Assembly (NCBI RefSeq): GCF_000801105.2
Contig: NW_026615379.1
Coordinates: 1-64,000 of the forward strand
DNA: 64,000 bases
Origin: Raphanus sativus
Taxonomy: Eukaryota; Streptophyta; Magnoliopsida; Brassicales; Brassicaceae
Direction: 5' to 3'
Shown here: positions 1 through 64,000 of the stretch, one piece after another
Position numbering within the stretch: position 1 is the first letter of the stretch
How the letters are laid out: every line of letters starts with the position of its first letter
Notes under the pieces: model-generated
Told to the model about the DNA's origin: nothing
The model's input: the letters and a program-made list of their open reading frames with translations, nothing else
The model's database searches: none
Made by a program: the position numbers and the translations under genes

Positions 1-2
1 CT

Positions 3-104
3 GGTAGACTCGCGAAGTGGGCGATTGAACTAAGCGAGTACGATATCGAATATCGTCCAAAAACCTGCACGAAATCGCAGGTACTCGCGGACTTCTGGTA
101 GAAT
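3..104 (+). pseudogene. Tat-type Ty3 pol: end of RT/RNase H (fragment)
   Basis: Read in frame 3 this start-of-window stretch gives a short peptide containing KWAIELSEYDIEYRP followed by VLADF. That is the usual end of the RT-linked RNase H domain of Ty3 elements of the Tat lineage, and the same block occurs near 53090-53170 in the complete Tat element. It stops at a TAG right after the ADFW motif, where an intact element would read on. The element's upstream part lies outside the window. Confidence 0.75.
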
Positions 105-221
105 ACCCCGACGGACTTAACTAACGAGGATCCTGGGATCAACATGGGATCTCCATGTCGATGAATCCTCGATCCAGCAAGGATCCAATCGGGATCCGAC
201 TCACTTCGCCGACAGGAGAAA

Positions 222-690
222 TCCTTGAGCAAATCGTTCCGCTTGGATTTTCATGCATCAAACAACGAAGCAGAATATGAGGCGCTAATTGCGGGCCTAC
301 GACTGGCCCATGGGCTGAAGATTCGAAATATTCACGCTTACTGCGACTCTCAGTTAGTCGCAAACCAATTCAGCGGAGAATACGAGCAAGGGATGAAAGA
401 AACGCATATTTGAAGGTCGTCCAAGACTTGGCCACGACTTTCAGGAATTTGCGCTAACCAGGATTCCCCGCTTGGAAAACGTCCAAGCTGACGCTTTAGC
501 CGCTCTCGCCTCAAGCTCAGATCCAGGGCTTAAAAGAATAATTCCCGTCGAGTTCATAGAGCATCCAAGCATCGGACCGCCGGTAATAGCCAACCTGATC
601 AGAACACAGATCGAAGGCGCGGAAGAAAACGAAGACCAACCGGAGACGACGCAGACCAAACAGACTATGGCTGCGACGCTCCCTGGCTAG
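222..690 (+). pseudogene. Tat-type additional (archaeal-type) RNase H remnant
   Basis: Two reading-frame pieces (225-413 and about 472-690) hold the block NNEAEYEALIAGLRLA, then YCDSQLVANQ and ADALAALASSSD. These are conserved acidic motifs of the second, archaeal-type RNase H that marks the Tat group. In the family this enzyme removes RNA template and primer during reverse transcription. The frame breaks near 414-470, so no working product is expected. The domain lies just ahead of the integrase remnant, in the normal Tat order. Confidence 0.75.
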
Positions 691-782
691 AACCTATCAG
701 AACCTACATCGTAGATGGTACCCTACCCGCGGAGAAATGGGCAGCCCGGAAAATAAAAATTCAGGCAGCGCGATACGTAACC

Positions 783-1921
783 GTGGAAGGCGAAATCTAC
801 AAATGGCGATTCTCCGGACCTCTCATGACTTGCGCAGAAGGAGAAAAGGCGAGAAAAATCATGGAAGAGGTTCATTCCGGATCGTGCGGAAACCACTCTG
901 GCGGAAGGTCTCTCGCAACAAAGATAAAACACCACGGATTCTACTGGCCAACTATGGTAAAGGATTGCGAGAAGTTCGCTCGGAAATGCGAGAAGTGTCA
1001 GCGGCACGCTCCGACAATTCATCAGCCCGCCGAAATCCTCTCTTCTATCTCATCTCCGTACCCTTTCATGCGATGGTCGATGGACATCGTCGGACCACTA
1101 CACAAATCAAAACAAAAACGTTTCCTGCTGGTCCTCACAGATTTCTTTTCGAAATGGGTGGAAGCAGAATCCTACGCAAGTATCAAAGACGTGCAAGTCG
1201 AGAACTTCGTCCGGAAAAACATCATAACCAGACACGGTGTCCCATACGAAATCGTAACGGACAACGTGTCTCAGTTTATTTCCACACGATTCGAGGCATT
1301 CTGCGAAAAATGGAAAATACGACTTAACAAGTCTACTCCCAGATACCCGCAGTGCAACGGACAGGCTGAAACCATAAACAAAACCGTCCTAGACAGATTG
1401 AAAAACGCTTGGAAGCCAAAAAGGGACGATGGGCAGAAGAACTCGAAGGGGTCCTTTGGTCTCATCGAACCACTCCAAGACGAGCAACGGGGGAAACTCC
1501 GTTCGCTCTCGTTTACGGAGCAGAATGCATGATTCCGGCAGAAGTAGAATTCCCCAGCGTACGGGGGAGATTTCTTCCCGAACGGGAAGACCTGAACAAT
1601 GCCATGCTGCTGGATAATCTTGACCTCATCAACGAGCGTCGCGACCAAGCCCTCATCCGAATTCAAAATTACCAGCAGGCCGCCACAAAATACTACAACG
1701 CGAACGTGCGTCATCGAAGATTCAAAGAGGGTGATCTGGTCTTGCGAAAAGTCTTCCAAAACACTGCCGAACGAAACGCAGGGAAACTGGGAGCAAACTG
1801 GGAAGGACCATACAAAATCATAAAAGTCGTCCGACCAGGTTCGTATCAAATCGCAAACATGCAAGACGTAAAAATCCCGAGAACTTGGAATGCGATGCAT
1901 CTCAAGAAATACTACCACTAG
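783..1921 (+). pseudogene. Tat-type Ty3 integrase (frameshifted)
   Basis: Integrase of a Ty3 element; the intact enzyme joins element cDNA to chromosomal DNA. The first frame (783 to about 1410) has a zinc-binding HHCC region ending CEKCQRHAP. The catalytic core follows, with MDIVGPL (first Asp), IVTDNVSQF (second Asp, usually DNGGQF) and GQAETINK (Glu). Near 1405-1410 the frame shifts. The second frame (1409-1921) carries the C-terminal part, including NWEGPYKI and the ending TWNAMHLKKYYH, a standard Tat C-terminus. There is no chromodomain. The shift and the altered DNxSQF motif say it is dead. The homologous stretch is 54480-55487. Confidence 0.9.
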
Positions 1922-3080
1922 AACGTAAACGTGGACAACAGAACTACGAGATGGCTTGATCCTCGAAAGAGGTACGTAGGCAACTCGCCAACCGGTGGGT
2001 TCAGCTATCCCCCCGATTTAAAAGGGGGGAGTGGGGTGCGTACACTCGCACGCTCCCACAATTTTCAAAAAAAAAAAACTGAACTTTCGAAAACTTTCCA
2101 CAATCAATTCGCCTAACGGCCTTAGCAATGGATCCAGTATCCACCAAACAAACCATAAAACTATCGCCCGGAAACATTCCGCGATTTCTAAAAGCCCATA
2201 GTCCTTTATGGCATAAGAAAAACGAACTTCAAAGCACTGCGAGACGTCGCTTCGTGCCCGAACATCCGTTTTTCGATTAAAACCTTCATACGCCTTCTAA
2301 ACGGCATCATATCGTTGTTGCTGATCACAACAAACGAACTCTAACGTCCTAAACAGACAAGCCACCTAAGGGTAGGCTCTTTTACATCCGACAAGGATCC
2401 CATAGCGCGCTATACAAAAAATCCAAATTTGGTTCAGCACTTCGTAAAGGAAGTAACTCGATTCGTGCCCATACAAATCATATAAGCCGATACCACTTCG
2501 CGGATTTTAAAACGGTACGAATCAGGTTAAAATCACAAACAGGCAAAACGAAAGCCGATTTGTCATCGCACGCCTCAGTCTGAGAGTAAACCTAGGTCTT
2601 GCCCTAAACCCAGCCTTGCTGGTATCTTAAAGATCTCATAGGCAAAGCGTCAACGACGCGAGATCCCAAAAACTTGTCTCTTCACTCAAGTCTATACGTT
2701 TCCACGAATTTTCGCGTAAATCGTAAACAGCAGGAAAATCTCGCTTTGTACAAACTACGGATACGGTGATCGTCAGGGAGGCAGGAATGAGACGACAACT
2801 CACACCCTGCCCCTCTAACTTCGACAAACAGAAGTTCTAAATGCAAAATATTTTATAAACGCATACCGCGAGTTAAATACAACGCCCTAAAAAGGGCAGG
2901 GATTCAAAGCCACCAACGGCCAGTCCCGAAATCATACATAATGGCCATCCAACGGCCGAAATACAATCAAAATAAAAATCCCCTCGGGATTGGTCAACCT
3001 AGGCGTCCTCCGGAACACCGCCTTTATTCTCCGACTCACCCGAAGCAGGAACAGCCTCGCCATCGCCCTCGCTGACCTCC
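1922..3080 (+). other. Tat 3' non-coding internal region
   Basis: Region between the integrase stop and the antisense ORF. It starts with a block (GGTACGTAGGCAACTCGCC near 1971-1990) that matches the sequence after the integrase in the second Tat element (55529-55545, GGGTACGTAGGCAATT). A G-run near 2020-2035 could be an internal polypurine tract. I recognise no coding sequence here. Short open frames at 1931-2116, 2636-2827 and 2932-3189 lack family features. Confidence 0.6.
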
Positions 3081-3458
3081 TCACCGCCCTTGTCCGCAAC
3101 GATTCCAGCATCCCTGGACCTCTGGAATTTCCAAACTCGGGACCAGGGTACCCGAGGATGACGGGTCGGCAAGTTCCGTTGCAGTGCAAGTTCCCATCTC
3201 CTCGAAGCGCTGAATCCGCCTCTTAAGACGTCGAACTTCCGAGGACTTGCTCTTCTTCTCCTCCTTCGCCTTGAGCAGCGAGCTCACAGTCTTTCCCAGA
3301 TCACGCTCGAGATCGCTGATCCTAGCTTCGAGCGTCGACGTCTGGGCAACATGAGTGCTCTCAATCGATTGAAGCGCAGCCTCGGTGCGCTTCAAAGTTT
3401 CCCGCGAGGGAATCCAGCTCCTTGGACAAACGTGTGACCTCCAGTCCGCAATCGCCAA
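3081..3458 (-). pseudogene. Antisense coiled-coil ORF of the Tat element (3' part)
   Basis: A 125-codon open frame on the strand opposite to pol, rich in Leu, Glu, Lys and Ser, with heptad-like stretches such as LEARISDLERDLGK and EVRRLKRRIQRFEE that predict a coiled coil. Many plant Tat elements carry an extra antisense ORF between integrase and 3' LTR ('putative gypsy type transposon' family). This looks like the C-terminal part of one. Upstream in its own direction the frame is broken. The Tat element at 48871-57563 keeps a degraded acidic ORF in the same place (56579-56767). Role unknown. Confidence 0.55.
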
Positions 3459-3521
3459 GCATTCCGTCGATCAACGACACAAACTGATCACACGAGAGAA
3501 GGTGAGAATCAAGGAGTCAAC

Positions 3522-3534
3522 AAAAGAAAGGGGG
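3522..3534 (+). promoter_or_regulatory. Polypurine tract of the first Tat element
   Basis: CAAAAGAAAGGGG directly before the TG that starts the palindrome at 3535. A purine run at this position primes plus-strand synthesis just upstream of a 3' LTR. It suggests that the 3' LTR once started here and that the palindrome sits at the site where the first part of that LTR was lost. Confidence 0.5.
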
Positions 3535-3902
3535 TGTGACAACCCGTCCCGTGGAACACCTGCCCATGGACCCAAGCTCACAGCGCTGCAGCGCACCGAC
3601 CCCAACCCCTCCATTATGAGATCTCACTATCTCCATAATTAGGTTGTTGGTGAGACTCGAACCCAGGTCCTCACCTTTAACAGCATTCCCACAGGACAAG
3701 CTGTCACCAATTGATCTGCAGGTCAATTGGTGACAGCTTGTCCTGTGGGAATGCTGTTAAAGGGTGAGGACCTGGGTTCGAGTCTCACAACAACCTAATT
3801 ATGGAGATAGTAAGATCTCATAATGGAGGGGTTGGGGTCGGTGCGCTGCAGCGCTGTGAGCTTGGGTCCATGGGCAGGTGTTCCACGGGACGGGTTGTCA
3901 CA
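3535..3902. mobile_element. Short palindromic element, copy 1 (two inverted 172-bp LTR-like arms)
   Basis: Arm 1 (3535-3706) and arm 2 (3731-3902) are both 172 bp and reverse complements with only a few differences. A 24-bp spacer (3707-3730), itself nearly palindromic around a CTGCAG site, separates them. Each arm starts TGTGACAACCC and ends GCTGTCA, the TG...CA ends of an LTR. The inner third of each arm, read outward from the centre, looks tRNA-like: a possible D stem CAGC/GCTG, then GGGTTCGAGTCTCAC, which fits a T arm and pol III B box. No 5-bp duplication is visible (flanks GGGG and AAAAA). A diverged second copy lies at 10679-11017. Confidence 0.85.
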
Positions 3903-3920
3903 AAAAAATTTGACTTTTAT

Positions 3921-4419
3921 AAATGTCAAGTTTCCCGAAGATAAATGTCAAGTTTCCCGATAAACATGGAGGCCGACGAAAATGGAAAAAAACCCGCCTT
4001 GCGGCCCAGAAGGAGAATAGACCGTCATAAGAAGGAGTATATAAAGGAGCTTTGGGAGAGGAAGAAGGGTAGAGCAAAAAACATTAAGAGAGAGAGCAAA
4101 TCCGAAACTTAGGGACTTAGAGAATTCCTGCTAGCTTAGGACTTAAGAGTTTAGACTAGCGGAGCAAGACTTAGAACGTTTTGTCTCCTTTATTTCCGTC
4201 GTTTTCCGCTTCAGTGTTTCTCTACTTCCCTTTTTCGGAAGAATATTGTATCATCTATTTAATAAAACGCCTTAGTGCAATTTTTCCGCTACGTTGCTTT
4301 ATTCTATCAATTTCGTTTGGTTATCGCAGAGAATCCGAGCCTTCAGGGAAAACTAGGTTTACTTAGTTTTCCTTCGATTTGTTTAACTAAAATCGACAGT
4401 GCGAATTTTGGTTCCCACA
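3921..4419 (+). mobile_element. Truncated Tat LTR (3' ~500 bp), plus strand
   Basis: Matches, on the opposite strand and nearly base for base, the left part of the solo LTR at 36893-38229. It includes a TATA box (TATATAAAG, 4038-4046), a purine-rich leader and the terminal GGTTCCCACA. The first ~830 bp of the 1337-bp LTR are missing. The match begins just after the palindrome, around 3921. Position and strand fit the 3' LTR of the Tat element whose integrase ends at 1921. Confidence 0.85.
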
Positions 4420-4869
4420 ATTCACGTCCTGATTCCGACTTATAATGTCTCTGGAATAATATTCCGCTCATACGAAGTTGCGGGGAAAACTTAGTGGTTA
4501 AGAAACATCATGCTTCGAAAACGTCGAGCTTCTATCCCGTCGTGCTTCCAAAAATGTTATGCTTCCAAAACGTCCGTCTGATCAATCAAAGATACTTCTG
4601 ATAAGGGTAGAGCAGCTTATCTTACTCCTGATTCACTCTCGATCATTCTACGACCTTCTCGTACTCTGAAATTTCCCGATCAATCCGTATCGTCCGCGAT
4701 TCGACCACAAAGTTGATGCTCGACCAATCTTCTATTTTCTTCGATCCATGTCAATTTTTAAATGATCAAAACTCAACATTCTTCCAAATATGTAGACTCC
4801 CAAAATCTTGGCTCCGGATCTTGGTTTTTACTCTCTCGATCATTTTATCCCTTCGGGAGGGTTATTACA
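4420..4869 (-). mobile_element. Probable LTR fragment of another Ty3-like element (minus strand)
   Basis: On the minus strand the sequence starting at 4869 reads TGTAATAACCC, a common start of Ty3 LTRs. It is preceded by a purine tract (minus strand of 4870-4883, a run of G followed by AGAA). Upstream of the tract, the minus strand reads through a GAATTCGAGGACGAATTC-like block (4892-4909), typical of the end of a Ty3 polyprotein. The left end was lost or interrupted where the Tat LTR ends at 4419. Lineage is uncertain. Confidence 0.45.
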
Positions 4870-4883
4870 TTCTCCCCCCCCCC

Positions 4884-6217
4884 TTAATAGAATTCGTCCT
4901 CGAATTCTTAAGTGTGAAACTGCTCAGATCCATGACTCTTGCTCTCCCCTTGATAAAAATTTCTCCTTGGATCACTTCGGCTCATGGTCTTGATCACTTG
5001 ATTTGCTTCTTTATCGATTCGCCCTTGAAATCTCTCTTTCGGTTTCTTTGGTGTCCATGAACACTTTGGATTTTGAACTTGCTCCACGTTGATGACGACT
5101 ACTCCATAAGTCCTCCTTACTTTACTCTAACTTGATTACTAGATGTGCTTCTTTATCGGTTCGCCTTTGATGTCCTCCATACGAACTTCTGATTCTGAAC
5201 ATTCTCTACCTTGATGTAGTCCGGAACAATCCCCTTTGTCTTGAATTCTTCTTGATTCCCCATGGTTCACTCAGTCTCAACTTATCTTCATATCGGTTTA
5301 CGCTCTTCGCAGATGTTCTTTGAGTGTCCTCCTCAAGGTCTCCACAATCGTCTTCATATCTCTCCACCTGAATGATCACTGAATTGTCTGCTTACTCTTA
5401 TTCTGCCATGACGCGTATTTTCCATGATACTATCTTGTCCTTTCGATAGATATCATTCTTGCTTCTGATTACTCAAATCCTTTTTCTGAAACTCTCCTTT
5501 TTCCCAAATACTGATGAAGCCTTTTCTCAACAAAGTCTTGTTCTTCCCATTTGTCCAGTCCATACCACTGTCTTGTCCGTCTGAACTCTTTCTCTTTGGT
5601 TTTTGGCTTTGAACTCTTTTCACTTTAAGGTTTGCATCCTTAAAGTTCCTATCAACAAACACACAAGCTGCAATCTCAAAAGAACACTTCACATGCAAGT
5701 TAGTAACAACTAACCTAATCGCAAAACTAACCAGCAACCTAAGGATTCTACACAACCTAGAAATTCTATCTAGGCGATCTAGTAAATCTAACCAATCTAT
5801 CCAACCAACCTAGCAAATCTAGGTTCCACTATCTACTCCTAAAAGGCGGTCTAAATTTTAAGGTTCTAATGATACTAACGATTTGTGTGATATTTCAACC
5901 ATTGTAAATGTTTTGTTAGGCCATATGTCCAATTGCTCACTATTTTTCATCTTGTAAACCACACGATTCAAATATGCAACAATCATCATGCATACTTGAA
6001 TAATATGGTCACGTAATTACTCAATAGATAACGCAAAATGATAACCATTTTCAATATAAAACATATCATCCCGTCAAATATATACATACTTGATAGAAAA
6101 ACATCCTTTACCGATGGTATATCATACAACAAAAGGGACATCGGCTGTCACAACACACCACAAAAGTCTATACACCGCTATATCACAACAAAAAGTAAGT
6201 ACCATACTTACCAGGCC
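4884..6217. other. Degraded retroelement interior, no clear gene
   Basis: AT-rich sequence with no open frame I can assign. It holds imperfect repeats of roughly 110-160 bp: a block with GCTTCTTTATCG-TTCGCC ending in TTGATG occurs near 5003-5095 and again near 5145-5215. A 100-codon minus-strand frame at 5453-5755 is Lys- and Gln-rich but matches no family I know. The region probably belongs to the minus-strand element whose LTR and purine tract lie at 4420-4883. Confidence 0.35.
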
Positions 6218-6691
6218 CTAAGCGTCTAAGAACGCCATATATAGAGTAACATATCGCAGTTGGGACAGTAAGCCTACTCCGACGATTCCCCGGCTGGTTG
6301 CGCACTTGGTAGGTAGGGTATCCCAGATAGCTCCGCAAGCAAGGCACGTCGGGTACAGATCCGATCCACTAAGATGGGTAGTAGTATGATATGGGTATCC
6401 GTGAGGATCCACATATTCATCTCCGGCACCAAGAAAAACATCGCTACCTTGTCTGTGGTGATAGGACTGAGGAGCGTAAGGATCTCCAAGAGAAGTAGAT
6501 ACTCCGGGAACATAGGATGCGTCCATCGCTGGAAGGCAAGATGGCCCTCCGGTCTCATAGATAGTCGGGTAAGATGGTAACTCGGTCGTGGCTGTCTCCA
6601 TAGGTACACAGCTGGACGGCCCTCCAGTCTCATACGTAGTGTGAAAATATGGTGGCTGAACCGTGGATGTCTCTGTAAGACCCGAACCCGG
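6218..6691 (-). other. Unidentified open frame with repeated peptide
   Basis: A minus-strand frame, open from about 6691 to 6218, with its first ATG at 6601. Ahead of and after that ATG it holds two diverged copies of a ~26-residue unit containing YETGGPS. The first unit (before the ATG) reads on as YETGGPSS and the second as YETGGPSCLPAMD. It is rich in Tyr, Pro, Thr and Gly. This could be the N-terminal part of a gag protein or plain repeat debris; I recognise no domain. Confidence 0.3.
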
Positions 6692-7418
6692 CCAAACTAG
6701 GCCGCTGTCGATGCCTCACGTCGCTCGGTCCACACACTAACCGAACTTCTCAATTTTTCGCACTTTATCTATACTTTCGCCTAAGGGCGAAGTATATCTT
6801 AGATCTTAGCTTAAGACTACCTTAGTCACTCCCTAGCTTGGATCCTTTCAACTTATGCACAGCGGAATATTCTCTACTTAACCATTGGTCTAAGACCAAT
6901 CTAACACTTGTCAGGTCGAATCACCTTAGCCATGGTCAGTATACACAACTACTACCAGCTCCAAGGTTGATCATGAACCTAATCCAAGTCATACAATAAC
7001 CGAGGTTCCATTACCCTAACCATTCTATCTAGATAAAACCAACATTGCTAGATCATACCTTTGCCACATCCACGGAGCTTGATAGCTTACTGTATCAGCT
7101 GACTTAGCTGTTTAGCTAGCTCATCCAACTAGCTAAGCTGAACCACTTCACTTGAGGTTCACTCTCTTCCAGCTGATCGAGCTGTCAGGTAGCTTTGCCC
7201 AGCTCCCTGTCCACTCGTCCAACCTCCTTATACCTGTATAAACTCTCCCCTTAGGTACTTAGTCATTCAGCCAACCATCCCCACAGACCAGGTACCTTTG
7301 GGAAGTTTTCAGCAGCCCAACCAGAGCCATGGAGAGATTTCTTTGAACCGGCCAAGCCGTGGTTCCGTGCCTCCATGTCTAAACAACAGAGTATAGGATT
7401 AATAATTCCCATCAGGTC
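6692..7418. other. Unassigned repeat-derived sequence before copy A
   Basis: No coding signal. The stretch 7080-7230 is rich in AGCT-containing words (AGCTGACTTAGCTG, CAACTAGCTAAGC). It resembles, in composition only, the AGCT-rich stretch near 63125-63295 at the other end of the window. TGTAAGACCCGAACCC at about 6675 looks like the start of a Ty3 LTR, but I find no purine tract or partner LTR. It ends at the insertion point of TRG copy A at 7419. Confidence 0.3.
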
Positions 7419-9264
7419 TGATGCGGCCATCAAACCAATGGTTGAACCAGAGGTCAACCAAGGAGTCCAAACCTGCCACTTTGGAGGTACCAGCGACAGT
7501 GGTCCAGTCCCAGGAGAATATCTCAACAACCAGTAGGTCATTTGTCATGAATCCAATTTTCCTAGAAGGCCAACTCATAAAGGATTCACTGAGGCTTGGA
7601 ATTACAAAAAAACCTTCAGGAGGAAGAAGTTATGAATTTTACAAACCGGAGGTTCCCCAGCCCATCCATCTGCGAGTACCCGACTTTTGAAGGAGATTCA
7701 AGCCCAAAGAAGAAGCGGCCCGAACCAAAACCGATCATAGGATTCAAGAGGGATCTCTCAGATTTCCAGAAAGCCCAATATCAGGAGAAATGGCCACGGA
7801 AATCAGGAGTTATGACCAATTTGCCAAAACCGGTCAAACCAGTTCTACACTTGCCTCAATTGGAAGCTAACCGGTTCAATCAGTTTCAAACCAGACATTG
7901 GCGTCCAGGAGATCAATTCAACCAATCAGGAGGTATTCCAGAAGTCCTTAGCTACACCAGAACCCAGGAGATCAGTTGGTTCAATGAAGACTCACTTAAA
8001 TCAAACCGGAGCTATTTATGGAAAGATTGGACAATCTTTCGGTTTGATCATTTCCAAGCCATTCCAATCCGACCAGAAGACATCAGGACTAAACCAAGAC
8101 ATCCAGGAGACATTGGGAGTGATTGGTTTGGTTGTAACTGTAGAAAATTTACTGTAAGATTTAGGCTGTAGAATTTTTTGATTTAGCTTTAAGTGATGTA
8201 GATTTAAAATTTATTGCTACACCAACATATTTCCTACAACAAAAAATGGAACTTTAGAAAATAAGGTAGTTACAGTCATTTTCTCTACATTTTTGCTGTA
8301 GCTTTAAAAACCAATATAAAGCATGGTTGGTGATTTTAAAGGTTGTAGGTAAAAATTAAAGCTAAAACCAACTCCTACAACCCAACCAATCACACCCATT
8401 ATAGGAGTCCAAGAAGAGTTCTACAAGTTCCTACCATGCACCAGCCCCCATTGGATCAGGAGGATCCACACTTACACCAAACTGTCTTATTTGGAGATTC
8501 TTGCAATAAAGCTCCAACAGCTCTTTTCTCTTCAGATCAGGCACGACATAAGCTCAATCCAGACAATAAAGAAGATTCCCAGGAAGCTCACTTATCCCCT
8601 TAAACCATCCAGGTTCAAGAAAATATCAAGATACAAGATCATCTCTTTTCAAAGGCCACAAATCAAGCTAAAAGCTAGTTTCATGGATCCATCAAAGCCT
8701 TTGCTTCCAATACTTTTATTTCAATTTTATTTGTTTCCTTTAGTCAATTTTAGACTGTTATAATGTCCAAAGGTCGAGCCTATATAAGCTCAGTAGTTGT
8801 CTTTGTAAAAACCACCCTTGAATTTTATGAATGAAAATGCAGTTTTCTAGTTTTCTTAAAACTATTGTTTCAAGTCTTTAGAGTTTGTGAGAAGCAGCTC
8901 CAGCGCAACCAGGCTTATCAAAGTCTCTTTTCACAGAGATTTGTGGTGTCTATTCAATCCATCTCGTCCATCATCCCACAGATTGAGAGATTCAATCAAA
9001 CCTTCATCCGCAAATCCACTTCAGTCCATCTTTTGATCAAGCTGAGAGTGATACACATCCAGCAGCTTGATTCCACCATATCTATCCTTTATCTTTGTTT
9101 ATTTACTCTGGTTTGTTCTTCATGTCATTAGCATCTCATTCATATTTCATTTGTTTCAGTTTTGCTTCATAAAAACTCATAAAACTCATAAAAAGCTATC
9201 TTCTTTGTTTTCAGGTTGAACCTCAGTTCATCAATTCTTATAGTCTGATTTCCAGGCTGTATCA
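7419..9264 (+). mobile_element. TRG copy A, 5' LTR
   Basis: Begins TGATGCGGCC and ends GGCTGTATCA. The same ends bound both LTRs of copy B. It is 1846 bp long with a 283-bp MITE inside, so about 1560 bp without it, matching the copy B LTRs (1564 and 1573 bp). A TATA box lies at 8781-8788 (TATATAAG). The LTR is coding-like over most of its length: frames from about 7596 to 8770 continue the gag peptide seen in copy B (for example PVKPVLHLPQLEANRF) but break at the MITE. The next bases hold the primer binding site at 9267. Confidence 0.85.
8115..8397. mobile_element. 283-bp MITE in the copy A LTR
   Basis: Inverted ends GGGAGTGATTGGTTTGGTTG and (right end, reverse complement) GGGTGTGATTGGTTGGGTTG flank AT-rich non-coding DNA. 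Comparison with the uninterrupted LTRs at 19311 and 24160 shows that ATT (8112-8114 and 8398-8400) was duplicated. A 3-bp duplication with GGG-starting ends is most like the PIF/Harbinger-Tourist type, although ATT is not the usual TTA/TAA. It destroys the reading frame of the LTR. Confidence 0.8.
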
Positions 9265-9266
9265 TT

Positions 9267-9278
9267 TGGTATCAGAGC
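9267..9278 (+). promoter_or_regulatory. Primer binding site of TRG copy A (initiator tRNA-Met type)
   Basis: TGGTATCAGAGC lies two bases after the LTR end. This 12-mer is the standard plant primer binding site complementary to the 3' end of initiator tRNA-Met. The same site is present on the minus strand in copy B at 23286-23297. Confidence 0.9.
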
Positions 9279-10013
9279 CTAAGCTCCTGACTCAGGTGAT
9301 ATATATCCTTGCATCATATTTCATTTGCTTGCATTTGTTTTCATCTTAAATAAAAAAAACAGTTTTGCATTGTTCTTGTTCTTAAGAAAAGAAAAACAAA
9401 AGAGAAGAAGTTTCTTGCATTTGATTCACGAAAATTTTGAAAAGAAATCTCATATTGTGTTTGCATTCATTGCCCAGCTCCACTTGCCATTTTTAGATTT
9501 TGTGCATTCATTTCAAAAAAAAAAGATCATCTGCATTTTGCATTTATTTTGATTCTTGCATTGCAAAGTTAAAAAAAAAAAAGAAGAAGAGCATATCATT
9601 TTAATTTCGTGCATATCATAATTGTTTCATCATTTTGATATTTGCATTTATAAAAAGAAACTAAAAAGTTGTTTGCATTCATTTAGCTAATTGTTTTCAT
9701 TTTCAAAAAGTCAAAAAAAAATATGCATTTAAGTTGTTTCCATTTCTGTTTGCATTGCATGTCAAATCTGAAAATTCAAAAAAAAAAATCATCCTAGTTA
9801 TTGTTTCATATCATATTTGTCTCTCCATTTCGTGCTTGCATCAGAAAACCAAAAGAAAAATAATTTTTTGCATAGTTGAATTCATATTGGTTCATTTTTG
9901 CATATTTATCGGTTTTGTTTAAATTAGTTTGCATTGTTGCATTTGAATTATTTTGATTCGACCCAAATATTTCCATACCTTCACTTGCTCTTTGAGATTG
10001 TTTTCAGGATGCA
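9279..10013 (+). other. TRG leader, TTTGCATT-rich and poly-A-rich
   Basis: Untranslated leader between primer site and gag start. It is strongly AT-rich with many copies of TTTGCATT and TTGCATTCAT and runs of 8-12 A. The corresponding leaders of copies B (about 22550-23285, minus) and C (40845-41215, minus) share the pattern. The short frames inside it start within these repeats and are not genes. Confidence 0.7.
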
Positions 10014-10678
10014 ATGGAAGAGGAGAGACACGGCCAAAACCTAAGGGCCACACTGAGCCAACAGTCCGCAGCTCTACAAGAGCTCCAAATTAAGATTGCT
10101 CAGTTGGGAAAAAGAAATAAGCCACAAGGCCAACGACCACCACATGGAGAAAGAAGATTTGGAGATGCACCAGAGGCTGGCTATGTTGAGCCCAAGCCAC
10201 CAGATCCTTCATGGATCACTCCACATCAAAATTGTTGCACTCATAAATATTTAACTCATTCTTCTCATGATTTTAAATCTGTTAATGATGTTAAGATTTA
10301 TTCTTTTCCAGGTGCTATCTGGCCAGATGACTATCTATCATGGGAAAGAACCATGGATGATTGGTTTTCATACCATGGCGTGCCAAAGAAATAAAAGCTG
10401 AGCCATGCCATCAAACATCTCACCGGAAGTGCATACAAATGGTGGGAAAATGTAAATGGTGCAAGATGGAGTAGTCAAAGAGAGGCTATCAAAACATAGG
10501 AAGATCTTAAAGATGCCATGGTCAGGAAGTATGTATCCTCACTTCCAACACCAGAGATTAGAGAAAGTTACCCAAGAAGGTTTTCAAGCCATGGGTCCAA
10601 AAAGGCAAAGAGAGATGTGCCCAAAGGAGGTCATAGAAGCTTGATCCATCAAGACCAGATTTGGCCAAACCAGATGCC
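10014..10678 (+). pseudogene. TRG copy A gag, N-terminal part and capsid-like domain
   Basis: Starts MEEERHGQNLRATLS with a Gln-rich coiled-coil stretch (TLSQQSAALQELQIK), then a basic linker, GERRFGDAPEAGYVEPKPPD, and the beginning of a retrotransposon gag domain (DDYLSWERTMDDWFSYHGV). A TAA at 10392 and a TAG at 10496 interrupt it. Reading through them gives AYKWWENV and ESYPRRFSSHGSKKAKRD, the rest of the domain as in copies B and C. Gag forms the particle in which reverse transcription occurs. The coding sequence is cut at 10678 by the short palindrome. Confidence 0.8.
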
Positions 10679-11017
10679 TGTAACAACCCATCCTGCGGAA
10701 CCACCCGTCCGTAGACCCAAGTTCACAGGGCTGCAGCGCACCGACCCCAACCCCTCCATTATGAGATCTCACTATCTCCATAATTAGGTTTTTGGTGAGA
10801 CTCGAACCCAGGTCCTCACCCTTTAACAGCATTCCCACATGACAAGTTGTCACCAATTGACAATGCTGTTAAAGGGTGAGGACCTAGGTTCGAGTCTCAC
10901 CAACAACCTAATTATGGAGATAGTGAGATCTCATAATGGAGGGGTTGGGGTCGGTTCGCTGCAGCGCTGTGAGCCTGGGGTCCATGGGCAGGTGGTTCCA
11001 TGGGACGGGCTGTTACA
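10679..11017. mobile_element. Short palindromic element, copy 2, with 5-bp target duplication
   Basis: Arm 1 (10679-10852) starts TGTAACAACCC and ends GTTGTCA. Arm 2 (10861-11017) is its inverted partner, lacking about 20 bases at the inner end, and finishes GGGCTGTTACA. The host word ATGCC flanks both sides (10674-10678, 11018-11022), a perfect 5-bp duplication splitting the gag frame of copy A. The arms differ from each other at many more positions than in copy 1, so this insertion is older or diverged separately. The tRNA-like GGTTCGAGTCTCACC box is present in both arms. Confidence 0.9.
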
Positions 11018-11022
11018 ATGCC

Positions 11023-11262
11023 CATGGTTTTCTATGATCAATACCAACCTAATGAGGTCCCAAAGACCATGGAGAAGAAGAAGTTTGTCAGCCAAGACAC
11101 ATTGGCCAGACCCAAAGAAAAATCAGACAAACCAATTTTTCAAGAAAAGGCCAAGGTAAGTCCTATAGTTGATAAATTTGTTTATAAATCATCTCCCACT
11201 GGTATGAGTCACTTGTCTTCGTCAAAGGATGTTAAGACAGGTTCTGAGGCCCAGAGAGACAC
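11023..11262 (+). pseudogene. TRG copy A gag, middle part
   Basis: Continues the copy A gag after the palindrome. It includes ARPKEKSDKPIFQEKAKVSP and the first H-L-S repeat, TGMSHLSSSKDVKTGSE, which matches TGISHLSLSKNVKTGPE in copy B. The frame is cut by the Athila-type palindrome, whose target duplication AATAT begins at 11263. Confidence 0.75.
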
Positions 11263-11267
11263 AATAT

Positions 11268-12713
11268 TGATGTCTTGCATATTTTCATTGTTTTAACTTC
11301 TCTTTTTATGCAATTCTATCATATAGATTAGGATCTATATGTCTTTAGGATCCATATTGCATACATATGTCCCTATCAGGTGTTGGAGCATCCTATGAGG
11401 TGATTTGAAGTGTTTGAGAGCTTAAAATCCAAAAAGAGATGAAGAATGGTGTTTGGCCAAGCAAGACAAGTCAAGAACCATTTGGACCGGGGAGACTTGG
11501 ACCGGAGTGGGCAACTCGGGCGCATCCTGAACAAGAGAAGAAGGAACCTGGACCGGGCAGGCCTGGACTGGAGTCAGCACCTCGGGCGCAAAGGAGATGA
11601 GGAGCGATCTGGAAGCCAGGACCGGGATAATGCAACCGGGCGATTTAGGACCGGGAAGAGAGGGACCGGGATCATGTACCCGGGCAGAAGAGACCATTGG
11701 GCGAGGAAGAAGCGCCCGGTTTGGGCAGGACCGGGTTGGTTCGACCAATTTCGACCATGGGTCGTTTTTATCACTTATTAATGTCCAAATTAGCCTTCTC
11801 TAAGGGCCATTTTAGTCTTTTGTCTTATGTCTTTTCCTTTCCCTAAACCTAAGTATAAATACTTTGTAATTTCCCAATTTGGGACTTATCTTAGAATTTT
11901 CTTAAGAACAAAACCTCTTGTTGATTTTCTAGATTTCTTATATATCTCAATCTCATCTTGATCTTGTGTTCTTGTGCAGATTCTAGTTCTCATCTTCCTA
12001 TCCCTACATGATTAAGCTAAGATCCATCATGGGTTTAAGAGTAATCATGGTGATTAGTGAGTAATCCACTTTTGGATTCATGGGTTAGGAATATTAAGTG
12101 TGATTAGGCTAGATCTAGGATGTATTAGTGTAGATCTATCTATTTCCTTGCTAGTAGAGTGATTTTATTGCTTCTTTTGAGTTGGCCACTCAAAGGTTGA
12201 GCTTTAGGCATTTCCCACCCACAAGGTGTTTGATGAAATGTCTGAACCAACTCTCCTAAGCTTTTAACACTCTTTACCAAAGAGATTTGTTGTTAAAGTT
12301 GTTAAGATGGCTAGTAAACTTGATATTAATGATTGCTTGCATTTCATTCAACCTAAGACATTAGATGCTTGAGATTTGCTAGCAAATGAGCATTCATCTA
12401 GATATAGAGCTTGTTTATAATAGATTCTAGGCCTAAGGTTTGCTAGATAGGTTGAAAGTGATCATCTTTAGTTCAAAACCTAATCACCCAAGGTCATATT
12501 CTCTAATCCATGAGTTCTCCCATCTCATAATCAAGAAAGTTTCTACCTTTATTGCTTTTTAGTATTATCTTAGATTAAAATCATTCTCAATATGTTGGTA
12601 GCACTTAGATTAAGCATAGTCTTGTATTCCCTTTGCTTGATAATTACTTAGAACTGGATTGACATCATTTATATTACAGCATTTGATAGGACCCTTGCAA
12701 AAGGCCTTCATCA
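11268..12713 (+). mobile_element. Athila-type LTR, plus-oriented arm of the palindrome
   Basis: 1446 bp, TGATGTC...TTCATCA. It contains a GC-rich block (about 11470-11750) with many CCGGG and ACCGGG words, and a TATA box (TATAAAT, 11854-11860) followed by an AT-rich R/U5-like stretch. Relative to the other arm it keeps about 90 more bases around 11690-11810. Open frames in the GC-rich block on both strands are composition effects. Confidence 0.88.
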
Positions 12714-12724
12714 AATTGATGATA

Positions 12725-12746
12725 GGACCCCGGCAACGGCGCCAAT
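12725..12746 (-). promoter_or_regulatory. Athila-type primer binding site in the palindrome spacer
   Basis: On the minus strand the spacer reads TGGCGCCGTTGCCGGGGTCC just after AAT that follows the LTR end TTCATCA. This is the primer site usual for Athila elements (commonly assigned to tRNA-Asp). It belongs to the minus-oriented LTR. On the other side it breaks off after about ten more bases, where the inverted LTR begins. Confidence 0.85.
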
Positions 12747-12747
12747 T

Positions 12748-14101
12748 TGATGAAGGCCTTTTGAAAGGGTCCTATCAAATGCTGTAATATAAATGATGTC
12801 AATCCAGTTCTAAGTAATTATCAAGAAAAGGGAATACAAGACTATGCTTAATCTAAGTGCTACCAACATATTGAGAGTGATTTTAATCTAAGATAATACT
12901 AAAAAGCAATGAAGGTAGAAACATTCTTGATTATGAGATGGGAGAACTCATGGATTAGGGAATATGATCTTGGGTGATTAGGTTTTGAACTAAAGATGAT
13001 CACTTTCAACCTATCTAGCAAACCTTAGGCCTAGAATCTATTATAAACAAGCTCTATATCTAGATGAATGCTCATTTGCTAGCAAATCTTAAGCATCTAA
13101 TGTCTTAGGTTGAATGAAATGCAAGCAATCATTAATATCAAGTCTACTAGCCATCTGAACACCTTTAACAACAAATATCCTTGGTAAAGAGTGTTAAAAG
13201 CTTAGGAGAGTTGGTTCAGACATTTCATCAAACACTTTGTGGGTGGGAAATGCCTAAAGCTCAACCTTTGAGTGGCCAACTCAAAAGAAGCATTAAAAGT
13301 ACTCTACTAGCAAGGAAATATATAGATCTACACTAATACATCCTCGATCTAGCCTAATCACCCTTAATCTCCCTAACCCATGAATCCAAAAGTGGATTAC
13401 TCACTAATCACCATGATTACTCTTAAACCATGATGGATCTTAGCTTAATCATGTAGGGATAGAAAGATGAGAACTAGAATCTACACAAGAACACAAGATC
13501 AAGATGAGATTGAGATTCAAAGGAAATCTAGAAAATCACCAAGAGGTTTTGTTCTTAAGAAAATTCTAAGATAAGCCCCAAATTGGGAGATTACCAAGTA
13601 TTTATACTTAGGTTTAGGGAAAGGAAAAGACATAAGTCTCTTCCGCCCGGGTACATGATCCCGGGTACATGATGGTCTCTTCCGCCCGGGTACATGATCC
13701 CGGTCACTCTCTTCCTGGTCCTAAATCGCCCGGTTGCATTATCCCGGTCCTGGTTTCCCGGTCGCTGCTCATCTCCTTTGCGCCCGAGGTGCTGACTCCG
13801 GTCCAGGCCTGCCCGGTCCAGGTTCCTTCTTCTCTTGTTCAGGATGCGCCCGAGTTGCCCACTCCGGTCCAAGTCTCCCCGGTCCAAATGGTTCTTGACT
13901 TGTCTTGCTTGGCCAAACACCATTCTTCATCTCTTTTGGATTTTTAAGCTCTCAAATACTTCAAATCACCTCATAGGATGCTCGAACACCTGATAGGGAC
14001 ATATGTATGCAATATGGATCCTAAAGACATATAAATCCTAATCGATATGATAGAATTGCATAAAAAGAGAAGTTAAAACAATGAAAATATGCAAGACATC
14101 A
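12748..14101 (-). mobile_element. Athila-type LTR, minus-oriented arm of the palindrome
   Basis: 1354 bp, the reverse complement of 11268-12713. It lacks part of the GC-rich/AT transition and instead has a short tandem duplication of a word containing CCCGGGTACATGAT (13646-13695). Scattered single-base differences between the arms show that they have diverged since insertion or derive from two different LTRs. Confidence 0.88.
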
Positions 14102-14106
14102 AATAT

Positions 14107-15034
14107 CCACATCCTTGTTGGACTCAAAAAATTTCCAAGATTTATGTCCAAGGAGTAAAGAGATTTCAAATCCAAAGAAAGAAGAGGCACCAAGCCAAGG
14201 TAAGTCTTCTAACTTCAAGGATTTAGAAGAGCCGATATGTTATAAATGTCATAAAAGAGGACACTTTGCTGTAGTTTGTCCAAATAAGAAAGCATTGAAA
14301 GAAACATCACTAGAAGAGAAAACAGATTTATCTATAAAAAGTTATAGTTTTATTCAATTTGATTTATTGGTTCAAAATTCTTGGGTGATGCACTTGTCTT
14401 TGTCAAAAGGTGTTGTAACAAGAATTCATAGGAGAAGAACCACCAGGCGTGACTCTTGTGATGGACCAGAAGATAGTTCAAGACACAAAGCAGTCCATGA
14501 TGCTTAATGAAGCAAAAACAGTATTAGAAGTATCACACCAAGGTAAGTGTTTAACACCACCTTTAGATACTATTACTGATGTGTGTGTTCTTGGAACAGG
14601 GGGTAGAAGTGAAAGTTATATGCTTACTGATGTTCCAAGTAAGGAGCCAGACCATAAGGTAAGTCATGAACCATCTCACATGTGAAAACCAAAATCTGAA
14701 CATTTGATTGTTCTAATTCCAAAACCTATGGTAAGCTTCATTTTTGATCAGCATGTTCTTAATATTTCCATGAAGAGATTAATGCACTTGTCTTGTCCAA
14801 GAGAATGTGAAATATTTTCAGGAACCAAGGGGGAGTGCACTGCCCAAAAAGAAGAGACACAATCCATGATGTTACAAGATGCTGAATTAATGCCATTAGA
14901 AGTCAGCCAAAGAAAGGGAAGTGTTTTTAATTTAAAATCGTCCCTATTACTTGATTATTCAGATATGACTCACTTTTCTTTGCCAGAGAGTTTTGATCCA
15001 GGAATAAGACAAGAAGATGGTCATACCAGCCTAG
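14107..15034 (+). pseudogene. TRG copy A gag, zinc-knuckle and H-L-S repeat region
   Basis: Pieces in shifting frames (14115-14507, 14449-14685, 14704-15042). The first holds a CCHC zinc knuckle, CYKCHKRGHFAVVC (C-x2-C-x4-H-x4-C), which in gag proteins binds RNA. Later pieces hold repeats such as MHLSLSKGV, MHLSCPRECEI and MTHFSLPESFDPGI. Frameshifts and lost segments relative to copy B make it a pseudogene. It stops where copy B inserted; the frame resumes at 24878. Confidence 0.8.
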
Positions 15035-15165
15035 GTAAATGATACAGCCTGGAAATCAGACTATAAGACTTGATGAACTGAGGTTCAACCTGAAAACAAA
15101 GAAGATAGATTTTTATGAGTTTTATGAGTTTTTATGAAACAAAACAGAAACAAACGGAAGATGAA

Positions 15166-18100
15166 TCCACACAGTAATAGCACAAGGTTCTTTCCAGGAG
15201 TGACACATCAGATTTTTAAGAACTTGAGAGATTGACATGTCATTAAATGAAAAAAGTTGAAAATCCAATCAAAACATTTTGTTTTTCCATGTCATTGTGT
15301 GACCCGCAAACCAGTCATCTCTTGAGAATACAAGTTTTCTTTGGGAGAAGAAAATGCTTAGTGTGCAAGCACGAGTGCATAGTGATCTCATTTGCTCGGA
15401 TCTCTCGACGTTGGTGGTTTGGTACGGCTCATATGGTAACGGTGTGGATCTCCGGTGGATATATTCCAGCATCGAGTGATGGTGAAGAGCGGCAGCTCCG
15501 ACGTCGCTCTCTCCTCCACGTCTCGGTACCACTACATTAAATCAACAAGAGTAAGATGACTTTATCACTCTATGGACGATGAATCCGGTGGTGATTAGTT
15601 TGCAAGAGGCAGTGGTGGAGACGATGAACGCAACGTCTTTTTGTACATATAAACAGAGAACCAAGAAGATTTGAAAGAATAACCTAGAACCATGCGAAGG
15701 CAAAAAAATAAAAGAAGAGAAGATAAGATAAGAAAAAAGAGATGACGGCTTGGCTTTATGTAGAAGGAGATAGATATACTTATATAATTTATACACCGGT
15801 TAGGTTAAAGTGAATAAAAGAATTGAGTTTTGGTCTGATGAAAAAAATTAACTAGAAAAACCAAACCGGTTTTAGTAAACCGAGATATTACAATTTATTA
15901 TTAAATTGGTGAAATCGAAGACCATGTAACAGGGCATTATTAGGGATCATTAGTAACATTAAAACATGCAGAAGATCACAAATCCACAATCCATAATTCC
16001 ATGGATATCAAACCAATGATGGAATTATTTGATGAGTTGTCAAGCTCAAACTAATCTGAGCTATGGTCTAATTCTGATGCAGATGATCGATCTCATTCTC
16101 AAAGTTACTAGCCAAGTTCATCAAAATGGACATCAGCAAATAAAGAATGCACCAACATTTATGTGAAGAATTTGATCGAAAATATCACATAATATACTCT
16201 GCATAAAATATTTTTTCAAAAGCCAATACAAAATATTGGTGATGGAGAATATTTACTCCTAATACTATAAAATCTTATATCATTTTTTAAATAAGTTCTC
16301 TACAACTTGATTTAATATCTAAACCAAAATAAATAAATTAAAATATATCTAAGATTATAATTTAAATATCTACATATATATATTTTTAATATAATTTTAA
16401 ATAAATGAAAGCTGTCTACTATTTAGTTTTTCGAAAATCAAATTTTGAAATTAAATCAAAATAAATGAATATCAATTTTTATTTTTATTTTTGACAAAAT
16501 ATCGGTGAAATACATTTTGGGAAAATAAAAAGATTTCTAAATATTTTTAGAATATTTTGTAACTGAACTTGCCATATTTTCGAAAATATTTTTATTCTTA
16601 TCCGTCGAATGTACTTTATACATTGCGTAAATAAGAGACAATTATTCCATAAGCAGTTTCTACCATGTGTAAACTTCTGAGTTGTGTGTAGAATTCGAAA
16701 TCGTAGAACTTTCGAATTACTCATAAAAGTAGAAGTTGCATTTATAAATAATGTAGTTATCTTTAGAATGCGTAGACTTCGCATTCCTCATACAGTCAAT
16801 CGAAAGGTATTGGTTCTAGATGAAGTATAATAACCTGTTTAACGTGAAATTCAATTTATACTATTTTCCGTAGAAGATGATTTTTTTTTCCGTAGAACAT
16901 AATTAAAAAAAAAAAATTTAACAAGTCTTACAACCCAAAAGATACCAGTTTGTGTATATAAGTATTTCATCAATTTTTTCTATTTTTCATTTTTTAAAGT
17001 TATTTTTTCACCAAGTTTGAAAACTGAAAAGGGTAATTGAGTCAAAAAGATACAAAAAAAGAATTTATATTAAAGAGACAAAGATGTTGTTTTCATTATA
17101 TTTTGCAAATTTCTCAATTATAAATTTAGACTTTTATCCTTAACCTTAAACTCAATTTGAAAATAAATAAATAATAAGTATAAATATAAAAGTGATATAA
17201 ATTTAGACTTTTATCCTTAACCTTCACTACGATTCATCAATAGAACCCATTTCCAGAACTAGAACAGAGTCATATACTATATATATTGTGTCAATTAATC
17301 ACTGGTACCTCAAGAGAATCAGTGAGATCACCTCCAATTTGAAGTGGAGAGACACCATTGGTAGCTAAAATACTTTTCAGAACAAAAAGCAATTGATTGT
17401 AAAGAGTTAAAGTAATCTAACAAAATCAGAGTTTTTCTATCGTCATGGCTTTTTATTTTCTTAACGAAGAGACAAAAAGAGAGCAAAAAATTATAATGTT
17501 ACAGCATCTAAACTGACCCAGAACAAGAAAGAAGAAGATACGTGACATGTGTACTCAAGGTTGAAACAGAATTTCATTTGCATGAATTTGAGATGTTTTA
17601 CGGATCGATCGAGAGCAGAATTGGGATACGAATGAACAATGAAGTAAACTGATATATTTCTGATTTTTTTTGTTCTGTAATGTTTTTTACGAGTTTCTCC
17701 AAATAACACCAATAGAGGTGTGATTTCGTATGAACTAATTTTAACTAGGAATGGATGGCAAGTATTCTGAAATCCCATTTACAAATTTTTTGTTCAAAAT
17801 ATTGTTTAGCTTTGAATAACACTTGATTTGAAAGAACTTTTATAAATTTCTGATTGAATAACAGAGGATTTCAAGTGGTTTTTAATGACTTTACACAAAT
17901 TTCATATTCAATAACAGGTGATTTGAAAAAAAAAATTAAAAATCTTTAATTGAATAACAGAGGATTTGAATAAAAACCTAAAATCGCCTAAAACTTCTAA
18001 TTCAATACACCCCCGTTAGTAAAAAGGATAGAATACAAAATCGAAATAAGAATCAAATACATTAGTCTCGTAATTAAGTCGGCTATCAAATACATATATT

Positions 18101-18576
18101 AAGAAAATGATTAAGCTCTTTATATTATTTTTAATTAGAGTTTCACATTAATTTTTATTTAATCAATAAATCAGGTAAAAATAAAGATTAAACTGATTTT
18201 TAATATATAAAAACATAAAACTAATATTTCTATTTAAATAAATCTGAAAATACAAAATACTTATATGAAACAGAAGGATAATAGTTTTAGAGTCTTTGAG
18301 ACCACATACGGGAAATTAAAACCCTCATTTTTTTGAACAATATGATATTTACGCTACAAACTCGAAAATAATTAACTTGGAAGTTAATTCCTTAAAAATT
18401 ATCAAAAACATAATTGTTATACAGTAACCAAAATATATAAAAATACAATATATGTTTAGATTAGAAATATCTATACAAAATTTATATTAAGATAATTATT
18501 CATTTATAAAATGAAAATATTTTATTAACAATAAAACAAAAATAAATCCCGCGGCGTAGCGCGGGTAATTACCTAG
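15166..18576 (+). mobile_element. Non-autonomous Helitron, 3411 bp
   Basis: Exact ends follow from comparison with the uninterrupted LTR at 23300-24872. The insert starts TCCACACAG and ends TTACCTAG, between host A (15165) and T (18577) with no duplication. A GC hairpin (CCCGCG/CGCGGG, 18548-18565) stands 7 bases before CTAG. These are the rules of Helitron insertion: 5' TC, 3' hairpin plus CTRR, A/T target. There is no Rep or helicase sequence inside. Confidence 0.93.
15180..18540. other. Helitron filler, no recognisable gene
   Basis: AT-rich non-coding sequence. Frames at 15247-15540, 15269-15532 (minus), 16485-16784 (minus) and 17491-17778 (minus) have no features of a known family. A 28-bp direct repeat with TAGACTTTTATCCTTAACC occurs near 17127 and 17203. 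A MITE-like stretch with repeated TTGAATAACAGAGGATTTGAA words lies at 17810-18010. The filler could include a captured gene fragment near 15380-15540, where composition is more balanced, but I cannot name it. Confidence 0.4.
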
Positions 18577-18870
18577 TGAGATGCTAATGATATGAAGAAT
18601 AAATCAGAGTAAATAAACAAAGATAAAGGATAGATATGGTGGAATCAAGCTGCTGGATGTGTATCACTCTCAGCTTGATCAAATGATGGATTGAAGTGGA
18701 ATTGCGGATGAAGGTTTGATTGAATCTCTCAATCTGATGGATGATGGACGAAATGGATTGAATAGACACCACAAAGCTCTGTGAAAGGAGACTTTGATAA
18801 GCCTGGTTGCTCAAGAGCTGCTTCTCACAAACTCAAAAGACTTCAAACAATAATTTTAAGAAAACTAGAA
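18577..18870 (-). promoter_or_regulatory. TRG copy B 3' LTR: transcribed end region
   Basis: Corresponds to the R/U5 part of the LTR, downstream of the TATA-like CCTATAAAGCTC on the minus strand near 18930-18941. It holds GAATGAAAATGCAG and later TTGATCAAGCTGAGAGTG as in copy A (8826-9050). No coding sequence; the minus-strand frame 18584-18814 is the same low-complexity stretch seen at 8865-9131. Confidence 0.45.
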
Positions 18871-19689
18871 AACTGCATTTTCATTCATAAAATTCAAAGG
18901 TCGTTTTTACAATGAAGCAAAGACAAGAGCTTTATAGGCTCGACCAAGACAGACTCTAACAGTCATAAAATGATAAAAGGAAAGTAATAAACTCGAAATA
19001 AAAGACTTGGAAGCAAAGGGATTGATGGCTCCATGAAAACTAGCCGTTGGAGACTTGATGATGAAGATCTTGGCCCAATAAATGTAGCTGATGTTCTTCT
19101 TGTATCTGGACGGTTTGAGTGGGTAAGTAAGCTTCCTGGGAATCTTCTTTACTGTCTGTAATGAGCTGATGTCGTGCCTGATCTGAAGAGAAAGAGCTGT
19201 TGGAGCTTTATTGCAAGAATCTCCAAATAAGGCAGTTTTGGTGTAAGTGTGGATCCTCCTGATCCAATGGGGGCTGGTGCATGGCATAGACTTGTAAAAC
19301 TCTTCTTTGACTCCTATAATGTCTCCTGGACGTCTTGGTTTAGTCCTGATGTCTTCTGGTCGGATTGGAATGGCTGGGAAATGATCAAACCGAAAGATTG
19401 TCCAATATTTCCATAAATAGCTCCGGTTTGATTTAAGTGAGTCTTCATTGAACCAACTGATCTCCTGGGTTCTGGTGTAGCTAATGACTTCTTGAATACC
19501 TCCTGATTGGTTGAAATGATCTCCTGGACGCCAATGTCTGGTTTGAAGCTGATTGAACCGGTTAGCTTCCAATTGAGGCAAGTGTAGAACTGGTTTGACC
19601 GGTTTTGGCATATTGGGCATAACTCCATAATTCCGTGGCCATTTCTCCTGATATTGGGCTTCCTGGAAAGATGAGAGACTCCTATTGAA

Positions 19690-22545
19690 TCATATGATCG
19701 GCTTTGGTTCAGGCCGCTCCTTCATTGGGCTTGAATCTCCTTCAAAAGTCGGGTACTCGCAGATGGACTGGCTGGGGAACCTCCGGTTTGTAAAATTCAT
19801 AACTTCTTCCTCCCTGAAGCTTTTCTTGTAATTCCAAGCCTCAGTGAATCCGTCATGAGGTGGCCTTCTAGAAAAATTGGATTCATGACAAAAGACCTTC
19901 TGGTTGTTGAGATATTCGCCTGGGACTGGACCTCTGTCGCTGGTACCTCCAAAGTGGCCGGTTTGGGCAGGTTGGTTGACCTCTGGTTCAACCATTGGTT
20001 TGATGACCGCATCATTCCCTCCCCCTTGTGAAGTTTTTGACCTCAAAACTGGATAACCTGATACACCACAATAGAGCAAGTCAGGTTTCATTCTCTTTTG
20101 GGAGTTTAGAACCTTACCTTGATACAATTTTGGTTTGGTAATGGTTTGTGCATCTGGTGGCTCTTCTTTAAAGAAATGTGAAATGATCACGCCTCTGGTA
20201 TGGACATTGTCATTTCTTCTCTTCTGGAGATGATGGTTCTCCACACTTTTGGAGTTGATGGTTGTGACCATCTTTGGGACTGATTCTCCAAGCAATGAAA
20301 GAGTATCCGGTGGGATATCTTTAAAGCTTTCTTCTTTGCAGCCTGAAAAATTCTCAACATTCTGGACAAAGACCAAATGAATTATATTTAATACTGGAGA
20401 TGTATTTACAGAATGTGTTGTGGTCGAATTTACCATAGGTGCATCAGCATGATGAAGAATTAAATTCTTCTTTGGACAGCATTGGATTGATGGCTGCTTT
20501 TCTTGCAACTTTTTATCTAGGCTGGTATGACCATCTTCTTGTCTTATTCCTGGATCAAAACTCTCTGGCAAAGACAAGTGAGTCATATCTGAATAATCAA
20601 GTTTAATAGATGTTTTAAGATCAGAGAAACTTCCCTTGCTGAATTTGAATGGTACTAGTTCAGCATCACTTTTATGGACAGCATCTATTGAACACATGGT
20701 TAAGGCTTCTTCTTGCAAGACTACATCACAAATTGGATTGTCTTTTTCTTTGCTTATACCTGGGTCAAAACATCTTGGCAAAGACAAGTGTATTATACCA
20801 AAGTAAAGGAATTTATAAACTGATGAACACAAAGAACAAAGTACCTTACTTTCAGCTGTGGCAGCAAGAAATTTTATTTCTTTGTTTGGCTTGCTCTCAC
20901 CTTGGTCTCCTGTACCTATTTCACTTTCCCTTGGACAAGACAAGTGCATTAATCTTATCATGGAAATAATAATAGCTTTCTGATCCATAGTGAAATTTAC
21001 CTCAGGTTTTGGCACTTGAACAATTCTTTGTTCAGATTTTGGTTTCCACTTGTGGTGTGGATTTTGATTGAGCTCATGATCTGGCTCGGCCCTTGGCACT
21101 TCACTAACCATAGAGCTCTCATCTGGTATCCCTGTACCAAGAATATAAAAATTTAAACCAGTATCTAAAGGTGTTGTTAAACACTTACCTTGGTTTGATA
21201 CTTTGATTACTGGTTTTCCTTCCTTAAGCAACAAATCATTTCTTCCAGCCTCACTTATGGCTTCCTCCTCTTTAGCAATGCCATGCTGGTAAACTGGGTC
21301 TTCTCTTTTAAGTTCTTGCTCCTTAATTCCTGATACAATACCCTTTGACAAAGACAAGTGCATTATACAAGAATTTGGAACCAACAAATCAGATTGAATA
21401 AAACTATCACTTTTTATAGATACATCTGTCTTCTTTTCTAGTGATGTTTCTTTCAAAGCTTTCTTATTTGGACAAACTACAGCAAAGTGTCCTCTTTTAT
21501 GACATTTATAACATATCTGATCTTTCAGAATTTTAAAATCAGAAGACTTACCTTGGCTTGATGTGTCCTCCTCTTTGAGGTCTAAAATCTCCTTGTTCCT
21601 TGGAAATAATTCTTTGTGAACTTTGGATTCAAACAAGGATGTGGAGTTCGGATCTTGCTGGACCTCAGGACCTGTCTTAACATTCTTTGACAAAGACAAG
21701 TGACTTATACCAGTGGAAGAAGATTCATAAATCAAATTATCAAGTATAGGACTTACCTTAGCCTTTACTTGCAAAGTTTCTAGCTATGGTTTTTCTTTGG
21801 TTCTGATCAAAGTGTTTTGGCCGACACTTCTACTCTCCATGGCCTTTGGGATGTCACTTTTCTGGTCTAGGCATTGGACAATGGTGTGCCCCTGGCTTGG
21901 TTGCAAGTTGGCTTGTTGAGAACAGCCTCTCTTACTCTCTTGTGCAACAACTTTTCTAGCTTCTTTGGAACCATGAGTTGGATACCTCCTTGGATAAAGT
22001 TCCTTAATTTCAGAACTTGTAAACTCTGGTGCAAACTCATGTCTCATGGCTTCCTTAAGAGCTCTCCACGTTTTGATGGTTGGCTCTTTGTAAAACCTCC
22101 TATCATCTTCTTCTTGTACCCACCATTTGAAGGCTTCTTCTCTAAGTAGATCTATGGCATAAACTAGCCTCTCTTCCCTCATGATGTTGTTGTAATGAAA
22201 CCATTCATCAAGGTTTCTCTCCCATCTAAGATAACCTATTTTTCCTGAAAATTTATAGAGTTCAATTTTATTAGCAAAAGAGTTATATTCAAAAACCGAG
22301 AATTAACAACATGATGGTTGTGGGTTTTAGAAATTGGAGTTTGATTGATCCTTGAAGGATCTGGTGGCTTGGGCTCGACATAAACAGCCTCTGGTGCATC
22401 TCCAAATCTTCTTTCTCCTGGCTGTGGACGTTGGCCTTGTGCCTTTCTTCTTTTCCTCAACTGAGCAATCTGTTCAACCTCTTGCAAAGCTGTCAAATGC
22501 TGGCTCTTCTTGGCCATCTGACTTTGTCCGTGTGTTTCTCCTACC
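19690..22545 (-). pseudogene. TRG gag protein, copy B (best preserved copy)
   Basis: From ATG at 22545: N-terminal Gln-rich helix, then GERRFGDAPEAVYVEPKPPD. After a frame break near 22236 comes the gag domain (22182-21784: AFKWWVQEEDDRRFYKEP, ELYPRRYPTHGSKEARK). After one in-frame TAG (21781-21783) the same frame runs 694 codons (21774-19690). This holds a CCHC knuckle (CYKCHKRGHFAVVC) and a series of H-L-S repeats (SHLSLSKNVKTG, MHLSLSKGIVSG, MHLSCPRESEIG, IHLSLPRCFDPG, THLSLPESFDPG). It runs through the polypurine tract (SQGGGNDA) and 108 codons into the 3' LTR. No protease or RT motif. In the family gag packages RNA; the H-L-S region is of unknown role. Confidence 0.85.
20015..20030 (-). 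promoter_or_regulatory. Polypurine tract of TRG copy B
   Basis: Minus strand CACAAGGGGGAGGGAA lies immediately before the 3' LTR start TGATGCGG. The same tract precedes the 3' LTRs of copy A (35630-35646) and copy C (38353-38368). It is translated in frame as part of gag (QGGGND). Confidence 0.9.
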
Positions 22546-22549
22546 ATGG

Positions 22550-23285
22550 CTTCCTGAAAACACTCTCAAAGATCAAGTGAAGAATAGGGAAGTTCTGGTT
22601 TAGCAAAATATCAATGCAGCAATGCAACTAATTTAAACAAAACCGATAAATATGCAAATATGAACTGAAATGAAATCAACCATGCAAAAATTATTTTTAT
22701 TTTGGTTTTCTCAATGCAAATCTCGAAATGAAACAATAATGAATGAAAATTAACACAAATGAAAAGAAAATATGGAAAACAACTAATGCTGATTTTTTTT
22801 TTGAATTTTCAGATTTGATATGGAAACAACTTAAAATGCAGATTTTTTTTTTGACTTTTTCAAATGGAAACAAATAAATGCAAACACTTTTTTTTTTATA
22901 AATTCAAATACCAAAATGATGAAACAAATATGATATGCACGAAATTAAAATGATATGCCTTTTTGTTTTAACTTTGCAATGCAAGAATCAAAATAATGCA
23001 AAATGCAGATTTTTTTTTTTTTTTTGAAATGAATGCACAAAATCTAAAAATGGCAAGGGGAGTTGGGCAATGAATGCAAACAAGCTAATGAAAATTGTTT
23101 TGAATCCAAGATGATCTACACGAAAATAAAATTGTCTTCCTCTTTTTATAAATTTTTTTTTTTTGAATGCAACAAGAACACAAAAATGCAGAAACTGTTT
23201 TTATGGCTTTTTGATTTATAAAGACAAAACAAATGCAAGCAAATATGAAATGCAAGGATAGATATCACCTTAGTCAGGAGCTTGA
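22550..23285 (-). other. TRG copy B leader
   Basis: AT-rich leader with repeated AATGCAAA words and T-runs (poly-A on the minus strand). Counterpart of 9279-10013. No gene. Confidence 0.65.
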
Positions 23286-23299
23286 GCTCTGATACCAAA

Positions 23300-24872
23300 T
23301 GATACAGCCTGGAAATCAGACTATAAGACTTGATGAACTGAGGTTCAACCTGAAAACAAAGAAGATAGATTTTTATGAGTTTTATGAGTTTTTATGAAAC
23401 AAAACAGAAACAAACGGAAGATGAATGAGATGCTAATGATATGAAGAATAAATCAGAGTAAATAAACAAAGATAAAGGATAGATATGGTGGAATCAAGCT
23501 GCTGGATGTGTATCACTCTCAGCTTGATCAAATGATGGATTGAAGTGGAATTGCGGATGAAGGTTTGATTGAATCTCTCAATCTGATGGATGATGGACGA
23601 AATGGATTGAATAGACACCACAAAGCTCTGTGAAAGGAGACTTTGATAAGCCTGGTTGCTCAAGAGCTGCTTCTCACAAACTCAAAAGACTTCAAACAAT
23701 AATTTTAAGAAAACTAGAAAACTGCATTTTCATTCATAAAATGCAAAGGTCGTTTTTACAATGAAGCAAAGACAAGAGCTTTATAGGCTCGACCAAGACA
23801 GACTCTAACAGTCATAAAATGATAAAAGGAAAGTAATAAACTCGAAATAAAAGACTTTGAAGCAAAGGGATTGATGGCTCCATGAAAACTAGCCGTTGGA
23901 GACTTGATGATGAAGATCTTGGCCCAATAAATGTAGCTGATGTTCTTCTTGTATCTGGACGGTTTGAGGAGGTAAGTAAGCTTCCTGGGAATCTTCTTTA
24001 CTGTCTGGAATGAGCTGATTTCGTGCCTGATCTGAAGAGAAAGAGCTGTTGGAGCTTTATTGCAAGAATCTCCAAATAAGGCAGTTTTGGTGTAAGTGTG
24101 GATCCTCCTGATCCAATGGGGGCTGGTGCATGGCATAGACTTGTATAACTCTTCTTGGACTCCTATAATGTCTCCTGGACGTCTTGGTTTAGTCCTGATG
24201 TCTTCTGGTCGGATTGGAATGGCTGGGAAATGATCAAACCGAAAGATTGTCCAATCTTTCCATAAATAGCTCTTGTTTGATTTAAGTGAGTCTTCATTGA
24301 ACCAACTGATCTCCTGGGTTCTGGTGTAGCTAAAGACTTCTTGAATACCTCCTGATTGGTTGAAATGATCTCCTGGACGCCAATGTCTGGTTTGAAGCTG
24401 ATTGAACCGGTTAGCTTCCAATTGAGGCAAGTGTAGAACTGGTTTGACCGGTTTTGGCATATTGGGCATAACTCCATAATTCCGTGGCCATTTCTCCTGA
24501 TATTGGGCTTCCTGGAAAGATGAGAGACTCCTATTGAATCCTATGATCGGCCTTGGTTCAGGCCGCTCCTTCATTGGGCTTGAATCTCCTTCAAAAGTCG
24601 GGTACTCGCAGATGGACTGGCTGGGGAACCTCCGGTTTGTAAAATTCATAACTTCTTCCTCCCTGAAGCTTTTGTCATGAATCCAATTTTGCCAAGCCTC
24701 AGTGAATCCGTCATGAGGTGGCCTTCTAGGAAAATTGGATTCATGACAAAAGACCTTCTGGTTGTTGAGATATTCGCCTGGGACTGGACCTCAGTCGCTG
24801 GTACCTCCAAAGTGGCCGGTTTGGGCAGGTTGGTTGACCTCTGGTTCAACCATTGGTTTGATGACCGCATCA
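23300..24872 (-). mobile_element. TRG copy B, 5' LTR
   Basis: 1573 bp. The primer binding site (minus-strand TGGTATCAGAGC, 23286-23297) lies two bases inside it. Unlike the 3' LTR, it keeps one continuous 297-codon frame (24649-23756), which is the LTR-encoded tail of gag. That frame ends ...GRAYKALVFASL just past the LTR TATA-like box, so the TATA itself is inside codons. At 24674-24693 it carries a 17-base insert (GTCATGAATCCAATTTT) copied from 40 bp away in the same LTR. Confidence 0.88.
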
Positions 24873-24877
24873 GTAAA

Positions 24878-25134
24878 ACGGTGCAAGAAAGGCAGCCATC
24901 AATCCAAAGCTGTCCAAAGAAGAATTTAATTCTTCATGCTGATGCACGCATGGTAAATTCGACCATATCACATTCTGTTCATAAATCTCCAGTATCAGAT
25001 ATAATTCATTTGGTTCTTGTCCAGAATGTTGAGAATTTTTCAGGTTGCAAAGAAGAAAGCTTTAAAGAAATCCCACCGGATAATCTTTTATTGCTTGGAG
25101 AATCAGTCCCAAAGATGATCAACAATGAGGTCAC
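24878..25134 (+). pseudogene. TRG copy A gag, segment between copy B and the SIRE-like element
   Basis: Continuation of the copy A frame: QERQPSIQSCPKKNLIL, then SDIIHLVLVQNVENFSGCKEE, and ending ESVPKMINNEVT. It aligns directly with copy B and copy C. The SIRE-like element interrupts it at GTCAC (25130-25134), and it resumes at 35411. Confidence 0.8.
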
Positions 25135-25727
25135 TGTTAATGTAAGATAAGCGAGCTATGTGATATAGAACACACAGTAGTACATGGTTATTCAAATACA
25201 AGAAATACGACTATATTTATTCTTTCAAAAGCTCATACACGTTCTTCTTAAAAGCAATAAATCAAACAAGCTCAAGACAAACCTCGACTTGTTTGCTAGT
25301 CTCACTCGTTCAGAGATCTAAGACAGACTCTGAACCACCTAAGCCCTTAACCCCTAGATGCTTTGCTTCTCCTTCTTCGGACGTACAAAACTCTCTATTG
25401 CTAAAAGCTCTCTCTGTGTGTTAACCGGCAACACAGTGCCACGGCTCCCTTTTATATATCTTTGAGGAAGCCCTAGATCTAATTTATCTACCCAATGAAA
25501 ACTTTCCATTTCTTCTACTTCAGCGAATAAGCCAATCTTCCTTTTCTCTTTAGATCGATTGTTTCTTCTTCAAATCTTCCTTTAATGTCCCTCTTCATTA
25601 AATCTTCTTTTAATGCATCGGTCTTGATATGTGCTTCTCACGAACCGCCTCTCTGATGTAGTAGTTCATGTCACACTTCATGAACTACTTTAGCTCTGCT
25701 ACATCATCGTCTTCACATACACCTTCA
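25135..25727 (-). mobile_element. SIRE-like element, 3' LTR
   Basis: 593 bp, starting TGAAGGTG and ending CATTAACA on the minus strand. It is preceded (minus strand) by the polypurine tract AAAAAGGGGGAGAT at 25741-25728. Confidence 0.92.
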
Positions 25728-26145
25728 ATCTCCCCCTTTTTAATTTGTCGTCTCACAAGTACCTGAGATAGAAGACAAGAACAAACCACACAAGACAACA
25801 CCAGTATATATGTCCAAAAGTTATTTCAACCAAATCAAGACAATTAAGAACATACTTATATTATCCTAAAAAGCGGGTTCAAGCAAATCAATACATATTA
25901 TCAAAAGATAGCATATGCAAATGCTCCCCCATAATCTTAGTCGGTCTGAAAACATGGATAACAAAGAATTGCAACAAGTGGTGCAATTGAAACAACATAG
26001 ACATAAAAACAAAGCAAACAGAACACAGCTCCCCCCCACAATCTTGGTCTTCTTCATCTCAGTCTTCTTCTTCTCCCCCTGCTTGTGAGCACACGGATTA
26101 AAAACACCAAGTAAAATACAGCAAATATTCATAAGGAGAGAGATA
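25728..26145 (-). other. SIRE-like 3' non-coding region
   Basis: Between the env-like stop and the 3' LTR. It contains the polypurine tract and two further GGGGGAG-like runs on the minus strand (near 25923 and 26031). A hydrophobic 88-codon frame (25866-26132) arises from T-rich sequence and is not conserved in any family I know. Confidence 0.55.
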
Positions 26146-27855
26146 CTAACCTGCTACAGCACTCTGAAGATCATGAACTATCTCAGCTAGCGCTTGAAGA
26201 GCTCGAGTCGTGTCCTGTAGTGCCACTTGCAGATCAACCCGGTTGAGTGGTCCCTGAGGGATGGCAACTGATCCAAGATCATAAACAGATATACGACGTG
26301 GTCCAGTTCTGGAGCTTGGTGTAGCAGTCCGTGGAGCAGGAATCAGAGCAGGAGATGACTGACGTGTTGTCCTAGCAGAGCTTCTCTTTGGTTCAGCTTT
26401 AGATGGTGCCTTTCCTTTAGCTAGTCTCTGCTCATAGATCTCCCCCACTCGTTTATCCTTCTTGTATGGAACAGGACGTTGAAGCTTGTCACCGGGGTAA
26501 GATGGAACCATATGCTGCCCTTGAAGAAGTCCCATAATCAAGCGAGGGAAGATCAACCAACGTGCATCACTGACCTGAGTCACTCCAAGATGAAGAATCT
26601 GTCTGAACATCATCTTGCCCAAATCAACACGGACTCCATGAGCCATTTTGTAGATCAGCCTTGCCCTCTCAAGTGAGACATAAGTCTTGTGAGTAGAGGG
26701 GATCCAGTTGTATGCAGCTATGGTCATCAAGGCTCCATAGCACGGAGTAAGATCTTCTGTAGTAAGACCTTCCCATTCTGTCCTCGTATCTCCGGTGATG
26801 AACGATGCCAATTCAGTCACTGAGACGTCATCGATAGCTGCCTCTTCCTCCTCTTCCTCCTCAGTGAGTGGTTCCCAGTCTAAGGCACTGTTGATGAGGG
26901 CAGGTGAGAACTTGTACGCTTGTCCTCTCACTGAGACAACCACCTCTTCAACATCTGCTTCGGCCTTAGTACTAGGCAAACCCGCATAGAACTCAGCTAC
27001 GACTTGCTCAACATAAACACCAAGACCAGAGACAGTTGATTCCATTGTACCCTTCTTAATAACGGCTAAGTATCCCCACTGATCAGCTTCCTTCATATCT
27101 ACTGTACGCTCAGCAAGTACCTTACGCTTTAAGAACTGATCATACCTTTTCCTGAGAGAACTAGGCATTGCTTCAGCGCTCTTGTCACCGGCCTTCTTTG
27201 ATCTCAACTGAGGTGAGGCTCCCGCTTCCTTAGCCAAATATGGAGAATTGGCCGCATCTTCTGGGGTAAGGAATTGAGCTTGGGTTGGTGTACTAGATTC
27301 CCCTGTTTTTCTCTGTTTCGAGGAACACAACTCTAGCCGCTTCAACACCCGTTTCTTCCTTCCTTCCTTCTTTGAAGCTTCCTCTGAATCAGATCCCAAT
27401 GTCACAACATCATCTTTGGGTTCCTCATCCATCTTCTTGGCCGATTCAGACTCGACTTCACTCAGATCTTTCTCAACGTCATCAACTACGAGAGGTGGAG
27501 CAGACTCATCCTTCTCTTACGGCGATTTATCAGTGACTGGAGCAGCTGGAACGACAGCACTGGAGGGTTCTTTCTGCGGTTGCGGATCTGCTTCAGGAAC
27601 TTTAGCAGATGGATCTTCTCCAAGACCCGGAGTTCTTTCATCACTCTCCTCTGAGGGAGCTTTCTCATTCGCAGTGTTGAAGGAGTCAAGTTCCTCGGTG
27701 ACCTCAGGAATAGCATCGGACGCCGACGGATCGTTTCTCGGCGGAAGCGATTCAGGTTCGCCATCTGAGAGTGACCTTCGACTTCCTTCAGGCTCTGCAT
27801 GCTTCTCTATCTTGGATGAATCGGCTTGTTGAGCTGAGTTCTTCACTTTTCCCAT
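26146..27855 (-). pseudogene. SIRE-type env-like ORF (one in-frame stop)
   Basis: From ATG 27855 an acidic Ser/Pro-rich N-terminus (MGKVKNSAQQADSSKIEKH) runs to a TAA near 27517. The same frame then continues 428 codons (27432-26146). The core, with RYDQFLKRKVLAERTVD, VEQVVAEFYAGLP, VSVRGQAYKFSP and SLERARLIYKMAHG, fits the 'putative plant transposon protein' domain found in the extra ORF of SIRE/Maximus elements. The C-terminus has a Pro/Ser/Arg linker and a short helix (TRALQALAEIVHDLQSAV). No signal peptide or membrane span is evident, so a true envelope role is unsupported. Confidence 0.75.
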
Positions 27856-28560
27856 GGTAGAGATCGGTTTCTTTGTGTGAATCGTGTGAGAGATGGAGAG
27901 AGGCTGCGAGATTGAGCTTCTTAAGCACGACGGAGAATTTCTAGGGCTTGTTCCCCACTACTTCCCTTAACTGAATAAAACTGAATCAACTTTTCTGATA
28001 TTGCACATCTGGTCCCTGACTTTTTATCCTCTCCTTTGAATAATTCAACATTTAATTTCTCTCATCCAAACACATAGGCATTAGGCACATTCGTGAATTA
28101 ATGTTGTATCATCAGACTTTCACAATAGCAATAAAACACGAGTCACAACTCACAATTGGCTGAATCAAGATTAATATTAAGAATTAGATCAGTTCATTTA
28201 CCATTCATGTGAAGTGCTTCACGAGTTGACTCAGTGCTTGATTCCAGCTGCACATATAACTCTTTCTAGGTCTTATACTCTGGTGCAACCGATTGTCTTT
28301 TTATGGCTAGCTTTCACATTGATATGCCTTCATCAATACTGCCGGTTTTCATTCTTTATTCTCGCGCTGTGAAACCCTTGTTGTTTCCCATCATGAATCT
28401 ATCAACTTTTTCTTTCTTTTGATTTACTGAGCATCTTTCTGTAACATTGCTGGCTCTTTTTATTGAGAGGGGGGGGGGCACAGATTGACGTGAAACCTGT
28501 ACCATTACAGCATTGACGGCATATCAAGCAGCTCTTTTCCACAGCGTTCTCGGGTTCCAA
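27856..28560 (-). other. SIRE-like spacer between RNase H and env-like ORF
   Basis: About 700 bp without a frame of note. It includes a run of ten G (near 28469) and sequence probably serving as leader for the downstream ORF. Confidence 0.5.
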
Positions 28561-28728
28561 AACCAATCTGAATCATATGTACATCCCGAATCAGCACCTG
28601 CACTACTCTCTGCACAGATTGACTCAACAATCAAGGTTACACACACCAATTGCATTTCTTAGTGTGATAAAGCGATTAAATTCAAGAGATTTAGTGAATA
28701 TATCAGCCAACTGCAAATCAGTAACTAC

Positions 28729-30051
28729 GGCCCTGTTCGTTTGTACATCTGAAAGATGCATCCAAATGATCCATCTGGATGCTTTATCCAGATGCTCCAT
28801 CTGGATGTTGTTCGTCTCTGCATTTCGTTTATCTATCTAGATGAATCATCTCAATGCAACTATGTTTGTTTGCTTTTATCAACTTGCATCTACATCGAGA
28901 TGAACTTGTTACTACAATAATTAAAATAGACTTGTTTTAAAAAAATTGGCAGGAAATTACATTTTCTAAGTTTTGGCGAAAATGTGCTTTTTCGTTATGA
29001 CGGAAAATTATGTTTTCCCGGTTTTTGGCGGAAAATTGCATTTTTCGGTTTTGACGAAAAATTGTGTTTTCCAGTTTTGACGGGAAATAGCGGTTTTCGA
29101 TTTTTACGGGAAATTGCGTTTTCTCGGTTTTAGCGGGAAATTACGTTATCTCGGTTTTGACGTAAATTGCATTTTTCCGGTTTTGACGAGAAATTGTGTT
29201 TTCCGGTTTTGACGGGAAATAGTGGTTTTCGGTTTTGGCGGGAAATTGCGTTTTCTCGGTTTTGGCGAGAAATTACGTTTTCCCGGTTTTGGCGGGAAAT
29301 TACGTTTTTACAGTTTTGACGAGAAATTGTGTTTTCTGGTTTTGACGGGAAATGGCGGTTTTCTGTTTTGACGGAAAATTGTGGTTTTCGGTTTTGGCGG
29401 GAAATTGCGGTTTTCTGTTTTGGCGGGAAATTGCGTTTTTTGATTTTGGCGGGAAATTGCATTTTCCGGTTTTGACGAGAAATTGTGTTTTTCGGTTTTG
29501 GCGGGAAATTGCGGTTTCTCGGTTTTGGGGGGAAATTACATTTTTCTGGTTTTAGCGGGAAAATACATTTTTCGGGTTTTGGTGGAAAATTACGTTTTTC
29601 GATTTTGGCCAGAAATTGTGTTTTCTTGTTTTGACGGGATATTTCGATTTCCCGGTTTTGGCGGAAAATTGTCTTTTTCCGATTTCGACGATCAATTTTG
29701 CTGGGATATTGTGTTTTTCCAATTTTGACGAGAAATTACATTTTTTGGTTTTGGCGAAATTACGTTTTCCCGGTTTTGACGAGAAATTGTGTTTTCCGAT
29801 TTTGACGGAAAATTGTATTTTTCTGTTTTGACGGAATTTTTTTTTGTTTTGACAAAATTTATCAAATTTTTGATGAAGACTCACCTTCACCCAGATGCTC
29901 CGACTCACCCTCATTTGGATGAGAATTTGAGGTGAGTTTTCATAAATGCAGTTGGGTGATTCATTTGGATGTAGCATTTTAATGTACAAAACGAACATCA
30001 ATTTGCATATTCACCCAGATGGATCACCCAGATGAGCAAACGAACAACACC
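28729..30051. mobile_element. MITE-like element carrying an E2F-site array
   Basis: Inserted within the RNase H codons of the SIRE-like element. Its ends are related: GGCCCTGTTCGTTTG on the left and, reverse-complemented on the right, GGTGTTGTTCGTTTG, followed on both sides by CATCTGG/GATCCATCTGG words. The flanks suggest a 2-3 bp duplication (TA or CTA). The inner ~890 bp are a degenerate tandem array. No transposase. Confidence 0.75.
28970..29860 (+). repeat. Tandem array of ~24-26 bp units containing E2F-type sites
   Basis: Units of the form GGTTTTGGCGGGAAATTGCG with variable spacing. The perfect E2F consensus TTSSCGSSAA occurs as TTGGCGGGAA at least six times (near 29235, 29287, 29394, 29418, 29443 and 29497), and many units are one change away (TTGACGGGAA, TTGGCGAGAA). 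E2F/DP factors control S-phase genes. MITEs that spread such sites have been reported in Brassica. Confidence 0.85.
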
Positions 30052-33000
30052 TATATGTTCGATTACTACCTGATTGTCTTCAACTAATTCTCTGATGAAG
30101 TGGTGCCTTATGTCAATGTGCTTCGTCCTTGAATGCTGGACCGGATTCCTCGATATATCAATTGCTCTTTTGTTGTCACAATACACAAGAAAGGGACCCG
30201 ATTGCATTCCATAATCAGCTGACATCTGCTTCATCCAGATAAGTTGTGAGCAACAGCTACCCATGGCAATGTATTCTGCTTCTGCCGTAGAAAGTGATAC
30301 AAAATTCTGCTTCTTGCTCAGCCATGAGATAAGATTGTTTCCAAGAAAGAAACATCCTCCACTTGTACTTTTTCTATCATCAACACATCCTGCCCAATCA
30401 GCATCGCAATATCCCACAAAGTTCTTGTTGGAATTCTTCGAGTAATACACCCCCAAGCTCTCTGTTCCTTTGACGTACTTCATGATTCTCTTTACTGCAT
30501 TCAGATGTGATACCTTAGGCTTGGCTTGATATCTTGCACACACACCAGCACTGAATGACAGATCTGGTCGACTCGCAGTCAAGTATAACAGACTACCAAT
30601 CATCCCTCGATAGAGCTTGACATCCACATCTTCTCCTGCTTCATCTCGTGCAAGCTTCAATGATGTACTCATAGGTGTCTTTGAAACCTTGGAGTTCTCC
30701 ATACCAAATCGTTTTACCAAACTTTTAGCGTATGCACTCTGAGAGATGAACACACCTTTCTCTGACTGAGACACTTGAAGTCCAAGAAAGTACTTCAGTT
30801 CACCACACATGCTCATCTCAAACTCTTGAGTCATATTCTGAACGAACTAGTCAACCAGCTTCTGTGACGTGCCTCCAAAGATAATATCATCCACATAGAT
30901 TTGGACAATGATTATATCTTTCTCCACCTCCTTGAAGAATAGCGTCTTGTCTATACTCCCTCTGATGTACTCTGCTTCTAATAGAAACCTTTTGAGTCTT
31001 TCATACCATGCACAAGGTGCTTGCTTCAACCCATACAGTGCTTTCTTCAGTCGGTACACATAGTCATGATGTACTGGATCCTCAAATCCCTTTGGCTGCT
31101 CAACATACACTTCCTCCTGAAGTACTCCATTGAGAAAAGCACTTTTCACATCCATTTGATACACTTTGAAGTTCAGAATGCACGCCATTCCCAGAAACAA
31201 ACGAATGGATTCCAATCTTGCAACCGGAGCAAAGGTCTCTTCAAAGTCTACTCCTTCAATCTGTGAGTATCCTTGAGCCACAAGCCTTGCCTTGTTACGA
31301 ACCACTTCTCCATGCTCATCAGTCTTGTTCTTGAATATCCATTTTGTACCAACCACGTTTACTCCTTTAGGTCTAGCAACAATTTCCCATACATCGTTCC
31401 TAGTGAACTGCTCAAGTTCTTCCTCCATTGAGACAATCCAATATTCATCACGCAGTGCTTCAGTGTGTGTCTTTGGTTCCATGGATGAGACGAAGCATGC
31501 GAATTGCACCATTTCTTTGAAGTGGATCACCTTCCCACGAGTTTTCCGTCCTTCTTCAATATCTCCAATCACATCTGACCCCGAATGGTTACGATGAACT
31601 TGCTGAATCTCCGGTTGAGGTACTGTGTCTGCCATTGGACCTTCTTCAATGGTGTCTTTAGCAGCTACGGTTGAGTCATCTTCTTCCTCATCATACGATG
31701 CTACATGACTTCCTGAAACCACAGACAAATAATCAAACACAACATTTACGGATTCCATAATCATTTCAGACCGCTTGTTGTAGACTAGGTATGCTGAACT
31801 AGACTGTGCATAACCCAGGAAGAATCCCTCATCACTCCTTGAATCAAATTTCCCGAGGTAATCCTTATCATTCAGTATGTAGCACCTGCATCCAAAAACA
31901 TGAAAATACCCAAGGTTAGGTGTTTTGCCTGTCCACATTTCATAAGGAGTCTTGGTTGTCCGTTTTCTGACATACACACGGTTGATTGTGTAACAAGCCG
32001 TGTTGAGTGCCTCAGCCCATAACCTCTTTGATATCTTGTTACCATGAAGCATTGCTCTTCCCATCTCCTGTAGTGTCCTATTCTTTCTCTCAACCACTCC
32101 CTTCTGTTGAGGTGTTCTAGGTGCTGCAAACTGGTGAGCTATTCCTCTTGACTCAGGAAAGGTAGTCATGGCTTCATTCTCAAACTCGCCACCATGATCA
32201 CTGCGTATCTTCCTGATTCCTCCTTCCTCATTTATGAGTTGAAGAGCCCAGATCTTGAAGATTTCAGGTGCTTCTGAATTTTCTCTGAGGAACCTTACCC
32301 AAGTGAATCTGGTGTAGTCATCTACAAGCACAAACACATATCTCTTTCCTCCGATACTCTCAGTTTGCATAGGACCCATGAGATCCATATGGACCAGATC
32401 CAATGGTGCCTTAGCTTGGACATCCGGTACCTTCTTATGCTGTATTTTGACTTGCTTTCCCTCATTGCAAGCGCCACACACTATCTTTTCCTCAATCTTG
32501 AGTTTGGGTACTCCTCGAACCAAATCATTGCAGACTAGATTCTTCATGTTCCTGAAATTCATATGCCCCAATCTTCGATGCCATAGGTCAACATGCCCTT
32601 GAGCTGATAAGCACTTAACTTTCTTTTCCCACAATATAGCAGTTGTTGCCGGATCTAACACCTTGTAGTACTGTAACACCATAGTGATTTATTGCACGAC
32701 AATCAATTGCTGAGAAACATACTATAAGCCCATCATCACACAACTGATTAACACTTATCAAGTGGGCTTTCAGTCCTTTGACAAAGTACACGTTGACCAG
32801 TCTAGGTACATCTGAGTTACATGTTGTGCCTTTGCCTTGAATAACTCCACATCCTCTATCTCCAAAGGTTACATTTCCTCCTTTGACTTTAGACACTTTG
32901 TCTAGATACTCGATGTTTCCTGTCATGTGTCTTGAGCAACCACTATCGAAGTACCATGGTTCATCTGATTCTGAATCACTTGACACTCTTGCCATGTTAC

Positions 33001-33129
33001 ATCGAAAGGTACTTCTTGGTTCGGTCACTGTCTTAGGATACAAGTCAGTCTTCTTCATCCAGCCTCTAGATGTCTTGCCAATTCTCCAAAACTTGTGTTG
33101 TCTCCATACTTGCTTGACCCGTTCCAGAA

Positions 33130-33940
33130 ACTTGTAGCAATACCTCTTGTGTGACCAAACTTCCCACAGAAGAAACAGCCGCTCATCTGAGCTGGAGTAC
33201 TTTATGTCTTAACTTCTTCAGCATGTGCAAATCCTCCAGACACAAAGCGTGTTGTACCCATTGAGCTACTCTGTCTTCCATTGTAACCAAGTCCCATCAA
33301 GGAGTTTTCAGTTCTTCCACTGCTCAGAATCTTGTCAAGTTGCTTGGTTCCTGTGAGCATCTTAATCTTCCGATATTGCTGATCCAATTCAGCTTGAAGA
33401 TCAGCCGCTTTCTTCCTTTCAGCCAGTACTTCTTCTCTGAGTTCGTCCGCTTGCTTAGCCAGAACCAATTTTTCCTTGATCAGATTCACACTTTCCTTGG
33501 CCAACTCTGCTTCCCTGTTGAGGTCATCCTTCAACACTTGTACTTCAGCTTCCAGTCTTGCCTTCTCTTTGGCCAACATCAGATTCTCTATGCCCAATTT
33601 CACTAGAGTCTCTCGAACTTCCTTGTAGCTTTCATCTAGGTCATTCTCTTGTTCAGCCTCACTCTCAGATCCTGACTCACATTCCACTATTCCTAGAAAC
33701 GCCACAAAGTTGTTCACTTCTTCTTCACTTTCGCTGTCGGACTCACTGTCATTGATTCTTATCATTGACTTTTCCGGCTTTCTCCTCCCATCCGACTCAC
33801 ACTCAGCTTTGAGTGTGTCCATATCCCTTGCAGTTATGACACTAGAGCTCTCTTCTCTTCACTGTGGGTATCTCAGTTCGAAAGTGACCATACCCCTTGC
33901 ATTCGTAGCACTTAGCATCATTCTTCCTGTAGTTCTTATC
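33130..33940 (-). pseudogene. SIRE-like gag C-terminal region: coiled coil and zinc knuckles
   Basis: A 206-codon frame (33822-33202) begins with an acidic Ser/Glu stretch (SESDSESEEEVNNFVA). It continues as a long Leu/Glu/Lys coiled coil (for example KEKARLEAEVQVLKDDL). Next, near 33187-33145, is a zinc knuckle CFFCGKFGHTRGYC. Upstream, near 33925-33890, is CYECKGYGHFRTE, a knuckle missing its final Cys. Frames are broken at 33202 and 33840. Confidence 0.7.
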
Positions 33941-34096
33941 TGGCTCAGATGTCTTCCTACCTTAGCCAAACTTCTTCTGTCCATTCTCCACTTTTCGTAG
34001 AGCTCTATCAAACCTTCTGACCAGAAGACTCACAGGATCGTTGTCATCCATATGCTCCTTTTCAATTGATGCAAGCGCAATTCCTTTCTCCTTCGT

Positions 34097-34750
34097 TCAA
34101 CCAGACATACCAGACACTTCCATCTCATGGGCTTGTAGAATTCCAACCACTTCATCAAATGTCATCTCGTCGGTGTTACAGGAGACGCTCATAGCTGCTT
34201 TGTATGCCATGAACTTAGACGGCAAGCACCTCAGGAACTTCTTCACAAGTTTCTTCTCTTTGTATTTCTTCCCAAGTGTGAGTGCTTCTTGTGCCAGTGA
34301 GCTAATATTTGAGCTGAAATCTCCAACAGATTCGTTCTCCTCCATCTTTAGCCCTTCAAATCTTGTTGCAAGCATATCCTTCCTAGAACTCTGGACCTTC
34401 GAGGTACCTTCAAAGTGCCTTTGCAGAATATCCCATGCATCCTTTGCTGCCTCGCACCCTTGAATTAGTTCAAACTGCTTTCTTGCTACACTGCAATGTA
34501 TGACAGTTAGTGCACGAGCATTGAACTTAGCCATCTTGTTCTCATCATCAGTCCAGAGCTCCTCCAGTTTTGGAACATCTGTCCCATCCTCGCCTCTTGC
34601 AACAGGTGACTTCCAACCAGATTCAACAGCCTTCCACGCCAATGGGTCAATACCCTTGATTGTAGCCTTTATGCGCGCCTTCCAAAATCCATAGTTTCCT
34701 ACTTCAAGGATCACCTTGGAACTTGTCACCAACTCGCGATGGCTATCCAT
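34097..34750 (-). pseudogene. SIRE-like gag, N-terminal domain
   Basis: 217 codons from ATG 34750, of the Ty1-copia gag (UBN2) type: NYGFWKARIKATIKGID, CEAAKDAWDILQRHFEGT and VKKFLRCLPSKF are the usual motifs. It ends at a stop (SGMSG) where related elements continue into the zinc-knuckle region, so it is probably cut short. The start lies about 60 bases inside the primer binding site. Confidence 0.85.
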
Positions 34751-34795
34751 CTTACTCCGCAGGATCTACCTGTTTAAATAAACAAAGCACATATA

Positions 34796-34810
34796 CCTGC
34801 TTTGATACCA
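34796..34810 (-). promoter_or_regulatory. Primer binding site of the SIRE-like element
   Basis: The minus strand reads TGGTATCAAAGCAGG two bases inside the 5' LTR. It differs at one base from the standard TGGTATCAGAGC initiator-Met site. Confidence 0.8.
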
Positions 34811-34812
34811 AT

Positions 34813-35405
34813 TGTTAATGTAAGATAAGCGAGCTATGCGATGTAGAACACACAGTAGTACAGGGTTATTCAAATCCAAGAAATACGACTATATTTATTC
34901 TTTCAAAAGCTCAAACACGTTCTTCTTAAAAGCAATAAATCAAACAAGCTCAAGACAAACCTCGACTTGTTTGCTAGTCTCACTCGTTCAGAGATCTAAG
35001 ACAGACTCTGAACCACCTAAGCCCTTAACCCCTAGATGCTTTGCTTCACCTTCTTCGGACATACAAAACTCTCTATTGCTAAAAGCTCTCTCTGTGTGTT
35101 AACCGGCAACACAGTGCCACGGCTCCCTTTTATATATCTTTGAGGAAGCCCTAGATCTAATCTATCTACCCAATGGAAACTTTCCATTTCTTCTACTTCA
35201 GCGAATAAGCCAATCTTCCTTTTCTCTTTAGATCGATTGCTTCTTCTTCAAGTCTTCCTTTAATATCCCTCTTCATTAAATATTCTTTTAATGCATCGGT
35301 CTTGATACGTGCTTCTCACGAACCGCCTCTCTGATGTAGTAGTTCATGTCACACTTCATGAACTACTTTAGCTCTGCTACATCATCGTCTTCACATACAC
35401 CTTCA
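34813..35405 (-). mobile_element. SIRE-like element, 5' LTR
   Basis: 593 bp, equal in length to the 3' LTR. A TATA box lies on the minus strand at 35138-35129 (AGATATATAAAAG). Confidence 0.92.
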
Positions 35406-35410
35406 GTCAC

Positions 35411-35646
35411 CAGTAGTGTGAAGTACCATCAACTCCAGAAGAGAAGAAATGACACTATCCAGGCCAGAGGCGTGATTATTTCCCATATTTTTAAAGAAGA
35501 GCCACCAGATGCACAACCCATTACCAAACCAAAATTGTATCAAGGTAAGGTTCTAAACTCCCAAAAGAGAATGAAACCTGACTTGCTCTATTGTGGTGTA
35601 TCAGGTTATCCAGTTTTGAGGTCAAAACCTTCACAAGGGGGGGGAA
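35411..35646 (+). pseudogene. TRG copy A gag, last internal segment and polypurine tract
   Basis: The frame resumes after the SIRE-like element: KYHQLQKRRNDTIQARGVII, FKEEPPDAQPITKPKLYQGK, GVSGYPVLRSKPSQGGG. The purine run CACAAGGGGGGGGAA (about 35630-35646) leads into the 3' LTR. Confidence 0.85.
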
Positions 35647-36022
35647 TGATGCGGCCATCAAACCAATGGTTGAACCAGAGGTCAACCAAGGAGTCCAAAC
35701 CGGCCACTTTGGAGGTACCAGCGACAGAGGTCCAGTCCCAGGCAAATATCTCAACAACCAGAAGTTATTTTGTCATGAATCCAATTTTCCTAGAAGGCCA
35801 ACTCGTAAAGGATTCACTGAGGCTTGTAATTAAAAGAAAATCTTCACGGAGGAAGAAGTTATGAATTTTACAAACTGGAGGTTCCCCAGCCCATCCATCT
35901 GCGAGTACCCGACTTTTGAAGGAGATTCAAGCCCAAAGAAAAAGCAGCCCAAACCAAAGCCGATCATAGGATTCAAGAGGGATCTCTCAGCTTTCCAGAA
36001 AGCCCAATATCAGGATAAATGG
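35647..36022 (+). mobile_element. TRG copy A, 3' LTR (first 376 bp)
   Basis: Begins TGATGCGGCCATC directly after the polypurine tract and matches 7419 onward. It is cut at AAATGG (36022) by TRG copy C. The rest must lie beyond the right end of the window. Confidence 0.85.
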
Positions 36023-36032
36023 TGATACAGCC

Positions 36033-36072
36033 TGGGAACCGAAATTCGCACTGTCGATTTTAGTTAAATAAA
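36033..36072 (-). mobile_element. 40-bp scrap of a Tat LTR end
   Basis: TGGGAACCGAAATTCGCAC and the following bases up to TTAGTTAAATAAA match the terminal 40 bp of the Tat LTR (36895-36935), with one change. On its right the sequence jumps to the copy C LTR, skipping about 850 bp seen in copy B. It marks a deletion that removed most of an earlier Tat insertion together with flanking LTR. Confidence 0.7.
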
Positions 36073-36892
36073 TGATCTTGTATCTGGATGTTTTCTTGAA
36101 CCTGGATGGTTTAAGGGGATAAGTGAGCTTCCTGGGAATATTATTTACTGCCTGGAATGAGCAGATGTCGTGCCTGATCTGAGGAGAAAAGAGCTGTTGG
36201 AGCTATATTGCAAGATTCTCCAAATAAGGCAGTTTGGTGTAAGTGTGGATCCTCCTGATCCAATGGGGGCTGGTACATAGTAGGAACTTGTAGAACTCTT
36301 CTTGGACTCTTATAATGTCTCCTGGAAGTCCTGTTTTAGTCCTGATGTCTTCTGGTCGGATTGGAATAGCTTGGAAATGATCAAACCGAAAGATTGTCCA
36401 ATCTTTCCATAAATAGCTCCGGTTTGATTTAAGTGAGTCTTCATTGAACCAACTGATCTCCTGGGCTCTGGTGTAGCTAAGGACTCCTGGAATACCTCCT
36501 GATTGGTTGAAATTATCTCCTGGACGCCAATGTCTGGTTTGAAGCTGATTGAACCGGTTAGCTTCCAATTGAGGCAAGTGTAGAACTGGTTTGACCGGTT
36601 CTGGCAAATTGGGAATAACTCCTGATTTCCGTGGCCATTTCTCCTGATATTGGGCTTTCTGGAAAGCTGAGAGACTCCTCTTGAATCCTATGATCGGCTT
36701 TGGTTAAGGTCGCCTCTTCATTGGGCTTGAATCTCCTTCAAAAGTGGGGTACTCGCAGATGGACTGGCTGGAGAACCTCCGGTTTGTAAAATTCATAACT
36801 TCTTCTTCCGTGAAGGTTTGCTTGTAATTCCGAGCCTCAGTGAATCCTTGATGAGTTGGCCTGCTAGGAAAATTGGATTCATGACAAAAGAT

Positions 36893-38229
36893 TGTGGGAA
36901 CCAAAATTCGCACGGTCGATTTTAGTTAAATAAATCAAAGGAAAACTAAGTAAACCTAGTTTTCCCTGAAGGCTCGGATTCTCTGCGACAACCAAACGAA
37001 ATTGATAGAATAAAGCAACGTAGCGGAAAAATTGCACTAAGGCGTTTTATTAAATAGATGATACAATATTCTTCCGAAAAAGGGAAGTAGAGAAACGCTG
37101 AAGCGGAAAACGACGGAAATAAAGGAGACAAAACGTTCTAAGTCTTGCTCCGCTAGTCTAAACTCTTAAGTCCTAAGCTAGCAGGAATTCTCTAAGTCCC
37201 TAAGTTTCGGATTTGCTCTCTCTCTTAATGATTTTTTGCTCTGCCCTTCTTCCTCTCCCAAAGCTCCTTTATATACTCCTTCTTATGACGGTCTATTCTC
37301 CTTCTGGGCCGCAAGGCGGGCTTCTTTCCATTTTCGTCGGCCTCCACGTTTATCGGGAAACTTGACATTTATCTTCGGGAAACTTGACATTTATCCTTCC
37401 GTCGATTTAGCATTCATCTTGTTACGTAAAGATAAACGTAAATCGTCGTATCTATCTCAGATAATCGTAGACAGACTGTCCGATCGCGTTTGGTCCCTTT
37501 CGGGCCGTCTCCAGGACTTCCGTTGTTTTCTACGATTTCTTTGGAAGTTCTTCGTTCGTTCGTAGAGTTGAGACGAGTGGTGTCTTAAGATGACCATCGC
37601 TGTTTCGTACGAAGAATCTAAGATCTTCCTTCCCGTCGATATCTTACGAGTTTCCGAAATGTTTCCGACGGTCTTAGATTGGAGTAAAAACCGGAGTTTC
37701 GTACGCGGAATCTCGATGATTCGCCCTGCGAGGACTTGGGAAAGACTCGAAGTACAGACTTCTGATTGCCGGGGACTGGGATTCGTGTACCGAAGATTGT
37801 TGTCCGAAGACCCGAGCCAGCACGGGGCTAGCCGCCCGGCGACCACGGCCAGCACGGGCGCTAGCCGCCGGCGGCCACGGCCAGCACGGGGCTAGCCGCC
37901 CGGCGGCCACGGCCAGCACGGGCGCTAGCCACGGCGGCCACGGCCAGCACGGGGCTAGCCGCCCGGCGGCCACGGCCAGCACGGGCGCTAGCCGCCGCCG
38001 GCCACGGCCAGCACGGGGCTAGCCGCCCGGCGGCCACGGCCAGCACGGGCGCTAGCCGCCGGCGGCCACGGCCAGCACGGGGCTAGCCGCCCGGCGGCCA
38101 CTGCCAAGGCCGGGGTCGGCTACTCGATTCCTTCGGTTTACGGGTGTTCGTGTTCGTTTTTCGGAGGGTTTTTCATATGACAAATAGACTTAGCCGTTGA
38201 TTTCGAGATAACCGTTTTTGACCCCAACA
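36893..38229 (-). mobile_element. Tat solo LTR, 1337 bp
   Basis: On the minus strand it runs TGTTGGGGTC...GGTTCCCACA and is flanked by AAGAT (36888-36892, 38230-38234). The uninterrupted site (ACAAAAGATCTTCTGG) is recoverable by comparison with 19885. No internal element sequence remains, so it is a solo LTR left by LTR-LTR recombination. It carries a TATA box (reverse of TATATAAAG, about 37270-37278) and, in its U3 part, a GC-rich minisatellite. Confidence 0.92.
37816..38102. repeat. GC-rich dimeric minisatellite in the Tat LTR
   Basis: About nine tandem units of 31-32 bp. Two forms alternate: GCCAGCACGGGGCTAGCC and GCCAGCACGGGCGCTAGCC, each followed by a GCC/CGG-rich tail ending in GGCCACG. 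The alternation gives a ~63-bp higher-order repeat. It sits in otherwise AT-rich surroundings and is absent from the truncated sister LTR at 3921-4419 because that copy lacks this part. Confidence 0.88.
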
Positions 38230-38352
38230 AAGATCTTCTGGTTGTTGAGATATTCGCCTGGGACTGGACCTCTATCGCTGGTACCTCCAAAGTGGCTGGT
38301 TTGGACAGGTTGGTTGACCTCTGGTTCAACCACTGGTTTGATGGCCGCATCA

Positions 38353-39868
38353 TTCCCTCCCCCTTGTGAAGGTTTTGACCTCAAAACTGGATAACCTGAT
38401 ACACCACAATAGAGCAAGTCAGGTTTCATTCTCTTTTGGGAGTTTAGAACCTTACCTTGATACAATTTTGGTCTGGTAATGGTTTGTGCATCTGGTGGCT
38501 CTTCTTTAAAAAGATGGGAAATGATCACGCCTCTGGCCTGGATAGTGTCATTTCTTCTCTTCTGGTTTTGATGGTTCTTCACACTACTGGTAACCTCATT
38601 GTTGATCATCTTTGGGACTGATTCTCCAAGCAATAAAAGAGTATCCGGTGGGATATCTTTTAAGCTTTCTTCTTTGCAACCTGAAAAATTCTCAACATTC
38701 TGGGCAAAGACCAAATGAATTATATCTGATATATGAGTTTTATAAACAGAATGAGTTGTGGTCAAATTTACCATAGGTGCATCAGCATGATGAAGAATTA
38801 AATTCTTCTTTGGACAGCTTTGGATTGATGGCTGCCTTTCTTTCACCTTTTTACCTAGGCTGGTATGACCATCTTCTTGTCTTATTCCTGGATCAAAACT
38901 CTCTGGCAAAGACAAGTGAGTCATATCTGAATAATCAAATGTCATAGATGTTTTAAGATCAGAGAAACTTCCCTTGCTGAACTTGAATGGTACTAGTTCA
39001 GCATCACTTTTATGGACAGCATCTATTGACAACATGGTTAAGACTTCTTCTTGTAAGATTTTATCACGAATTGAAGTGACTTTTTCTTTGCTTATACCTG
39101 GGTCAAAACATCTTGGCAAAGACAAGTGTATTATACCAAAGTAAAGGAATTTATAAACTGAAGAAAACAAAGAACAAAGAACCTTACTTTCAGCTGTGGC
39201 AGCAAGAAATTTTATTTCTTTGTTTGGCTTGCTCTCACCTTGGTCTCCTGTACCTATTTCACTTTCCCTTGGACAAGACAAGTGCATTAATCTTATCATG
39301 GAAATAATAATAGCATTCTGATCTATAGTGAAATTTACCTCAGGTTTTGGCACTTGAACAATTCTTTGTTCAGATTTTGGTTTCCACTTGTGGTGTGGAT
39401 TTTGATTGAGCTCATGATCTAGCTCGGCCCTTGGCACTTCAGTAAGCATAGAGCTCTCATCTGGTATCCCTGTACCAAGAATATAAAAATTTAAACCAGT
39501 ATCTAAAGGTGATGTTAAACACTTACCTTGGTTTGATACTTTGATTACTGGTTTTGCTTCTTTAAGCAACAAATCATTTCTTCCAGCCTCACTTATGGCT
39601 TCCTCCTCTTTAGCCAAGCCATGCTGGTAGACTAGGTCTTCTCCTTTGAACTCATGCTCCTTATTTCCTGATACAATACCCTTTGACAAAGACAAGTGCA
39701 TTATACAAGACTTTGGAGCCAATAAATCAGATTGATTAAAACTATCACTTTTCATAGAAAAATCTCTTTTCTTTTCTAGTGATGTTTCTATCGATGCTTG
39801 CTTAGTGGGGCAAGTCACAGCAAAGTGTCCTCTTTTATGACATCTATAACATGTCTGATCTTTAAAAT
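38353..39868 (-). pseudogene. TRG copy C gag, zinc-knuckle and H-L-S repeat region
   Basis: The long frame (39818-38190) runs through the polypurine tract into the LTR, as in copy B, until the solo LTR. Just before it, near 39855-39815, lies the knuckle CYRCHKRGHFAVTC. H-L-S repeats: MHLSLSKGIVSG, MHLSCPRESEIG, IHLSLPRCFDPG, THLSLPESFDPG. A frame break near 39868 separates it from the upstream part. Confidence 0.82.
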
Positions 39869-39869
39869 T

Positions 39870-40810
39870 TTAAAAGTTAGAAGAATTACCTTGGGTTGAT
39901 GCCTCTTCTTTCTTTTGGTTTGGAATCTCCATTTTTCTTGGAAATAAATCATGGACAACTCTTGATGCCAACAAGGGTGTGGGGGTCATTTCTTTCTGGA
40001 CCTCAAGACCTGTCTTAATATCCTTGGACAAAGACAAGTGACTCATACCAGTGGGAGATGATATATAAACCAATTTATCAAGTATAGGACTTACCATAGC
40101 CTTTGCTTGAAGTACTGGTTTGTTTAGCTCTTCTTTGGGTCTGCTCAAGGTGTCTTAGCTGACGTTTTTACTCACCTCCATGACCTTTAGGATGTCACTT
40201 TTCTGGCCTAAGAAATGGACAATGACGTGCCCCTGGTTTGGCTGAAAGTTGGTTTGTTGAGGCAAGCTTCTTTGACCCTCTTTGTGGACAGCGTCTCTTG
40301 CTTCTTCGGAACCATGAGTTGGATACCTCCTTGGGTACTGCTCCTTGATCTGAGATCTTGTATAACCTGGTGCAAACTCATACCTCATGGCTTTCTTAAG
40401 TGCTCCCCACGTTTTGATAGTTGGCTCCTTGTAAAACCATCTATCATCTACTTCTTGAACCCACCATTTAAAGTCATCTCCTTTTAGATGATCAATGGCA
40501 TAAGCTAGCCTTTCTTCCTTCAAGATGTTGTTGTAGTGAAACCATTCATCAAGGTTCCTCTCCCATCTAAGATAACCTCTTTTTCCTGAAAATTTAAAGA
40601 GTTCAACTTTATTAGCAAAAGAGTTATAATCAAAATGAGAATTAACAACATTAAGTTTGGGGGTTTTAGAATTTGGATTTTTATTGATCCTTGAAGCCTT
40701 GTGCCTTTCTTCTTTTCCTCAACTGAGCAATCTGTTCAACCTCTTGCAAAGCTGTCAAATGTTGGTTCTGTTTGGCCATCTGATATTGGTTGTGTGCTTC
40801 TCCTACCATG
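39870..40810 (-). pseudogene. TRG copy C gag, N-terminal part
   Basis: From ATG near 40810 (Gln-rich helix with NQHLTALQEVEQIAQL). A deletion follows that removes the GERRFGDAPEA block. Then the gag domain (40523-40155: DFKWWVQEVDDRWFYKEP, EQYPRRYPTHGSEEARD) and a segment 40148-39870 with TGMSHLSLSKDIKTGLE. Several frame breaks. Confidence 0.78.
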
Positions 40811-40844
40811 GCTTCCTGAAACCACTTTCAAAGATCAATTGAAG

Positions 40845-41215
40845 AATAGAGAAATATGATTGAACCAAAATAAACCCAATGCAATAATGAAACTTAAACT
40901 AAACCGAGAAAATTTGCCAATATGAACCAAAATGAAATAAACTATGCAAAAATTATTTTTTCTTTTGGTTTTCTGGATGCAAACTCAAAATGAAACAATA
41001 ATGAATGACAATTAACACAAATGAAAAGAAAATATGGAAAACAAACTAATGCTGATTTTTTTTTTTTGAATTTTCAGATTTGATATGGAAACAACTTAAA
41101 ATGCAGATTTTTTTGACTTTTTCAAATGGAAACAAATAAATGCAAACACCTTTTTTTTTAAATGCAAATATCAAAATGATGAAACAAATATGATATGCAC
41201 GAAATTAAAATGATA
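40845..41215 (-). other. TRG copy C leader up to the Helitron
   Basis: AT-rich leader with AATGCAAA words, collinear with 22600-22955 of copy B. It is cut at AAAATGATA, where copy B continues TGCCTTTTTG. No gene. Confidence 0.65.
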
Positions 41216-41219
41216 CTAG

Positions 41220-41999
41220 GTGACCGGCCCGCACCCTGTGCGGGCAATGTACAATTTCAAAATATGGTCAAAATACTGGTCGGGTTTGGAAGTAACGGAT
41301 TTTATATCATAAGAACACCTATTTTGGAATAAAGCATCAGGCTAAGTGCATATGATGGTAGTCAATATTTTAAAAGGAGGAGATGGAACAAAGTAACTTC
41401 GGTATCAAGAGGTTGTTATTGTGTATATGTATAATTGCAATGTTCGGAAAAAATATTTTTTTTAGGCATCAATTTTTTATTTCGAAATCGATAATTAATA
41501 GTATATATTTAGAGATGACTACATATTTTACATTATCAGTAATTAAAATTGGATGGTATATATGGTGTGATGAGTTTTTTAGGTGAAAATTATTGTATGC
41601 ATGAATTTGAGGCGTAAAATGTATATAGACACATTAAAATAAAAGATAATAAAATTGAAAATATTATCCATAAATTGTATAAAGTATGAAGTACAATTCT
41701 CGATAAAGAAAACAACTTCAATGAGAGACCTGAAAAAAAATCATTTTGTAAGAAACTGGACGGGTATTTTTGTATAATTTGAAAGATTTACAAATTTGTA
41801 AATTTTATCTTCTATGGAAACAATATTAAATTAACATACCATGATCAAAATAGTGAGAACACTTTTTCCGAGAATGAAATAGTATCGATCTTCATAGTCA
41901 TCACCACCCATCTGCCAATACAAAAAATAAACAATTGTAACAATTTATATATTTTAAAAAATATATTGGAAAAAAATAAATAACAATCACGTACCCTCC
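41220..41999 (-). other. Helitron 3' untranslated region
   Basis: AT-rich stretch between the RepHel stop and the terminal hairpin. A plus-strand 67-codon frame at 41383-41586 shows no family features. Nothing else seen. Confidence 0.6.
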
Positions 42000-43738
42000 C
42001 TACAGAATATTTTGAAAAACTTGTTTGTAGACAACATTCAATGTTTTTGTCTCCGCCTTCCTTTCTTTACCTGTTATTAGGATTTTTAATCCAGATCTCG
42101 ACTTAACTCTTGAAAGTGCAACGTAGAGCTGACCATGAGAGAACACTGGCCTAGGCAAAAACAAACCGACACTTTCTAGTGTTTGACCTTGACTTTTGTT
42201 GATGGTCATCGCGAAAGCCAGTGTAACGGGAAACTGTCTTCGACGCATTCTGAAGGGAAACTTTGTGTCAGGTGGACTGACATACATTCTAGGAATCAAG
42301 ACTTCGTCTCCAGCAGTACTGTTTCCAGTTATAATTCTACCTTCTATGACATGGGGGAGCAACTGAGTAACAATTAGCCTAGTACCATTGCATAAGCCAT
42401 CTACCAAATCCAAGTTACGGAGACACATAATAGGAGCACCAACCTTCAGCTTCAAATTATGTCTAGGCATTCCTGCCACTCTAACACTGTTCAAAAACTC
42501 TGTTGGATAGGTAACATTTTCTTCTACATCAACATCGGATGGGATTATATTGTCAGAGCTAAGGTAAACCTTGTATTCACCTGAAAGCACGTGTAAATCC
42601 TTTACTCTAGAATAATGTAAAAAGTTAGTCGAACATAAGAGTAAACAGAATCAAATGTTACCTGGCAACTGCGAAAGCATGTAATCATTTATTTTATCAA
42701 CTTCATCATTTGTGGGTGTGAGAATGGCTCGATGTCTATACAAATCCTTATCTTCTGAGGTTTGAAAAGCTTGTCCATAAACCTCCTTTGCAATAGTCTG
42801 AATAGGATCTTCTCCAATATTTTTGATCAACAGATCAGAAGGGATGTCAATGTCAACTTGACCGTCGTTTGGCAAATTTATGTTTCCATCTCCAACATCC
42901 AAAATCCATTTTGAGAAGGATTGAAGGTCTTTTGCTGCATCATCAGTAAGACCAGCGAGCAATCTCATGTTTTTTGTTAGCTTCAAAACTTTGCAGTGCT
43001 CCCAAAGATATGACGAATTCAGAGCTTGCAAAACAGTCTCTGCTCTACCACCTCCAGGTATAACCGGTAAAATCTGTCTGAAATCTCCACCGAAAACAAC
43101 TACTTTACCTCCAAAAGGTTTGTCTTCAGAAGATCTTATAATATCACGCATAGAACGATCCAAAGTCTCGAAACAGTGTCTGCTCATCATAGGCGCCTCA
43201 TCCCATACAATGAGCTTTGCTGCTTTAACTAATTCTGCACGATCTGATCCTGGCTCCAGTTTCTTGCAAGTAGTAAACTCGTCGGCATCTATCGGAATAC
43301 CAAACCTGGAATGTGCGGTTCTACCTCCTTCCAACAATAATGCAGCAATTCCACTGGATGCGGTATTTAGAACAATCATACGTCTAGATCGGATTGCTGA
43401 TGAGAGTGCTCTATATACGAAGGTTTTACATGTGCCTCCATAACCATAAAGAAAGAACACTCCACCGCTATCATTTAAAACTGCATCCAAAATCTCGTTG
43501 TAAACCCCTCTTTGCTCATCTGTTATCATCGCCATAAGTCTTTCATTTTCCTTTAGCTGATCTTCCACAACATACTTAAGCTCATCATCTATAAGGCGAT
43601 TGCCGTTGTAACAACCAAAATCATCTGGCTTTGGCATTAGGGGCCATTTCTGGAGGCTACGACCATTGCTAAGCAAATGATTTTGGATCTCGGTTAGAGC
43701 AATGTTTTTGATCTGATCTATGGTCAAGTTCAACTCTG
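42000..43738 (-). pseudogene. RepHel: PIF1-type helicase domain (two exons)
   Basis: Superfamily 1B DNA helicase part of the Helitron transposase. First exon 43738-42649: Walker A YGYGGTCKTF (the usual G before K is Cys here), Walker B IVWDEAPM, and GGDFRQILPVIPGGGR. A GT-AG intron (about 42648-42592) leads to the last exon 42591-42000: [36 protein letters not shown] and [13 protein letters not shown], standard PIF1 motifs. This part is otherwise open and ends normally. In the element it would unwind DNA during rolling-circle transposition. Confidence 0.9.
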
Positions 43739-43791
43739 CAAATTTGAAAAATTAACTAAATAAGAGAGACCTGATTTAAAACATATTTCGT

Positions 43792-44477
43792 TTAATAAGA
43801 AAAAAGCTCACCGGGATTTCCAGTTTGTCGTCGTTTCTTGTAGAGAATATCGTCGGTTAGATACTCCCAAGTAGCTTCCCACACAACATGAGGCTGAGAT
43901 AATGTTTTGGATACCAACATTCTCGAAAAAAGCTTCCTCGCATACGTGCCAGAACTATTATCACTACAATCTTTGATAGCTTCTATGTATTCCTTGTCAT
44001 CATCCATCAAACCCAAAGCATAGCAAGCATCTTCGTATGTAGAATATACAACACCATCAACTGTTCTTATATCCTCGTACGATTTCGGCCCTCTTACCCA
44101 ATTTAGCATTACTCTTACGAAATATAGCTCATCTTGTGCTGGATTAATATGTGCAATCCTCCCTATCGCAAAGCCTCGTTTACGTGGTACCCATTCTCTC
44201 ATACTTGCTTTCCAAACAAATTTTGTTGGAAATTCGGCATATGTCAAATCTCTTGCCTCTGGATATTTTTGATTTGCTATGAACCTTGCCAGAAACATGG
44301 ATTGGTTGACAGATTTTTTCTTCAGGATATTCTCAATAGGTTCATCTTCATCAAAAAACACCAGCTCCTTATCCGGGAGATGAAATCCAAGTTTCTCTAC
44401 AGAAGTAGTACGAAAATGTGTAGGAAAAGCAAGAACCCGCCACGACGACTCGCATGCAGTTATATATCTAATATAGA
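43792..44477 (-). pseudogene. RepHel: linker between Rep and helicase domains
   Basis: Exon between GT-AG introns (donor after GNPG at about 43809; acceptor TAG near 44478). Reading from the acceptor: ACESSWRVLAFPTHFRTTSVEKLGFHLPDKE, split as ACESSWRVLAF and VEKLGFHLPD, then FPTKFVWKASMREWVPRKRG and YFVRVMLNWVRGPKSYEDIR. These blocks are conserved in plant Helitron proteins. No lesion seen in this exon. Confidence 0.85.
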
Positions 44478-44668
44478 AATACGATAAACATAAATTAGAA
44501 ACAACAATCGTAGACTTTAAAATGTAAAAGAAAGTAGTATTAAAATTTTAATAATGTAATTATTTAATTGTAAAACAAAGTTTTTTTAATTTATAGTATA
44601 TATATTTGTCTAAGCGTATACTTTAATAATGTAGACTAATATTAATAGATTATGCATGTATTTTCGGT

Positions 44669-46157
44669 TCATTCACACATAGATACTAAGTAATAATAAT
44701 AAATATAATAATACCTGCAGTCGTAATATGTTTTGATTTCGTCGATGACGCCATCTTCATCTTCTTTATCCATTGCAGCTGAAGCATAATCAGGTCCCTT
44801 ATGGATATATTTGAAAAGATACTTAACAGCACGCGTTTGGATGCACCACTCGACATTCATATGCGCGTGATATCGAAGCATGAGGTTTCTATTGTAAGGT
44901 ACAACATATCCATTGTCTAATCAATACGACGCATGTAAGCTGGAAATCCATTTGCGTCAATCGATGTCCTGATGTTCAGTCGTTTCGGAAACATCTTAGA
45001 ACATTTACCGTTAACCATACATACATTATCCTTCTTTGCTGGACCGCAAGGACCATGCATCATACAATCCCCAACGATTGCATACAGGTCAGGATCTACC
45101 GTCTTGTCAGGTATCTCAGCCGATATAATAGTGTCTATATGATCAGCTGTTGGAAATTTGGCTCCATTTTGCATGAAGACGAGAATATGAGCGTGTGGCA
45201 TTCCTCTTTTCTGAAACTCAATCGTGTACATTACTGACAAAACAGAAAAGAAAACATTTTAAACATTTTAACTGATGAAAATACTATCTAAAGTAGTTCC
45301 TTGAAAAACAAAACAAAAAACACCGGCATCACTGGAGAAAATTTGTTAGGAGATTTACCTGCAGAAACTGGGCCAAATAAGGAGCCGTCCTTTTTTGTCA
45401 AAAACTCAATAAGATTATCGAGTTTCATCTTGAAAACTCTACACAATATTTCAGGTCTGTCTTCGGTGGTAAGGTTATATTTTTTCAGATACCTTGTAAC
45501 TTCAGGCCATTTTGGATTGCACGTAAAAGTGATGAAAAGATCTGGAAATCCACACAGAGCCATGGCATCATAGTAATGCTGCTTCATATAACGTTTTCCT
45601 CCGGTGAAAGTTGCTGGGATGAAAATTCGGCTCCCTTGCTCAGCCATCTTAGCTCCGCCTTTTGCAGCTGCTTTCTGGATTGCATCATAACTAACTGACC
45701 GGAGTTTTTTCTGATTCAGCCATAAGTAACGCAGTCTACTCGATTCTATCATTGTGTAGGCGTCCACAAGGAACTGAGGAAACAATCTTCCTGATCTCGT
45801 AATCGTGGGTGCTTCCCCCTTCCTCTCTAAAATGTGAAATGCAAAGTATTCACGCATAGTTACATTTTTGCGTTTTCTCCCAGCCGTGTCTTCAAAACCA
45901 ATTGGAATATTTAATCGAAAACCATCCTCTCCATATGGAAACAATAGTGGATACTGCAGAGGCAAATACGCCGGATGTAATTCACTTATCCTTTGCAACT
46001 TTCCACTTGTACTCTCTAGAACAATATCTCGGGGCTCCATATTTAAAACAAAATCTACAGGTATCAAAGCAGCAACTTCATTTGCAGTGGGCAGATTATG
46101 GGTCCGTCCATCAGATTGCCGACTTCCAATCAACCTCATCCTATAACCTGTTGATCA
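44669..46157 (-). pseudogene. RepHel: HUH endonuclease (Rep) domain
   Basis: Rep nicks and joins DNA at the Helitron ends. Seen in order: YPLLFPYGEDGF, RLRYLWLNQKKLRS, PATFTGGKRYMKQHYYDAMA, PDLFITFTCNPKWPEVTRY. A GT-AG intron (about 45288-45238) follows. Then comes the HUH motif FQKRGMPHAHILVFM, CMMHGPCGP and, after a one-base shift near 44916, WCIQTRAVKYLFKYIHKG, the region of the catalytic Tyr. Upstream, a TGA at 46157-46155 replaces a codon just before GYRMRLIGSRQSDGR. The shift and the nonsense codon inactivate it. Confidence 0.9.
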
Positions 46158-46920
46158 TTCCACGTCGAACCTATCTCTTGCAGACCTAAAAGCCTTAACA
46201 TGAGGATTATACTGATCTAACATATTCTGCAGAAGAAGAACAAGTGGTTCTCTTAGTTTCTTAGCGCTAGCTCCGTCAGACCTGGACAGTATATTAAGAA
46301 TCAAAAATAAGTTAAAAAATTGTAGACAAACATGCAAAATCCTAAAATATAGTCATAATAAGTTCAAAAAGTCTACAAAATTACCCGGCATAAGCGTCAA
46401 GTCTATTTTTTTATCTCATTTAAAGTATCAATGATATACACCTGGGAGAATTTTGGAGCTTGTCCAAGCTCGGGAACTATATCACCAATACGATGATAGT
46501 TCTCACCGGACATTCGGAAAACAAATGGTCCACGACCATTGTTAATAGAATGATCTATCTTCCCCCCCCCCCAAGTGATGTGAAAGAGAACATCATATTG
46601 TAAGCTCGTATAAACTCTCGATAATGTTTACTTAATTCGTCTCCTTTGCATAACAAATACATTAACTCCATTGGAGGATTCGCGAGCCGAGGAAGCACAA
46701 CTTTTCCATGTTTACATAACATTGAGAAGACAGGTTTCTTGCTACAACGGCGTTTTGCAATTCTTTCACCATACCACATGTATGCTTGACAAAACCTACA
46801 ATTCCAAACTGGATCCCCTTCGTCGTAATAACCTGTATAAAAAATGACTTCATTAGGATAAAAAATAACTAATAAATTGTTATTTATTATCAAGAGATTG
46901 TACAATTTTGAAGTCATCAC
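46158..46920 (-). pseudogene. RepHel: N-terminal zinc-finger-like region
   Basis: Contains VWNCRFCQAYMWYGERI, LCKHGKVVLPRLANPP, LSKHYREFIRAYNMMFSFTSLG and, beyond, NNGRGPFVFRMSGENYHRIG, all conserved in plant Helitron proteins. Two length changes in homopolymers break the frame: a run of 11 G on the minus strand (46572-46562) and a run of seven A near 46420. A GT-AG intron separates it from SDGASAKKLREPLVLLLQ (46289-46155). Confidence 0.8.
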
Positions 46921-48691
46921 CGTTTTTTTGTAACCCGATAGTAATAGATGAAGTAACGGTATGATTTTCTTGTTGTGGGATATGTTGTGGTGATGGGTTT
47001 ATCAAAGACTCTCCACCAGGATAGCCACTGTAAGTCCGATTGTCGTCATATTCATCTTCATTTTCAGACTCACTCTCCATTTCATATCGATTATTATAAG
47101 CTGCGTGAAAAAGTAAATCACAACATATAAAATCGAATATCATCAATGAATATAAATAAATGTCTAAGTATATAGATGGAAAAGACTTTATACCTTCAGG
47201 ATGGTCCTGTACGATGAACCTTGGTGGAGGAATGAATTCATTTGTTTTGTTTTGGTTTGGACACTAAGTAGCTGGAAAAGATTGATTTAAACATATAAAC
47301 GAATGTAAGTATGTTAGAATTTCCTGAAATTGGTAAACATCTACAACATTTAAATTGCTGGCGGGTCATCATATTATTAGGATTAAAACAGGGTCAGTAA
47401 TACCTTCAGGATTTGAATCTGTTTCAAACAATGGTGGAAGACCAGAACTCGATGGTCCTGTAATGTTCGAACCTGGCCTTGCTGTTTTTGGAAATGTTTA
47501 AGTTTAGTCGCACTTTAGATATAGTACAATACAATATATATGCCTTCATTATTATTTAAAACTCGTTGTTACCTTTCTTTTGTTTAGTCTTTGAATTCAC
47601 CGATGGAGGTGATCCAATTATCTTACGTTTCCTGAAGGAAATGTTGGTACTCCCGATAATAGATTCTTGATTACCAATTGAAGCTAAAAGATAACATTGT
47701 TTTATTATAAGAAACTTTTTTATCAATCAGAGTCCATTATTACTATTGTCTTTACTATTTCTTTAAAATAATACTACTTCAAAAATAACTTATGTTATCG
47801 GCCGTGATTAGTTACCGGTTTCTATACTCGATGGGTCCATGTTGGTTACAGAGCCACTGCCATTTGAAAGATTTAGTGAAGTTTGGGTTGAAGTACAGGA
47901 ACCTGCAGACGTAAGTACAATAACCTTTGGAAATAAGAAATGTAATATCGAGAATTTTTTGCATAATTGTTCTATAGAAAAATCGTAAGTAGCACTGGAA
48001 AAGAAAATATTACCGATATTTGGTACAACTGATAGCTTTGTTGGCTTGAAAATCCTTGTCACTGTTTAATTTAACGTAGATCATGGTCAGAAATGTTTTG
48101 TTCTTTGGCAGATTAACAAAAATCAACGTCGGGAAAATCAAACCGAGAAAAGAGTAACCTCTAATTGTGGTAGTAAGGCCTATTGTTCTTTTGTTATTCA
48201 GTATTTCCTTTCTCGCAGATCTAGCTTGCTGTGTTAATCAAGGTTTAGGCTCCGATGGCTGTGGATTAATGGGTCGAAATACTTGATTTGTAACATTATG
48301 AAAGGGCGTTCTAAAAGGATTGATTGTTGTTTCTGGTGAAACGTTTGTGATGGATGACTTTTGTGTTACATTCCTCCTTGGAGTATTCTCTTTGTCATTG
48401 ATACCTATGTTATCAAAGTGTGGCAGCAAAAACAATCATTATTAAAAGTGTGTCACTTCAAAATGTCTACCAAATTCTTATGAAATATATTTGTTTTAGA
48501 GAATTTTCTTTTGTTTGTATAAATTTTCCATACGAAATCGGTTACCTATACTCAGTTATATATACACGGTTGTACGAAAATTATAATATATTCATAAAGG
48601 TTTATATTTATTTTAAGGAAAACATACCAATTTTTTTAATCTTCGTTGGTTTCTTCCCACTGTCTGTTCCCAGTGGATTACTTCTCTTCAT
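46921..48691 (-). pseudogene. RepHel: N-terminal exons
   Basis: Likely start ATG at 48691, beginning MKRSNPLGTDSGKKPTKI, with a donor GTATGT soon after. The next exon (about 48411-48290) has GINDKENTPRRNV and NPFRTPFHNVTNQ. Further small blocks occur near 48060-47810, 47690-47575 (a basic stretch, KRKIIGSPPSVNSK) and 47145-46930 (acidic, SESENEDEYDDNRTYSGY). Short exons with AT-rich introns fit Brassicaceae Helitron genes. The exact splicing is uncertain. Confidence 0.6.
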
Positions 48692-48870
48692 GCGTCAGAC
48701 TTTTCAGATATTGCTTGTGTCTTTTGTAAGAACAGGACTCTAGCTATAGAATTTTCCGAATGCAGTTAGAAAAAAGGCTTCAACAAACTTATATAGTTTG
48801 ACAGAAAATGAAGACTATAGAATTCAGAAGACGACATATTTAATCAATATAATAAAGATAGATTGATGAC

Positions 48871-49438
48871 TGTTGGGCCCAAATATGACCCCCTAGCTAG
48901 TGATAGACAATAAGAAATGATAACGGGCCGCGAAAGGCTCATCATGAATTCAATCTTCAAAAACAGCTAAGTCAGATCCGGAGGCTGTGAGCTGGAGATG
49001 TTCATCAGAGAGGTCAAGGAAAAGAGGCAGCTCGTTGACAAGTAAACATGCGCAGGACCCGGTCAAAGAGGTAGCTCGTGGACAAATAAATAGGCGCAGG
49101 ACCCGGTCAAAGGGGAGCTGTTACAAATCCCTCAAATCACGGAGAGGATCTCGGGAACCTGTTGGTAGCAACCGACGGAGCCTGAGGCTATTTAAAGAGG
49201 AAGTCAATCAAGAAAAGGGGATCGGAACCCATTTCACACACAAGCTCTCAATCATTTAATTCTTTCTTTGTAAACGTTATAAACATCTTTGTAAACATAT
49301 TCTTTACCCAAAATCATCAATAAAATCATTCATTCATCTTTTAAGTTCTTACGGGATTCAGCCCACGATTATCTTTCCCTAATCCTTTCCTAAACTATAA
49401 CCTGACCTAAAATCAGGAGGTGAGTTTAATCCCTCACA
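48871..49438 (+). mobile_element. Tat element 5' LTR
   Basis: 568 bp, TGTTGGGCCC...CCCTCACA. It holds a ~46-bp imperfect tandem duplication (AGAGGCAGCTCGTTGACAAG and AGAGGTAGCTCGTGGACAAA, both followed by GCGCAGGACCCGGTCAAAG, 49022-49111). A TATA-like box (CTATTTAAAG) lies at 49188-49197. Confidence 0.93.
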
Positions 49439-49439
49439 A

Positions 49440-49460
49440 TTGGCGCCGTCTGTGGGGAAG
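49440..49460 (+). promoter_or_regulatory. Primer binding site of the Tat element
   Basis: TTGGCGCCGTCTGTGGGGAA right after the LTR end. TGGCGCCG starts are usual for Tat/Athila primer sites. I do not assign the tRNA. Confidence 0.75.
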
Positions 49461-49524
49461 AAACAATGGAATCCCTTACTCCAACTTAAGGATGAATCCA
49501 CTCGATCATACAACAAATTCATCT

Positions 49525-49785
49525 AACCGATGAACAGTATCCCGACGAACAGTACTCGTATGAACAGTACTGGAAGAACAGTATCTCAATGAACAGTATC
49601 TCGGTGAACAGTATCTCGATGAACAGTATCTCGATGAATAGTATCCCGATGAACAGTATCCCGATGAACAGTACTCGGATGAATAGTACTGGAAGAACAA
49701 TATCTCGATGAACAGTATCTCGATGGATAGTATCTCGATGAACAGTATCTCGATGAACAGTTCTCGATGAACAGTATCTCGGCAG
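49525..49785 (+). repeat. 15-bp tandem repeat at the start of the Tat leader/gag
   Basis: About 17 units of GATGAACAGTATCTC and variants. The first units read DEQYP, DEQYS and YEQYW in one plus frame, and NSISM-type pentapeptides in another after a slip. It lies between primer site and the first gag ATG with extended frame (49957). Confidence 0.85.
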
Positions 49786-49956
49786 CAACGATTCGAAGAG
49801 GTCACTAGATCTCTAACCGCAACAACCCAACCACCGCAACGTCAGGGCTCGGGAGTGACCTTCCGAGATCGAATAACTGACGTATCGTTCCCTCGAGGAC
49901 ATCTAGACTTTTCTCTTGATAACACTGGTTCAGGAGAATAGGGACCTGCTTTCCAA

Positions 49957-50829
49957 ATGCCTCGTGATAGGACAGCGCCTGTGTTTAGTCCACCCCTCAC
50001 CAGCGCTATGGGAAGCAACCTAGCATCAACCAGCTCTTTATCCGATCAGGTTACTGGTCGAAGTGCTCGCTTACCTCCTCCACCACCTAGCACTAGGTTG
50101 GGAGAAGGAGTATCCAATCCGTCCGGGGGCAGAACATCAGCTCCGGCGTTTCAGGCCAGAAACCTAAACACGAACCCGGATGAAAGGACGGATGCTGATC
50201 CTTCAGCTCGCCACACAAACCCGACTCATCAAAATAACCCAAGGGCCGGTGGGCAAGACAGCCCACCAAGCGATTGGGAGAATGATCGAACACGATTTCA
50301 TCAGGGACCTGTTCGTCAGGTACCTAATGATGACCCGACTGTCCTTCCTTTAGAGGGACCTGAGGCTATTCGCAGATATATGGAGAGAACTCACGCAGCT
50401 CTCTGAAAATCGGGAGCTCAAGTCCACAAGGCAACGAGCTCAGCTCCCGAAATCGAGAGCTTGATTGAGGATACCTGTGGAACTCTATTCACTGACAGAA
50501 TTGCCAGCTCTTACATAAGAGATACCCAAAAAATTAAGATCCCCGAATACAACGGGACCTCGGACCCGAAGGCCTACCTAAGAGCCTTCCGGCTAGCTAT
50601 CGTGAAGGCTAACTTCACGAAAGAAGAATACGATGCAGGTTACTGCAGGACATTCGCCGAAAACCTGGTCGGAACAGCCCTCGAATGGTTCTCTGGTCTT
50701 GAACCAAATTCGATGGACAGCTTCGACCAGTTAAGTAATGCCTTTATGAAGCAATACTCGACTCACATCCTAAAAGCAAGGGCACGCAACCGAGGAATGT
50801 TGGGACCTCCAACGATAACTGGCAGTTAA
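49957..50829 (+). pseudogene. Tat gag (nonsense codon and internal deletion)
   Basis: Frame 49957-50406 is a Pro/Ser/Asn-rich N-terminal part ending at a TGA (RTHAAL). The same frame continues after the stop as 50461-50829 with the gag domain (QKIKIPEYNGTSDPKAYLRA, ALEWFSGLEPNSMDSFDQL). It ends in THILKARARNRGMLG, where the rest of the domain, about 60-80 residues in relatives, is missing. Confidence 0.85.
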
Positions 50830-50834
50830 ATTTT

Positions 50835-51256
50835 CTGCCGGAGAAATAAAGGGCTTGGACCTCAAGAAACCACAGCCCTACCAGAAAAGAGGTCCCAGAG
50901 ATACCTCACCGAAACGAGAAGGGTCTCCTGAAAAAGAGACCAATTCACCACCCCCAGCTCCTAAGAAAAGAGTCGACATGGTCCTCGGGAAGCTCCCCCA
51001 AGGAAAAAGCCTACAAGTCGAGGCCATCCTGAGCAAACAGCTACCTCAATCGATCCCCAGCTCAAGGGTAGGCAACATCCTCGGAGGATCCGATATGTGT
51101 CAAGACTCCGTTAATTCTATTAAAACTCATGTACGGAAGGCTGTGTCTGACACTCAATCCAAGCCTCCTAACCCCGAGTCGAACACTAAGATCTCCTTTT
51201 GGGAAAGTGAGACGTCAAACCTTGACAGACCTCACGACGATGTCCCGTCACCTTGA
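50835..51256 (+). pseudogene. Tat gag-pol linker region
   Basis: 133 codons, basic and Pro/Ser-rich (KPQPYQKRGPRDTSPKREGS), then GKLPQGKSLQVEAILSKQL. In Tat elements this is the C-terminal part of gag with the zinc-knuckle; no intact CCHC is seen here. The frame differs from the upstream gag frame by one base shift near 50830. Confidence 0.65.
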
Positions 51257-51672
51257 ACATCGCAGGGAACGAAGTACCCAAGCTCATGGTAGACACCGGG
51301 AGCTCCGTCGACCTCATTTTCTATAACGCCCTAAAGAGGATGGAAATAGATGAGTACGAAATCGTCGACCAGAAAGCTAGCCTCATAGGCTTTTCCGGAG
51401 AAACAGCTACCTCAATGGGAACTATTAAGCTCCCAATTATAGCTGACGGAATCATGAAAATGATGAATTTCGTAGTCATCGACAGATCTTCCCCGTTTCA
51501 CGCGATCCTAGGAAGACCTTGGATCCATAAGATGAAAGCAGTAGCTTCAACTTATCACCAATGTGTGAAATTCCTGACACCTGAAGGGATATCTACCGTG
51601 CATGGTAACCAAAAGATCTCCAGGATCTGTTATCTAGGAGGATTCGAAATTCTCAAAGAATCACCTCAATAG
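51253..51672 (+). pseudogene. Tat aspartic protease
   Basis: Retropepsin-like domain: active-site MVDTGSSVDLIF, flap-like IGFSGETATSMG, and the conserved end HAILGRPWIHKMKAVASTYH. Cleaves the polyprotein in an active element. Open over 139 codons, but out of register with neighbours: stops occur at 51670 and 51714 before the RT frame. Confidence 0.88.
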
Positions 51673-51777
51673 CAATTACAGATCCAGGAGGGTCGTGAGA
51701 TACAACAGAATATTTGAGGTCCTCCTAAGAACCTCACCGAGCAAGTTAGTATCGACGACTCAAATCCTGAAAAGCAA

Positions 51778-52896
51778 GTGAGTATCGGATCCGAGCTACC
51801 TCTCGAGACTAAGAAGGAGCTCATCGACTTTCTAAAAAGCAACGTCGGAACCTTTGCATGGACCACCAGAGACATGAAGGGTATAAACGCCGACGTCACT
51901 ACGCACAAGCTTAATGTAGACCCCACTTTCAAACCGATCGAACAAAAGCGTCGCAAGCTAGGCCTAGAAAAGGCTCAAGCTGTTAACGACGAGGTTGACC
52001 GACTTATGAAAGCTGGGTCCATTCGTGAGGTACATTACCCAGACTGGCTAGCTAATCCAGTAGTTGTAAAAAAGAAGAACGGGAAATGGAGAATCTGCGT
52101 AGATTTCACCGACCTAAATAAAGCTTATCTCAAAGACAGCTTCCCGTTACCTCACATCGATCGTTTGGTCGAGGCCACTGCTGGCCACCAGCTCCTGTCC
52201 TTCATGGATACCTTTTCAGGGTACAATCAAATCATGATGGATCCTGAGGATCAAGAAAAAACTGCATTCATAACCGAACGAGGAACCTATTGTTACAAAG
52301 TTATGCCATTCGGGTTAAAGAACGCAGGAGCTACCTATCAGAGGCTAGTAAATAAGATGTTTGCTAGACAACTAGGAAAAACCATGGAGGTCTATATTGA
52401 TGATATGCTAGTCAAATCCTCAATTGGAGAAAACCACATTTCCCACCTAAGGGAATGCTTCGATATCCTCAACAAATACGACATGAAGCTCAACCCTGCT
52501 AAGTGCATTTTCGGGGTACCTTCAAGCGAGTTCCTCGGCTACCTCGTAACCGAAAGAGGCATCGAAGCCAACCCGAAACAGAGAGCTACCTTTCTGAAAA
52601 TACCGTCACCTAAGACAACCAGAGAGGTACATAGATTGACTGGACGAATCGCAGCATTAAATCGATTCATATCCAGGTCCACCGATAAGTGCCTCCCATT
52701 CTACAAACTTCTAAAAAATAATAAGAAGTTCTTATGGGACGAGAAGTGCGAGGAAGCCTTCAAGCAATTGAAAGCTTACCTCTCCGAACCTCCCATCTTG
52801 GCCAAACCAAGAATGGGAGAACCACTGTATCTGTACCTCGCTGTGTCAACCGCTGCAGTTAATGGTGTGCTGGTACGAGAAGAGCAAAACGAGTAA
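51778..52896 (+). pseudogene. Tat reverse transcriptase
   Basis: 372 codons. RT motifs: VVVKKKNGKWRICVDFTDLN, DSFPLPHIDRLVE, SFMDTFSGYNQI, TYCYKVMPFGLKNAGATYQR, the catalytic VYIDDMLVKS, LNPAKCIFGV, SSEFLGYLVTERGIE. The thumb and start of RNase H follow (YLYLAVSTAAVNGVLVREE) up to a TAA at 52894. The catalytic Asp residues are intact; the domain looks nearly complete. Confidence 0.93.
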
Positions 52897-53700
52897 AGAC
52901 CTGTCTATTATACCATCAAGAGTCTGATAGACACCGAAACTAGATACCCTACTATGGAAAAACTAGCTCTAGCTGTCGTAACAGCTGCCAGAAAATTACG
53001 ACCTTATTTCCAATCGCACTCAATCGTCGTAGTGACTTCACAACCATTGCGAACAATTTTGCACAGCCCTAGCCAATCATGACGATTTGCTAAATGAGCA
53101 ATAGAGCTCAGTGAATACGATATCGAGTATAGACCTCGAGCAGCAGCAAAAGCTCAGGTCCTTGCCGATTTCATAATCGAGCTAGCTTCCGAACAACTAG
53201 ACTTGGAAACGGAAGCTCCGAAGTGGAGTCTGTACATTGACGAGCCTCACCAAGACAAGGTTCCGGCATCGGTCTAAGGCTGACCTCCTCAGCTGGAGAA
53301 ACCATCAAAAAATCCTACAGGCTCGGATTCAGCGCTTCTAAGAACGAGGCTGAATACGAAGCATTAATTGCAGGATTAAAACTCGCCCTAAGCCTCGGAA
53401 TTCGAGAGCTGAACGCTTATAGTGATTCACAGCTAGTAGCTAGCCAGTGCCACGGCGAGTATGAAACAAGGGACGAAAGAATGGGGGCAAACCTAGAAGT
53501 TTTCTGGAACCTCACTATGCAATTCAACAGATTTGAACTAACGAGGATCCCACGAGGAGTGAACTCCTCAGCAGACGCGCTGGCTGCTTTAGCGTCAACA
53601 TAAGACCCCCTCGTAAAACGGATCATACCCGTAAAGGGAATCGAAAAGCCAAGTATCGACATAGCTACCAAAGCTGAGATCGATAGCAAGCCGAAAGAGT
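52897..53700 (+). pseudogene. Tat RNase H and archaeal-type RNase H
   Basis: After the TAA the frame continues with YYTIKSLIDTETRYPTMEKL and, past another stop, AIELSEYDIEYRPR and AQVLADFIIELA. A shift near 53275 precedes SKNEAEYEALIAGLKLALSL, AYSDSQLVASQCHGEYET and SSADALAALAST, the second RNase H that defines the Tat group. At least four stops or shifts. Confidence 0.85.
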
Positions 53701-53793
53701 AAACGGAAGGTAGCTACCCCCAGACGGTAGCAACCCAAGTTCTTACAACGTACTGGTTCCCAAAAACCAGAATTCGTAGCTTTAAAAAGCATA

Positions 53794-54240
53794 CCTCCGG
53801 GGGCAAGATCCAGACCTCGGATTCACCTGTCCACGCAGCCAGGACCAGGAGTCGTTCTGCTTTTGAAAGCGCATCCGAAGAAACGACCCAGACTCCGGAG
53901 AACAACACCAGAACTGGAGATATTCCTCAGAATTCAGACTCCTTCGAGCCTAATCCGACCAATACCTCGGGGGGCAAGATCCAGACCTCGGATTCACCTG
54001 TCCACGCAGCCAGGACCAGGAGTCGTTCTGCTTTTGAAAGCGCATCCGAAGAAACGACCCAGACTCCGGAGAACAACACCAGAACTGGAGATATTCCTCA
54101 GAGTTTAGACTCCTTCGAGCCTAAACCGACCAATATCTCCGGGGGCAATAAGACATCAGGTCAAGACCCTCAGGGACCTGAACAAGACACATCAGGTCAC
54201 GACACTCAGGGACCTGAACAAGACCCGCCCTCATCTCTTC
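53794..54240 (+). repeat. 171-bp in-frame tandem duplication in the Tat linker
   Basis: 53794-53964 and 53965-54135 are nearly identical units of 171 bp (57 codons), each with SGGKIQTSDSPVHAARTRSR and TPENNTRTGDIPQ. A third unit starts at 54136 and breaks off. A ~36-bp repeat (GGACCTGAACAAGAC) follows at 54170-54232. It lies between archaeal-type RNase H and integrase, a flexible linker. Confidence 0.85.
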
Positions 54241-54449
54241 ATGACAAAATCATTGGGAGAGAGGATTGGAGAATACCGATCATGCAGTAAGTGGGAGGCC
54301 CGAAAACTCAAAGCATTAAGTGCAAGATACTGCATAATCGAGTCAGCCCTCCATAAACGAAGCATTTCCGGACCTTACCTAAAATGCGTCCATGGCCTCG
54401 ATGCTATCAATCTAATGAAAGAAATGCACGCATGCTCCTGAGTAAACCA

Positions 54450-55487
54450 CTCTGGGGGCAGAGCTCCAGCTATCCGAATCAAAAGACATGGCTATTTCTG
54501 GCCCACCATTATCGGTGACTGCGAGGTTCACTCATCTTCATGTGATAAATGCCAAAGGCATGCACCGATTATACATCAGCCTGCGGAAAAATTATCCTCA
54601 ATATCCGCTCAGTACCCGTTCATGAGGTGGTCCATGGACATCGTAGAACCACTCATAACGTCAGGAAGATGAAGGCAGAAGCTACGCTTCCGATTGGTCT
54701 TGACAGACTACTTCACGAAGTGGATAGAAGCTGAAGCTTTCCAACAGATAACTAGATTCGAAGTCGAAGATTTGTGTGGAAAGACATTGTCTGCCGCCAC
54801 GGCGTCCCGTATGAGATCGTAACCGATAATGGAGGACAGTTCATTTCTCGCGACTTCAAAGCATTTTGCGACAAGTGGAATATCCGCCTTACCTTCTCAA
54901 CACCTCGACGACCTCAAGGTAACGGACAGGCGGAGGCTGCTAATAAATCAGTATTAAACCTCAAGAAACGCCTCGGAACCCAGAAGGAATTCTGGTCAGA
55001 AAAGTTACTTGAAGTACTTTGGGCATGTCGAACCACCCCGAGAAAGGCTACAGAGGAAACCCTTTTCTATTTAGCCTACGAAATGGAAGTTGTCGTTCCG
55101 GCGGAAACCTCCACAGGGAGCCTCCGTCGAGAGCTCTGTACGTCTGATCCCGAAGCTAACGACCAGCTCTTATCAGACAGCTTCGATTTAATCGAGGAAC
55201 GACAAGACCAAGTTTTGCTTCATATTCAAAACTATCAGCAAGCAATGGTCCGACATTACAATTCCAAAGTCAGGCCCCAACAATTCGTTGTAGGTGACCT
55301 AGTACTTAGGAAAGTTTTCGAAGGAACCAAGGAACCAGATGCTGGGAAGTTAGGAACCAATTGGGAAGGTCCCTACCGGATTATCCACGTGGTACGACCT
55401 GGCGTCTATAAGCTCCTGAAGGTGCGAACCGGAGTACCTGAAATCAGATCGTGGAATGCCACAAATCTGAAGAAATACTATCATTAG
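54450..55487 (+). pseudogene. Tat integrase
   Basis: The zinc region is damaged ([20 protein letters not shown] in a separate frame near 54540-54595). The first catalytic Asp lies in [10 protein letters not shown] at about 54628. A TGA at 54669 follows, with a further frame change before the main frame 54774-55487. That frame has IVTDNGGQFISRDF, RPQGNGQAEAANKSVLNLKKR, NWEGPYRIIHVVRPG and the ending SWNATNLKKYYH. The other two DDE residues are intact. Dead because of the breaks. Confidence 0.9.
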
Positions 55488-55639
55488 GTACTTAAATTCC
55501 TCGAATTACGATAGGCTTGACCCCTTGACTGGGTACGTAGGCAATTGTGTTATGAGTGCAACCCCAATCTCATTTTAACACTCTTTCCACCATGACGAAA
55601 GGGGGCATATGTTTGAGAACATCTAGCCCAAACAGCGAT

Positions 55640-56220
55640 TGTATGATTATTGTGATACCATGTATCCTATTATCAATAAAGCAATTATCTTCGATAACTT
55701 GACCTTCGAACAAATTCAGGTCTCAATGAACCTGAACCTAAGGTCTTCAAACCCTTCGAACAAATTCAGGTCTCCGTGAACCTGAACCTAAGGTCTTAAA
55801 ATCCTTCGAACAAATTCAGGTCTCCGTCAACCTGAACCTAAGGTCTTAAAATCCTTAACAATCTTAAAGGTCTTAAAATCCTTCAAGCAATATCAGGTCT
55901 CGACGAACCTGGACCTAAGGTCTTAAAATCCTTACCAAATCTCCAAGGTCTTAAAATCCTTATCAAATCTCCAAGGTCTTAAAATCCTTATCAAATCCCA
56001 AAAGGTCTTAAAATCCTTATCAAATCCCAAAAGGTCTTAAAATCCTTATCAAATCTCAAAAGGTCTTAAAATCCTTATAAATCTCAAAAGGTCTTAAAAT
56101 CCTAAGCAAACTTCAATGGGTCTTAAAATCCCACAAACGAATTCAGGTTCCCATGAACCCCCTCCTAAAGTCTTCAGGGTAGCTCAGGTTCCTAAAAACC
56201 CGGAGCTAATCTCAATATTT
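55640..56220 (+). repeat. Tandem repeats in the Tat 3' region
   Basis: Around fifteen units of 26-62 bp sharing AAGGTCTTAAAATCCTTA. The first, longer units also carry CGAACAAATTCAGGTCTC and TGAACCTGAACCTAAGGTC. Non-coding, between integrase and the antisense ORF. Confidence 0.85.
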
Positions 56221-56578
56221 CAGGAACTCCTTCTAAGGATCCTCATAATCGAATACACTCGAAATCGTTGAGACCTGATAAGTCGTTAGACATTGTATAT
56301 AATAATCACGATACATGTCCTAACCGAAACTTCCACTTGACAAAAGTCAATCTCATCCAAGAAACGATCAAACCAAGTCAAATGACTTAATACGAAAAAC
56401 AAAACCGAAATTTGAATAAAAGGGTTTAAAAGCCTCCCCAGGCTAACGAGGGTTCAAAAGATCCTAAAACAAGTCAAGGTTTAAAAGCCTCCTCAGGCTA
56501 TAAGTCTGAAACGTAAACAAAGCCCATTGGGCAGAAGTCATGAAAAGCAACATTACAATTCAAAAAGAGCCGCAGATC

Positions 56579-56875
56579 TTAGACATCATTATCACGGGAG
56601 CTCATCCCGACATCCTTGTCTCCCTCGACTGGATCACTTTCTTTGGCTGGATCTCCCTCATCTGCCTCCTTGTCATCGCCCATCTGGGACGTCTCGACTG
56701 GAGCTGAATCAGGGCCCACCAAACCTAAGTTAGAACCATACTCTCCGGAAAAGGATAGATTAAACATGTTAATCTCGAAAGTACCTGAACTCTCTGAGAA
56801 TTGACGAATGGGAAGCTAGCTGGCCGAGAAGTCGGATACTTGCGCCTTTTCATACGCAATCGTAGCCATCAGATT
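56579..56875 (-). pseudogene. Degraded antisense ORF of the Tat element
   Basis: Minus-strand frame with an internal TAG near 56823: MATIAYEKAQVSDFSAS, then, after the stop, LPIRQFSESSGTFEIN and an acidic C-terminus (GDDKEADEGDPAKESDPVEGD). Position and strand match the antisense coiled-coil ORF at 3081-3458 in the first Tat element. Function unknown. Confidence 0.45.
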
Positions 56876-56995
56876 AAGCAAAGGAAATCTTCAATAACGA
56901 TAACTGTTGCTCGAGATCTCAACAAAAAGATTGATGCTTGGCGGCTAGGTCTAGCTTCCGAGATAAAGAATCTTATCTCGAAAGCTGGGGGCAAC

Positions 56996-57563
56996 TGTTG
57001 GTCCCAAATATGACCCCCTAGCTAGTGATAGACAATAAGAAATGATAACGGGCCGCGAAAGGCTCATCATGAATTCAATCTTCAAAAACAGCTAAGTCAG
57101 ATCCGGAGGCTGTGAGCTGGAGATGTTCATCAGAGAGGTCAAGGAAAAGAGGCAGCTCGTTGACAAGTAAACATGCGCAGGACCCGGTCAAAGAGGTAGC
57201 TCGTGGACAAATAAATAGGCGCAGGACCCGGTCAAAGGGGAGCTGTTACAAATCCCTCAAATCACGGAGAGGATCTCGGGAACCTGTTGGTAGCAACCGA
57301 CGGAGCCTGAGGCTATTTAAAGAGGAAGTCAATCAAGAAAAGGGGATCAGAACCCATTTCACACACAAGCTCTCAATCATTTAATTCTTTCTTTGTAAAC
57401 GTTATAAACATCTTTGTAAACATATTCTTTACCCAAAATCATCAATAAAATCATTCATTCATCTTTTAAGTTCTTACGGGATTCAGCCCACGATTATCTT
57501 TCCCTAATCCTTTCCTAAACTATAACCTGACCTAAAATCAGGAGGTGAGTTTAATCCCTCACA
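56996..57563 (+). mobile_element. Tat element 3' LTR
   Basis: 568 bp, preceded by a purine-rich AAAGCTGGGGGCAAC. Differs from the 5' LTR at two positions. Confidence 0.93.
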
Positions 57564-57568
57564 ATGAC

Positions 57569-58099
57569 CATTAGGTTTTACCATCATTTGAAATATATGC
57601 AAAATCCTTTGTTGCCAATTCTAAAGTTGGTATTAATTTCTTACCGTGTTTATATTCCTTGCGTAAGTGAATATGATATTTTTTCGGAAAACAGTTGATA
57701 TTTTTATAATTGACGAATCATTTGTTGTTAGCTGTGTACCTTTATTGTAAAGTTTACCATATATAGAACCCCAATATTTTTTCACCTTAGATATAAAATT
57801 ATTTTTCGGATCTAAATTGCAACTGATTGGGTTATTCTTTTGATAAATTTTTAAAGATTAAATGTGCTATAATCTCTCCCAAAGTGGTATAGTAGTTGTT
57901 TTATAAACCAATTATATAAAAACAACTTATTATTCATTGTGATAAGAAACAAAACGCAAAAGGAAAATAATGGAAAACATAATGAAATTGTTTAAAAAAA
58001 TGCCAAAAACAAATAATTGCTTAAACGCTTGCACTTTCAAGTGCATAATGTCTTCAACTTTCTTCCTTCATTTTGGATTAGCATCGATTCTTTTAATAC
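57569..58099 (-). other. Helitron sequence between the Tat insertion and the RPA-like gene
   Basis: AT-rich (over 70 percent by eye), no open frame of note. The ATGAC target duplication joins it to 48865. Probably the upstream region of RepHel and the downstream region of the RPA-like gene. Confidence 0.55.
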
Positions 58100-59042
58100 T
58101 CACTCGTCATCCGAGTCATAATCATGAAATATGACAACATGTGGCTGCATAAATAAATAATTTTGTTAGAAAATGTAAATATACTAAAAATAGTTTATAT
58201 AAGAGTAAAAACAAAACTTACATGTGGATGAAAGAGTTCGATTATTTCTGCATTGTCAACAACTGAATCAACAACATATGCTGAATTTTGTTCTTTTTGA
58301 CCATTAGATTCGATTGTCAGCATAAATAGAATTTTCCTCCCAATCAATTCAGTTAGAGATTGTGGTACAAAATGTGGATTTTCCTATAAAACATAATTAT
58401 TCATTCACGATGTAAAGTATCGAAATAATATATTCTTTAATCCCCCTATTCAAAATGAAGCAAATACCTGAGGAGCCTCTTCGACCAACTGAAACGCAGG
58501 TCTTCTAATTAGCTTCTCCGCGATATTGTTGAAAAGCACAAACTTGGCTTCAACATTTGATTCATCGCTAACACGTACAACCAAGTGGTAACTAAAGATA
58601 TAAAAGCTAATTAGTATATGAACTTTTAACAAAATGAGAGTATAAAGTCCAGAAGGTTGAAAACTATAAACTTCATACCAGTTAGTACCATTATCAAAAT
58701 CCTTTCTACATCTTTTGCAATTGTATTGAGGGTTCTGGTGAATATTTTGATTCTCTCCCTCAATACCATTTAATTGTCTATCCATTTTTCTTGCGCAAAC
58801 TTTGCAGGCCGTGTAGTACCATGGTTTATCCAAATCAATGGCCTCGATTTTAGCAACAACCATAAACTTTCCAGACTATGAACCAGCATTGAAATGCAAA
58901 TCATATTAAAAAAATTAGATGCTGAGAATTACTTTTGCCTTATACAAAAATACATTTTGTCAATTTAGTAAAAGGACAAAATATTTACCGAATTTGATTC
59001 AATAATTTCAGATATGGATTTCTTCACGGTTGTCACTGCCAT
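58100..59042 (-). CDS. RPA70-like single-strand DNA binding protein of the Helitron (partial)
   Basis: Exons on the minus strand: 59042-58989 (MAVTTVKKSISEIIESNS), about 58875-58681 (SGKFMVVAKIEAIDLDKPW, then the zinc finger CKVC...YNCKRCRKD), about 58590-58467 (YHLVVRVSDESN, AKFVLFNNIAEKLIRRPA), 58385-58224 (ENPHFVPQSLTELIGRKILF) and about 58147-58100 (VVIFHDYDSDDE, stop). This is the RPA70 C-terminal OB fold with its CxxC...CxxC zinc ribbon. Introns have GT-AG ends. A CAG acceptor just before the ATG suggests upstream exons (DBD-A/B) now missing. Plant Helitrons often carry such genes; it would coat single strands during transposition. Confidence 0.75.
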
Positions 59043-59880
59043 TTCTCTGTATACAAAAATATCAATATGAAAATTCATGGAGGTTTATATAACTTAATAA
59101 CAGAGAATATATATAGTGGATATTATAACCTCTTTGTCCTCAATATGATCTACACAATGGTCGAGCATATAACATAATTTCATACTTATAAGAGCATATG
59201 AAATTAATAAGTCAAGTAAATATTTTCCTTGAGCAACAAAATATTGTTATACATATGAGAATGGCGAGGAGTAATGGTGAAGTAATTTTGAAACATTTAT
59301 TATAGTTAATGGCATAAAATATATGCCTTCCTAAAGTTATTTCGATCACAACCATTAGTGCATTTTCCTAAATTGACAGCTTAATTTAAGTAAGCAAATT
59401 TATAGAACTGCAGAATATATTATGTAAACTATTATTGGTCTAATTGAGGTTTTACTTTCTACATTTTTTATTACTAAAATAACTTATTTTGATGCTAACT
59501 ATTGGTGCATGCCAAGAAAATCAACGACAATATCCTCTTATTAAATGACAATACAATTACCACAGCCTTTTAGCCTAGAAGGTGTAGACCCTTCTGCATG
59601 TGTCGTCCCTTCTCCTTTTTTAGCACGTACTTCTAGCATCCTTGGTAATAACAACTTGGTAACAATTTTTTCCTTCCACGTAAACAGCATTCTTGGCATG
59701 TTCAATCACATCATGTAAGAAATAAAATTATTCTTTATAAATATCCTACAACTTCCTACATTACTTTCACAACATTCTCATTATCAATTGCGAGTAAACA
59801 ATACCTTAATTAAAAGAATATACTTCCCGAGAAGAAAGACACTACTTTGAAGATGGGAGAAGATGCATAGGTAAACAATT
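59043..59880. other. AT-rich intergenic stretch
   Basis: No coding signal on either strand. It may contain the missing Helitron 5' region, but I find no convincing TC end followed by the sequence of copy C. Confidence 0.4.
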
Positions 59881-59899
59881 ATGACATCATATCCATCGG

Positions 59900-60455
59900 T
59901 GATTCTGCGTCTTCAAATGACGATCACTCCAACTCAGATCGCACCAACTACTTCAAAAACATTTCCTTGTCATATTTTGCTGCCCAACCAATCGAAATGC
60001 TGTCTAAGCACATAGAGTTCAACGAACTATGCTTGGAGAGTGGGAACCCTGAGGCACACTATATTGAGGGCATTCTTCAATTGTTCGTAAAGGAAGACGA
60101 GCATGCAGGCCTATATCATTTACGCCATTCATCGGATGGAGGTTATATAGACGGTACGTATCTTTATGGTTTGTCACTGCTTGCCGTAGAACGATTTCAT
60201 AAAGGTCAGAAGTATTTGGATAAACTGGGATGGAAGGAAAATCGTTCAACCTCCGATCAATGCTGGGAAAGAGTCAAGAAATCTCTGACTGATATCCCGT
60301 ACTTCATGAATCAAGGCTACTATATAGCTCGTGCCAACCTTGAGACACTCTGTGGTTGCCGCTCAAGGAAAAGACGTGGTCGAGTATGCAACCATGGTTA
60401 CTACTATGAAAGGCTTAATCAATTTGTTGAGTTTGCTATGAGTAAAAACAACTAA
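59900..60455 (+). pseudogene. F-box family (At2g35280-like) fragment, C-terminal part
   Basis: Open frame from about 59862 to 60455; the part from 59940 reads NYFKNISLSYFAAQPIEML, then CLESGNPEAHYIEGILQLF, GLYHLRHSSDGGYIDGTYLYG, LDKLGWKENR and SDQCWERVKKSLTDIPY. A C-terminal cluster CGCRSRKRRGRVCNHG follows. The 'SGNPEA-Y...G' and 'GLYHL...GG...TYLYG' pattern fits the Sel1/HCP-like region of a Brassicaceae F-box family. The F-box at the N-terminus is absent and no ATG starts the frame (a short ATG ORF at 59852 ends at TAG 59867). It may be a fragment captured by the Helitron. Confidence 0.5.
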
Positions 60456-61500
60456 AGGAAGAGTTTTCATCTGTTATTATCTATGAACGCATGTAAAAGT
60501 ACTTATGTTTTTACATGATTATTTATCTATTTCGTTCAATTTTCTAAGTTGCTACTTTGTTTGTTTTATTTGAATATTTATATAATATAGAATCTAAATA
60601 ACATATCCCTCAGTATATAAACTACTGAATTAACTTAGATAATACTATATACGTAGTTAATGTATTATAAAAAGTTATGATTACATATGTCTTGAAAATT
60701 TCTACAAAAGGACCTAACAACCTTTGTAGGTTCATGAACATATGTCTTTGAAATTTCTATAAAAAAAACTAACAACCTTTGTAACAATAAGAGATAGAAT
60801 TTGGTGACACACGTTATTTACTAAATAGTGTGTCCATGAAGGAAAAATTAAATTGAAGGTCGACACAATCTTCAAAATTCATATCATATTAATTGATAAC
60901 AACTATTTTTCCTTTTGTACTTTCAATATAAAAGTTAATAGGATTAATTGACTTTAGTCGCGATGGCATTTAATTACTCGGGTTTCTAAAATCAAAGATA
61001 AAAATCTTTTGTAATAAATACAAAAGAAATATAATTCATTTAAATTTCATACTATTACTTTCTGGTAAAGTAATTCACCTTCCAAAAACAAAACGGAAAC
61101 CGTAAATGGTGTTTCCATATGGTAAGATTATATATTAACTTATCACAATGAAACTACTTTATATTGATTGAATGTTAATAAATATGATTGACGTTAGCAG
61201 GGAATTTATTTGCAATCAAATCTTCTTAAAATATAATTATTAAGATCTCATGTAATAGGTACAAAAGACATTTATTTAAAACACTCAAAATATTTCTTAG
61301 GCATAATATAGTGGTCAAGTAATTCACCTTCTTTGTAAACGACAAATCAATGATCTTATGGATATTAGAGGAGGTGGAACCAAATATTACCGATGATGTA
61401 TCTCTAATAATATACTTAGAAAACTCCAAATTTTGTCTAAAATAAAACAAAATGTTACTAATTATTCAATAAATTGGACAAATTAGGTCTTAATATAGTA
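60456..61500. other. AT-rich stretch without a gene
   Basis: Contains a pair of related blocks (TTGAAAATTTCTACAAAAGGACCTAACAACC near 60693 and a shorter variant near 60751, given here only by position) and a 74-codon minus frame at 61226-61450 without family features. Nothing else recognised. Confidence 0.4.
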
Positions 61501-61507
61501 GCAAACT

Positions 61508-62022
61508 TCAAATCTGGATATTTGGTGCCCATGATTTAGCTTTTGAATCCCAAACAAAGTTACAAACACCACCGTCATATGAAGAATTTAGATTTACTAC
61601 CTGAGGTATTTGTTTGTTATTCTCCATCCAATACACAAACTTGGATTTATCTTGGTCTTCGTTGATTTCGAATGAATATTGCTCTCTGTGTATAAATGTC
61701 ATCATATTGTGATATCGATGTCTATGATGGAATTCAATCTCTGTATGATTCTCTACTTTTTTGTAAACCTGCAAAATATAATACGACAGGTTATTCCCTC
61801 GAAGTACTCCAAACGTATAATTCATTGTAAATATTTTATAAGATAAAAATCACTTACATAACAATAGGAAGACTGTGAAGTTTGATCAAATGTGCATAGT
61901 TCCTAAAAGAAAATAAAGCATGAATCCTTAACTCAAAAAAAGTAATGTTCAGCATTAATGTTTGGATCTCGAGAGAGAGAGCAAACCTGTGTAGAAATTG
62001 ACCAACTATACTTGCCCGGCTG
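61508..62022 (-). CDS. Small three-exon gene of unknown function
   Basis: Exon 1 begins MQPGKYSWSISTQ (about 62022-61986). Exon 2 has 15 codons (ELCTFDQTSQSSYCY, about 61903-61859) and exon 3 runs from about 61770 to 61508 (VYKKVENHTEIEFHHRHRYH, MTFIHREQYSFEINEDQ, stop after WAPNIQI). All introns have GT-AG ends (donors GTTTGC and GTAAGT; acceptors TTTTAG and TTTGCAG) and all junctions are phase 0, giving about 115 residues. I do not recognise the family. It could be a captured gene piece or a host gene. Confidence 0.4.
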
Positions 62023-62124
62023 CATGTTAAGCTAAGAAATAAGTATTGCTACGTTTGATTAAGGATTTGCAATTTCTTGATTTATAGAGTTAGGTTTACA
62101 CTAATGGGACCTTAGGATTTTCAG

Positions 62125-62259
62125 TTTTGAAGGCCCTCTTGTATATTTAAGACCCAGTTCAAATTTACTTCGCATTAAGTAATTAGTAACATTGAAATGA
62201 AGATTTTGAAGGCCCTCTTGTATATTTAAGACCCAGTTCAAATTTACTTCGCATTAAGT
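62125..62259. repeat. 56-bp direct repeat, period 79
   Basis: The block TTTTGAAGGCCCTCTTGTAT and its next 36 bases occurs at 62125-62180 and again at 62204-62259, with an unrelated 23-bp spacer. No gene nearby reads through it. Confidence 0.85.
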
Positions 62260-62960
62260 GATAGTTTAAAATTTACAATCGGATTCTTATTGTTCCGTTT
62301 CTTGAAATGAAGATTTTGATCTCAGTTTGACCATCATATTAGACTATTTAATACAATCACAGGACCTTGAAAAACATTTTAGTAGCACCCTGTGAAAAAC
62401 GATACAATATTCCAATTAGTTTTCGTATTTCTTCTGTAGATTGAAGAAAAATAAAAGATCTGATTATGGCTTGAAATATCGTAACAAATTCATGTAAATA
62501 TAATTCCACCTAATGTTTTTCATGTGTAGTATATTTAATTCTATAACTACAAAAATATCATACTATTGTGAAGTTTTAGAACTTTTTATCATTACACCAA
62601 GTATAACTGATCATCAATCCCTCTAATAAATCTTAAAGGACATCGAAACTAAACCAACTAAACCGAATCCATCCTATAAATACATCGAAACTAAAGTAAC
62701 TTTTTAATAATTGCATAAGAGGCTAAACCATATTTGAAATATTCCACTGATCCATGTCCATAAAAAATAAATTTAGCAAAAGGAACAATAAGTTTAGTTC
62801 CACAAAATAAGATAATTCAATAAACTGGATAACAGAACCAGATGATAAAAACCGAAATAAGTAGCCAAAAGATCACAGGACCTTAAACATTCGAAACATG
62901 GAAGATTATTGAAGCAAATAGGTTAATCAGACATTTGTGGCTCACCCAATCTGATCCAAT
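62260..62960. other. AT-rich stretch without a gene
   Basis: No open frame or motif that I can support. It contains two short CGAAACTAAA words (62645, 62687). Confidence 0.4.
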
Positions 62961-62961
62961 C

Positions 62962-64000
62962 TGTCATGTCCCTAGTTCTAACTAAGGCATCCGGACGGGC
63001 CATGGTGCGGGGAGATGGGCTGGCCAGGTCATAAAGATCTAAAGGCAAGCGTATCATGGTCCAAACTAAGGGTTAAGTGCATCAGGAAGCTGAGACTTGA
63101 CCAGAATAAGAAAGAAAGAAGGAAAAGATAGCTGGATGAGTGATCCGGAAGCTGGATATGGTCTGGAGGCAGCTCAATCAGCTAGGTGGAGCTGGTAGGG
63201 AGCTCACACAGTCTTGGGCAGCTCACTGGAGCTGGAGGAGTAGCTCACTCAGCTCAGGCAACTAGTACTCAGCTCAACTCAGCTGAACTGAGTGATGGAG
63301 TCTTGGCCGGTCTTTGCGGACCATGAGTGTGATCATGGACCGGATGATGGTCATGGACGTCCGTTGGGTCTAGGAGGCTCTGGCAAGTGAGCTAAGTGTT
63401 TGGGCAAGCATTTGGGCTTGAGATCGATCAGCCCAACCGAAGAGGAGAGCAGTTGCAAGCGGTTGGACGGTTTTGGGACGGTTTGGGCGAAAAGGTGTCC
63501 GTTGGCCAAAGAGCCAATCACATCGTCCGGACGGTTGGCAAGCCTCTTCCCTATAAATAAACCCCTCCTCTGTCGACACAAATCATCAGAAACATAAGGG
63601 GAAACTCTGCCCAAATCTCTACAGAAGCAAAGAGAGAAAAGAGAAGTGTGACCGCAAAGGCAGTCCGTGTGAAGGCAAAGTGATTCCGGTGAGTTCTAAG
63701 CCGTGGGCAAAGGAGACTTGATCGGAAATGGATACCAGAGGAAAGGAGAAGGCCGCAGAGAAGAGTGTGGGGGCTTCCGAACACACACCTAAGGTACTGG
63801 ATGCAAACCAAGTACAAACCGCCTAAAATCTTCCATCCGGATGGTTTGGCCGTTTGATCCATGAGTGGATGGTTGCATCTATTGTTCTTTTTCTGTCAAT
63901 ATATCTCTTCTCTATCATATTCTGAAGTTATCTATGGGTCTAAACTCATGGACACGCCACCAAGGCTTGGTTAGATCAGAGTAATCTCTCCATGGCCTTG
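62962..64000 (+). mobile_element. Probable LTR and leader of another retrotransposon (right end cut)
   Basis: A sharp change from AT-rich to balanced composition at about 62940-62962, with TGTCATGTCCC as a possible LTR start. It has many AGCT-containing words (63125-63295), a clear TATA box (CCCTATAAATAAA, 63550-63562) and a purine-rich leader, and looks like the U3/R part of a Ty3 LTR. A short frame from ATG 63729 (MDTRGKEKAAEKSVGASEHT) is open for 32 codons. No partner LTR in the window, so the boundaries are not proven. Confidence 0.4.

Follow-up and report, generated by a model that had tools for sequence, protein, structure and literature searches.

The window, by which we mean the whole 64,000-nucleotide stretch of Raphanus sativus DNA analysed here, contains no N and carries at positions 11268-14101 two LTRs arranged tail to tail, the first on the plus and the second on the minus strand, with a 34-bp spacer between them and the pentamer AATAT directly outside each end (Table 1). 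Whereas a normal insertion or a solo LTR exposes one U3 and one U5 end, both outer ends of this palindrome are the U3 start TGATGTCTTGC, and the two AATAT copies stand in direct orientation, as in the short target duplications made by integrase. Arm-to-arm alignment gave three inverted blocks (687 nt and 431 nt at 97% identity, 212 nt at 95%) with one indel of ~90 bp, confirming a structure far beyond chance and bearing out the earlier note, which had described just this order of plus LTR, 34-bp spacer with primer site, minus LTR, two outer U3 ends and duplicated AATAT. The arms still agree for 5 nt past the LTR ends (AATTG/CAATT), so that the unpaired centre amounts to 24 nt (12719-12742) rather than 34. 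Although the palindrome has no internal region, it displays a 5-bp target-site duplication (TSD), TG...CA LTR ends and a tRNA-Asp-type primer site, which we take to be marks of the Athila group of Ty3/Gypsy elements, and we use the name Athila for its LTR family on that assumption.

Table 1 Features of the LTR palindrome, its host element, the paralogous empty sites and the second tail-to-tail locus.
Feature	Position	Strand	Basis or remark
Interrupted retroelement holding the insertion	11053..14424	+	flanking parts 11053-11259 and 14106-14424 match paralogues that lack the insertion
Target-site duplication, left copy (AATAT)	11263..11267	.	read in sequence; empty-site comparison
LTR plus arm, 1446 bp, TGATG...CATCA, U3 end outside	11268..12713	+	arm alignment, family relatives
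AATTG common to both arms: AAT (LTR-to-primer-site gap) and TG (complement of the tRNA terminal CA)	12714..12718	+	
Spacer between LTR ends, 34 bp	12714-12747		
Filler TCCTATCAT (minus-strand reading)	12719..12727	-	U5-antisense match
Primer site: 17 nt copied from the tRNA-Asp(gtc) 3' end	12728..12744	-	primer-site search and tRNA match
Minus-arm AATTG (CAATT on the plus strand), 2-nt overlap with the primer copy	12743..12747	-	
LTR minus arm, 1354 bp, U3 end outside	12748..14101	-	~90 bp lost in the CCGGG-rich part
Target-site duplication, right copy (AATAT)	14102..14106	.	read in sequence; empty-site comparison
Paralogous empty site	39874..40095	-	84% over 222 bp, 0 gaps; own bases differ at the duplicated site
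Second paralogous empty site	21533..21759	-	80% over 228 columns; both gap columns lie away from the insertion point
Second locus, 9605 bp (L073, L071, L106, L074)	C6:26264320-26273924		TSD-flanked tail-to-tail insertion, two outer U3 ends

The retroelement that holds the insertion may be gag-like: visual inspection of paralogous frames showed a CCHC-like motif. Two of these frames returned no family in a Pfam scan. Two paralogues within the window align across the insertion point with one AATAT kept. Neither has a gap at that point, so that the palindrome went in as a single unit by way of two U3 ends; the fit of the empty sites is the mark of an integrase acting jointly on both outer ends. 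The integration of a single palindromic unit with two U3 ends and a 5-bp duplication, as proposed in the earlier note, is thus upheld by both empty sites, and also by a second locus with the same arrangement of ends (see below). A mirror-image duplication of chromosomal DNA would have mirrored the flank; the flank is unmirrored, which speaks against such an origin.

Least probable of all the readings weighed here is that a normal provirus or solo LTR was rearranged by inversion and deletion after its insertion. Plant retroelements are often rearranged, but this path would require the exact re-creation of a U3 end at the duplication, and the second locus shows the same arrangement. Given the exact outer U3 starts beside the direct 5-bp repeat and flanks that fit the empty sites without loss, post-insertion inversion was rejected. 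An artefact of assembly or library preparation likewise appears very improbable: the contig that holds the window is only 82 kb long, one of 6413 in the assembly, and palindromes are hard to assemble, but the arms differ by ~3.6% in addition to the 90-bp indel, the unmirrored flanks fit two empty sites, and the second locus sits on a 54-Mb sequence with a TSD of its own.

Arm differences were polarised by alignment with 26 LTR slices from relatives. Eighteen of the 67 differences fall in a misaligned block beside the deletion and two at the edge of the centre; among the 47 others, the derived state was assigned to the plus arm in 21 cases and to the minus arm in 20, both states occurred in relatives in five, and one was unclear. 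The nearly equal numbers of private differences argue that the arms were alike at birth, and the five positions with both states in relatives are compatible with two slightly different templates. The arm-to-arm distance (K2P = 0.0365 over 1320 sites) corresponds to an age of ~2.6 million years at an assumed rate of 7e-9 per site and year, and conversion between the arms could mask a greater age. Among the best 40 of 1256 candidates scored in the first genome search, there was no other near-identical whole LTR, and the other LTR relatives were 75-85% identical over long stretches, with a maximum of 87.7% across 259 bp. At the U5 end, the nearest relatives are L036 (95.6% over 159 nt) and L037 (93.5% over 123 nt). 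LTR matches were also present at 55 loci outside the window; at none of these did they occur in both orientations within one stretch. The genome-search counts reported here refer to one genome and are lower bounds, since only part of the candidates was scored.

Read on the minus strand, the palindrome centre is CATCAAAT-TGGCGCCGTTGCCGGGG-TCCTATCAT-CAATTTGATG. It contains the sole match in the window to a tRNA-Asp-type primer site (16 nt, three mismatches at most; 12729-12744, minus strand), for which the expectation is 0.07 per window and which appeared at least once in 7 of 100 shuffles. Compared with the tRNA-Asp(gtc) called by ARAGORN at a test site of the same genome (L072), the exact match at the centre extends over 17 nt. 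In normal family members (41 leaders from 40 loci), the sequence is ...ATCA-AAT-TGGCGCCGTTGCC, after which most have AA(A/G)TTCTAAGTTGAT or something close to it. Across 48 LTR-primer-site hits in the loci examined, 33 match the tRNA over 13 nt, as against 17 nt at the U5-U5 junction; a 17-nt match was found in eight (six window repeats, L039 and L043), an 18-nt match in four (including one bacterial record, and one locus twice), and matches of 19, 28 and 75 nt once each. At the place where the window's match runs past 13 nt, L036 and L037 carry AAAT. GGGG follows the primer core in 5 of the 41 leaders, so that the GGGG of the palindrome need not derive from the tRNA in this event.

Two primer-site loci are recorded here as observations in their own right. 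In L011 (G000:C1321, 1501-3537), an LTR with primer site and leader is trailed at ~100 bp by another U5 part, which has the same orientation and a primer site and leader of its own. L004 (LFMX01000071.1, Candidatus Burkholderia humilis), which was counted among the 48 hits, has at ~3667 an LTR-like end with a tRNA-Asp-type primer site and is perhaps plant contamination. A scan for CATCA plus primer site returned no viral contigs and four contigs in the prokaryote set, none of which was used as evidence.

Of the filler together with the preceding GGG, 11 nt (GGGTCCTATCA) are identical to the antisense of the element's own U5 in both arms (12684-12694; minus arm, 12767-12777), and an 11-nt run to the filler on either strand occurred in 6 of 2000 Markov-1 sequences modelled on the plus arm. 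Over a 13-nt stretch of the junction, the U5 antisense agrees at 11 positions, as compared with 10, ungapped, for the leader GGGGTTCTATTGT of L043, a more distant relative, and nine for the leader of L039. The leader shared by L036 and L037, AAATTCTAAGTTGATTG, does not fit, and the longest run common to this stretch and the leaders is 3-6 nt (41 leaders, 40 relatives), with TCCTA present in five of the 41. To judge from these matches, the spacer reads best as a 17-nt copy of the primer tRNA-Asp plus antisense of the own U5. A leader origin of the filler appears less likely. The view of the earlier note that the junction is the element's own leader is weakened accordingly: it retains the fit of L043 and loses ground through the misfit of L036 and L037 and through leader runs of at most 6 nt, against 11 nt for the U5 antisense. 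A genome search for the junction, primer site included, returned the window itself as its only match (control, 0). When the 3' end of the strong-stop DNA was folded in silico as DNA, the U5 hairpin obtained was modest (z -1.74; equalled or surpassed in 11 of 200 shuffles) and forms no part of the argument.

We consider it improbable that the palindrome is a product of autointegration, in which the CA end of U5 would have attacked the leader of the same element at a point just beyond the primer site, and this reading was rejected. Such events are documented for LTR retroelements in the available text of PMC9694575, the junction adjoins the primer site, and the L043 leader fits at 10 of 13 positions. 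However, in both arms the CA is followed by AATTG, the continuation seen in ordinary LTR-primer-site DNA, and an end joined by integrase would have been cut back to CA; the direct joining of CA to leader, which the earlier note had proposed, is therefore unsupported. In addition, the leaders of L036 and L037 misfit, and none of the 41 leaders shares a run of more than 6 nt.

Plant tRNA genes do not encode CCA. A 26-nt tRNA-Asp pattern that includes the complement of CCA was found at ten genome sites (control, 0), all ten of them after LTR-type ends. The exact copies at L054, L071 and L107-L114 are, in this order, 28, 75, 75, 32, 37, 58, 75, 47, 47 and 75 nt long. By eye or alignment, the bases before the copy resemble the palindrome's LTR family at L054, L071, L107 and L111-L114; at L108-L110, only a ATCAAATT/ATCAAGTTT end was observed in this place. 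L107 and L114 seem to represent a single site that was duplicated, and there is near identity between L112 and L113 over the stretch compared. At L112 and L113 the normal leader resumes after the tRNA end, and at L110 the tRNA end is followed by coding sequence for reverse-transcriptase RNase H (PF17917, E 1.5e-09). These copies suggest repeated rescue, through misplaced strand transfer, of strands that had copied the primer tRNA in large part or entirely. According to the available text of PMC13191261, plus-strand strong-stop DNA normally halts after 18 nt of the tRNA owing to modifications, and synthesis reaches the tRNA 5' end when the primer tRNA is unmodified. For Ty3, the accessible portion of PMC5371799 states that the primer tRNA sequence is not inherited and that dead-end plus-strand strong-stop DNA builds up in virus-like particles. 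We put forward, as a possibility rather than a probability, that in this genome dead-end plus-strand strong-stop DNAs, some of them spanning the whole primer tRNA, are repeatedly joined tail to tail, are integrated by integrase at two U3 ends and form a recurrent class of Ty3/Gypsy by-products giving LTR-only or near-palindromic insertions, with incomplete tRNA modification as one cause.

Across the genome, a pattern describing a pair of U5 ends that point towards one another (YATCAAATTN{0,30}AATTTGATR) matched 34 sites, the window included, against 24 in the control, and comparison of the 33 sites outside the window with the family LTR set left one that was LTR-like (L067). A further tail-to-tail search for the GAAAAGTCCT subfamily gave 0 sites; searches of this kind are blind to junctions with trimmed ends or longer fillers.

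The surroundings of L067 make up the second tail-to-tail locus, on C6 (Table 1). Its left half consists of LTR_B(+), AAT with a perfect 75-nt copy of tRNA-Asp (the whole mature tRNA including the complement of CCA), a ~940-bp stretch ending, by eye, in a polypurine tract, and LTR_A(+). The junction TATCAAATTG|AATTTGATA then leads into the right half, which comprises LTR_B(-), a polypurine tract, an internal part (read except for 2.1 kb) and another LTR_B(-). Both outer ends are the U3 of LTR_B, and GACTC stands on both sides. Neither half has, by eye, its own duplication at the junction. At 5775 bp, the right half compares with 5777 bp for a standard B element (C4:18286489-18292265), which served as a control and has one U5 and one U3 end outside, with CCTTC on both sides. 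The three LTR_B copies of the second locus differ among themselves by 0, 1 and 1 substitutions, the central copy being without 11 nt, and were therefore probably made in one replication cycle, recently. LTR_A belongs to another subfamily, as would be expected if two different RNAs had been co-packaged. The right half of the locus is a full-length element and its partner a shortened one; neither is an LTR-only piece, so that the palindrome of the window could likewise be a larger dimer minus its insides.

Whatever the length of its partners, the window palindrome very probably stems from a tail-to-tail cDNA dimer that integrated through two U3 ends, an origin common to the strong-stop and longer-cDNA readings. 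For the partners, we lean towards the LTR-only version, i.e. strong-stop DNAs joined tail to tail and then integrated. The dimer would have been joined U5 to U5 during or just after reverse transcription, most likely from plus-strand strong-stop DNAs, which start at the polypurine tract, are LTR-long and bear the primer-tRNA copy at their end. One strand would have ended in this tRNA copy (...GCCGGGG), and its GGG end may have annealed to a CCC within U5, either on the same strand or on the sister strand, to be extended by 8 nt (TCCTATCA) and then released. The released strand would have re-primed near the end of the second LTR strand (...CATCAAATTG) and copied it back to the U3 start, and fill-in would have yielded a duplex with two U3 ends, the only free ends of the dimer and hence those used by integrase. 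A self-folded single strand would leave one open end, and the two-strand version requires two partners. The sequence itself establishes the single-unit integration, the two U3 ends, the 17-nt tRNA match and the U5-like filler; we infer the order of these steps, the polymerase involved (reverse transcriptase or a host end-joining polymerase) and the LTR-only state of the partners at birth. Two template jumps are needed, one filler base is left unexplained, and the close scores of the L043 leader and the U5 antisense (10/13 vs 11/13) mean that the strand end could have comprised a few bases of leader rather than the tRNA copy by itself. Template switching near the minus-strand start, the other origin proposed in the earlier note, is the kind of event favoured here.

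Alternatively, two longer or full-length linear cDNAs may have been joined at U5, by end joining or template switching, and integrated through two U3 ends, each half later shrinking to a solo LTR as its own LTRs recombined. This we hold to be the less likely version. In its favour, the second locus represents a dimer of this sort that retains most of its parts and shows that longer dimers do occur; one partner end at both loci reads ...ATCAAATTG, as in a finished cDNA end with two tRNA-derived bases; and solo-LTR formation is common in plants. However, two extra recombinations would be needed, one per half, with the centre left untouched, and the 17-nt primer-site copy is kept at the other partner end, whereas a finished cDNA end should have lost it.

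Defective palindromic retroviral DNA, with inverted structures arising in reverse transcription, was reportedly described by Olsen and Swanstrom in 1985. As for LTR elements, Ty3-type plus-strand strong-stop DNA (PMC5371799, available text) resembles the partners proposed for the palindrome in being an LTR-long strand that ends in a tRNA copy, but is extrachromosomal and unused, whereas in the window ends of this type seem to have been fused tail to tail and inserted into the chromosome. The complex insertions attributed to template switching in Triticeae and other grasses (PMC1950507, as far as its text is available) are similarly single, TSD-flanked insertions built from two templates before integration. 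Unlike the palindrome, they are composite elements in which the outer LTRs are similar and a third LTR lies inside, and neither "inverted" nor any word with "palindrom" occurs in the text of that paper. Retroviral 2-LTR circles and palindromic LTR-LTR junctions also result from joined LTR ends of cDNA; in the portion of PMC1180852 at hand, these are the two ends of one linear DNA and the palindrome measures ~20 nt, whereas in the window a U5 meets the U5 of a second copy in an integrated linear dimer. Autointegration circles, as presented in the available text of PMC9694575, are comparable as another aberrant outcome for LTR cDNA, with junctions that lie within the element, but they join an LTR to internal sequence, which the palindrome lacks, leader bases being at best unproven. 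Among the literature matches listed (titles and abstract openings, with subscription journals mostly outside), there was no integrated tail-to-tail LTR palindrome, and we regard the palindrome as a new form of aberrant reverse transcription product.

As a natural genomic sequence, the palindrome indicates that the integrase of an LTR element can apparently use two U3 ends and that U5-joined cDNA dimers can complete integration. Copies of the tRNA primer, which are regarded as transient or as dead ends, also reach the chromosomes. Both these read-through copies and the tail-to-tail junctions are readable scars that may help to study plus-strand transfer errors and primer-tRNA modification across plant genomes, and LTR palindromes could be natural sources of hairpin RNA.

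Other repeats in the window include two related fold-back elements with TGT...ACA ends (10679-11017 and 3535-3903). The former has ATGCC directly on both sides; the latter lies downstream of a Ty3-type integrase frame (534-1532), is preceded by the polypurine-like AAAGAAAGGGGG and may be a self-palindromic LTR. A PIF1-like helicase frame (PF05970) at 42651-43751 is, we presume, perhaps part of a Helitron. Finally, two direct repeats of 300 nt (48869-49168 and 56994-57293), 100% alike and 8125 bp apart, are likely the LTRs of a young Ty3-type element (RVT_1 frame, 51718-52896).
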